Shown: in pieces, positions 1 to 44,317 of the stretch
Numbering within the stretch: the first letter of the stretch is position 1
How the letters are laid out: each line of letters begins with the position of its first letter
NCBI GenBank assembly: GCA_948760655.1
Contig: CAQBKK010000002.1
Coordinates: 1-44,317, forward strand
Length of the DNA stretch: 44,317 bases
Reading direction: 5' to 3'
Source of the DNA: an uncultured Bacilli bacterium
GTDB taxonomy: Bacteria; Bacillota_I; Bacilli_A; RF39; UBA660
Position numbers and translations under genes: made by a program
The notes under the pieces: model-generated
Database searches by the model: none
What the model was told of the DNA's origin: nothing
What the model saw: the letters and a program-made list of their open reading frames with translations, nothing else

Positions 1-58
1 TGAAGCATCCAAGGTGATTGCAGATGCTATCAATACTATTTTTATAAAACACTCCTAA
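1..58 (+). CDS. gpr: C-terminal end of a gene, probably GPR spore protease (partial)
   Basis: An open frame enters from the left edge and ends at the TAA at 56-58, leaving 18 visible codons (EASKVIADAINTIFIKHS). Identity is inferred mainly from position. In Bacillus and many clostridia the germination protease gene gpr lies directly upstream of spoIIP and lepA, as here. The visible helical tail is compatible with a GPR C-terminus but is too short to prove it. GPR degrades small acid-soluble spore proteins during germination. The stop codon sits in the loop of the terminator that follows. Confidence 0.45.
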   Translation, partial: EASKVIADAINTIFIKHS

Positions 59-70
59 GAGTGTCTTTTT
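49..70 (+). terminator. Rho-independent terminator of the upstream gene
   Basis: Six-base-pair stem ACACTC (49-54) / GAGTGT (59-64) with loop CTAA, followed by CTTTTT. The loop is formed by the last bases and stop codon of the upstream frame, so the terminator overlaps that gene. Confidence 0.8.
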
Positions 71-124
71 CAACATTTTTTGTAATATATTTGCTATATA
101 CTCCTAAAAAGAAAGGGGCATAAA

Positions 125-1078
125 ATGGCAAAAAGAATGAAACGAAGGAGAAAATTAAAGTTTGGAGTAAAAATCGGTTTAAGCATGTCAATTATTTTAA
201 TAACTTTCCTCTATATATTTAATATTTTATACAATAAAATCCTTTTAAAAATGGATAACGAATCTTTGATTAGTACACTTGTCGATTATAATTTAAATAC
301 TAAGAAAACGCAGAATGTTTTATATGATTTAATAAATTTAAACAGTACAAGTTTTTTGCTTAAATACACTTTAGGAGTAGAAGAATTACATAAAGAATCA
401 ACAGAGGAAGTAGATGGGTTAGAAGCTGGATATATAGAAGATCCATACCAAACAGAAGTGCAAGAACCGATTTTGTACATTTACAATACCCATCAAACAG
501 AAGGGTATCAAAAATCGAACAATGCATCCTACAACATAACCCCCAGTGTATTAATGGCAGGCTATATTTTAAGAGAATCCCTAAACGATTTAGGAATACC
601 AACAATCGTAGAAACAAATGATATAACAGAAATACTACGAATTCACAATTGGAAATATAATTATTCCTATGCAGCCAGTAAATTACTATTACAAGATGCC
701 ATAGAAAAAAATAAAAGTTTAAAATATTTTATTGACTTACACAGAGATTCAATGTCTCATGAAATTACTACCACAACAATCGATGGAAAAAACTATGCGA
801 AAGTACTCTTTGTTATCGGAAAAGATCATGAGGGGTATGAAGAAAATCTACATTTTGCAACAGCGATAAATGAATATATAAAAAATATCAATCCTTCACT
901 TACAAGAGGAATCAGCCTAAAAGGAGGAAGTGGAGTCAATGGAATTTATAATCAAGATATAAGTCCTAATGCGATATTGATTGAACTAGGGGGACAATAC
1001 AACAATATTACCGAAATCAATAATACCATTACAATCCTATCTAAAGCCCTTCATAGTTATATAAAAGGAGAAATATGA
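125..1078 (+). CDS. spoIIP: Stage II sporulation protein P (SpoIIP), peptidoglycan amidase/endopeptidase
   Basis: 317 aa. A basic N-terminus and one membrane segment (about residues 14-36) are followed by an extracytoplasmic catalytic domain. Family signatures are visible: YNTHQTEGY (about 120-128, His123 and Glu126 as metal/catalytic positions), IDLHRDS (about 203-209) and ILIELGG (about 284-290). In the family, SpoIIP works with SpoIID and SpoIIM to thin septal peptidoglycan and drive the membrane migration of engulfment. Start: AAAGGGG lies about 7 nt before ATG 125. The stop overlaps the next start (ATGA at 1075), so the two genes are probably translationally coupled. The order gpr-spoIIP-(yqxA)-lepA is the Bacillus order. 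It implies the organism engulfs forespores. Confidence 0.93.
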   Translation: MAKRMKRRRKLKFGVKIGLSMSIILITFLYIFNILYNKILLKMDNESLISTLVDYNLNTKKTQNVLYDLINLNSTSFLLKYTLGVEELHKESTEEVDGLEAGYIEDPYQTEVQEPILYIYNTHQTEGYQKSNNASYNITPSVLMAGYILRESLNDLGIPTIVETNDITEILRIHNWKYNYSYAASKLLLQDAIEKNKSLKYFIDLHRDSMSHEITTTTIDGKNYAKVLFVIGKDHEGYEENLHFATAINEYIKNINPSLTRGISLKGGSGVNGIYNQDISPNAILIELGGQYNNITEINNTITILSKALHSYIKGEI

Positions 1079-1404
1079 AAAAGAAAACAAATACAAATTG
1101 GTTTATGAAAACTTTGGGAGTATTATTTTTAATATTTATTAGCTTATATATTGCTTTAGAAAGTGGCTATTATGAAGCCAAAGCTGCCAAAAAAACAGCG
1201 ATGACGCAAGAAAGTATTGCAAAATTTGAAGAAGATATAAGAGAGGGACATCCAATTGATTTAGAAAGTTATACATATATAGAACAAAAAGACTTTAGCA
1301 ACAACACAACAGATGCAGCAATATTTATTGGTTCAAAAGTAGAACAATTCATGTCTACAGGGATAAATGACTTTTTTAACATAGTAAAATCTTTATTTAC
1401 TTAG
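1075..1404 (+). CDS. Small single-pass membrane protein in the yqxA position
   Basis: 109 aa, starting 4 nt inside spoIIP (ATGA overlap) with GGAGAAAT as ribosome site. One N-terminal membrane segment (about residues 11-29) is followed by a charged linker and a C-terminal stretch that could form an amphipathic helix (about 80-109). In Bacillus subtilis the gene between spoIIP and lepA is yqxA (DUF3679), also a short protein with an N-terminal membrane segment. I infer that this is its positional equivalent, but sequence similarity is too weak by eye to assign the family. Function unknown. Confidence 0.7.
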   Translation: MKKKTNTNWFMKTLGVLFLIFISLYIALESGYYEAKAAKKTAMTQESIAKFEEDIREGHPIDLESYTYIEQKDFSNNTTDAAIFIGSKVEQFMSTGINDFFNIVKSLFT

Positions 1405-1420
1405 TGATAAATTAGAAAAT

Positions 1421-1447
1421 ACAAAAAGGCTATTTGTCTTTTTTTCT
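1421..1447 (+). terminator. Weak terminator-like hairpin before lepA
   Basis: Short stem ACAAA (1421-1425) / TTTGT (1433-1437), 7-nt loop, followed by CTTTTTTTC. The stem is only 5 bp, so read-through is likely. Confidence 0.45.
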
Positions 1448-1474
1448 TTCAATTTTAATGAAAATCAGTATAAT
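1447..1474 (+). promoter_or_regulatory. Promoter of lepA
   Basis: Perfect -10 TATAAT at 1469-1474 with a poor -35 (TTTCAA, 1447-1452, spacer 16). The -10 ends only 18 nt before the start codon, so the leader would be about 12 nt long. Confidence 0.6.
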
Positions 1475-1492
1475 AGAAAATAGTGATGCATT

Positions 1493-3289
1493 ATGAAACA
1501 AGAAAAAATTAGAAATTTTTCCATTATCGCCCATATAGATCATGGCAAAAGTACATTAGCAGATCGTATGCTAGAACTAACGGGTGCTGTAGAAAAGCGA
1601 GAAATGGTAAGCCAACTTTTAGATAACATGGATTTAGAAAGAGAACGGGGAATTACAATCAAATTAAATGCCGTGCGTCTAAACTACAAGTATAAAAGTG
1701 AAGAATACATTCTAAACTTAATAGACACCCCAGGACATGTCGATTTTTCCTATGAAGTTTCAAGAAGCCTAGCAGCCTGTGAAGGAGCAATTTTAGTTGT
1801 GGACGCAGCCCAAGGAATCGAGGCACAAACACTAGCCAACCTCTACTTAGCTCTTGCATCCGACCTAACCATTATACCTGTCATTAATAAAATTGATTTA
1901 CCAAACGCAGATGTACCAAAAGTAAAAGCAGAACTAAAAAAAGTATTGGGTTTCAAAGAAGAAGAAATACTTTTATGTAGTGGAAAAACGGGCATCGGAG
2001 TAAAAGAATTACTAGACGCAGTAGTAGAAAGGATTGGGTCCCCTAAAAACAATAAAACAAATCCTTTACGTGCTCTAATATTTGATTCTTATTTTGACCC
2101 TTACAAAGGAGTCGTTGCTCTAGTAAAAGTAGTAGATGGCAAAGTGAGTGTAAAAGATACCATTGAAATGATGGCAAATCATAGTACATTTGAAGTAACA
2201 GAACTTGGAGTCCATACCCCAAAAGAAAAAAAACTAGATACACTAGAAAGCGGAGAAGTAGGGTATATTGTTGCAAGCATTAAAAGCATTACAAGTGTAG
2301 AAGTAGGAGATACTATAACCCTCGAAAAAAATAAAGCTACCTCCCCTTTAGAAGGGTACAAAAAAATGAAACCAATGGTTTATTCAGGGCTATTTCCTGT
2401 AGAGCCGAATCAATACGAATCCTTAAAAGAAGCCATTGAAAAACTAAAACTAAACGATGCAGCCTTAACGTACGAACCAGAAAACTCTAGTGCTCTAGGC
2501 TTTGGTTTTCGTATGGGATTTTTAGGACTACTACATATGGATATCATTATGACACGTATAGAACGAGAATTTAATATCGAAATCATTGCCACAAGTCCAA
2601 GCGTAATTTATAAAGTAACGAAAACAAATGGAGAAATAGAGCAAATTGATTCTCCAACCAAAATGCCAAATACAACCTATATCAAAAAGATAGAAGAACC
2701 ATATATCTATACAAATATCATCGTACCAAGTGAATACATTGGTGCCATTATGGAATTATGTCAAAACAAACGAGGAATTTATAAATCATTAGAATACATT
2801 GATGATACTCGCGTAAACATTCACTACGAAATCCCTCTATCAGAAATCGTTTACGACTTTTTCGACCGTTTAAAAAGTACTACAAAAGGCTATGCCTCAT
2901 TCGATTATGAAATATGTGGACTGAAAGAAAGCAATTTAGTCAAAATGGATATTTTACTAAATGGTGAAATTGTAGATGCTTTATCCATCATTGTCCATAA
3001 AGACTTTGCGTACGCTAGAGGAAAATCAGTCGTAGAAAAATTAAAAAACATTATTCCTAGACAAATGTTTCAAGTTCCCATTCAAGCAAGTGTTGGCTCT
3101 AAAGTCATCGCTCGTGAAAACATAAGTGCGATGAAAAAAAATGTCCTTGCCAAATGTTATGGAGGAGACATTTCTCGTAAAAGGAAACTTTTAGAAAAAC
3201 AAAAAGAAGGAAAAAAGAAAATGAAAATGCTTGGAAGTGTGGAAGTTCCAAAAGAAGCCTTCCTAAGCATCTTAAAAGAGGAGAGTTAG
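1493..3289 (+). CDS. lepA: Elongation factor 4 (LepA), ribosome-associated GTPase
   Basis: 598 aa, full length for LepA. It binds the ribosome and acts on elongating or stalled and initiating complexes, hydrolysing GTP. G1 AHIDHGKST (about residues 13-21), G3 DTPGHVDF and G4 NKIDLP are all present. The family's C-terminal domain with [20 protein letters not shown] is intact. The start is set by the conserved N-terminus ([16 protein letters not shown]). The ribosome site is weak (AGTGAT 6 nt upstream). It is the first gene of a probable operon: the next gene follows after 1 nt. Confidence 0.98.
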
Positions 3290-3290
3290 T

Positions 3291-4505
3291 ATGGCAAGTT
3301 TTTTCCCAAATAAAACAGATACCGAAGTTTATGAACAGATAAACTTTTATGCTACACTTTTGTTTAAAGGCATCACACTCAGTGAAATTGAAAGAAGCGA
3401 AAATGTTTCTGGGGAAACGATTTATAAATATTTAAGCTGTCTAAATAAAGAAGATTTTGAATATAAAAACGAAAGCTATTATCAAGAAATAATGGAGCAA
3501 ATACCTAAAAATGCAGCAGAAGCAATGAGAAAAGCAAGACAAAAATCCAATCAAAAACTGAACAATAGGGAAGTAAAATTAGAACAAATAGCAGATGAAA
3601 TTATAAACAAAAAAATAAGTGTAGAAACAGCAGTTATAAAATACCAGCGTTCTTTTTCCACTATACTTGATTATTTAAGAAGAATTTCAAATAAAGAAAA
3701 AAAAGCAAAATTGATGCCTATTTTAGCACAATATCCTAACTTTTATTCAGCAGCAAATGCAGAGAATAACGGCTTTTTAGTAAAACAATCTTCAATTACA
3801 AAAAAAGAAATTATTTTAATGGCTCTTACCTATCGTGTATCTTATAAATCTTTAGCTACTATGTTCCAAACAACAATAGAGGATGTAATAAATATGTTTA
3901 AAGAATATACAGAATTTCAAACATTTTTAGAAAATTTAGATGCAGAAACAAGAAATGAAGAAAAATGGTTAGAATCATATGCTTATGAGCAAGCTTGTAG
4001 CTATTGGGAAGAAAGAACAAAATTAAATCTTGACTTAAAAGAACTAACAAAAAGGAAAGATGGGTTTGCAATAAAATTGGTAAAAGCAAAACAAAGAAAG
4101 TTACATACAAAAATAGACGATACAATGGCTTATAATATAAAAGAAAAAAAGTTTGCAACATTAACAGAAGAAGAAAGAAATAAAATCGCTTGGTATAGAA
4201 TTAAATATAGTTTAACGAAAGAACTATGCTGTACAATTTTTAAAATTAATAAAGAAAGTATGGTAAAATGTGAAAAAGAATTAGCCCAAAAGGATAAAAT
4301 TTATGCTACGAAACTTGATTATTTAAATAGTATTTTATATAACAATGCTCAAAAAAAGTCTTCTAGCAACCTTAGCCCTACAAATTTTAGTAACCTCGTG
4401 TCCCTAAAAGAACCAATAAACCCAGATTTCTTTAATGTAAAACTTTCATCCGAAATAGTACCAGAAGAGGAAGAATTAACCCAGGGGAGGGGTACTAGCA
4501 AATAA
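3291..4505 (+). CDS. Unknown protein with four tandem SpoIIID-like helix-turn-helix units
   Basis: 404 aa, soluble, basic and helical, starting 1 nt after lepA, where Bacillus usually goes straight to hemW. I see four segments of about 37-45 residues with the same pattern, about residues 14-50, 97-133, 170-207 and 281-325. Examples of the recognition-helix part are VSGETIYKYL, RSFSTILDYLRR and TTIEDVINMF. Segment 2 (EIINKKISVETAVIKYQRS) resembles the HTH of SpoIIID-type sporulation regulators. A DNA-binding or scaffold role is inferred; the family is not recognised. The C-terminus (from about 355) is disordered and runs through a G-rich stretch (4484-4492). A sporulation-related regulator is one possibility, unproven. 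Confidence 0.7.
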   Translation: MASFFPNKTDTEVYEQINFYATLLFKGITLSEIERSENVSGETIYKYLSCLNKEDFEYKNESYYQEIMEQIPKNAAEAMRKARQKSNQKLNNREVKLEQIADEIINKKISVETAVIKYQRSFSTILDYLRRISNKEKKAKLMPILAQYPNFYSAANAENNGFLVKQSSITKKEIILMALTYRVSYKSLATMFQTTIEDVINMFKEYTEFQTFLENLDAETRNEEKWLESYAYEQACSYWEERTKLNLDLKELTKRKDGFAIKLVKAKQRKLHTKIDDTMAYNIKEKKFATLTEEERNKIAWYRIKYSLTKELCCTIFKINKESMVKCEKELAQKDKIYATKLDYLNSILYNNAQKKSSSNLSPTNFSNLVSLKEPINPDFFNVKLSSEIVPEEEELTQGRGTSK

Positions 4506-4547
4506 TTTCTTGATACCAATAGATACATAAAAGGAAGTAGAGAAGTA

Positions 4548-5645
4548 ATGAAAGAAGAATTAAAATCAGTTTATATTCATATTCCATTTTGTAAAACTAT
4601 ATGTTCCTATTGCGACTTCTGTAAAGTTTTTTATAACGATAATTGGGTAGAAAAATACCTAGATTGTTTAAAAATTGAAATCGAAGACAATTACAACAAT
4701 GAACCCTTAGAATCTATTTATATTGGAGGAGGGACTCCCTCTGCTCTTAGTAAGAAATATTTAAACGACTTGTTTGAAATCGTAAATCTATTAAATAGAG
4801 AAAGCGTTATAGAATTTACCTTTGAATGCAATCTAAACGATATAACAAAAGAACTACTAGAAATTTTACATGAAAATAAAGTCAATCGATTAAGTATTGG
4901 AATCCAATCTTTTAATCCAGAAAAACTAAAATACATGGGAAGGAATCATACATGGGAAGAAGCAGAAGAAAAAATAAAACTATGTAGGAACGAAGGCTTT
5001 CATAACATCAATATTGATTTCATTTATGGTTTTTCCTTTGAAGAGGAAAAAATGCTAAAAAAAGATTTAAAACAAATTCTTTCTCTAAAACCAGAACACA
5101 TAAGCACTTATAGCCTTATGGTAGAAAAAGGAACCCTTTTGACAATCAATCGTTTTGACAAAAGAGCAAATGATGAACTAGATGCACAAATGTATGAAAT
5201 GATTTGTGATACACTAGAATTAAAAAAATACAACCATTATGAAATTAGTAATTTTGCCCTAAAAGGAAAAGAATCCATCCATAATCTTCGATATTGGAAA
5301 AACTTAGAATACTACGGATTTGGACTTTCTGCATCTGGTTATATAGACAAAATCAGATATACCAATACCAAATCGTTAACTAAATATTTTAAATTTGAAT
5401 TTGATGGAGAAAAAGATTTATTATCTAAACAAGATATTATGGACAATCACATGATGCTAGGATTAAGACTTACTAAAGGAATAAATAGGAGTGAATTTGA
5501 AAATATCTACAAAATCAAGATGGAAGAAGCATACCCCATTAACCCCCTTTTAAAAAATAAAGATTTAATTGAAAAAAAAGGCAATATTTTTATAAATCCG
5601 GACAAACTATATATTATGAATGAAATATTACTAAAAATGATATAG
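4548..5645 (+). CDS. hemW: HemW, radical SAM haem chaperone (HemN-like)
   Basis: 365 aa. YIHIPFCKTICSYC holds the radical-SAM CX3CX2C cluster motif (Cys15, Cys19, Cys22), followed by GGGTPS, the SAM-binding glycine motif. HemW proteins are related to the oxygen-independent coproporphyrinogen III oxidase HemN but act in haem trafficking. They are placed next to lepA in Bacillus and many other Bacillota. Start ATG 4548 follows AAGGAAGTAGAGAAGTA. Position and length (HemN is usually about 450 aa) favour HemW over HemN. Confidence 0.92.
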   Translation: MKEELKSVYIHIPFCKTICSYCDFCKVFYNDNWVEKYLDCLKIEIEDNYNNEPLESIYIGGGTPSALSKKYLNDLFEIVNLLNRESVIEFTFECNLNDITKELLEILHENKVNRLSIGIQSFNPEKLKYMGRNHTWEEAEEKIKLCRNEGFHNINIDFIYGFSFEEEKMLKKDLKQILSLKPEHISTYSLMVEKGTLLTINRFDKRANDELDAQMYEMICDTLELKKYNHYEISNFALKGKESIHNLRYWKNLEYYGFGLSASGYIDKIRYTNTKSLTKYFKFEFDGEKDLLSKQDIMDNHMMLGLRLTKGINRSEFENIYKIKMEEAYPINPLLKNKDLIEKKGNIFINPDKLYIMNEILLKMI

Positions 5646-5656
5646 AGGTGAGTCCT

Positions 5657-6115
5657 TTGAAAAAAATTGGTTTGCTTTTTCTTTTTTTGTTCCTTCCCAA
5701 TTTTGTGTACGCAAGTGACTTAAAAATAGAAGAACTAACCATTTTAAATGGTGAAATTTCTCCTAGTTTTGAACCCTTAAATAATGAATACACAGTTTCT
5801 TTAGCTAAAGAAGAATATACAATAGAGATGGACTACCAAGTTCTTGATGGCATAACTGTTTCCGTTATGGATAATTTTGATTTAGAAAATAATTCTGTAG
5901 TAACACTAATACTTACAAAAGAAAAGGAAAAAATAGAATATCATCTCCATATATTAAAAGAAGAGGAAGAAAAAACATTAGAAACCTTCTACGAAGAAAA
6001 AATAGAAGTAAAAAATGACTTTATGTATACCTATAAAATTTATATTATCCCCACAATTTGCCTCTTTTTAATAGGTCTTGTTTACAAATCCTTATTTCAC
6101 AAACATAAAAAATAA
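5657..6115 (+). CDS. Secreted/anchored protein with one cadherin-like beta-sandwich domain
   Basis: 152 aa. A signal peptide (MKKIGLLFLFLFLPNFVYA) is followed by one domain of the cadherin-like beta-sandwich type (LKIEELTILNGEISPSF and NNEYTVSL are the typical repeat landmarks), a short acidic linker, a C-terminal membrane segment (about residues 128-146) and a basic tail. This is a type I membrane topology with the beta-sandwich outside. Start: GAGGTGA (5645-5651) is 5 nt before TTG 5657. A GTG at 5648 lies inside that ribosome site and would spoil the signal peptide, so TTG is chosen. The gene follows hemW directly and is probably co-transcribed. Role unknown, perhaps adhesion or wall binding. 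Confidence 0.75.
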   Translation: MKKIGLLFLFLFLPNFVYASDLKIEELTILNGEISPSFEPLNNEYTVSLAKEEYTIEMDYQVLDGITVSVMDNFDLENNSVVTLILTKEKEKIEYHLHILKEEEEKTLETFYEEKIEVKNDFMYTYKIYIIPTICLFLIGLVYKSLFHKHKK

Positions 6116-6150
6116 AATCAGCTAGTATATTTAACTAGGTGATTTTTTTG
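6114..6150 (+). terminator. Terminator-like hairpin whose descending arm carries the next gene's ribosome site
   Basis: AAAATCA (6114-6120) and CTAGT (6122-6126) pair with ACTAG (6134-6138) and TGATTTT (6140-6146), with one G-G mismatch and a 7-nt loop. T7 (6143-6149) follows, and TTG 6148 overlaps its end. The ribosome site AGGTGAT (6137-6143) lies in the 3' arm, so the same hairpin could end transcription and hide the start of the following gene. Confidence 0.7.
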
Positions 6151-6765
6151 AAATTTATTGCACATCGTGGTTTACGTACCGATACTATAAAAGAAAATAC
6201 ATTAGAAGCATTTAAAAATGCCATTCAAAATGATAAGATTATAGGTTTTGAATTCGACATTCGAAAAACAAAAGACAACTACTTTGTAGTGAACCATAAT
6301 TCTTTTATAAATCTAGATTTAATAAAACGAAAAACATACAAATATTTAAAGAAAAAATATAATTTACCTTTACTAGAAGAAGTATTAGAATTAAATACTA
6401 ATAAGATTATGCTTATAGAAATAAAAGACCGTTACTTGCCTTACAGAAAACTTATAAAAATACTAAGAGAATACCAAACGAAAAATCTATATTGTATGAG
6501 TTTTCATAATAAAGTAGTAGAAAAATTAAAAAAAAGAAATGCACCAGCTAAACTAGGAATTTTAAACTACATATTAAACAGCGAAGCGGATTATAACCTA
6601 GACTTTATATGTCTTTTAAATAATTTAGCCACACCACATTTAGTAGAAGAATATAAAAAAAGAGGAATCGAAGTAATGTATTATGGAGTTTTAAACGAAG
6701 AAGAGGACTTATTAGATGATAATGGAACTTACATTGTAGATTATGTCCCTAAAAATCAAGAATAA
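6148..6765 (+). CDS. Glycerophosphodiester phosphodiesterase (GDPD/UgpQ family)
   Basis: 205 aa, somewhat shorter than the usual 240 or so. Core motifs are visible: AHRG near the N-terminus, ENTLEAF, EFDIRKTKD, VVNHN (usually HD, here HN) and IEIKD. The family hydrolyses glycerophosphodiesters to sn-glycerol-3-phosphate and an alcohol. No signal peptide is seen, so it should be cytosolic. Start: AGGTGAT is 4 nt before TTG 6148; the GTG at 6139 lies within the ribosome site. Metal ligands E and D and both catalytic histidines appear present, so activity is plausible. Confidence 0.88.
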   Translation: MKFIAHRGLRTDTIKENTLEAFKNAIQNDKIIGFEFDIRKTKDNYFVVNHNSFINLDLIKRKTYKYLKKKYNLPLLEEVLELNTNKIMLIEIKDRYLPYRKLIKILREYQTKNLYCMSFHNKVVEKLKKRNAPAKLGILNYILNSEADYNLDFICLLNNLATPHLVEEYKKRGIEVMYYGVLNEEEDLLDDNGTYIVDYVPKNQE

Positions 6766-6771
6766 AGCTTC

Positions 6772-6799
6772 TTGACTTCCAATCTTTATAATGTATAAT
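6772..6799 (+). promoter_or_regulatory. Promoter of the coiled-coil membrane protein gene
   Basis: -35 TTGACT (6772-6777), 16-nt spacer, -10 TATAAT (6794-6799). Close to sigma-A consensus. Confidence 0.75.
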
Positions 6800-6825
6800 A
6801 ATACCCTAACAAAAGAGGAGAATTT

Positions 6826-9036
6826 ATGATGAAAAAAAAATTTAGATTAGAGTATTTGTTTCCAAATATGCCAAAAGAAGAATTAGAAAATTTGAAAAGA
6901 ACCTGCTTTACATATGAATTATCTAAAGACGGAGAAAAAGAACAAATATTTGCAGAAGCAATTCAAATTCATAGTAAAGAACTATTTGAAAATATAGCAA
7001 TAGCCAAAGAGGAATGGCAATCTAAATACATAGAAGAAGGAAGTCACATATTAGTTCAAAATCCATTGTATTTGCCAGTTTATATTTCAAGAACCGCTCA
7101 AATTATTATTACAGAATTATTAGGGCTTGAGAAGTATTTTGACTTATATACTCCTGGAAATAGAAAAAGCAATTATTTATTAGGAAAAATGCATTTAGCT
7201 ATTTTTCTCTCAGTAATAGAAAATTTAGAAAAATTAGGAATTAATCTAATGGAATTGCCAATAAATTATGCACAATTTTATTACATTGGATGGGATGGTT
7301 ATACGATACTTGATCAAGACAATGAACAAGCAGAATATCTTACAAACGAAGTGATTGAAGAAATTCATGACTTTAACGAAGGAAATGAAAGAGATTTAAG
7401 GCGCTTAAAAGAATTTTGCAATTACAGAAACATATTTGAATTTTTAGAAAATATAAAGAAAATAGTCAAAGAACAAGAAAGAAAAAAAGAAGCCTTAATG
7501 CCTCATCCTGAAAAGTTAGATTTTGAAAATAATAAATATTTTCTACAAGAAATTTATAAAATATTTATTTATTTTAATGCAATGGATCCTTATGATGAAC
7601 AAATCGAAAGAATGCTTAATGGAACAAATGGAATTCTCGGGGAAATAGAGGAATATAAGGCTTTAGAAAAAAAATATTCCAACCGGCCAATAGGAGAATT
7701 AGTATCTATAACTGAATATATAGAAAAAATAGCAGAAAAGTTGCAACAAAGAGAAAAAATAGCACAACATCAAGTGAATGTAAATTCTGTTAGAAAGATT
7801 TTAGAAAAATTAAGACAAGTTAAATATGAAGAAGAGAAAAACAATTTAATAAATGAATTAAACGAATGGTTAAAAAAATTAGAGAATACAGAAGAAAAGA
7901 AGTATGAAGAAATATTAAATGAAATAAAAGATTTTTTAAATACAGAAAAAATAAAAAATTTAAACAAAGAAGTAAACAATTTAAACAAAGAAGTAAACAA
8001 TTTAAAAAATAAGATGATTGAATCTATAGTAAATGAGTTAGAACAAACTCCTATTAAGAGTTTAAGAGAAGAACTGATAGAAGAAATAAAAAAATGGTGT
8101 CAAAATACAGAGTTAAATTTTGAAAATCGAGCGAAAATAGAAAATGTATTAAATGAAGAAGTTGAAAATAGTGAAAAAACGAAAATTGAAAACATGACAC
8201 CAAGTGAAATGGAACAAGAAATAAAAAGATTACAAAAGGAAATAGAAAGCCTTCGTTTAGCATTACAAAAAAAAGAACAAGAATTAGAAGAGTTAAAAAG
8301 AATTGTATTAGAATTTTTAGAGCAAGGGAAAAGAAATTCTAAAATAACCAATAGAAATCTTTCCAATAAAGAAATAAGAAATCTTTTAGATAATTATCAC
8401 AGTAAACATGCAAGTAATATGCTTAGAAAATATATTTTGCTTATGATTCTAGGGATTTCCTTATTAGGTAATACTATAAATTTAAATAGAAGAGTAGATA
8501 AGAATATACAGAAAAAAAACGCCACATCCTTTAGCAATCCAAAAGAAGAGGAAAAAAATACAAATCCAATGCCTACTTTACCACCTTCTACTCCTTTACA
8601 AACTCCAAGTACAGCTCCAATTGTAGAAATAGACGAAAACAATCTGGAAACGATAGATTTCATGAAAAAAAATGGATTTTGGCTAGGAACACAAATAGAA
8701 TTAGAAAACGCTTACTATTATGAAAGTATTACAAGCGAAAGTCCAAAAGGAATGATTTCAGGATTTGGTTTTATAAGTGCTTATTTTCCATATCAACGGA
8801 CTGAAAAAGGAATAATGTATTATAACTCATTACGTTCTGAAGAAGACCTTATTAACTTCTTCTTAAATCATCAAGATGAAATAGAAAATATAAATTGGAA
8901 AGTTGCCTTTACAAAAGCAATTTATAAAGAAGAAATTGATAAGCAATTAGAAGAAAATCAAGTCATAAAATATCAGTATACCACCTGCTTTGTAGATTAT
9001 GTGCCTGTTCTTAGAAATGAAATGCAAAGAAAATAA
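6826..9036 (+). CDS. Large coiled-coil protein with one membrane segment (unknown)
   Basis: 736 aa; not recognised. Residues 1 to about 220 look globular and helical. About 280-510 is a long, highly charged coiled coil containing an exact heptad duplication (NLNKEVN twice). About 536-553 is the only membrane segment. A Pro/Thr-rich linker (about 580-600) precedes a C-terminal domain of about 130 residues, presumably outside the cell. No signal peptide is seen, so the long N-terminal part should be cytoplasmic. The gene has its own promoter and AGAGGAG ribosome site (ATG 6826 or 6829). It lies in an accessory stretch with other membrane-anchored unknowns. A structural, sensing or defence role cannot be distinguished. 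Confidence 0.75.
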   Translation: MMKKKFRLEYLFPNMPKEELENLKRTCFTYELSKDGEKEQIFAEAIQIHSKELFENIAIAKEEWQSKYIEEGSHILVQNPLYLPVYISRTAQIIITELLGLEKYFDLYTPGNRKSNYLLGKMHLAIFLSVIENLEKLGINLMELPINYAQFYYIGWDGYTILDQDNEQAEYLTNEVIEEIHDFNEGNERDLRRLKEFCNYRNIFEFLENIKKIVKEQERKKEALMPHPEKLDFENNKYFLQEIYKIFIYFNAMDPYDEQIERMLNGTNGILGEIEEYKALEKKYSNRPIGELVSITEYIEKIAEKLQQREKIAQHQVNVNSVRKILEKLRQVKYEEEKNNLINELNEWLKKLENTEEKKYEEILNEIKDFLNTEKIKNLNKEVNNLNKEVNNLKNKMIESIVNELEQTPIKSLREELIEEIKKWCQNTELNFENRAKIENVLNEEVENSEKTKIENMTPSEMEQEIKRLQKEIESLRLALQKKEQELEELKRIVLEFLEQGKRNSKITNRNLSNKEIRNLLDNYHSKHASNMLRKYILLMILGISLLGNTINLNRRVDKNIQKKNATSFSNPKEEEKNTNPMPTLPPSTPLQTPSTAPIVEIDENNLETIDFMKKNGFWLGTQIELENAYYYESITSESPKGMISGFGFISAYFPYQRTEKGIMYYNSLRSEEDLINFFLNHQDEIENINWKVAFTKAIYKEEIDKQLEENQVIKYQYTTCFVDYVPVLRNEMQRK
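7957..8004 (+). repeat. 21-bp tandem repeat (2 copies plus 6 nt)
   Basis: Two perfect 21-bp copies (7957-7977 and 7978-7998) plus AATTTA, encoding two identical heptads in the coiled coil. A copy change would lengthen or shorten the coil in frame by 7 residues. Confidence 0.9.
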
Positions 9037-9040
9037 GTAT

Positions 9041-9356
9041 ATGAAATTAAAAGAGATAAAATATTATAGTATATTGAATGCAGAACCTAATGTTTATGGC
9101 TCTTTTAGAAAAAGAAGTGCCAAAAGAAGATATTATATTAGAAGAACAAGCAAGAAATACTTATGAAAACTGTATTTTTTCTATAGCCAAAATAAACGAA
9201 CATTATAATTTATCTGGCGAAATAGCAAAAGGTGTTTTTAAAGTCATGAAACATTTAACAAATGCTTGCCAATTCTAAAGAAGAGTGTATCAAGAAGCAA
9301 TGTCGCTTTGCTATTACGCCAAACAAGAAAGAATAGAAAATTTAGAAGTTATTTAA
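9041..9356 (+). pseudogene. Decayed small gene (frameshift and in-frame stop)
   Basis: The longest open piece is 9078-9278 (66 codons) and has no ribosome site. After its TAA the same frame continues for 25 good-looking codons (RRVYQEAMSLCYYAKQERIE...) to a second TAA at 9354-9356. Upstream, in another frame, ATG 9041 opens MKLKEIKYYSILNAEPNVYG. Read together, these look like one protein of about 100 aa broken by one frameshift and one nonsense change. No family is recognised. It lies between two accessory membrane-protein genes. Confidence 0.5.
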
Positions 9357-9372
9357 AAAAAGAGAAACAAAT

Positions 9373-9405
9373 GCAAGTAAACTAGACAACACTTGCTTTT
9401 TCTTT
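9373..9405 (+). terminator. Terminator
   Basis: Stem GCAAGT (9373-9378) / ACTTGC (9391-9396), 12-nt loop, followed by TTTTTCTTTT. Confidence 0.7.
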
Positions 9406-9437
9406 TACAAATAACTATTCCAGTAATAAAAAACTTA

Positions 9438-9446
9438 TGTTATAAT
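9438..9446 (+). promoter_or_regulatory. Extended -10 promoter of the WG-like anchored protein gene
   Basis: TATAAT (9441-9446) preceded by TG two bases upstream (TGT TATAAT). No good -35 is visible, as expected for an extended -10 promoter. Confidence 0.6.
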
Positions 9447-9472
9447 TTGGAAAGAATAAGGATGTGTGTAAG

Positions 9473-11683
9473 ATGCCAAATAAGGAAGAACAAGAAAAAA
9501 CAAAAGTATATAACTTCGATGAACTAACAGATTATGGTAAAGAAGAAAATCAAGAAAATCAAATTTTTGAAATGCCTACAGCTCCCCAAAAAGAAGCAGA
9601 AATACTCGATGCAGAACACCCAAACATGGATTTCTTTTTGACTCCTCAAGAGCAACTTCCCGAAAAAGAAAAGAAACAAAAGAAAAAAGGAAAAATAAAA
9701 GAATGGTGGCAAAAAAGAAATAAAAAGCAAAAAATCCTTCTAATTACATTAGCTATACTCTTCATAATAGCAATGGGAGTAGGAATCTTTTTTGTAATGA
9801 ATATGAGAAAAAAAGAACTGCTCGTAAATCCACCAATCGATGTGATAGTAGAAGAAGAAAATTATCGTTACGAAAATGGAGTATTAATATTCTTAAATAG
9901 TAACAAAGAAGAAATAGGAAGATACACATGTAAAAATCAAAACGAAGAATTATGTTTTGTATCTTTTTATAGCACGGAAGATGATTTTGATACAGAAAAG
10001 AAAATGCACGAAAATGCCTCTTTGATTAAAACAAGAAGTGCTATATTAGCAAATAACTATGTATTTATTAATGACAACGCACGTATAGAAGATACAACCA
10101 TTTCCCTATATAACATCACAGAAGAAAAAGTAGAAGAGGTCTATACACTTGTAAAAAGAGTAGGAACTAAAAATGATATAATCTTAAAAAATACTGAAAA
10201 TAAATATGGAATGCTTGCTCTAGAAGAGAGTGGAATTACTCCTAGAATTGCCTTTTCTTTTGATTATTTAGGAGCAATAGAAAACAAAGACAATTTACTA
10301 GTGGCCATAGAAAACAATCGTAGCATGATTGTGGACGAAACCGGAAAAAATAGTAGCAAAGCAATCAATGGAACAATAAAGAATGCTAACAAAACCTATA
10401 TAGCTGCGAAGCAAAATACTGGAGTTTATGAAGTATATAATTATAATAACCAAAACGTATTTAACGACTCCTTTGAATATGTGGAACTATACGATGATTA
10501 TGCAGTTTTAATTAAAGAAAATAAGATGTATTTAAAATTCTATGATAAAAACAAACTAAATGAAGAAGGAATTCCTTTAGCAAACAAAGACTATGTAAAA
10601 ACAACCATTTATAATGAAGAGGGGCGTGCATTAGAAACCAAAGAGGCATACTCTATCGAAGAAAGTAATAATACATTAACTATAAAAGTATATAATAATG
10701 GAGAAACAAGCGATACTATTATAAATAAACTAGAAGGGGCAATAAGCAAAAATCTAAAAAATATCAATTACTTTGATGGCAAATTATATATCTATAAAGA
10801 CGCTTCCAAAACAGACCTACTAGGGACATACACTTGTGCTAATAAAAATACAATAAAAGATAATATAACAACTTTAAATAATTGTACATTAGCAAAAGAT
10901 ACAGTGTTTGAAGATAACGATTATGAAATACCAGGTTCTATTGGAGTTATACCTGTTTTAAATGAAAGATTTATCTTTATAAGTGATAATCCAGATTTAG
11001 TAAACGATTCCAACAAAACAATTGTTTTGTATGACTTAAAAAAAGGAAGTAGCCTAGGAAAATATAGAGAAGTAAATACCTATTCTTATACTGGTACAGA
11101 TGAAATTACTTTTTCAACAGTAAACGAACTAAAAGTGGTGGCTAAAAATCAAAGTGGTAACTTTGGAGTCATAAAAATTGGTTTAAGTGAAGTAAGTGGA
11201 CACATAAGCTTCAATTATAGCGAAATGGAGTCCTTAAGAGATTATTATGTAGCCAAAGATGCAAATGGGTATCTATTAATTGCTAAAAGTAATGGAGCAA
11301 GTATTACAAGTGCCATTCCATACAAAATTAGAAATTACAACGATGAATACGTGAAAGTAATGAATAACGGAAACTATTATATATATGATTTAAAAGGCAA
11401 ACAAATCACGAGTGATGCTTTCAAATATATTGAATTATACAACCATTTCTTTGTAGGAGTAACAAATAGCAACAAATTACAATTATTTACTTACAAATCC
11501 CCACAAAAGAATGAACTAAATCCTAACGATATTCAACTAAGTTTAACCAAATACTATGGAAACGGCACTCTAGCATTTAAAATAAACGAAAACGGCTATC
11601 GTTATGAAGTACTAATGGGAACAGAGGCCAATAACTATGTTTCTGTAACAACTGGGGAAATTGAAGCTGAGGATGAAAGATAA
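9473..11683 (+). CDS. Membrane-anchored extracellular protein with duplicated WG-like repeats
   Basis: 736 aa. An acidic cytoplasmic N-terminus (1-85) ends in a very basic stretch; one membrane segment (about 89-110) precedes a large extracellular part. A unit with the pattern G-x-L-x-(F/Y)-…-G-x-YTC occurs twice (IGRYTC, LLGTYTC). Each copy is followed by beta-rich segments such as KYGMLAL…FDYLGAI, which recall WG repeats (KYG…YD.I). Start: AAGGA (9458-9462) is 10 nt before ATG 9473; the GTG at 9464 is too close to it, so ATG is preferred. The stop overlaps the next start (TAATG), and the next gene is a shorter paralogue. Function unknown; probably a cell-surface scaffold or sensor. Confidence 0.75.
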   Translation: MPNKEEQEKTKVYNFDELTDYGKEENQENQIFEMPTAPQKEAEILDAEHPNMDFFLTPQEQLPEKEKKQKKKGKIKEWWQKRNKKQKILLITLAILFIIAMGVGIFFVMNMRKKELLVNPPIDVIVEEENYRYENGVLIFLNSNKEEIGRYTCKNQNEELCFVSFYSTEDDFDTEKKMHENASLIKTRSAILANNYVFINDNARIEDTTISLYNITEEKVEEVYTLVKRVGTKNDIILKNTENKYGMLALEESGITPRIAFSFDYLGAIENKDNLLVAIENNRSMIVDETGKNSSKAINGTIKNANKTYIAAKQNTGVYEVYNYNNQNVFNDSFEYVELYDDYAVLIKENKMYLKFYDKNKLNEEGIPLANKDYVKTTIYNEEGRALETKEAYSIEESNNTLTIKVYNNGETSDTIINKLEGAISKNLKNINYFDGKLYIYKDASKTDLLGTYTCANKNTIKDNITTLNNCTLAKDTVFEDNDYEIPGSIGVIPVLNERFIFISDNPDLVNDSNKTIVLYDLKKGSSLGKYREVNTYSYTGTDEITFSTVNELKVVAKNQSGNFGVIKIGLSEVSGHISFNYSEMESLRDYYVAKDANGYLLIAKSNGASITSAIPYKIRNYNDEYVKVMNNGNYYIYDLKGKQITSDAFKYIELYNHFFVGVTNSNKLQLFTYKSPQKNELNPNDIQLSLTKYYGNGTLAFKINENGYRYEVLMGTEANNYVSVTTGEIEAEDER

Positions 11684-12636
11684 TGAAAAATAAAAAAGCA
11701 ACTCTTATCACTATAATTTTCTTATTAATTATTTTTCTTCCTCTTACTATTCTAGGAACAATCACCCATTTTAAAAATACGCAAGAGGGAAAGAATTTAA
11801 ACTTCGATTTTAAACAAGAGGGAAAATTATACTTCTATAAGGGAGAGGAATTATTAGGAACCTATACCTGTTTACATGCTGAGGGATACTGCGATTATGC
11901 AATATCTAAACTAACAACAGAATATAGTTTAGAAGAATACCAATCCGATTCTACATCAAAGTTATCTCTTATAAACAATCAATACGCCTTTTTATTTGAT
12001 ACGACTACGGAAAAACTACAAAATGCTGAAGTAATTCTTTATGATGCGTTAGATAGCAAAGTACTTGCTAATTTTAAAGAAGTAAAAAATTATGGCATAG
12101 GTCTAGAAAACAATCGCTATATTTTAAAAAATGAAAATGATTTATGGGGAGTTATGGAATTTAATCAAGAAAGCTTTAATATTAGTATTCCTTTTATATA
12201 TGACTATATTGGAGTAGTAAAAGAGATAAATGCTGATACAGGTAAGATAGTAGCAGATAAATTTGCAGTAAAAAAAGAAGGATTATGGCAAGTAATAGAT
12301 AGCAAAGGAAACGACTTATCCATCGCATTTCCAGAAGAAATTGTTTCTTTTACAGAAGAAACGATTATTCTAAAAGGAGAAGGGTATAGAAAGTACGTAG
12401 ATTATGAAGGAACATCCCTTTTAAGTAATACGCTCAAACATATTGCTCTATACGAACCATACTTAGAAATAATTGATGATAAAAATCACTTTTATCTATA
12501 TGATGAAGCAACCAAAGAAAAAATATCAAAAGAATATGTAGTGGCAGATAGAAGTGATATTAGTTTATCAAAAGAAGCGGGAACAATCATCATAAGACAG
12601 AAAGACAATATTGTAGAAACAATTCCTATAAAGTAA
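11683..12636 (+). CDS. Shorter membrane-anchored paralogue of the preceding protein
   Basis: 317 aa. N-terminal membrane segment (about residues 6-26), then one copy of the GKLYFY…LLGTYTC unit and WG-like segments (LWGVMEF…YDYIGVV). It repeats the architecture of the upstream gene, with which it shares a one-base overlap (TAATG). The pair is therefore a tandem duplication and probably expressed together. A strong terminator follows. Function unknown. Confidence 0.75.
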   Translation: MKNKKATLITIIFLLIIFLPLTILGTITHFKNTQEGKNLNFDFKQEGKLYFYKGEELLGTYTCLHAEGYCDYAISKLTTEYSLEEYQSDSTSKLSLINNQYAFLFDTTTEKLQNAEVILYDALDSKVLANFKEVKNYGIGLENNRYILKNENDLWGVMEFNQESFNISIPFIYDYIGVVKEINADTGKIVADKFAVKKEGLWQVIDSKGNDLSIAFPEEIVSFTEETIILKGEGYRKYVDYEGTSLLSNTLKHIALYEPYLEIIDDKNHFYLYDEATKEKISKEYVVADRSDISLSKEAGTIIIRQKDNIVETIPIK

Positions 12637-12664
12637 AAACTTTCCAAAACAAAGGAAAGTTTTT
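12635..12664 (+). terminator. Strong terminator
   Basis: Perfect 11-bp stem AAAAACTTTCC (12635-12645) / GGAAAGTTTTT (12654-12664), 8-nt loop. It overlaps the stop codon of the preceding gene and ends that operon. Confidence 0.9.
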
Positions 12665-12696
12665 CATTATAAACAGAAAATAAATAAAATCTCATA

Positions 12697-12725
12697 TTGA
12701 CTGTATAAAAAGAAACTGATAAAAT
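12697..12725 (+). promoter_or_regulatory. Promoter of the T-box/HD/valS operon
   Basis: -35 TTGACT (12697-12702), 17-nt spacer, -10 TAAAAT (12720-12725) with TG extension (TGA TAAAAT). Confidence 0.85.
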
Positions 12726-12731
12726 GAAAAA

Positions 12732-12954
12732 AAGCAAAGAAACTGAGGAGTACATAAGAAGAGATTAAAAAGAGAACTTGTGGTTGGTGAAAACAAGGAA
12801 TACTTCTTATCGAAGGTAGCAGTGGAGCTGATTACTGAAAGTAAAGTAGGTAACTCCGGGTCGTCCGTTAAAGAATAATGAAGAGTATGTTTTATGCATA
12901 AACTAAGGTGGTACCGCGGGCACGCTCGTCCTTAAATATAAGGAGGAGTTTTTT
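12732..12954 (+). promoter_or_regulatory. T-box riboswitch leader (probably tRNA-Val), with SD inside the terminator
   Basis: Stem I is visible: AGTA next to ATAAGAAG, pairing with CTTCTTAT, followed by GAA of the specifier loop. The apical GGTTGGTG element is present. The antiterminator has the T-box core AAGGTGGTACCGCG (12905-12918). The terminator is CTCGTCCTT (12925-12933) / AAGGAGGAG (12940-12948) with one G-G mismatch, then T6. After GAA comes GGTAGCAG, in which GTA (Val) is the triplet that fits valS downstream; GGT and AGC cannot be excluded. Uncharged tRNA should favour antitermination. The AGGAGG of the first gene is the terminator's 3' arm, so translation start may be controlled too. 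Confidence 0.93.
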
Positions 12955-12957
12955 ATT

Positions 12958-13701
12958 TTGATAGAATACAAATACGTATTAGAGCAATTCCAAAAGTATG
13001 TAAACAACTTAAATACCAAAGACAAAGAGATTGCAATAAAAGTAAGTCATAGTTATCATGTAGCAGATTTAGCAGGCAAATTAGCAAAAAGAATGGAACT
13101 TGATGAAGAAAAAACAGAAATCGTAAAAACAATGGCTTTACTCCATGATATAGGTCGATTTATTCAGTATTCCTCCTCTGGATCTTATAATGATGAAAAA
13201 ACAAAAATAAATCATGCAGAAGCAGGAGATCTTTATTTATTTGTAGAAGATCATAGAAAAGATTTTGGTATTCAAGAAGAATATATTCCAATAATTAGAA
13301 TTGCTTTAATAAATCACAACAAATTAAAAATAGAGGAAAACTTAAACGAAGAAGAAATTTTTTATTGTAAGTTTTTACGAGATATAGATAAGATAGATAT
13401 ATTTAGACAAGAAGCTACTTCTTATGAATGGACATATGGCGAAGTGACAAAAGAAGTAGAAAAAGACTTTGAAGCGCACCATCTCGTTGATAAAAGAAAG
13501 ATAAAAACAAAGGCGGATGAACTAATAGCAGAACTTGCCTATCTTTTTGATATTAACTTTAAAGAATCTTACGAATTATTAAAAGATACAGACAACTTAG
13601 AACTATTTTTATCTGTTGTTGAAGTAAAAAGAGGATACGTTGACAAGTTCGATAACATAAAAAAAGAAGTCAGGGAATTTTTGGAAGATAAGGTAAAATA
13701 A
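12958..13701 (+). CDS. HD-domain phosphohydrolase, first gene of the valS T-box operon
   Basis: 247 aa. HD-superfamily metal-binding residues: HSYHVADLAGKLAKRM (about 28-43), LLHDIGRF (about 60-67, the HD pair), NHNKL and a distal RDIDKID. These enzymes hydrolyse phosphoesters of nucleotides and related compounds; the substrate cannot be predicted. Start TTG 12958 is set by AGGAGGAG (12941-12948), 9 nt upstream. The gene lies directly behind the T-box terminator and 1 nt before the next gene, so its expression should rise when the sensed tRNA is uncharged. A link to starvation nucleotide or tRNA metabolism is speculation. Confidence 0.85.
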   Translation: MIEYKYVLEQFQKYVNNLNTKDKEIAIKVSHSYHVADLAGKLAKRMELDEEKTEIVKTMALLHDIGRFIQYSSSGSYNDEKTKINHAEAGDLYLFVEDHRKDFGIQEEYIPIIRIALINHNKLKIEENLNEEEIFYCKFLRDIDKIDIFRQEATSYEWTYGEVTKEVEKDFEAHHLVDKRKIKTKADELIAELAYLFDINFKESYELLKDTDNLELFLSVVEVKRGYVDKFDNIKKEVREFLEDKVK

Positions 13702-13702
13702 A

Positions 13703-14164
13703 ATGGAATACGAAAGAAAAGCGTTTTTATTAAATAGAGAACAAAAAATACTTGTTTTTTTTAGCTGGAATAGTAACTATCCCAAAATAATTCTTCCCAA
13801 TCTTTTAGAAGAAAAGAAAGTAATTAAACTGAGTATTTCTAAAAATTTAGAAGATTATGAACTTGTTACTTCCTTTGATAGAACAGTTCTTTTTACAGAA
13901 TCAGAAAACAATCATTTAGTAAAAAAATACAGAACATTAAAAGTAGAATACTACGCTACACTATTTAATCTAACCGATGAGTTAAGAAAAGAAATCAGAG
14001 AAATGTGTGAAGAAAATAATCTTTATGTTGATTTCTTATCAATAAGAGAAATACAAGATGCACTTGATTATCTAAAAAAAGAAAACCCTAGAAGAAATAA
14101 TGATAAAGAGATAAGTTTATCCCTAAGACGTTTAAAAAGAAAAATAAAATATAGAGAATATTAG
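13703..14164 (+). CDS. Unknown protein between the HD gene and valS
   Basis: 153 aa, soluble, no membrane segment or known motif seen. The N-terminal half looks beta-rich ([20 protein letters not shown]). The C-terminal half is helical and ends in a strongly basic tail ([12 protein letters not shown]) that could bind nucleic acid. It starts 1 nt after the HD gene and ends 14 nt before valS, so it belongs to the T-box operon. Function unknown. Confidence 0.75.
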
Positions 14165-14178
14165 AAAGAAGGATAATT

Positions 14179-16713
14179 ATGTTAGATAAAAAATATGATC
14201 ATATAAAAGTAGAAGAAAAGAAATACGAATATTGGTTAAAAAATGGTTATTTCAATAGTGGAGATAAAAACAAAATTCCCTACACAATTGTAATTCCTCC
14301 ACCAAATGTTACAGGTAAACTTCATTTAGGGCATGCTTGGGATACAACTTTACAAGATATCATAATTCGTTATAAAAGAATGCAAGGTTTTGATTGCTTA
14401 TGGCTTCCAGGAATGGATCACGCTGGTATTGCTACTCAAGCAAAAGTAGATAAAAAACTAAAAGACATGGGAATAAATCCTAGAAGTATAGAAAGAGAGG
14501 AATGGCTTAAAAAAGCTTGGGAATGGAAGGAGGAATATGCTCTAAATATCCACAAACAATGGGCGAAATTAGGACTTTCTCTTGATTATAATAAAGAAAG
14601 ATTTACTCTTGATGATGGTCTATCTTTGGCAGTTCGTAAAGTATTTGTTGATTTATATAATAAAGGACTAATTTATCGTGGAGAACGAATTATAAATTGG
14701 GATCCAATGGCTAAAACTGCTTTATCAAAAGAAGAAGTTATTATGAAAGAAGATAAAGGGGCATTTTATCATTTGAAATATTTTTTAGAAGGTAGTGATA
14801 CAGAGTATTTAAGAGTTGCTACTACGAGACCTGAGACTTTATTTGGCGATACAGCTGTAGCAGTAAATCCAAGTGATGAGCGATATAATAAATATATTGG
14901 TAAAAATGTTGTTCTGCCAATTATTAATCGTTTGATACCAATAGTAGAGGATATTCATGCTGATCCTGAATTTGGTACAGGAGTAGTTAAGATTACACCA
15001 GCTCATGACCCAAATGATTTTGAGGTGGGAAATAGACATAATTTAGAAAGAATTATTGTTATTAATCCAGATGGAACAATGAACGAGCAAGCTGGCATTT
15101 ATAAAGGAATGGATAGATTTGAAGCTCGTGAAAAACTAGTTGAAGATTTAAAAAAACAAGATATTTTAATTGAAATAGAACCAATTGTCCATAGTGTTGG
15201 CCATTCTGAACGAACGGATGCTGTAATAGAACCTTATTTATCGAAACAATGGTTTGTTAAAATGCGTCCTTTAGCAGATAGAGTATTAGAAAACCAAAAA
15301 ATTAAAGATACCAAAGTTAATTTTATACCAGAAAGATATGAAAAAATTATGAATCATTGGATGGAAATTACTTATGACTGGTGTATTTCAAGACAACTTT
15401 GGTGGGGACATCAAATTCCAGCTTGGTATAAAGGTGAGGAAATTTATGTTGGAATGGAAGCTCCCAAAGAAGAAGGGTGGATACAAGACCCCGATGTATT
15501 GGATACTTGGTTTAGTAGTGCCTTATGGCCTTTTAGTACTCTTGGTTGGCCAGAAATAACCGAAGACTATAAAAGATACTATCCAACAGACTGTTTAGTA
15601 ACGGGTTATGATATAATTCCTTTTTGGGTAAATCGGATGACTTTCCAAGGTTTAGAATTTACCAATCAAAGACCATTTAAAGATTGCTTAATTCATGGTC
15701 TAATTCGTGATAAAGAAGGCAGAAAATTTTCTAAATCTTTAGGTAATGGTGTAGACCCTATGGATATGTGCCGTGAATATGGAGCAGATTCATTAAGGTA
15801 TTATCTCGCGACAAATGCCTCTAATGGCACTGATATTCGTTTTGATGAAGAAAAAATAAAATCAACATGGAATTTTATTAATAAATTATGGAATGCTTCC
15901 CGCTTTGTTTTAATGAATATTGAAGATTTAAATAAAGACAATTATACTTTAGAAAATTTAAAAAAAGAAGATAAGTGGATTTTAACCAAGCTAAATAAAA
16001 CAGTTAAAGAAGTAACTAAATTCATGAATAGGTATGAATTTAATAATGCTGGAGCAATTCTTTATGATTTTATTTGGAGTAATTTTTGTGATAAATATAT
16101 TGAAGTTGCTAAATTTAACTTGATGGATTTAACAACAAAATCAACGCTACTCCATACCATAACTTATATTTTACAAATGTTACACCCTTATATACCTTAT
16201 GTGACAGATGAAATATATAATCTACTTCCTATAAAAGAAGAGAATATTATGATAAGTACTTATCCAGAGTATAATAAATCTTACATATTTAAAGAAGAAA
16301 CAAAAGAAGTGGATAATATATTTGAATTTATTAAAGTGTATCGTAACATAAAAGCGGAAAATAATATCACAAAAGATTTTAAAATTAAATTTAACAATAA
16401 TAGCGATTACGATTTAATAATTAAATCTTTAAAATTGAAGGAAAATATTATTGATGAAGCTTTAAATATAACTAGTTATATTGTTAAATCAGATAGATAT
16501 GAAGCAACAATTTATTTTGAAAAAGTAGTTACACAGCAAGACTTAGAAGAAAGACAAAAAGAAATAGAAAACTTAGAAAAAAGTATTTTTAAAAGAAAAA
16601 CACTTTTAGCCAATGAAAACTATGTTAAAAAAGCTCCTCAAAACTTGGTAGAAGAGGAAAGAAACAAATTGAAAATAGAAGAAGAAAAATTAGTTACGTT
16701 AAAAATGGAATAG
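14179..16713 (+). CDS. valS: Valyl-tRNA synthetase
   Basis: 844 aa class I synthetase that charges tRNA-Val and edits Thr-tRNA-Val. HIGH motif as HLGH (residues 49-52), KMSKS motif as KFSKS (516-520), editing domain with [14 protein letters not shown], tRNA-binding C-terminal domain, and the short C-terminal coiled coil typical of bacterial ValRS (about 785-844). Start ATG 14179 follows AGAAGGA by 5 nt. It is the third gene of the T-box operon, which is unusual because T-box leaders generally sit directly before the synthetase. Its codons end in T or use GGT more than its neighbours, seen by eye only. Confidence 0.97.
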
Positions 16714-16740
16714 GTATAAATTTGTTTATATCTTTTTTCT
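16713..16740 (+). terminator. Terminator of the valS operon
   Basis: Stem GGTATAAA (16713-16720) / TTTATATC (16725-16732) with one G-U pair and loop TTTG, then TTTTTTCT. Overlaps the valS stop codon. Confidence 0.75.
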
Positions 16741-16751
16741 TTTTTATGTTA

Positions 16752-16760
16752 TGATAAAAT
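16752..16760 (+). promoter_or_regulatory. Extended -10 promoter
   Basis: TGA TAAAAT (16752-16760), no clear -35. The same TGATAAAAT box is used before the T-box leaders, before the 29.2 kb gene and before recD2. Confidence 0.55.
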
Positions 16761-16785
16761 ATAAAAAAGAAAAGTGAGGAAAAAT

Positions 16786-17565
16786 ATGGGCAAAGAAGTA
16801 ATAGAAACTAAAATTTTAGAATTACAAGCATTAATTCAAAAAGAGGAAAATAATGAAGTAAAAAAACAGCTAACGAAAATGTTAAAACAGCAATTGGATT
16901 TGCAAAAATATATAATTTCCTTCTCCAAAATAGGTATTGTAGCAGACTTATTCATAGGAAATAAAAATGCCAACTGGGAATACATTAAAAGGGCTTATGA
17001 AAAATTTGAAAAACGAGGAGTAAATGTTGTTTTTATAGTTGGAAATTTATTAAATGGTTATTCTAAAAATTTAACAGAAGAAGAGAAAAGAGAAATATAT
17101 TTAAAACAAAGAGAAGAACTACAAACCAAATATCCGCAAGATTTTAAAAACTATATGGTTTTAGGTGCTAGCGATTTTTATTATAAAGAAATGGGGATAA
17201 ATATAAAAACAGAATTAATGAGCTTGCGAAGTGATTTTATTCCTACTAACTTTAAAACAACGTATGTAAGATGGGAAAAGAGGAACTTAAAATTTGGATC
17301 TAAATTGGTAAAAAATGAAAACGAAGAAGCATTAGAAAAAGTAGATTTGAGTCTTTATGCAGGAGCAAATTATTTTAAATACCTAGCAGAATACCAAATG
17401 ATAAAACTTCCAACATGTAGTGACAACCACTTAAATAATCGCGATACGAAAGAATATCGTTCTGGCTTTATTATTTTAGAAAACAAAGAAAAAGGCATCA
17501 TTGCGAATCGTTATGGATTTACAGAAAAAGGTGTAGAACAAATTTTAAAAAGAGTGATAAAGTAA
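16786..17565 (+). CDS. Degenerate (probably inactive) metallophosphoesterase-like protein
   Basis: 259 aa. Residues 1-45 are a charged helix. From residue 48 the sequence follows the calcineurin-like metallophosphoesterase layout, but every metal motif is altered: DxH is D54-L-F, GD is G86-N87, GNH(D/E) is G127-A-S-D130 and GHxH is G193-A-N-Y. The surrounding fold signatures (IGIVADLFIGNK…VVFIVGNLLNGY, LPTCSDN, SGFIILE) match the family as I know it. A structural or ligand-binding role is inferred instead of catalysis. Start: GTGAGGA is 5 nt before ATG 16786, whereas GTG 16774 lies inside that ribosome site. Confidence 0.7.
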   Translation: MGKEVIETKILELQALIQKEENNEVKKQLTKMLKQQLDLQKYIISFSKIGIVADLFIGNKNANWEYIKRAYEKFEKRGVNVVFIVGNLLNGYSKNLTEEEKREIYLKQREELQTKYPQDFKNYMVLGASDFYYKEMGINIKTELMSLRSDFIPTNFKTTYVRWEKRNLKFGSKLVKNENEEALEKVDLSLYAGANYFKYLAEYQMIKLPTCSDNHLNNRDTKEYRSGFIILENKEKGIIANRYGFTEKGVEQILKRVIK

Positions 17566-17597
17566 TAAAAACAAATCTTTCTAAACTAAAAAATACA

Positions 17598-17606
17598 TGT
17601 TATACT
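17598..17606 (+). promoter_or_regulatory. Extended -10 promoter
   Basis: TGT TATACT (17598-17606); no good -35. It lies 28 nt before the start of the next gene. Confidence 0.55.
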
Positions 17607-17633
17607 AATACTAATAATAGAGGACGTGAGTTT

Positions 17634-18510
17634 ATGAAAGATTTTTTTAAAGAACATTATATTATAGTTTTGGTTATGTTTTTATTTTTAGGAATATTTT
17701 TGCTTCAATTTAAAAAGTTTGTATATGATGAAACATTGGCGTATGAAAAAGGAATTATAAAATGTCAAGAATATGAAAAAGTGCCAGTCACAGAAAAAAA
17801 TGAACAGCAAACAAAATATTGTCAAGAAATAAAAGAGGAAGGAGCAAACACCACTGACTTTTACACAACTTTAAATGAAATGCTTACGGTTTACTCCTCA
17901 AAACTATTTAAACCATATAATGCTTTCTTAGCACTGGTACTCCCTACTTTATATGGCTTATGCAAACTAAAAAAAGAAAGAATGAAGAGCAACGAAGAAA
18001 ATATAAATAACTATCGTAGAAATATATTTAAAAAAGCCTATCGTTATATTTGGCTCCTTCCAGTTATGCTTTATCTAGTATTATTTGTTTGTGGGATACA
18101 CGCAAATGGAATTGACTATGAAATAGCAAAATAATAAAATTTTAGCAAATCCTATTATGTATTGTCTTTCATACTTAATGCAAATTGTTTTTCACTCATT
18201 TTTATTAATTCATATTGCTTTAATTTCATTTAGAAAAACCCAAAAGTTACTCCCATCATTTTTACTAGCAGCTGTAATATATGGAATTTTATGGACAATT
18301 AGTGAAATTGGAGGAACTTTACTTCTAGAATTAATATTTAAAACAGATATAGGAATCGCTTTTAGTATAGGTTGGGGAATGTTTATTTACGATACAATAA
18401 AAGTATACTGGGCTCTATTTATTTCTTTCATGTGGATGTGTCTATCAGGTTTATTTGTCTATTTATTATATAAAGATAATGTAAAACTAAGTAAAACGTT
18501 TCAAAAATAA
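17634..18510 (+). pseudogene. Membrane protein gene split by a +1 frameshift
   Basis: Piece 1 (17634-18134, 166 aa) has a good ribosome site (GAGGACGTGAG), membrane segments near residues 7-27 and 143-161, and ends abruptly at TAA 18132. Piece 2 is open from 18127 to 18510; its first ATG (18157) has no ribosome site. It encodes three more membrane segments. Joined by a one-base shift in the A/T-rich stretch 18128-18140, the connection reads …DYEIA(K)NKILANPIMYCLS…, a natural hydrophilic loop, giving one polytopic protein of about 290 aa. No family is recognised. Programmed frameshifting or a sequencing error are alternatives to true decay. Confidence 0.6.
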
Positions 18511-18515
18511 TATGA

Positions 18516-18548
18516 AAATGTAAGTCAAAAAAAGACTTATATTTTTTT
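18516..18548 (+). terminator. Terminator
   Basis: AATGTAAGTC / GACTTATATT (about 18517-18526 and 18534-18543, one G-U pair), loop A7, then T-rich tail. A second, weaker GTCTT…AAGAC inverted repeat follows at about 18549-18584. Confidence 0.8.
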
Positions 18549-18605
18549 GTCTTTTAAAATGTAAAATTTTTTAAAATAAGACTTTATTTTCTTTGAAAAT
18601 AAAAT

Positions 18606-18634
18606 TTGACAAACATCGGGGGGGGGGTTATAAT
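18606..18634 (+). promoter_or_regulatory. Consensus promoter with a G10 tract in its spacer (putative phase-variable promoter)
   Basis: -35 TTGACA (18606-18611) and -10 TATAAT (18629-18634), both perfect, spacer exactly 17 nt. Ten of the 17 spacer bases are a run of G (18618-18627), the only such run in the window. Slippage by one or two G would change the spacer to 15, 16, 18 or 19 and so change strength. As sequenced the promoter should be fully on. Confidence 0.85.
18618..18627 (+). repeat. Homopolymer tract G10
   Basis: Ten consecutive G in a genome in which runs of more than five G are otherwise absent from this window. Confidence 0.95.
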
Positions 18635-18660
18635 ACTACCACTTTAAGGGAGTGGGAGAA

Positions 18661-19899
18661 ATGCCAGATTCTGTAGTGAAATTCATTCGTATAATGGAAG
18701 ATAAAATAGAAGAAACAGATAAAATGATAAACTTACTTTTATTACAAGGAAAGATTGAGTCTTTTCAAATTGAAGAAAATACATTTTCTTTTAACACTCT
18801 AAATAAGCATAAAGATAATTTAACAAAAGTAATAAGCTTTTTTAAAAAAGAAGAAAAGTATGGTACTTTATATAAATATTATAATTACATTTCTAAAATA
18901 TTACAAATTAGCAAGTTAACGGATTATGAAAAATTAGAAGTTTTAATGTATGCTGTAAAAATCAATATAGACTATTTAACAGAAGAAGTTTTGGATTTAA
19001 ATATTTTAAAAAAACTCTATGCTCCTCAAATGGATAGTAAAAAATTCAATCAATTATTAGAATCATTAGATATAAACACTTTATTGCAAGCAAAAGAAGA
19101 AACTTTAAGTGTCAAAAAACGCTTAATAAGAGAAAAAATTATAGAAGCTTTACGAGCAGGAGAAAAAAGCACAAGACTTTTTAAAAAATCTCATAGAAAT
19201 ATTGAAAATCACTACATAAATAAAATAGATTCTTACAATGAACAAGATATTCAATTTGTAATTGTATCTTTAAAAGCGATTGGTGTTGATAGAGAGCTAC
19301 AAGAAATTACTGCAAGCATTCTTAGAAAAAATTTACGAAAAATAGATGCTTTAAAAAGTAAAAAAATAAAAGAAAATAGAATAAAACCTTTTAAAAAAAC
19401 TATAGTTACACCCAAACCACTTTCTAAAACAGAATACGATGCAATTTATAGTAGGATAATGAAAATGTACGATATAGAAGAACACACAATAGTCAGTGCA
19501 TTAACAAAAGAAGAAATAGTGTATTTAGTAAGTCTAATGTTTAGAATAAATATACCAGAAAAAGAGATAAGAAAGAGTATTCAAAAAATCAATTGGCAAG
19601 GATGGAAAGCATACGATAATCCAATAAAAGAATTTAACGACTATTATGATAAATTACAAAAAAATAGTCATATAGGAGAAGTAGAAATAGCTTTACAAAA
19701 TATAAAAGAATATTTAAGCTTAGCATTTCTTCCAGAAAATGACAATGAATATGTAGGATGGAAACTAGAAATAGCAGAAGAACTAAAAAGAGTAAGAAAA
19801 ATTTTAAATCAAGATGATACCTACGAATTAGAAGAAGGTAGAAAACTCTATAGAAATAGAATCAAGGGAGAAGAAGCAGATGGAAGCAACAAAAAATAA
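18661..19899 (+). CDS. Unknown helical protein A of the G-tract promoter operon
   Basis: 412 aa, soluble, strongly helical, highly charged, no signal or membrane segment. It has two parts: a unique N-terminal region of about 245 residues and a C-terminal region (from PKPLSKTEYDAIYSRI to the end) almost identical to that of the next gene. Start ATG 18661 follows AAGGGAG by 8 nt; GTG 18652 is inside this site. First gene behind the G10 promoter, so expression is probably switched by slippage. It ends 20 nt inside the next gene. No family recognised; nuclease, kinase or toxin motifs were not seen. Confidence 0.8.
   Translation: MPDSVVKFIRIMEDKIEETDKMINLLLLQGKIESFQIEENTFSFNTLNKHKDNLTKVISFFKKEEKYGTLYKYYNYISKILQISKLTDYEKLEVLMYAVKINIDYLTEEVLDLNILKKLYAPQMDSKKFNQLLESLDINTLLQAKEETLSVKKRLIREKIIEALRAGEKSTRLFKKSHRNIENHYINKIDSYNEQDIQFVIVSLKAIGVDRELQEITASILRKNLRKIDALKSKKIKENRIKPFKKTIVTPKPLSKTEYDAIYSRIMKMYDIEEHTIVSALTKEEIVYLVSLMFRINIPEKEIRKSIQKINWQGWKAYDNPIKEFNDYYDKLQKNSHIGEVEIALQNIKEYLSLAFLPENDNEYVGWKLEIAEELKRVRKILNQDDTYELEEGRKLYRNRIKGEEADGSNKK
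19408..19862 (+). repeat. 455-bp direct repeat, copy 1 (3' part of gene A)
   Basis: Aligned by eye without gaps to 20681-21135 (offset 1273): 7 differences in 455 bases, six of them silent. Confidence 0.92.
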
Positions 19900-21163
19900 A
19901 TTAATTATTGAAATAAGAGAAATTCTAGCGAATATATTAAGTCGTTGCACTTTAGAAGTGATAGCTAGTATAAATGCTGAAGCTGAAAACAAAACAATTT
20001 TAGAAGCGGAAGATATAAAGGACATTTATGAAAAAACAACAGAACAAATCGAAAAAAATAGTCTAAAAGATATGTATTTTTCACTTTCTAATTTAATGAG
20101 ATTTGTAGGTGGAAAAAGTTTAGAAGAACAATTAAATATGGGGAGTGCCAAAATTCCACTACGAAAATATTTTTATTTATTTGACGACTTAAATTATGTA
20201 TTTAAAACAAGCACAATTTCTGTTCGAGAAAAATTAAACATGCTTTTAGATTTCATAAAAAATAATATAGAAAAAGGAATACTAGAGTGTCAAACAGATA
20301 ATGAACTTTTACGTTTAGGAGATAGAAATTTTTTTAAGACAGAAGAAGAATTGGATTTATTTTTAGAAGCGTATCAAAAATTAAAAGAAAAAAATGCCAC
20401 AAAAACCCTTGTAGATTCTGCACTACTGATTATTGACGATTGTAAAAAGCATGCCCAAACAATTATTGAAGCACATAGAATAATAGATAAACATTATTTA
20501 AAAAATAATGAAAATAGAAAAGACGAAGATATTGAAAAAGTAATAGAAGCTTTTGAAAATCTAGAAATAGATAAAACTTTATGTTCTACTATTAAAATAG
20601 TCCTCGTAGAAGATTTAGAAAAAGAACGTAAGAAAAAAATAAAAAATGGGGTATCTATAAAAAATAGTATAAAAATAGAAACACCCAAACCACTTTCTAA
20701 AACAGAATACGACGCAATTTATAGTAGGATAATGAAAATGTACGATATAGAAGAACACACAATAGTCAGTGCATTAACAAAAGAAGAAATAGTGTATTTA
20801 GTAAGTCTAATGTTTAGAATAAATATACCAGAAAAAGAGATAAGAAAGAGTATTCAAAAAATCAATTGGCAAGGATGGAAAGCATACGATAATCCAATAA
20901 AAGAATTTAACGACTATTATGATAAATTACAAAAAAATAGTCATATAGGAGAAGTAGAAATAGCTTTACAAAATATAAAAGAATATTTAAGCTTAGCATT
21001 TCTTCCAGAAAACGACAATGAATATGTAGGATGGAAACAAGAAATAGCAGAAGAACTAAAAAGGGTAAGAAAAATTTTAAATCAAGACGATACCTACGAA
21101 TTAGAAGAAGGAAGAAAACTTTATAGAAATAGAATAAATGCCGAAAAGAAAAAGGAAGACTAA
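19880..21163 (+). CDS. Unknown helical protein B, paralogue of protein A
   Basis: 427 aa. Same architecture as the upstream protein: an N-terminal region of about 265 residues that resembles protein A only faintly (comparable helical blocks, e.g. HRNIENHY versus HRIIDKHY) and a C-terminal region near-identical over about 150 residues. ATG 19880 follows GGGAGAAGCAG and overlaps the end of the first gene by 20 nt, so it is probably coupled translationally. The only amino-acid difference in the repeated part is Leu to Gln (GWKLE/GWKQE). A terminator follows at 21140-21180. Function unknown. Confidence 0.8.
   Translation: MEATKNKLIIEIREILANILSRCTLEVIASINAEAENKTILEAEDIKDIYEKTTEQIEKNSLKDMYFSLSNLMRFVGGKSLEEQLNMGSAKIPLRKYFYLFDDLNYVFKTSTISVREKLNMLLDFIKNNIEKGILECQTDNELLRLGDRNFFKTEEELDLFLEAYQKLKEKNATKTLVDSALLIIDDCKKHAQTIIEAHRIIDKHYLKNNENRKDEDIEKVIEAFENLEIDKTLCSTIKIVLVEDLEKERKKKIKNGVSIKNSIKIETPKPLSKTEYDAIYSRIMKMYDIEEHTIVSALTKEEIVYLVSLMFRINIPEKEIRKSIQKINWQGWKAYDNPIKEFNDYYDKLQKNSHIGEVEIALQNIKEYLSLAFLPENDNEYVGWKQEIAEELKRVRKILNQDDTYELEEGRKLYRNRINAEKKKED
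20681..21135 (+). repeat. 455-bp direct repeat, copy 2 (3' part of gene B)
   Basis: Partner of 19408-19862. Recombination between the copies would delete 1273 bp and leave a single hybrid gene. Confidence 0.92.
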
Positions 21164-21181
21164 ATCTTTTCTTTTTTTTAA
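21140..21181 (+). terminator. Terminator of the A/B operon
   Basis: GAAAAAGGAAGA pairs imperfectly with TCTTTTCTTTTT around the loop CTAAA, which overlaps the stop codon, followed by T-rich sequence. Confidence 0.6.
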
Positions 21182-21234
21182 TTTTTAATCTGGAATTCAC
21201 TTTTATGTGTCATCTTTTTATAAATTTAAAAAAA

Positions 21235-21262
21235 TTAGCACTCATATATTGACAAGTGCTAA
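21235..21262 (+). promoter_or_regulatory. CIRCE operator 1 (spacer one base long)
   Basis: TTAGCACT (21235-21242) and AGTGCTAA (21255-21262) form a perfect 8-bp inverted repeat with 12 bases between, one more than the canonical CIRCE. It overlaps the -35 box, where bound HrcA would block RNA polymerase. Confidence 0.85.
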
Positions 21263-21277
21263 GCATACTATTATAAT
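21249..21277 (+). promoter_or_regulatory. Promoter of the hrcA-dnaK operon
   Basis: Perfect TTGACA (21249-21254), 17-nt spacer, perfect TATAAT (21272-21277). Confidence 0.93.
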
Positions 21278-21281
21278 GGTA

Positions 21282-21308
21282 TTAGCATTTTGATGAAAAG
21301 AGTGCTAA
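21282..21308 (+). promoter_or_regulatory. CIRCE operator 2 (imperfect left arm)
   Basis: TTAGCATTT (21282-21290), N9, GAGTGCTAA (21300-21308): canonical spacing, perfect right arm, two mismatches in the left arm. It covers the start of the transcript and ends just before the hrcA ribosome site. Confidence 0.8.
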
Positions 21309-21320
21309 AGAGGTGATAAA

Positions 21321-22325
21321 ATGGACGAAAGACAAAATGAGTTATTAAAAGCCATCGTCGAGTCGTACATAAAAACCGTAAAACCAATAGGCTCAAAATC
21401 CTTATGTAAGAAATTTAATTGTTCAAGTGCAACCATTAGAAATGAAATGGCCGTGTTAGAAAATTTAGGTTTTATTGAAAAAAATCACATATCATCGGGA
21501 AGAATTCCGAGTGAAGCAGGTTATAAATATTATGTAGAACATTTAATGAAACCAAAAGAACTTACAGGAGAAGATGTTTTAAAATTACAAACCATTTTTA
21601 GAAACAATGAACTAGAACTAAGCGATTCGATTAATAAAACTGTAGAAATCATTAGTGAACTTACACATTATACAAGTATAATCTTAGGAAAAAGTTCAAA
21701 GGAAAACACATTGAGCCAAGTAAATATTATTCCGATTGCCAACAACAAAATTGTAGCAATTGTATGTACAGACAAAGGAATTGTAAAAAACAAACAATTT
21801 CTTCTAAAAAATGAAGCAGAAATCAAAGAAATTGTAAAAACAAGTGAAATCATAAACAGAATGCTTGTAGGGACTCCGATTAATGAAGTAGGGGAAAGAT
21901 TAGAGTTTGAAATTAAACCAATCATAAGTAGACAAATTAAGCAGTACGAAACAGTTTATAATATTTTTGCAGATGCGTTTAATGAGTTTTTAAATAAAAG
22001 AGAAAACGTTTATTTTGGAGGAAAAACCAAAATATTTAATGAACCAGAGTATAACGATGCATTAGAAATAAAAAGATTGGCAAGTAAATTTGAAGACAAA
22101 GATTTTATTAAAAGAATTGAAGAAGACGATGTTGAATCGGGAGACATTAAAGTATATATTGGAGAAGAAAATGCTTTTGATCCTAATGTCACAATTATAA
22201 AAAGTAAATACAAAAGGAATGGAGAAGAAGGAACCATTGCTATTGTAGGTCCAAAACGAATGGAATATGACCGGGTAGTAGGGTTACTTGAATATTTACA
22301 AAAAGAATTAAACGAGGAGGAGTGA
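21321..22325 (+). CDS. hrcA: Heat-inducible transcription repressor HrcA
   Basis: 334 aa. N-terminal winged helix with the family's KPIGSKSLCKKF and SSATIRNEMAVLENLGFIEK, followed by SGRIPSEAGYKYYV and the C-terminal GAF-like domain (IAIVGPKRMEYDRVVGLLEYL). HrcA binds CIRCE with GroEL help and represses chaperone genes; two CIRCE-like boxes lie in its own promoter, so autoregulation is direct. ATG 21321 follows AGAGGTGATAAA. The stop overlaps the ribosome-site region of grpE. Confidence 0.97.
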   Translation: MDERQNELLKAIVESYIKTVKPIGSKSLCKKFNCSSATIRNEMAVLENLGFIEKNHISSGRIPSEAGYKYYVEHLMKPKELTGEDVLKLQTIFRNNELELSDSINKTVEIISELTHYTSIILGKSSKENTLSQVNIIPIANNKIVAIVCTDKGIVKNKQFLLKNEAEIKEIVKTSEIINRMLVGTPINEVGERLEFEIKPIISRQIKQYETVYNIFADAFNEFLNKRENVYFGGKTKIFNEPEYNDALEIKRLASKFEDKDFIKRIEEDDVESGDIKVYIGEENAFDPNVTIIKSKYKRNGEEGTIAIVGPKRMEYDRVVGLLEYLQKELNEEE

Positions 22326-22333
22326 GAACAAAA

Positions 22334-22912
22334 ATGAACGATAATGAAAAGAAAAAAGAAGAGAGAATTGAAGAACAAAAAGAAATAGAAAAAAACACCG
22401 AAGCTTCAAAGGAAACGTCAAAAAAAGACTCTCATAAAAAAGAAAAAAATAAAGCAAACAAAGAAATAGAAACGTTAAAAGAAGAAAATGAAAAGCTAAA
22501 AGAAAAAATACTTCGTATAAGTGCAGAATCGCAAAATATGCAACGTAGAGCAACAGAAGAAATGGCTCGTATTAGAAAGTACGAAGGGGAAGATTTTGCC
22601 AAAAAAATACTTCCTATCATTGATAACTTTGAAAGAGCAATAAAGTTAGATGACAACGATTTAACGGACGAACTTTCAAAATTCTTAAGCGGTTTCAAAA
22701 TGATTTATACGGGAATGTTAAATATTTTAGCAGAAAGTGAAATCAAAGAAATTGATTGTTTAAATAAAGAATTTGACCCAAACTTTATGGAGGCGGTATT
22801 AACTGATAAAGTAGAAGGAATAGAAAAAAATCAAGTATTAGAAGTCCTACAAAAAGGATATATGTATAAAGATAAATTACTAAGACCAGCTATGGTTAAG
22901 GTAAGTGAGTAG
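22334..22912 (+). CDS. grpE: GrpE, nucleotide exchange factor of DnaK
   Basis: 192 aa. A long charged N-terminal helix (KKKEERIEEQKEIEKN…) dimerises in the family. It is followed by the conserved MQRRATEEMARIRKYEG, LPIIDNFERAI and the C-terminal beta domain ending in VLQKGYMYKDKLLRPAMVKV. GrpE releases ADP from DnaK. ATG 22334 is chosen over GTG 22322, which lies only 1 nt from AGGAGG and overlaps the hrcA stop; GGAG is 11 nt before ATG. Confidence 0.96.
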   Translation: MNDNEKKKEERIEEQKEIEKNTEASKETSKKDSHKKEKNKANKEIETLKEENEKLKEKILRISAESQNMQRRATEEMARIRKYEGEDFAKKILPIIDNFERAIKLDDNDLTDELSKFLSGFKMIYTGMLNILAESEIKEIDCLNKEFDPNFMEAVLTDKVEGIEKNQVLEVLQKGYMYKDKLLRPAMVKVSE

Positions 22913-22928
22913 AAAGAAAGGAAGATAA

Positions 22929-24752
<1,824 letters not shown>

Positions 24753-24760
24753 GTGAAATA

Positions 24761-24785
24761 AGGGAGAGCAAAACTCTCTCTTTGC
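24761..24785 (+). terminator. Hairpin after dnaK, possible partial terminator
   Basis: AGGGAGAG (24761-24768) / CTCTCTCT (24774-24781), 8 bp with one G-U, loop CAAAA, but only a short T run (TTG). It may lower or stabilise transcript levels, giving more dnaK than pepF-dnaJ. Confidence 0.55.
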
Positions 24786-24803
24786 TTAGTATATGGAGGA
24801 TTT

Positions 24804-26609
24804 ATGAAAGAAAGAAAAGAAATAGAAGAAAAATACAAATTAAATACTAGGGAGTTATTCGATAGTCCTAACGACTTCTATAAAGAACTTGAAAGTTTAA
24901 AGGAAGAAATAAAAGAACTAGCAAAATATGAAGGGCATTTACTAGATAATGCCGATACACTTTATGAAGCTATAAATCTAAGTGAAAACCTTGAAAAAAA
25001 AATAGAACGTGTATATATTTATGCCCATTTAACAAATGACTTTGATCTTTCCGATGAATTAGGTAACGAATATTTCGGAAAAGCTTTTAAACTTTACCAA
25101 AGCATGGTCGTATGCGCATCTTTTATGACACCAGAACTTTTAGAGAGTGATTATTCTGTAATAGAAAAATATATAAAAGAAAAAAAAGAACTAAAAACGT
25201 ACGAAAACTTGCTAAAAGAGGTTTATCGTACAAAAGCACATATACTAAGTAAAAAAGAAGAAGAAATTCTAAGTCAAATGGATGAACTAGCTAGTGCTCC
25301 AGAAAATGCCTACGGAAAACTAGTGGATGTAGATTTGAAATTTGAAAGTGTAGAAGATGACGAGGGAAAAATTATAGAATTAAACGAAATTACCCATAAA
25401 GTATTAATGGAATCTAAAAATAGAGAAGTAAGAAAAAATACCTTTAAAACATTCTATAAAGGCTACCAATCAATCATCAATACTACAAGTGAACTTCTAT
25501 CTGCATGTGTAAAAAAGAACAATAAAATAGCCCAAATTAGAAATTATGAGAGTGCCATCTCTGCCTCTTTAGATGCCAATAATGTTACCAAAAAAGTATA
25601 CGATACCTTATTAAAAGCAATAGATGAAAACTTGCAAGTTATCTATCGTCAATGGAAAATTAGAAAAAAAGCGTTAAAACTTGAAGAATTACATTTATAC
25701 GACACAACCGTTTCATTAGTAAAAGATTATGAAAAAAAATACTCCTATAAAGAAGCAACAAGTCTAATAAAAGATGCCTTGCAAGTTCTAGGAGAAGAAT
25801 ATAGTAACGTTCTTGCTCGTGCCTTTGATGAACAATGGATTGACGTATTCCCAAACAAGAATAAAAGAAGTGGAGCTTATTGCACATGTTGCTATGAAAC
25901 ACATCCTTATGTCTTAACAAATTTTAACGAAAGATATGGAGATGTAGCAACACTTGCGCATGAACTAGGGCATGCGATGCATTACTATTATGCAGCAAAA
26001 AATAATAACTATTGTGATTACAATTACACCATTTTTGTAGCAGAAGTAGCAAGTCAAGTAAACGAGGCACTACTTGCTATGCATATTCTAAAAAATAGCA
26101 ATAACAAAGAAGAAAAATTATTTGTATTAGATGAACTAATAAAACATTTCAAATCCTCTGTAGTGAGACAAACTATGTTTGCAGAATTTGAGAGCATAAT
26201 TCACGAAGAAGAACAAAAAGGAGAAGTATTAACAAACAATTCTCTATGTGATATATATTACAATCTAAATAAAAAATACTATGGAGAAGAAATAATCGTT
26301 GACGAAGAAATCAAATACGAATGGTCAAGAGTGCCACATTTCTATTACAATTTCTATGTATACCAATATGCAACTGGATATGTAGCAGCCCTAAAAATAG
26401 CAAGTGATATATTGAATCAAAAAGAACATGCTTTAGAAAATTACATCAAATTCTTAAGGGTTGGCACAACATTAAATCCAGTAGAATCTCTAAAAGTGGC
26501 AGGAGTCGATTTAACAGATCCCCAAACATTTAATGATGCTTTTAAAGAATTTAATCGTGAAATGGACGAATTTGAGTGTTTACTAGAAGAGGAGGAAAAT
26601 CATGAATAA
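24804..26609 (+). CDS. pepF: M3-family oligoendopeptidase F-like zinc peptidase
   Basis: 601 aa, the usual length of PepF. Zinc site HELGH (His386, Glu387, His390) within [15 protein letters not shown], with the distal Glu expected in [14 protein letters not shown]. These cytosolic enzymes cut oligopeptides of roughly 6-20 residues. Ribosome site GGAGGATTT before ATG 24804. The gene sits between dnaK and dnaJ and overlaps dnaJ by 8 nt, so a peptide-degrading enzyme is tied to the chaperone operon. In Bacillus dnaJ follows dnaK directly. Confidence 0.93.
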
Positions 26610-27723
26610 ACGAGATTATTATGAGATTTTAGGAGTTTCGAAAACTGCAAGTGAAGAAGAAATTAAAAGAGCCTTTAGAAAACTTGCTAAACAATATCAT
26701 CCCGATGTCAATAAAGAAGAAGGCGCAGAAGAAAAATTCAAAGAAATCGGCGAAGCGTATGCGATTTTGTCTGATCCTGAAAAACGTCGTCAGTACGATC
26801 AATTCGGCCATGCTGCCTTTGAAGGAGGAGCAGGTGGAGGGTTCGGAGGCTTTAGCGCTGATGACATTGATCTATCTAGTATTTTTGAAGATTTATTTGG
26901 CTCATCGTTTGGTTTCAACTTTGGTGGGAGTGCAAAAAGAGGTAGTGCAAATAGAGCATCAAAAGGCAGAGACCGTTTAGTAAAAATGAATTTAACATTT
27001 GAAGAAGCAGTCTTTGGATGCAAAAAATCTCTTGATTTAGAATTGAACGAAGCTTGTGAAAAGTGCCATGGGAAAGGCGGATTTGGAGAAAAAACTTGTA
27101 AAAAATGTAATGGTCGTGGTGTCGTTATCGCTGAACAAAAATCCATGTTTGGTATATTTCAAACCCAAACCACTTGCCCTGATTGTGGAGGTATCGGAAA
27201 AACTTATGAGACAACATGTAACGAATGCCGTGGATCTGGTCACATAAGGAAAAATAAAGAAATCGTCGTAACGATACCAGAAGGTGTAGATACAGGCTAC
27301 CAACTACGAATAAGTGGCAAAGGCGAAGCAGGAACAAATGGCGGCCCTAATGGAGACATCTACATTGAATTTGCAGTAAAAAAGCATGAGTTCTTTGAAC
27401 GAAATGATGAAGATATATATTTAGAAGTACCAATCACTTTTGCCGATGCAGCTCTAGGATGTAAAAAAGAAATCCCAACCCTTGAAAATAACGTCATTTT
27501 AGAAATTAAAGCTGGAGCCGAAACAGGAGATAAATTGAAATTAAAAGGCAAAGGAATAAAAGTTCCTAATTCCATTCGTAAAGGAGACATGTATGTCATC
27601 CTAAATGTAGTAACCCCTACGAAATTAGATCGTAAGCAAAAGAAATTGTTAGAAGAATTAAAAGAGACTGGTTTAGAAGACGAAACAATTTTCAAAAATT
27701 TCAAAAAGTACTTAAAAAAATAG
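26602..27723 (+). CDS. dnaJ: Chaperone DnaJ (Hsp40)
   Basis: 373 aa. J domain (1-70) with [20 protein letters not shown] region with GGFGGF and FGGS, four zinc-binding CxxCxGxG repeats ([32 protein letters not shown]) and C-terminal substrate-binding domains. It stimulates DnaK ATPase and delivers substrates. ATG 26602 lies inside the end of pepF, with GAGGAGG as ribosome site, so translation is coupled. A terminator overlaps its stop codon. Confidence 0.98.
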
Positions 27724-27732
27724 TACTTTTTT
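27703..27732 (+). terminator. Terminator of the chaperone operon
   Basis: AAAAAGTACT (27703-27712) / AGTACTTTTT (27722-27731), perfect 10-bp stem, 9-nt loop, overlapping the dnaJ stop. Confidence 0.88.
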
Positions 27733-27779
27733 CTTATGTAAAAAATTTAGTAAAGATTGACATTTGAAAGAAAGTGCAT

Positions 27780-27808
27780 TTGACAATGCATAAACGCGTT
27801 GCTATACT
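27780..27808 (+). promoter_or_regulatory. Promoter with inverted-repeat candidate operators
   Basis: TTGACA (27780-27785), 17-nt spacer, TATACT (27803-27808). The -35 lies in an inverted repeat TGCATT-TGAC-AATGCA (27775-27790), and the spacer contains the palindrome AACGCGTT (27793-27800). A second TTGACA lies at 27757-27762. Confidence 0.8.
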
Positions 27809-27837
27809 TAATATATATAATAAGAGGTCGGTAACAT

Positions 27838-29106
27838 ATGGCGTGGAAATACAAAATTAGTTTAACAATTGTTGGATTATGTCTTATCTTTTCTATATTA
27901 CTTCTTTGCTCTTATAAAAAATATTTACAAGAACAAGAGGAAACCTCTTTAGTAATTGTTGATAATGGTTTATCTATAAATTACATGCAAGGAAGTAAAA
28001 TAAAAGTAGACAAAAAAGCCAAAACATATACATTTTCTATAACCAATAACAATGAAGAAATGGTAAGATATTACATTTATTTAGATAATTTGAATACCAA
28101 TAAAAATAACATAAAATATAGTCTGAAAGAAAAAAATAACAAAGTAAATATTGAAGAAAATGAACTAATGATGGAAGAAGCCTATCTAGCCAGTCTAATT
28201 GAAATTGCAACAAACGAAACGCATTTCTACGAACTAACCATAGAGGAAGAAGACAAATTAAATCTAAATGCAACGCTTACAGTAGGAATTGAAGATAATA
28301 AAGAAGACTATTTTGCTACCACTATATTAAAAAACAATCAAATAAATAAATCCTCCCAAACAAAAATTGGAGAAGAAGTAGCCCTAACCGATGAAGGTTT
28401 AATTGAAACAACAGATGAACGTGGAGTATCTTACTATTTTCGAGGAAACGTATCAAATAACTATGTATATTTTGCTGACTTGATGTGGCGTATCGTCAAG
28501 ATAAATGAAGATGGAAGTGTAAAACTAATACTAAATAATACACTGGAAAATACTACTAGTTTTTATGGAACAGAAAATGAAATATCTTTAGAAGATAAAT
28601 TGAATTTTTCAAAATCAAATATAGCAGAAGAATTAAAAAATTGGTATAATAAAAAACTCTCTAGTTATGACAAATATCTAGTAAGTAATAAATATTGTGT
28701 AGATGCATCCATTGCCAATACAGAAGAGAATACCACATATTATTTAGGAGAAGCACGATTAAAAATTGATTTCAATCAAACATTCATTTGCTTAGGAAAT
28801 ACTTATACAGAGAGAATTGGACTTCTTTCTGCTGATGAAGTTGTTTTTGCAGGAGCAAGCGTAAATACAGAAAATACAAGTTTTTATTTATATACTCCAA
28901 ATCAAACAATTTCTTGGTGGACAACAACACCAAGTAAAAGTGAAAATGAAAATATTACATATTTTGAAGTAAGTAAAGATGGAAAATTACAAACAGAAAC
29001 CGATGGAGCAACGCCCCTTGGTTTAAAACCAGTTATCAATTTATTAAAAAAGACATATGTGAACGGATCTGGTACAGAGGAAGATCCCTATGTAATAAAA
29101 GAATAA
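27838..29106 (+). CDS. Membrane-anchored extracellular protein (unknown)
   Basis: 422 aa. One N-terminal membrane segment (about residues 7-27), then an extracellular part. Residues about 28-170 look like a beta-sandwich (KTYTFSITNNNEEMVRYYIY). From about 190 comes a segment of a type common in secreted Bacillota proteins (YYFRGNVSNNYVYFADLMWR, IVKINEDGSVKLIL) ending in GSGTEEDPYVIKE. Two Cys, about residues 282 and 320, may form a disulphide. Own promoter and terminator, so monocistronic. Function unknown. Confidence 0.75.
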   Translation: MAWKYKISLTIVGLCLIFSILLLCSYKKYLQEQEETSLVIVDNGLSINYMQGSKIKVDKKAKTYTFSITNNNEEMVRYYIYLDNLNTNKNNIKYSLKEKNNKVNIEENELMMEEAYLASLIEIATNETHFYELTIEEEDKLNLNATLTVGIEDNKEDYFATTILKNNQINKSSQTKIGEEVALTDEGLIETTDERGVSYYFRGNVSNNYVYFADLMWRIVKINEDGSVKLILNNTLENTTSFYGTENEISLEDKLNFSKSNIAEELKNWYNKKLSSYDKYLVSNKYCVDASIANTEENTTYYLGEARLKIDFNQTFICLGNTYTERIGLLSADEVVFAGASVNTENTSFYLYTPNQTISWWTTTPSKSENENITYFEVSKDGKLQTETDGATPLGLKPVINLLKKTYVNGSGTEEDPYVIKE

Positions 29107-29134
29107 GATTTACACAACGTATGTAAATCTTTTT
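29105..29134 (+). terminator. Terminator
   Basis: Perfect 10-bp stem AAGATTTACA (29105-29114) / TGTAAATCTT (29122-29131), 7-nt loop, T tail. Confidence 0.9.
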
Positions 29135-29140
29135 GAATTG

Positions 29141-29170
29141 TTTACACAACTAATATGCATATGATAAAAT
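29141..29170 (+). promoter_or_regulatory. Promoter
   Basis: TTTACA (29141-29146), 18-nt spacer, TAAAAT (29165-29170) with TG extension. Confidence 0.75.
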
Positions 29171-29189
29171 AGAACTAGGAAGTGAGAAT

Positions 29190-29699
29190 ATGAAACAACT
29201 TTTAAAAGACATTTTGAATTTAATCACTAGTTTAAATCAAATGGATTTGTTATTATATTTTGCAGTTTTAATACTTATTATTTTAGTTGTTTCATTAATT
29301 TACATCATCAAAACAGGTGATGAAGAAATAATAATAGAGGAAGAAAACGAAAATCGTACAAAATTATACAACAAAGAAGAGGAGGATATAAAAGACATCA
29401 TTACCAATATAGAAAATACCGCTCCTCCTATTGTAGAGTTTACTGAATATGAAAGAGAACAAGAGGAAAAAGCAATTATTAGTTATGATGAACTTCTTGA
29501 GCGAAGTAAACAAGGAACAATGAGTTTTGCAACAGAAGAAGTAGCAAATAATGAAATTTCCATAAAGAAAATTAACTTAGATAAAATGACAAATAATTCT
29601 AAAATAGAAGAAAAACAAAATACAAATAGTTTATTTAATTACGAAAAAGAAGAAGCTTTCTTAAAAGCGTTAAAAAACCTTAATGAATTATTAAATTAA
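29190..29699 (+). CDS. Single-pass membrane protein with acidic cytoplasmic tail (unknown)
   Basis: 169 aa. Membrane segment about residues 19-40, then a long, acidic, low-complexity region and a short helical C-terminus (EEAFLKALKNLNELLN). A conserved-looking block QEEKAIISYDELLERSK lies near residues 92-108. AGGAAGTGAGAAT precedes ATG 29190. No family recognised; the topology suits a membrane tether for a cytosolic partner. Confidence 0.7.
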   Translation: MKQLLKDILNLITSLNQMDLLLYFAVLILIILVVSLIYIIKTGDEEIIIEEENENRTKLYNKEEEDIKDIITNIENTAPPIVEFTEYEREQEEKAIISYDELLERSKQGTMSFATEEVANNEISIKKINLDKMTNNSKIEEKQNTNSLFNYEKEEAFLKALKNLNELLN

Positions 29700-29720
29700 A
29701 ATTTTTTCATAGAACTAAGA

Positions 29721-29754
29721 AACTGTATTTCTAAAACGAAATATAGTTTTTTTA
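29721..29754 (+). terminator. Terminator
   Basis: AACTGTATTTC (29721-29731) / GAAATATAGTT (29738-29748), 11 bp with one G-U pair, then T5. Confidence 0.9.
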
Positions 29755-29770
29755 TTTCTGATTTAAACTA

Positions 29771-29801
29771 TTGACTTTTTGTTCAGGGGGAGGGGTATAA
29801 T
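29771..29801 (+). promoter_or_regulatory. Promoter with interrupted G tract in a 19-nt spacer
   Basis: -35 TTGACT (29771-29776), -10 TATAAT (29796-29801), spacer 19 nt containing G5-A-G4 (29786-29795) directly before the -10. At 19 nt the spacer is two longer than optimum, so the promoter should be weak as sequenced. The layout mirrors the G10 promoter at 18606-18634. Confidence 0.65.
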
Positions 29802-29841
29802 TAAAAAAATAAGGAATGATAGATTGAGAGAGGTTTTTAAA

Positions 29842-30578
29842 TTGAAAAAGATTTTATTTACGATATATTAGTATTATTAACAAGCAATGTATATGCCATA
29901 CCAAGTGATGGAGTCACATACGACAACAAAGGGAACACAGAAGTATTAACAGACACATTAGATGGGTTACTAAGAGATGCAGACAAATACAAAACAGGAG
30001 GGACAGTAACAGCGAACCAAATGCTTAAAGGAGCAACAGGATATGCAAAAGGAGAATTAGTAACAGGAACGATAGAAAGCAAAGGAGCCACCACCTACAC
30101 ACCGGGGACTTCTAGTCAAACGATTAGTTCTGGGAAGTATTTAAGTGGAACGCAGACGATTGCAGGAGATGCAGATTTAGTGGCTGGTAATATTTTAAGT
30201 GATGTCAATATCTTTGGAGTAAATGGAAGTCATACCGCACAGAATCATAATTATGAAATTGTAGCTGAAAAACATATGGGCGCTAATAATGGGTATTGTG
30301 ATTTGCAAGTTTCTTTTAAACCCTTGAAATCTGGTCAATTAATAGTTTGGATGGATATTTCATCCCTTTCTGGTGAAGTTCCCACAGCTAGTTCTAGAAA
30401 GGTTTATATTAATCGAACTAGTCAGACAGTGATTAACAAAGGATCTGATAATTGGACTGGGTTTTGGTATTACTCTGGTTTTGTTGATAACGGAGCAGAA
30501 GTTTCGTTACAACTTTTAATGGATCCAAATACTACAGGATACACTACTTGTAGCCTACTTGCTACATTTGTTTCATAA
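29842..30578 (+). pseudogene. Secreted protein with tail-fibre-like repeats, signal peptide out of frame
   Basis: TTG 29842 follows GAGAGAGG by 8 nt and opens MKKILFTI but stops at TAG 29869. Removing one AT from ATATAT (29863-29868) gives an uninterrupted protein of 244 aa: signal peptide MKKILFTILVLLTSNVYA, then IPSDGVTYDNKGN. Two or so repeats follow, of the type known from phage tail fibres and some adhesins (MLKGATGYAKGELVTGTI, TYTPGTSSQTISSGKYLSG, DADLVAGNILSDVNIFGV), and then a C-terminal domain of about 110 residues. The intact downstream frame is open to 30578. Base composition is visibly richer in G+C than its neighbours, suggesting transfer. Whether it is a pseudogene or a switched-off state cannot be told. 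Confidence 0.65.
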
Positions 30579-30931
30579 AGACAATTAATTTTGAATATGA
30601 GCAAGAACTAGCATATATGCTGGTAATTAAACAACAAAGGTATAAAAGAATATATATTTTAAAATTTTTGGAGATAATAAGTAAGTTATCTTCTTTTGAT
30701 ATATGTTTTAGACACAGGATATATAGACTTTGTATTTTAAGTTTGGTACAATCTTGAATAAGAAAAGTTTTAAATATAACATTAGAAATAAATATAAATT
30801 ATTAGTTGGTTATTTTAGGGGTGAGAAAAAATTGCATGAGCTATGAAAATATAAATAAAATTGTAAACAGCGAAAAAATAATATTAAATAAAATAAAAAG
30901 AAATCTATTTACAAGATATGAGGGTGATTCT
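30579..30931 (+). other. Intergenic stretch before mtaB with terminator and possible remnant
   Basis: Contains a terminator (30670-30697), a palindrome AGCATATATGCT near 30610-30621, and an open but unconvincing frame (about 30590-30756, no ribosome site) that may be a gene remnant. A weak promoter candidate for mtaB is TTGCAT (30832-30837), 18 nt, TAAAAT (30856-30861). The mtaB frame is open back to GTG 30806, but that part is not conserved-looking. Confidence 0.5.
30670..30697 (+). terminator. Terminator
   Basis: GGAGATAA (30670-30677) / TTATCTTC (30686-30693), 8 bp with one G-U, then TTTT. Confidence 0.7.
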
Positions 30932-32212
30932 ATGAAATTTCATATAATAACACTAGGTTGTAAAGTAAATATATACGAAAGCGAAATCATAAAAGAAAAT
31001 TTATTGAAAAATAATTTTAGTTATGAAGAAGATGAAAATAATGCTGAGATTCTAATAATCAATACTTGCTCTGTAACCAATATGGCAGACAATAAATCGA
31101 AAAAAATGGTTCGTCATGCTAAAAAATTAAATAAAATTATTGTTGTATGTGGATGTAGTGCCGAAAATAAGCGTATAGATTACAACGAATTAGAAGTTGA
31201 TATACTAATCGGAAATAAAGACAAAAGTAAAATACATGAAATTTTAGCAAAATATATAGAAACTCACCAAAAATACACCAAATTTTATGATGAAAAAGAA
31301 CTTCCGTTTGAAGATATGACCATCGAAAAATTTAAAAGCCATACAAGAGCATTTGTAAAAATTCAAGATGGTTGCAATAATTTTTGTAGCTACTGCATTA
31401 TTCCTTATGTAAGAAAAAACATTCGTAGCAAAAACTTTAATAAAACAATAGAAGAAATAAAAACACTTGTTAAAAATGGTCATAAAGAAATTGTTTTAAC
31501 AGGAATTCACACAGGTTCTTACAAAGATGGAAATCATGATTTAGGCGATTTACTTCATGAATTAAGAAAAGTTGAGAACTTAAAACGGATTCGTATCTCT
31601 TCCATTGAAATAACCGAATTAAACGAAAAAATGTTAGAAGAAATAAAAACGAATCCAAAAATAGTAGATCATTTTCATATTCCTTTACAAGCAGGAAGCA
31701 ACGAAATCTTGCACCGAATGAATCGTAAGTACGATTTAGAATATTTCAAAAAAAAGATACAAGAAATTAGAAAAATCAAACCAAATGTGAGTATTACTAC
31801 AGATGTAATAGTAGGACACCCTTACGAAACAGAGAAATTATTTTTAGAAACTATTAAAACTTGTAAAGAAATAAATTTCTCTAAAATCCACGTATTTCCC
31901 TATTCCAAAAGAGAAGGAACCGCAGCAAGTCGTATGCCTATGCAAGTAGAAGAATTTGAAAAGAAAAGACGAAGTAGAATGCTAAACGAACTAAGTAAAG
32001 AATTAGAAAGTGATTTTTATAAAAAACAAATAAATAAGGAAGTAGAAGTTTTAATAGAAGAAGTAAAAGAAAATAAAAGTACAGGATGTACTACAAATTA
32101 CATCCGAGTAGAAATACCAAAAAAATTAGCCAAAAATGAAATATACAAAGTGGTAGCCAAAGAGTTTGTAAATGGAAAAATAATGGCTTGTCCAAAAGAA
32201 AAAGTAAAGTAA
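30932..32212 (+). CDS. mtaB: tRNA (N6-threonylcarbamoyladenosine(37)-C2)-methylthiotransferase MtaB
   Basis: 426 aa. N-terminal MTTase domain with the three cluster cysteines (LGCKVN, NTCSVT, CGCSAE), radical-SAM domain with CNNFCSYC, HIPLQAGSN and DVIVGHPYET, and a C-terminal TRAM-like region. It converts t6A37 to ms2t6A37 in tRNAs reading ANN codons. HIITLGCKVN at the start is typical of MtaB/YqeV rather than MiaB or RimO. Start ATG 30932 is fixed by GGGTGA 4 nt upstream. In Bacillus mtaB follows dnaJ-prmA-rsmE; here prmA and rsmE are missing and accessory genes lie between. Confidence 0.94.
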   Translation: MKFHIITLGCKVNIYESEIIKENLLKNNFSYEEDENNAEILIINTCSVTNMADNKSKKMVRHAKKLNKIIVVCGCSAENKRIDYNELEVDILIGNKDKSKIHEILAKYIETHQKYTKFYDEKELPFEDMTIEKFKSHTRAFVKIQDGCNNFCSYCIIPYVRKNIRSKNFNKTIEEIKTLVKNGHKEIVLTGIHTGSYKDGNHDLGDLLHELRKVENLKRIRISSIEITELNEKMLEEIKTNPKIVDHFHIPLQAGSNEILHRMNRKYDLEYFKKKIQEIRKIKPNVSITTDVIVGHPYETEKLFLETIKTCKEINFSKIHVFPYSKREGTAASRMPMQVEEFEKKRRSRMLNELSKELESDFYKKQINKEVEVLIEEVKENKSTGCTTNYIRVEIPKKLAKNEIYKVVAKEFVNGKIMACPKEKVK

Positions 32213-32226
32213 TTGTAAATTTACAA
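32213..32226 (+). promoter_or_regulatory. 14-bp perfect palindrome overlapping a -35 box
   Basis: TTGTAAATTTACAA, directly after the mtaB stop. Its right half contains the -35 TTTACA (32220-32225). It is a candidate operator; with no loop and no T tail it is a poor terminator. Confidence 0.55.
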
Positions 32227-32248
32227 AAGCACTGAAACAGCGTATACT
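32220..32248 (+). promoter_or_regulatory. Promoter
   Basis: TTTACA (32220-32225), 17-nt spacer, TATACT (32243-32248). Confidence 0.8.
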
Positions 32249-32267
32249 AAAAAATAGGGTGAAGACT

Positions 32268-32654
32268 ATGTTTGTAGATGCAGCATTTAAAAAATATAAA
32301 ATTGATGAAAATGACATATCGATTGGAGTTATTGAAGCAAACAACGCAATTTTAAGGACAACTGAGTTTTTAAGACCATTTATAAGAGAAAATGGGTATA
32401 AAAGGATTATGAAAATTGGAAATCGTAATTATGAAGCACTGAATGTATATATCATTAATTGTATGAATGACTATTATAATCGTTTAATGAACGCTACCAA
32501 ATCAGAACGTAGTATGATGTATAATACCTACAATCGCTTATACGACATGTGGAAAGATTTACATAATTTTAAAAAAGAAAATAACTTAGTAGAAATGGAT
32601 AGAACCTATGATTTATTTTCGTATGAATTATATGTTCTAGGATATACAAATTAA
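32268..32654 (+). CDS. Unknown small helical protein
   Basis: 128 aa, soluble and helical, rich in Tyr, Asn and Arg in its second half (NRLYDMWKDLHNF). No motif recognised. ATG 32268 follows AGGGTGA by 5 nt; GTG 32259 lies within that site. It has its own promoter with a palindrome over the -35 and its own terminator, so it is a regulated single gene. A nucleic-acid or ribosome-associated role is possible but unsupported. Confidence 0.75.
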   Translation: MFVDAAFKKYKIDENDISIGVIEANNAILRTTEFLRPFIRENGYKRIMKIGNRNYEALNVYIINCMNDYYNRLMNATKSERSMMYNTYNRLYDMWKDLHNFKKENNLVEMDRTYDLFSYELYVLGYTN

Positions 32655-32682
32655 AATCTAGGAAAACATCCTAGTATTTTTT
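32655..32682 (+). terminator. Terminator
   Basis: CTAGG (32658-32662) / CCTAG (32670-32674), 7-nt loop, then TATTTTTT. Confidence 0.7.
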
Positions 32683-32835
32683 AATTCCTTAGATGTCATG
32701 GAAATAACATTTGGAGAAAAATATATGGTTCCTTCTATCATAGAGAAACTAGAAGAATACGAAAAATAATTATTGAGAAAAAAAGAACGCTTCAAGATTA
32801 AGAATTATTAAAAGAAAGACCAATAAAAAACATAA

Positions 32836-32862
32836 AAAACAAGAACTATAGTTTGTTTTCTT
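32836..32862 (+). terminator. Hairpin before recD2
   Basis: AAAACAA and AC (32836-32846, GA bulge) pair with GT and TTGTTTT (32851-32859), loop TATA. The tail is not a clean T run. The short stretch before it (32698-32769) could encode a 23-residue peptide (MEITFGEKYMVPSIIEK…) without a ribosome site, probably debris. Confidence 0.45.
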
Positions 32863-32881
32863 TCCTTATCTATGATAAAAT
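32853..32881 (+). promoter_or_regulatory. Promoter of recD2
   Basis: TTGTTT (32853-32858), 17-nt spacer, TGA-TAAAAT (-10 at 32876-32881). Confidence 0.7.
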
Positions 32882-32900
32882 TGTTGGGAAGGTGAACAGC

Positions 32901-35093
32901 ATGAACTTTATAAAAGGCAAAATACGAGCAACAATTTATCAAAATGAAAATGGTTTTTTTGTAGGAACATTTCGCATAAAAGAAACAAACGAAGAAGACA
33001 TGAAAGAAATGATAAACAAAACGATTACCATAACAGGTACAATTCTAGACCCAAATGAGGAGGAAACTTATATTTTATATGGAGAATATGGACGTCATGA
33101 TCGTTTTGGATTTCAATATAAAATAAATAACTACGAAAAAGAACGACCTTCCAATAAAGATGCTGTGGTAGAATTCTTATCGAGTTCTTTGATAAAAGGT
33201 TGCGGAGAAAAAACAGCTAGAAAAATTGTGGAAACCTTAGGAGAAAAAGCAATAGATTTAATAAAAGAAAATAAAAATAACTTACTTTTGGTTCCAGACA
33301 TGACGGAAAAAAGAAGAGATACCATTTATGCATCCATTCTCGCTCACTCCTCAAGCGATGACTTAATCATCGAATTAAAATCTTTTGGATTTTCTGTTGG
33401 AGAAGCAACTAAAATCATAAGAAAATACAAAGAAAAAGCCAAAGAATTCTTACATGAAAATTTATATCTATTTAAAAAAATCATTGACTTTAATAAACTA
33501 GACTATATTTATACTACCCATTTTGATAAAGAAAGTAAAATACGTAAAAAAGAGTGTATTCTAGAAACGATGAAACGAATCAGTGATACATCAGGAGATA
33601 TTTATTACGAAAAAGAAACGATTTATGATGCCTTGAAAAATCATTTTAAAATTATTTTAGAAGGAGAAGAATACGAAGAATTACTAGAGGAACTTGCCCA
33701 TACAAGACATATTGTGGTATTAAAAGAAAAATATTATTTATTAGAAAACTATGAAAGAGAACACGACATAACAAAAAATTTAGAAGCTATAATGGCTTTA
33801 CCCAAAAAAGAACTTGACAATTTTGATAGTAGTATAAAAAAATTAGAAGAGAGTTTAAATGTATCTTACAATTTAGAACAGAAAAAAGCGATTAGAAATG
33901 CTTTAGAAAATAGAGTATCCATTATTTCAGGAGGTCCAGGGACAGGAAAAACAACAATTATTAATGCCATTACGAAGTTATATATTGAAATTTATAAATT
34001 GTCTCCCATTGATTGTATTACAAGTATTGCTCTTTTAGCACCAACAGGACGTGCAAGTAAAAAATTAGCAGAATCAACCCATTTACCAGCCATGACAATT
34101 CATCGTTATTTAAAATGGAACAAAGACACCAATGATTTTGCTATCAATACATACAATAAAAATTATCATCGTTTAATTATTGTAGATGAAGTAAGTATGA
34201 TTGATACATTTTTATTTGATTCCCTCTTAAAAGGATTAGATGCAAGTATTCAGCTTATTTTAGTAGGAGACACCTTTCAACTGCCAAGTGTCGGAGCAGG
34301 ACTAATACTAAACGATTTGGTAGCTTCCAACCTTTTTTCCCATAACCCATTAGAAAGAATTTATCGTCAAAGTGAAAATTCTTATATTGCTTATTTAGCA
34401 AAAGAAATAAAAGAACACAATCTAAGCGATAATTTCACAGAAAAAAAAGACGATTACAATTTCTTTTTAACAGAAAGCAAAGAGATAACCAAAATGATTA
34501 CAGAAATTTGTAAAAGAAGTATAGACAAAGGTTTAAAAGTCGATGATATACAAATACTTGCACCCATGTATAAGGGAGAAAATGGAATTGATAACTTAAA
34601 TCTGCAACTTCAAGAGCTTTTTAATCCTCCCAAGAACAATTTAAAAGAATTAAAATATGGATTTGTTACCTATCGCGAGAATGATAAAGTACTACAATTG
34701 GCCAATAATCCAGATTGTAACGTTTATAATGGAGATATTGGTTATATAAAGTCGATAGAAACCCGTTTTAATCCAAGAAAAAAAGAAGTTGTTTTGATTG
34801 ATTTTGATGGCAATTATGTAGAATACCAAAAAGAAGATTTACATATGATAAAACATGCTTATGCAATAACGATTCATAAAAGTCAAGGGAGCGAATTTCC
34901 TCATGTCATTTTACCCATTAGTAAAAATTATTATAAAATGCTTTACAATAAACTAATATATACTGGAGTATCAAGAGCCAAGAAAAGTTTAGTAATAGTA
35001 GGAGAAAAAAATGCCTTTTTAATGGCTATGAATAACGATTATTCTAGCAATCGAAAAACCACCTTGAAAGAAGTTTTACTGCATAATTTATAA
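32901..35093 (+). CDS. recD2: RecD2-family ATP-dependent DNA helicase (YrrC-like)
   Basis: 730 aa. N-terminal beta-barrel (GKIRATIYQNENGFFVGTF), tandem helix-hairpin-helix (LIKGCGEKTARKIVE…LLVPDMTEKRR), then SF1B helicase motifs: Walker A GGPGTGKTTI, DEVSMID, GDTFQLPSVGAG, YRQSENS and HKSQGSEFP. RecD2 is a 5'-3' helicase that acts without RecBC in DNA repair and replication-fork stability. ATG 32901 follows GGAAGGTGA by 5 nt; the frame is open further upstream but runs through the promoter. Somewhat shorter than Bacillus YrrC (about 800 aa). Confidence 0.93.
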   Translation: MNFIKGKIRATIYQNENGFFVGTFRIKETNEEDMKEMINKTITITGTILDPNEEETYILYGEYGRHDRFGFQYKINNYEKERPSNKDAVVEFLSSSLIKGCGEKTARKIVETLGEKAIDLIKENKNNLLLVPDMTEKRRDTIYASILAHSSSDDLIIELKSFGFSVGEATKIIRKYKEKAKEFLHENLYLFKKIIDFNKLDYIYTTHFDKESKIRKKECILETMKRISDTSGDIYYEKETIYDALKNHFKIILEGEEYEELLEELAHTRHIVVLKEKYYLLENYEREHDITKNLEAIMALPKKELDNFDSSIKKLEESLNVSYNLEQKKAIRNALENRVSIISGGPGTGKTTIINAITKLYIEIYKLSPIDCITSIALLAPTGRASKKLAESTHLPAMTIHRYLKWNKDTNDFAINTYNKNYHRLIIVDEVSMIDTFLFDSLLKGLDASIQLILVGDTFQLPSVGAGLILNDLVASNLFSHNPLERIYRQSENSYIAYLAKEIKEHNLSDNFTEKKDDYNFFLTESKEITKMITEICKRSIDKGLKVDDIQILAPMYKGENGIDNLNLQLQELFNPPKNNLKELKYGFVTYRENDKVLQLANNPDCNVYNGDIGYIKSIETRFNPRKKEVVLIDFDGNYVEYQKEDLHMIKHAYAITIHKSQGSEFPHVILPISKNYYKMLYNKLIYTGVSRAKKSLVIVGEKNAFLMAMNNDYSSNRKTTLKEVLLHNL

Positions 35094-35128
35094 TATTTCT
35101 TCCATACTACTATTAAGGAAGTGATTTT

Positions 35129-35287
35129 ATGAAAAAAATGATGTTAGCTACAACAGTAGGAATGGCTTGTGGTGCTGGACTTGCTACCTATGTATTAACA
35201 AATAAAAGCACAAAGAAAAATGCTGATAAATTATTAAATACAATGATGGATGAAGCAAATCATATGATAAAAGCCAAAAACAATTAG
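35129..35287 (+). CDS. Small membrane-anchored protein (52 aa)
   Basis: MKKMMLATTVGMACGAGLATYV… : a short N-terminal membrane segment with small residues (about 4-24) and a charged, helical C-terminal tail. AAGGAAGTGAT lies 4 nt before ATG 35129, and a clean terminator follows. Size and layout recall YtxH-like small membrane proteins, but the assignment is not firm. Its ribosome site lies in the 3' arm of a CTTCC…GGAAG inverted repeat after recD2. Confidence 0.7.
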   Translation: MKKMMLATTVGMACGAGLATYVLTNKSTKKNADKLLNTMMDEANHMIKAKNN

Positions 35288-35310
35288 AGAAGAGTAATCT
35301 TCTTTTTTTT
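35288..35310 (+). terminator. Terminator
   Basis: AGAAGA (35288-35293) / TCTTCT (35298-35303), loop GTAA, then T7. Confidence 0.88.
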
Positions 35311-35400
35311 ATAGTCCAAAATCTTTTATGATATTGCTGTTTTTTTATACTTCTTTTATTTATATTTAGAGAAAACATTATTAATTTTATTTATACTATT

Positions 35401-35535
35401 TCTTATTGCAAAGTTGTATCTGAATGTGCAAAACCATCAAAAAACAAAGAATGGAGATATTTATTCATACCAGCCAGTAAGATTAAAGAAACAACCACAT
35501 GGAAGTATTTAATAAGTAACTATACAGAAGAATAG
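35401..35535 (+). pseudogene. Remnant of a type III restriction/DEAD-helicase-like subunit (C-terminal end)
   Basis: 44 codons ending in TAG encode YCKVVSECAKPSKNKEWR…YLFIPASKIKE…WKYLISNY. The pattern W-x-Y-L-(x)-IP…I…L…Y is what I know from the C-terminal end of type III restriction (Res) and related helicase subunits. There is no start or ribosome site. This is interpreted as the tail of a deleted gene; the assignment is tentative. Confidence 0.4.
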
Positions 35536-35673
35536 AAAGATACATAGAGCAAAAAAAGAAATGGAGTATATTTACTTTTCTTAAATAATTATAATATAAC
35601 TTTTATAAGTAGAAAATTTTTTCAAACTAAAAGGATAGCAAGAAAAAAATGACTTCTTTTTAAAACTAAAAAA
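35536..35673 (+). other. Intergenic stretch upstream of mutS, nothing recognised
   Basis: Very AT-rich. Together with 35311-35400 it forms the rest of a 413-nt gap between the 52-aa gene and mutS. No RNA gene, repeat or convincing hairpin was found. Confidence 0.5.
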
Positions 35674-35682
35674 TGGTATAAT
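35674..35682 (+). promoter_or_regulatory. Extended -10 promoter of mutS
   Basis: TGG TATAAT (35674-35682), 18 nt before the mutS start; no good -35. Confidence 0.6.
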
Positions 35683-35700
35683 TTTCCGTAGGTGGGTAAA

Positions 35701-38244
35701 ATGAAACGCAGTGAAATAGACAAAGAAAAACTAAGTCCTGGAATGCGCCAGTACTATGATATAAAAGAAGAATATAAAGAAGAACTTTTATTCTTTCGCT
35801 TAGGAGATTTTTACGAACTTTTTTTTGAAGATGGCGAAACAGCAGCACGTGAATTAGAACTAACTCTAACAAGCAAAAACGCTGGTTTAGAAGAGCGTAT
35901 TCCTATGTGTGGAGTTCCATTTCATTCAGTAAAACCCTATATTGAAAAATTAGTAAATAAAGGCTACAAGGTAGCAATCTGCGAACAACTAGAAGATGCC
36001 AAAAATTCAAAAGGAATGGTAAAACGTGGTGTTGTTCAGGTCATTAGCAAAGGAACCATTATTGATTCCGACCTATTAAATGAACATGACAACAATTACA
36101 TAGCAAGTATTCTAGATTTTTCCTATACCTATGTTTTGTGCTACGCAGATATTTCAACAGGTAGTTTAAATATAATGAATGTAGAACATAAAAAAGAAAA
36201 ACTTTTAAATGAAATTTTAAATTTAAAAATCAAAGAAGTACTATTAAAAGACAACGAAGATACCGAGTTTATTGGCCTTTTAAAAGCAACATATGGAATA
36301 GAAGTCTCTATTTCACCTACAACTTCTTTAGAAGGATACGAAGAGCTTTTAAACTCTATAGAAGATATTCGATTTAAAGAAGGAGTAAAACATTTACTTT
36401 ACTATCTAATCATAAAAGAATTAAAAGATGTGTCTCATATAAAAAATGTCAATGTAATTCATAAAGAAGATTATCTAGAAATGGACGTTCATACCATCAG
36501 AAATTTAGAACTTGTAGAAACACTACGTTTAAAAGAAAGAACCTATTCTTTGATTTGGCTTTTAGATAAAACAAAAACCAGTATGGGAAGTAGAAAGCTA
36601 AAAGATTATTTGATGCACCCCTTAAAAGATATAGATAAAATTAAAGAACGCTATGATAAAATTACAACATTAAATAATGAATTTATACTAAAAGATGAAC
36701 TAAGGGAATCGTTATATGAAATATACGATATAGAGCGTTTATGTGGGAAAATAGCCTGTGGAAATGCCAATGCACGTGATTTATTGCAATTAAAAAATAG
36801 TTTAAAAGTTCTTCCTAAAATAAAAGAAGAAATAGAAAAACTTCATTTTTCTTATCAAATAAACGAACATAAATCGCTTTTCAATTTATTAGAAGAATCT
36901 ATTTATGAAAATCCTCCCACAACATTAAAAGAAGGCTTCTTAATTAAGGAAGGGTACAATAAAGAATTAGATGAACTAAAAGAAATTCGTAGTGGTGGAA
37001 AAACTTTTATTGCAGAATTTGAATCCAAATTAAAAGAAGAAACTGGTATAAAAAATTTAAAAGTAGGATACAACAAAGTATTTGGCTATTTCATCGAAAT
37101 TTCCAAAGGGCAAGTAAAAGAAGTCAAAGAAAACTTTAATTGGGAACGAAGACAAACCCTTACTAATTGTGAACGTTTTATTTCTCCAAAATTAAAAGAA
37201 AAAGAAGCACTTATTTTAAATGCCGAAGAAAAAATAATAGAAATAGAATACAATCTATTTATCGAAATCAAAGACAAAATAAAAAAAGAATTAATTGCTT
37301 TAAAAGATACAGCAGAAATAATTAGTGAATTGGATGCCTTATGTAGTCTAGCTGTCTGTGCAGAAGAATATAATTTGGTAAGACCAGAGTTAAATGAAAA
37401 CCATACGATTGAAATAAAAGAAGGATTTCATCCTGTAATTTTAAAAGTAAGTGCCAATACCTATGTAAGAAACGATTGCAAAATGGATAAAGAGATTCAA
37501 ACTCTTCTAATTACAGGTCCTAATATGAGTGGGAAATCAACCTATATGAGGCAATTGGCAATTATCATTATCATGGCACAAATGGGTTCTTTTGTTCCTG
37601 CATCATTCGCTAATGTACCCATTATCGACAAAATATTCACTAGAATTGGGGCAAGTGATGATTTGGTAAGTGGAGAATCAACATTTATGGTAGAAATGAA
37701 TGAAGCTAGAAATGCGATAGTAAATGCCACAGAAAACAGTTTAATACTATTTGATGAATTAGGAAGAGGTACAGCAACATATGATGGAATGAGCTTAGCA
37801 CAAGCCATTTTAGAATACGTAAACAAATACATAAAATGTAAAACTTTATTTTCAACCCATTATCACGAACTAACAGCACTAGAAAAAGAACTTTCTTGTA
37901 TCAAAAATATTCACGTTGCAGCCCATGAAGAGAATGGAACCATCACTTTCCTCCATAAAATAAAAGAGGGAGCAGTAGACAAATCGTATGGAATACATGT
38001 TGCACGTCTTGCTGGTATGCCAGAAGAATTAATAACTCGTGCAAATGAAATATTATATAGATATGAAAACAAGAAAAAAGAAAAAACAGATGACAATGTG
38101 CAACTAGCAATGGTCTTTGATGAACAAAAAAAAGAAGACAAAATAAAAGAACAACTAGAAAAAATCAATCCACTTCACTTAACACCTATGGAGGCTATGA
38201 ATAAATTGTATGAACTAAAAGAATTGCTAGCAAGCGAAAAATAA
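35701..38244 (+). CDS. mutS: DNA mismatch repair protein MutS
   Basis: 847 aa, full-length MutS1. Mismatch-reading Phe-X-Glu in GDFYELFFEDG (about residues 38-48), connector, core, clamp (with KLKVGYNKVFGYFIEISKGQ) and ATPase domain with Walker A GPNMSGKSTYMRQ, LILFDELGRGTATYDG and FSTHYHEL. It recognises mismatches and small loops and recruits MutL. ATG 35701 follows AGGTGGG by 4 nt; GTG 35692 is inside the site. mutL is not downstream, unlike in most Bacillota. MutS repairs small loops, so it is relevant to how stable the G10 tract is. Confidence 0.98.
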   Translation: MKRSEIDKEKLSPGMRQYYDIKEEYKEELLFFRLGDFYELFFEDGETAARELELTLTSKNAGLEERIPMCGVPFHSVKPYIEKLVNKGYKVAICEQLEDAKNSKGMVKRGVVQVISKGTIIDSDLLNEHDNNYIASILDFSYTYVLCYADISTGSLNIMNVEHKKEKLLNEILNLKIKEVLLKDNEDTEFIGLLKATYGIEVSISPTTSLEGYEELLNSIEDIRFKEGVKHLLYYLIIKELKDVSHIKNVNVIHKEDYLEMDVHTIRNLELVETLRLKERTYSLIWLLDKTKTSMGSRKLKDYLMHPLKDIDKIKERYDKITTLNNEFILKDELRESLYEIYDIERLCGKIACGNANARDLLQLKNSLKVLPKIKEEIEKLHFSYQINEHKSLFNLLEESIYENPPTTLKEGFLIKEGYNKELDELKEIRSGGKTFIAEFESKLKEETGIKNLKVGYNKVFGYFIEISKGQVKEVKENFNWERRQTLTNCERFISPKLKEKEALILNAEEKIIEIEYNLFIEIKDKIKKELIALKDTAEIISELDALCSLAVCAEEYNLVRPELNENHTIEIKEGFHPVILKVSANTYVRNDCKMDKEIQTLLITGPNMSGKSTYMRQLAIIIIMAQMGSFVPASFANVPIIDKIFTRIGASDDLVSGESTFMVEMNEARNAIVNATENSLILFDELGRGTATYDGMSLAQAILEYVNKYIKCKTLFSTHYHELTALEKELSCIKNIHVAAHEENGTITFLHKIKEGAVDKSYGIHVARLAGMPEELITRANEILYRYENKKKEKTDDNVQLAMVFDEQKKEDKIKEQLEKINPLHLTPMEAMNKLYELKELLASEK

Positions 38245-38264
38245 TAACGAAAAAGGAGGGTATA

Positions 38265-38966
38265 ATGTCAGAAGAAACAATTACTCTATCAAGTTTTATT
38301 TACGAAAAATTAAACAAGCAAAGCCTAAATTTAGAAAATCCCTTGAAACAAGCAGCAGTGCATTATTTACTAATAAAAAATATAATTACAATTTTTGGAA
38401 CAGAGAAATTTCTAAGCGATGAAATTGAGACAGTCATAATAGAAAATGAAAATCAAAAATACGCAACTCTCGTTATAGAACATGAAGGAAAAAAATACCA
38501 AGTAAAAACAACCAAGGATAATAGTATCATTCTTGCATCTGATACAACTATTCCCTTATTTGATATAAATATTAAAAGTGATGTCATCAAAAACAAATTA
38601 ATGTACGAAAGAGAAGAAACAATTTTAGAGGAACAAGAAATATATTATATTTTAAAACGCTACTATTACCAAAAAACAATTTTTAAAGAAAAAGGAATTA
38701 CCAAAAAAGCCTTTTTACTACAACCGACCAATTTTTCTCATCGAGGATTAGAACAATTTGAACTTATAGATGAATTTGGACAAGAAGAAGAGTCTGTATA
38801 TTGGCTAGAAAGACTTGTAAAAAATATAAAGAAAAACAATTTAAGAGAAATTCCTTATGGGGAAGACGAAGTAGAAAATTTAGTAGAAATATTTGCCTGT
38901 TTAGAAGAAGAATGCGAAAACAAAGAGTACAAAAGAAAAAGAACAATAAACTTTTTGAAAAAATAA
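38265..38966 (+). CDS. Unknown protein downstream of mutS
   Basis: 233 aa, soluble, no signal or membrane segment. The first 110 residues look alpha/beta (YATLVIEHEGKKYQVKTT is a beta hairpin). The rest is helical, highly charged, and ends basic (KRKRTINFLKK). AGGAGGGTATA precedes the ATG, 20 nt after mutS, so the two are co-transcribed. No family recognised. The position where mutL is often found does not make it a MutL: no GHKL motifs are present. Confidence 0.75.
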   Translation: MSEETITLSSFIYEKLNKQSLNLENPLKQAAVHYLLIKNIITIFGTEKFLSDEIETVIIENENQKYATLVIEHEGKKYQVKTTKDNSIILASDTTIPLFDINIKSDVIKNKLMYEREETILEEQEIYYILKRYYYQKTIFKEKGITKKAFLLQPTNFSHRGLEQFELIDEFGQEEESVYWLERLVKNIKKNNLREIPYGEDEVENLVEIFACLEEECENKEYKRKRTINFLKK

Positions 38967-38990
38967 AGGAAAGTGAGTCACTTCCAAAAT

Positions 38991-39024
38991 AAATCTAGTT
39001 CGAATTAAAACTAGGTTTTTTTTT
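38991..39024 (+). terminator. Terminator of the mutS operon
   Basis: AAATCTAGTT (38991-39000) / AACTAGGTTT (39009-39018), 10 bp with one G-U, 8-nt loop, then T run. Confidence 0.9.
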
Positions 39025-39031
39025 CTTCCTA

Positions 39032-39040
39032 TGATATAAT
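39032..39040 (+). promoter_or_regulatory. Extended -10 promoter of nusB
   Basis: TGA TATAAT (39032-39040). The predicted start of transcription (about 39047) falls at the ribosome site, leaving a leader of about 10 nt. Confidence 0.65.
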
Positions 39041-39056
39041 GAACGTGGTGATTTTT

Positions 39057-39452
39057 ATGGTACTAAAAAGAAGTGATTTAAGAGAAAAATGTATGATTAT
39101 TTTATACCAATACAAACTTTTAAAAGAAACCAAGCTAGACGTATCCATAGAAGAAATTATAAAAGACAATATAGAAATCGAAAACGAATTTGTAAAAGAC
39201 ATTGTTTATGGAGTCATTACGCACGAAGAGGAATTAAATGAACTTGCGAATAAATACATCAAAGATTGGACAATTGATCGTTTAGATAAGACAGGTGCAT
39301 CCATTCTTCGTATGGCTTTATTTGAACTAAAATTTACAGATACCCCAGAAGTTGTTGTAATAAACGAGGCCATTGAACTTGCCAAAAAATATAGCGACGA
39401 TTCTGTTAGAAAAATCATCAACGCTGTACTAGACAAAATAATCAAAGAATAA
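39057..39452 (+). CDS. nusB: Transcription antitermination factor NusB
   Basis: 131 aa. All-helical NusB fold with RSDLREKCMIILYQY at the start and the conserved C-terminal part DRLDKTGASILRMALFEL, PEVVVINEAIELAKKYSDD, IINAVLDKI. With NusE it binds boxA RNA and supports rRNA antitermination. ATG 39057 is chosen because GGTGAT lies 4 nt upstream; the ATG at 39039 falls inside the -10 box. Followed by xseA-xseB as in Bacillus, but folD is absent between. Confidence 0.95.
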   Translation: MVLKRSDLREKCMIILYQYKLLKETKLDVSIEEIIKDNIEIENEFVKDIVYGVITHEEELNELANKYIKDWTIDRLDKTGASILRMALFELKFTDTPEVVVINEAIELAKKYSDDSVRKIINAVLDKIIKE

Positions 39453-39471
39453 ACGAGAAAGGGTGATAATT

Positions 39472-40821
39472 TTGTTAGATACCCAAGAAAAATATCTAAA
39501 AATAAGTGCTTTAAATGAATATATCAAAAGTATGTTTGAAGAAAATACTTTTCTTCGTAAAATCTATCTAAAAGGAGAAATATCCAATTTCAAAAACCAT
39601 ACAAGAGGGCATCTTTATTTCACACTAAAAGATGAAACCTCAAGAATCAGTGCTGTCATGTTTTATAGTAGTGCTGTAAAACTAAGTTTCAAACCAGAAG
39701 ATGGGCAAAATGTTTTAGTATCGGGACGTATTTCTTGCTACCCTGCACAAGGAACGTACCAAATTTATGTAGACACAATGGAACCAGACGGGTTAGGAAA
39801 TTTGTATATCGAATACGAAAAACTAAAAAAGAAACTAGCTATTGAAGGATTATTTGACGAAAAATACAAAAAGCCAATCCCAAAGTACCCCAAGAAAATT
39901 GGAATTATCACAGCCTCTACAGGGGCAGCCATTAGAGATATTTTAAGCACCATAAAAAGAAGATTTCCCATTTGTGAAACCATCTTATTTCCAGCACTTG
40001 TCCAAGGAGCCCAAGCAGCTCCAGATATTGTGCGTCAAATAAAAAAAGCCAATGAATACGATTTGGACGTGATTATCTGTGGTCGTGGGGGAGGATCCAT
40101 TGAAGACTTATGGGCATTTAACGAAGAAATAGTAGCGAGAGCCATATTTGCATCAAAAATACCAATCATTAGTGCAGTAGGACATGAAGTTGATTTTACC
40201 ATTGCAGACTTTGTAGCAGACTTACGTGCCCCAACACCAACGGGAGCAGCAGAAATGGCAGTACCAACAAAGTTAGATACAATCAATTTAATTAACGAAA
40301 AGAAAATGAGATTAAATCGGGCAATCAATAACGAGATAAGACAAAAAACAACCAAAATAGAAACGATAAAAAATAGTTTTATCTTAAAAAATCCGATGTC
40401 TCTTTATGAAATCAAAGAACAAAAACTAGATACTTTAGTAGATCAAATCAATACACTAATTAAAAATAAACTAACCTATAGTGAAAATCGTTTAGAACAC
40501 ATTCGTTCCAATTACATATTAAAAGAACCACTAAGAATGTACGAAAAAAGTAAAAACAATATCCAAAACAAAGGATTAAAAGCAACCAATCTCATAAAAG
40601 GAATACTAGAGAAAAATATTCATAAAGAGGAACTCTTAAGAAACACACTAAAACTAATAAACCCTCTAAACATACTAGACAAAGGATACAGTTTGGTCGA
40701 AAAAGATGGCAAAATTATTAAAGATAACAAAGAGATTGAAATAGAAGATAAAATAAGAATAAAATTAAGTAAAGGTGAAATCACTGCGATAGTAAAGGAG
40801 AAAAAAGAATGGAAAATTTAA
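39472..40821 (+). CDS. xseA: Exodeoxyribonuclease VII large subunit
   Basis: 449 aa. N-terminal OB fold (LRKIYLKGEISNFKNHTRGHLYFTLKD), catalytic domain with GIITASTGAAIRDIL, GRGGGSIEDLWAFNEE, SAVGHEVDFTIADFVADLRAPTP, then a long coiled coil and a short C-terminal domain (GYSLVEKDGKIIKD). It degrades single-stranded DNA from both ends with XseB. TTG 39472 is preferred: AAGGGTGAT is 4 nt upstream, and GTG 39463 lies within it. Overlaps xseB by 13 nt. Confidence 0.96.
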   Translation: MLDTQEKYLKISALNEYIKSMFEENTFLRKIYLKGEISNFKNHTRGHLYFTLKDETSRISAVMFYSSAVKLSFKPEDGQNVLVSGRISCYPAQGTYQIYVDTMEPDGLGNLYIEYEKLKKKLAIEGLFDEKYKKPIPKYPKKIGIITASTGAAIRDILSTIKRRFPICETILFPALVQGAQAAPDIVRQIKKANEYDLDVIICGRGGGSIEDLWAFNEEIVARAIFASKIPIISAVGHEVDFTIADFVADLRAPTPTGAAEMAVPTKLDTINLINEKKMRLNRAINNEIRQKTTKIETIKNSFILKNPMSLYEIKEQKLDTLVDQINTLIKNKLTYSENRLEHIRSNYILKEPLRMYEKSKNNIQNKGLKATNLIKGILEKNIHKEELLRNTLKLINPLNILDKGYSLVEKDGKIIKDNKEIEIEDKIRIKLSKGEITAIVKEKKEWKI

Positions 40822-41036
40822 GCTTTGAAAAATCTTTAGAAAAATTAGAAACAATTGTACATGAACTAGAAAGTGGAAACATCGAACTAGAGAGTGCAAT
40901 TGATAAATATACAGAGGCAATGAAACTAGTGAAAGATTGTAGTGAAAAACTAAATCAAGCCACCGAAAAAGTAAACAAAATTTTAACCGAAAATGGAAGT
41001 CTTGTTGACTTTGACATAGAAAATAACGAAGAATAA
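40809..41036 (+). CDS. xseB: Exodeoxyribonuclease VII small subunit
   Basis: 75 aa, two-helix protein with the family pattern FEKSLEKLETIVHELESGNIE…LESAIDKYTEAMKL and a final helix. Several copies coat the XseA coiled coil. Starts inside xseA (GGAGAAAAAAGA before ATG), so translation is coupled. Confidence 0.95.
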   Translation: MENLSFEKSLEKLETIVHELESGNIELESAIDKYTEAMKLVKDCSEKLNQATEKVNKILTENGSLVDFDIENNEE

Positions 41037-41050
41037 TACTTAAGTATTTT
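41035..41050 (+). terminator. Palindrome after xseB, weak terminator candidate
   Basis: AATACTTAAGTATT (41035-41048) is a perfect 14-bp palindrome with a short T tail; as a hairpin it has a 5-bp stem and loop TTAA. Confidence 0.4.
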
Positions 41051-41076
41051 ACAAAAATAAAAAAACTTGATAAAAT
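41048..41076 (+). promoter_or_regulatory. Promoter of the proS T-box leader
   Basis: TTTACA (41048-41053), 17-nt spacer, TGA-TAAAAT (-10 at 41071-41076). Confidence 0.85.
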
Positions 41077-41082
41077 AAACCC

Positions 41083-41277
41083 ATAAAACAAAGACGAAGG
41101 AATATTATAAAGTAAAGCATAGAAAGTGAGCTTGGAAAGTGAGAACAAGTTATGAGACTCTATAATTCCTACCTTCTGAGTGAAATGTAAACATTTCCGG
41201 TGAAAAGCCGTTATAAAAATGAAGTAAACAAAAGGATGGCACCGTCAATTTGACTCCTTGGGCTATCCTTTTTTTAG
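41083..41277 (+). promoter_or_regulatory. T-box riboswitch leader (tRNA-Pro), variant core
   Basis: Stem I: GGAATATTATA pairs (with a bulge) with TATAATTCC. After it comes TACCTTCTGAGTG, in which CCT (Pro) fits the downstream proS. The T-box core is AAAAGGATGGCACCGTC, a variant of the usual GGGTGG(T/C)ACC. Antiterminator: AAGGA with TCCTT (41255-41259). Terminator: AAAAGGATGGC (41230-41240) / GCTATCCTTTT (41262-41272) with one G-U pair, then T run. Uncharged tRNA-Pro should switch proS on. Confidence 0.9.
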
Positions 41278-41316
41278 TTAATAAAGAATAAAATAATAGA
41301 AAGAAAGTGAAGGAAA

Positions 41317-42582
41317 ATGAAATTAAGTAAATTAAACATTAAAAAAATCAATTCAAATCATATTGATACCAATTATGCAGGGCAAGACATACTAATGAAA
41401 CTAGGAGAACTATACCAATTTGAAAGTGGAATTTATGGATATGGAAATTTATGGACAAAATTAGAAAGAATTGTGGAAAATATCATTATAGAAGAATTAG
41501 ACAAAAGTGGGTGCATTCAAGTAGAATTCCCTAAACTACAGCCTAAAAAAATTTGGGATCAATCCAATAGATGGAATATGTACACAAAAGAAGGAGACAT
41601 CATGTTTACTTTAGAAAACAATCTAGGAGAATATGGACTTGCACCAACCGCAGAAGAATGTGCGACCCTTTTTGGAGCCAACCGCTTACTTTCCTATAAA
41701 AACTTACCAACGGTATACTACCAAATCGGCGAAAAATTTAGAAAAGAAATGCGTACAAGAGGGTACCTATTTCGTCCAAGAACGTTTGTAATGATGGACG
41801 CTTATTCATTCGACAAAACCGAAGAAGATATGAAAAAAACATACAACGAAATGCACCAAGTATACCTAAACATTTTTAAAAGACTAAATATTCCTATCAT
41901 ACCTACAGTAAGCGATAATGGAGTAATCGGAGGAAAAGTAGCTGAAGAATTCCAAGCCGTAACCGATTTGGGAGAAGATAAAATTTTATACGATGAAACC
42001 CAAAATATTGGAATTAACAGTGAAGTATTAGAATTTGAAAACAAAGAAGAGTATTTGAAACAACTAAACATAAAAGATATAAATAGCTTAAAAGAATACA
42101 ATGCAGTAGAATTAGGAAACAACTTTCAATTAGGCACAAAATATTCTGAAAGCATGAAACTCTATTATAAAGACGAAAAAGGAGAAGACAAGCCATATTA
42201 TATGGGCTGTTATGGAATTGGACTGGGAAGAATAATCGCTTGTATTATTGAAAACAATGTAATGAAAGAAGACGGGAAAATAAAAGGATTCGTCTTGCCT
42301 TATGATATAGCCCCTTACAAAGTACAAATCATCTATAACGAAACCAACAAAGAAGAAGGAGAAAAATTGTATAATTATCTAATGGAACATAACATCCAAG
42401 CCATATTAGATGATAGAGAAAATCTATCTATCGGAAATAGAATTAATGATGTTTATATACTAGGAACTCCCAAAATGATTATACTAGGTAACCAATTTGA
42501 TAAAGAAAACTATTGTATCGAAGATACAAAAACCAAAGAGAAAAAAATAGTAAAAATAGACAACATTTTAGAAGAATTCTAA
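41317..42582 (+). CDS. proS: Prolyl-tRNA synthetase lacking the INS editing domain
   Basis: 421 aa, against about 565 for standard bacterial ProRS. Class II motifs are visible: motif 1 region KLERIVENIIIEEL, motif 2 FRKEMRTRGYLFRPRTF followed by MMDAYSF, motif 3 GCYGIGLGRIIACI. The C-terminal anticodon-binding domain is present (IAPYKVQIIYN…DDRENLSIGNR). Between KVAEEFQAVTDLGEDKILY and VELGNNFQLGTKYSE, where the roughly 180-residue YbaK-like insertion sits, only about 45 residues remain. It should charge tRNA-Pro but not clear Ala-tRNA-Pro in cis. Ribosome site GAAGGA before ATG. Confidence 0.93.
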   Translation: MKLSKLNIKKINSNHIDTNYAGQDILMKLGELYQFESGIYGYGNLWTKLERIVENIIIEELDKSGCIQVEFPKLQPKKIWDQSNRWNMYTKEGDIMFTLENNLGEYGLAPTAEECATLFGANRLLSYKNLPTVYYQIGEKFRKEMRTRGYLFRPRTFVMMDAYSFDKTEEDMKKTYNEMHQVYLNIFKRLNIPIIPTVSDNGVIGGKVAEEFQAVTDLGEDKILYDETQNIGINSEVLEFENKEEYLKQLNIKDINSLKEYNAVELGNNFQLGTKYSESMKLYYKDEKGEDKPYYMGCYGIGLGRIIACIIENNVMKEDGKIKGFVLPYDIAPYKVQIIYNETNKEEGEKLYNYLMEHNIQAILDDRENLSIGNRINDVYILGTPKMIILGNQFDKENYCIEDTKTKEKKIVKIDNILEEF

Positions 42583-42603
42583 TGCCAAACAAATTGAAAT
42601 TTC

Positions 42604-42633
42604 TTTACTTTTGCTAAACTATAGAAGTATAAT
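42604..42633 (+). promoter_or_regulatory. Promoter
   Basis: TTTACT (42604-42609), 18-nt spacer, TATAAT (42628-42633). Confidence 0.65.
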
Positions 42634-42656
42634 AAGGAACGTTGGAGTGAAAAAAT

Positions 42657-43402
42657 ATGAATAAAATTCTTTAATAGACAAAGAAAAGGAAAGAGTAGAT
42701 ATTTCAAGCCAAAAAATAGCAATGAAACTAAGAAAATACCAATATAACATCGAATGTTTAATAAAGGAAGATGTTGTGGAGGGGTTAGAATCCGATTTAG
42801 ACGAAAAAAAAAGAAATAGAGAATGTTATAGAAGAAAGGCAAATGATTTAAAGTTAAGTGCAAAAGAGCTAAAAAAATCTTGGAAAAAGTTTACGATGAT
42901 TATTTTAGGAATAATGGTCGGTCTTCCAATATACTTAAGCCTTATTATACCTATTTTTGATTTAATTAACTTTGGAATATTGAAAATCAGTTATCATATC
43001 ATAAAGAGTGCATTTCTTACAGGGTGCTGTGGTGATATTATGATTTTAATACTATATGGAGTATGGTTAATTTCTCCAGATTCTGTTTTGTGCAAAATTA
43101 AAAGATTAAAAAAAGAAAAAGAGGAATTTGAAAAAAGCATTGAAAAAACAGATTTAGAAATTGCGGCTTTAGTACAAATCATAACCAAAAATAAAGCAGA
43201 ACTAGACGAATTAAGAGAGCAAAAAGAAAAGAACAATATAGATAGGATGCCAATAGATGTACAACAAATATCATATCGTGAAGCATTAGAACAAGAATTA
43301 TCCTATCTAACGCAATTACAACAAGATACTAAGGCAGACGAGCAAGAAGAAACAGAAAAAAATAGCTCTATTTTAGGCAGATTTAAAAAGAAAAAAAGAT
43401 AG
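42657..43402 (+). pseudogene. Two-pass membrane/coiled-coil protein, frameshifted near its start
   Basis: ATG 42657 has promoter and GGAG ribosome site but stops after MNKIL. One extra A in the A4 run (42663-42666) would give MNKNSLIDKEKERVDISSQK, continuing in frame into the long open piece that runs to 43402 (first ATG 42722, no ribosome site). The protein (about 248 aa restored) has a charged N-terminal coil, two membrane segments (about 57-80 and 98-118 of the open piece), then a long coiled coil and a basic C-terminus. No family recognised. True decay, slippage switching or a sequencing error are all possible. Confidence 0.6.
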
Positions 43403-43414
43403 ATAAAATACTAG

Positions 43415-43449
43415 CAATATTTGGTAGGTTCCAAATATTGTTTTTATTT
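43415..43449 (+). terminator. Strong terminator
   Basis: Perfect 10-bp stem CAATATTTGG (43415-43424) / CCAAATATTG (43431-43440), 6-nt loop, then TTTTTATTT. Confidence 0.92.
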
Positions 43450-43492
43450 AAAAAAAGACTTAAACCATACTAGAAATAGTGAGGTTGATAAA

Positions 43493-44317
43493 ATGAAAAA
43501 ATTAAAAATTATAATGATTACAATGCTTTTATTAATACCAAATGGAGTCTTTGCCTACTCAAATAAAATCATCATAGGTGGAGAAAACATTGGGATTAAT
43601 ATCCAGAGTGATGGAGTCTTAGTGGTGGGATTCTATAAAGTAAATGGAAGTGATGTAAAAAGTAATCCAGCAATTCAAGTAGGAGATTACATAAAAAAAG
43701 TAGGAAATACAGAAGTATCTACCATTAACGAACTAACAAATTCCATTGAAAAAAATATGAGCGATGGAAAAGTAACCTTAACCATAAATCGGGAAGGAAA
43801 AGAAATGACTACCACATTAACGCTTGTAGAACAAGATAAAGTATACAAAACAGGTCTTTATGTAAAAGATAGTATTACAGGAATTGGAACATTAACTTAT
43901 ATAGACCCAGAAAGCAAAATATTCGGATCATTAGGTCACGAGATTATAGAAGCAAACTCTAATACAAGAATTGAAGTAAAAACAGGAACCATTTTTAATA
44001 GTACCATTACAGGAATCAATAAAAGTAGTGATGGCGACCCAGGAGAAAAGAAAGCTAATTTTAAAACAACAGATGTCTATGGTACAATTTCTAAAAATAC
44101 CCAATATGGTTTATTTGGAAACTATACAGCGGGACTGCCAGACAATCAAGTATTAGAAGTCGCACAGCCTGACGAAATTAAAGCAGGTAAAGCAACAATT
44201 CTAACTGTACTGGATGGTAGTGAAGTAAAAGAATATGAAATTAATATTACAAAAATTAATGAATACAATAAAATAAAAAATCTATATTTCGAAATAAATG
44301 ACCAAGAACTACTTGAC
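43493..44317 (+). CDS. spoIVB: SpoIVB serine peptidase (partial, runs off the window)
   Basis: 275 codons visible. Signal/anchor (MKKLKIIMITMLLLIPNGVFA), PDZ domain (about 30-110: GFYKVNGSDV, NPAIQVGDYIKKVGN) and the start of the S55 peptidase domain with VKDSITGIGTLTYIDPESK and FGSLGHEI (usual GHGI; His is the catalytic one). The catalytic Ser lies beyond the edge. In Bacillus SpoIVB is made in the forespore and signals pro-sigma-K processing across the intermembrane space. Ribosome site GAGGTTGAT. A CATACTA at 43466-43472 fits a forespore-sigma -10, but no matching -35 is clear. Confidence 0.93.
   Translation, partial: MKKLKIIMITMLLLIPNGVFAYSNKIIIGGENIGINIQSDGVLVVGFYKVNGSDVKSNPAIQVGDYIKKVGNTEVSTINELTNSIEKNMSDGKVTLTINREGKEMTTTLTLVEQDKVYKTGLYVKDSITGIGTLTYIDPESKIFGSLGHEIIEANSNTRIEVKTGTIFNSTITGINKSSDGDPGEKKANFKTTDVYGTISKNTQYGLFGNYTAGLPDNQVLEVAQPDEIKAGKATILTVLDGSEVKEYEINITKINEYNKIKNLYFEINDQELLD

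Follow-up and report, generated by a model that had tools for sequence, protein, structure and literature searches.

A poly-G promoter spacer as a probable contingency switch in an uncultured lineage of Bacilli

We analysed a 44,317-nt contig of an uncultured Bacilli bacterium (this whole stretch is called the window below), and consider it very likely that a tract of ten G in the spacer of one promoter is a contingency switch, which acts through the -35/-10 spacing, drives a two-gene operon and is one of a set of such switches in the lineage. Direct reading of positions 18606–18634 agrees exactly with the original prediction of consensus TTGACA and TATAAT hexamers separated by a 17-nt spacer with ten G. 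The tract had also been said to stand out from AT-rich DNA, and it does: the GC content of the contig is 29.3%, the G10 tract is the only run of more than five G or C among the 44,317 bases, and a first-order model with the tract removed expects 0.0012 runs of at least ten in the window. Dinucleotide shuffles of the window give a mean of 0.07 G8 matches. The Shine-Dalgarno region and the start codon of gene 1 are reached no more than 27 nt downstream of the -10 hexamer (Table 1). The hairpin upstream of the promoter was missed by the terminator scan and is a weak candidate. With regard to promoter inversion, four inverted-repeat pairs were found in 17400–22000, none of which closely flanks the promoter; the single pair with arms on either side of it is 71% complementary, with the arms 3.7 kb apart. 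Perfect TTGACA/TATAAT pairs with a 17-nt spacer occur twice in the window, the second at 21249–21277 ahead of hrcA. This hrcA-grpE-dnaK promoter overlaps an inverted repeat (together 21235–21277) resembling a CIRCE element.

Table 1. Features of the poly-G promoter and the two downstream genes in the window.
Feature	Positions	Strand	Remarks
A/T-rich hairpin ahead of the promoter, weak; may be a terminator that insulates the switch	18522..18553	+	-6.8 kcal/mol, z -2.4
-35 hexamer TTGACA	18606..18611	+	consensus; read directly
Spacer AACATC-G10-T, 17 nt (GGGGGGGGGG between AACATC and T)	18612..18628	+	identical in the G001 ortholog (L046)
Homopolymeric tract of ten G, proposed to switch by slipped-strand mispairing	18618..18627	+	sequence, chance models, relatives
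-10 hexamer TATAAT	18629..18634	+	consensus; read directly
Shine-Dalgarno region AAGGGAGTGGGA ahead of ATG 18661, very short 5' leader	18646..18657	+	
Gene 1, 412 aa, apparently cytosolic, family unknown (P0001)	18661..19899	+	alternative start GTG 18652
C-terminal repeat copy 1	19402..19862	+	461 nt, 98% identical in DNA to copy 2
Gene 2, 427 aa, paralog of gene 1	19880..21163	+	start overlaps end of gene 1 by 20 nt
C-terminal repeat copy 2	20675..21135	+	pairs with copy 1

The promoter is conserved in the closest relative found, an 'uncultured Tenericutes' MAG (G001). An alignment of gene 1 relatives, used to scan species-representative genomes, yielded two loci. The G001 locus (L001) contains the paralog pair followed by hrcA-grpE-dnaK-peptidase-dnaJ, in the same order as in the window (gene names read from translations). 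Its contig begins scrambled just ahead of the gene 1 ortholog, and another G001 contig (L046) ends with TTGACAAACATC-G10-TTATAATACCAACAACTTAAGGGGGAATTCA, the tail of which is the leader of that ortholog. The core TTGACA-G10-TATAATAC is identical in the window and G001, the DNA further upstream aligns poorly or hardly at all, and the Shine-Dalgarno region of the G001 ortholog reads CTTAAGGGGGAATTCATAATG. Protein identity between the two is 93% for HrcA, 93% for DnaK and 41% for gene 1. The tract is G10 in both observed copies of the gene 1 promoter, which also fits a tract of fixed length. Sister contigs of the window locus exist, as shown by P0002, encoded on a contig of 6,647 bp, and by P0003.

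We then surveyed 145 genomes of the G001 family with a strict promoter pattern (TTGACA, 0–12 nt, at least seven G, 0–10 nt, TATAAT). After removal of two duplicate rows, in which the same promoter was paired with a second -10, the pattern gave 87 distinct promoters across 18 of the 145 genomes and was absent from the other 127, while the reversed pattern and the poly-C (C7) pattern were each found in 0/145. The promoter tracts of the family always carry G on the non-template strand (87 G vs 0 C). Tracts of at least nine G, wherever located, occur at least once in 80/145 genomes, with a maximum of 48 per genome, and are missing from 65/145. Since a version of the pattern with at least eight G matches 16/392 genomes of the phylum, the poly-G promoter trait is patchy. 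A looser variant was also seen: in G135, which carries 34 tracts of at least nine G genome-wide, TTGCAA followed by G8–10 and TATAAT covers 23 of the 24 tracts read in 20 stretches. In G023, most of the tracts read belong to a repeated upstream element in which no clear -35 stands at the normal distance. Loss of mismatch repair was rejected as the cause of slippage; MutL_C is present in 136/145 family genomes, including the tract-rich G001, G121, G134, G135 and G137. A viral origin was likewise set aside, the gene 1 family having no relative among viral contigs. Eight viral contigs match the promoter pattern; six have a GC content of 0.44–0.55 and 5/8 have a spacing outside 16–18 nt. In one IMG/VR contig with a GC content of 0.33 (L120:5051–5083), a 21-nt spacer containing G11 separates TTGACA from TATAAT, and a ribosome-binding site and ATG come next; it is possibly a virus or prophage with a similar poly-G switch.

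The spacers of the 87 promoters from 18 genomes range from 15 to 22 nt with a mode of 19 nt (36/87). Seventeen-nucleotide spacers make up 8/87 of the poly-G promoters vs 46/108 of the ordinary TTGACA/TATAAT pairs listed, which peak at this length, and spacers of 16–18 nt make up 30/87 vs 78/108. Fisher's test on 17 nt against all other lengths gives p ~1e-7, a nominal value in view of related copies within genomes and unequal genome numbers. Four genomes supplied the 108 ordinary pairs, G060, G121 and G134 completely and G001 partially, with G029 and G092 not included; from this control we excluded one promoter of G121 with G6 and two of G060 in which the G run is interrupted. In the three completely covered genomes, 0/37 poly-G promoters have a 17-nt spacer. 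The spacing is at least 18 nt in 67/87 promoters, 51 of which lie at 19–22 nt. The overall mode owes much to G121, where near-identical promoters form most of the 21 copies, mainly G9 (spacer 19) together with G8 and G10. Other genomes differ: G082 has 15–16 nt, G029 15–20 nt and G001 15–19 nt (2/8 at 17). The 23 TTGCAA promoters of G135 have 19 nt in 18 cases, 18 nt in four and 17 nt in one. Since the modal spacing is off the optimum, many poly-G promoter copies may well be OFF at any one time, as their spacer lengths suggest.

Direct comparison of copies points the same way. Among groups of flank-identical promoters within one genome, the G count differs in 8 of the 10 tabulated; the table leaves out a differing G060 pair (G8/G9), and its G6 member, from G121, comes from the listing of ordinary pairs. 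The dispersed spacers and the G-count differences are the traces that a slipping tract would be expected to leave. The comparison of tract lengths among related genomes that had been proposed at the outset gives variation among flank-identical copies in relatives and G10 in both the window and G001. Taken as a whole, the phase-variable reading is supported by the conservation in G001, by 87 promoters against empty controls, and by the spacer and G-count variation, from which slippage itself is inferred.

What lies behind these promoters was examined in a sample of 38 (the one in the window, at most two per genome from the survey, and those in G001 and G002 stretches). A readable downstream ORF follows 32/38, and 24 of the 32 products, with the window included, have a strongly hydrophobic segment in the first 60 residues. 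A Pfam scan of 30 products gave clear hits for two ABC-transporter ATPases, three Gp10_C proteins and two camelysin-like proteins (Peptidase_M73); single products matched a sigma-70-like factor, a type IV-pilin-like N-terminus and a family-2 glycosyltransferase, and most others gave no clear hit. The products behind such promoters in relatives are probably often surface proteins. In G135 (L132–L151), a readable ORF follows 14 of the 23 promoters; each of the 14 products carries a membrane segment at its N-terminus, and 12 fall into one family whose complete members have 305–320 aa.

G tracts also occur inside genes. In G001, 13 tracts lie 30–62 nt behind a start codon (L034, L035, L037, L039–L041, L044, L047, L050, L062–L064 and L001:9887–9896); as assembled, one (G9) keeps the reading frame and 12 (G10 or G11) break it. 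Most of these 13 ORFs have an N-terminal sequence in common, from which L047 and L050 diverge. Among other coding tracts of G001, those of L042 and L043 and the second tract of L048 are in frame, and several are out of frame (L049, L057, L061). Because tracts are found both in promoters and in coding sequences, G-tract variation in this lineage would act on transcription as well as on reading frames.

These data bear on a different reading, that the G-rich spacer is a fixed promoter element of constant length which tunes promoter strength, DNA shape or the binding of a regulator. The sameness of G10 and its flanks in the window and G001 would suit such an element, and the occurrence of G, never C, on the non-template strand in all 87 family cases fits a sequence-reading protein or a strand-specific structure. 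However, tract length and total spacing vary widely within one genome, even among flank-identical copies, and the 67 promoters at 18 nt or more, 51 of them at 19–22 nt, have poor spacings for sigma-A. Moreover, coding sequences of G001 carry G tracts of comparable length that change the reading frame, and a promoter protein cannot explain these. We judge the fixed element to be improbable.

It is less probable still that the tract, or its length, is an artefact of sequencing or assembly. With two-colour Illumina chemistry, a dark cycle is recorded as G. One G001 contig (C37, L058) ends in G48 and another (C23) starts with scrambled sequence rich in C and G (L001:1–60), both precisely at tracts of this type, so that reads do fail there; the G48 run and the scrambled contig ends are probably short-read dark-cycle artefacts. 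The window tract, however, has coherent sequence on either side, which completes a promoter, a ribosome-binding site and a gene, the G001 promoter was assembled independently with the same length, and the control patterns are empty. Contig breaks were considered as evidence of length heterogeneity, as 10/36 G001 matches with at least eight G lie less than 300 nt from a contig end, but were discarded, since G48 at the end of C37 and the scrambling at the start of C23 indicate sequencing failure. G tracts seem to fragment these MAGs, and short-read assemblies may break at them.

We next considered the genes behind the window promoter, which the original prediction had described as two genes of unknown function. 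Consistent with this, neither gene has a match above cut-off in Pfam or NCBIfam, and no PADLOC model was matched; a PDB sequence match to a PNPase fragment (E 0.018) is too weak to be trusted as a guide to function. Because the two genes overlap by 20 nt and no strong internal promoter was found (no plus-strand site with more than 10/12 matches between their starts), they are probably co-transcribed from the poly-G promoter. Their N-termini differ and their C-terminus is common to both. Neither product has an N-terminal membrane segment, which is unusual for contingency genes, and both are apparently cytosolic. The C-terminal repeats are as similar within G001 (99% over 435 nt) as within the window, at 98–99% DNA identity, vs ~77% between species, and this difference points to homogenisation within each genome, that is, to concerted evolution. 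P0003, which combines the start of gene 1 with the end of gene 2, is either a product of repeat-mediated deletion or a misassembly. Both observations would be expected if variation at the locus came mainly from recombination between the near-identical repeats, with the poly-G tract incidental, but this is hardly credible, as P0003 is encoded on a contig of 1,588 bp that may be misassembled across the repeat, and the tract and its recurrence at unrelated genes are left unexplained. Both processes can coexist.

The gene 1 family is small. Of the 7,997 candidates that were scored, eight proteins, the window's own included, reached E < 1e-3, and searching again with a wider alignment of 16 rows brought in one more (P0009). 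The family was found in 10/145 family genomes and had no relatives among the viral contigs. At the homolog loci L103–L116, no G or C run of at least seven was seen save at the scrambled G001 contig start. Specifically, the G138 homolog lies shortly before hrcA and downstream of a frame ending like ValS, behind a tract-free promoter-like sequence, and the G081 homolog follows a TTGACA/TATAAT promoter whose 17-nt spacer contains no tract. Because these other homologs have no tract, the switch would either have arisen on the branch that leads to the window and G001 or have disappeared elsewhere. Fast divergence, switchable expression and the lack of a membrane segment would be in keeping with a possible role of the two genes in phage resistance or another conflict.

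According to the switch that we favour, slipped-strand mispairing during replication would add or remove G in the tract, and each G gained or lost would shift the -35/-10 spacing of a sigma-A-type promoter by one base. With G10, the spacer of 17 nt equals the peak spacing of ordinary promoters in relatives, and the sequenced copy would therefore be ON, in keeping with what had been predicted. A change of one G is expected to weaken the promoter and larger shifts to turn it OFF, as general promoter knowledge and the precedents of porA and tp0126 suggest. The switched unit would be the operon of two overlapping, fast-evolving paralogs with apparently cytosolic products, and the locus would be one among the poly-G promoter and coding-sequence switches of the lineage.

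To our knowledge, poly-G promoter-spacer switches have been documented in a few host-adapted pathogens. The porA switch of Neisseria meningitidis, a diderm pathogen unlike the present lineage, is one locus per genome. Campylobacter and Helicobacter have many poly-G tracts in an AT-rich genome, coding ones included, and their poly-G contingency genes are mostly coding frameshift switches; in the present lineage, unlike these, promoter switches are frequent too. The claim that a spacer poly-G is an established switch in Neisseria-type pathogens is borne out by passages of PMC7864442, which describe poly-G between -35 and -10 in porA and in Treponema pallidum tp0126, an OmpW homolog, with transcription best at 17 nt. 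According to the same passages, porA transcription is lost when the 17-nt spacing is shortened, and most of the T. pallidum tracts analysed vary in length (PMC7864442). The window promoter resembles both in its spacer poly-G. Unlike tp0126, which encodes an outer-membrane protein of a spirochaete pathogen, it belongs to a Tenericutes-labelled lineage and precedes an operon of two paralogs whose products are apparently cytosolic; relatives carry up to about twenty promoter copies per genome.

By lineage, the nearest known system is probably that of Mycoplasma hyorhinis, a Mollicute, whose vlp paralogs each have their own homopolymer promoter, turned ON or OFF by insertions and deletions in the tract, as a portion of PMC10502178 describes. 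The vlp genes differ in that the tract is poly-A rather than poly-G and that they encode surface lipoproteins of a cell-wall-less pathogen. A vlp-like repertoire fits G135, with its 23 promoters and one predominant membrane-segment family, whereas the window products have no such segment. For Ca. Mycoplasma girerdii, part of PMC5476646 gives metagenomic evidence of dinucleotide-repeat phase variation. Our searches of the open-access PMC literature gave no report of poly-G switches in uncultured bacteria of the RF39 or Tenericutes type. The kind of switch is known; within these searches, the scale of its use in a Tenericutes-type lineage appears to be new.

Several consequences follow for work on these organisms. 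Metagenome reads that already exist allow phase variation to be tested directly in uncultured bacteria. A natural spacing series is provided by genomes like G121 and G135, with about twenty near-identical promoters. Uniform expression is not to be assumed. A broader picture, which we put forward tentatively and would sooner doubt than assert, is that some species carry about 20 or more poly-G promoters per genome, most of them at 19 nt, some two bases from the optimum, and few at 17 nt, so that every cell makes a small, changing subset of surface proteins, and that in some species, where a sigma-70-like factor lies behind such a switch, a single slip could flip a regulon.

Two sigma-70-like genes are associated with G tracts. 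In G138 (contig C68, L098/L131), TTGACATTTGCTTC-G10-TATAAT with a spacer of 18 nt precedes a sigma-70-like protein of ~720 aa that has regions 1.2, 2, 3 and 4 and long extensions; two other proteins with region 1.2 are encoded in G138. BLAST gave no match between gene 1 and this poly-G-driven sigma-like protein. If the sigma factor is truly phase-variable, a whole regulon would switch. In G001 (contig C31; L130, L057), a very long sigma-70-like ORF with a 956-aa open frame at region 1.2 contains a coding G9 tract, and the frame closes shortly after the tract as assembled. Additionally, contigs C4 and C25 of G029 carry several G8–G10 promoters ~1.4–2.3 kb apart in the same orientation, and a G10 promoter on its contig C1 (L089) precedes a family-2 glycosyltransferase, a possible phase-variable glycan locus.
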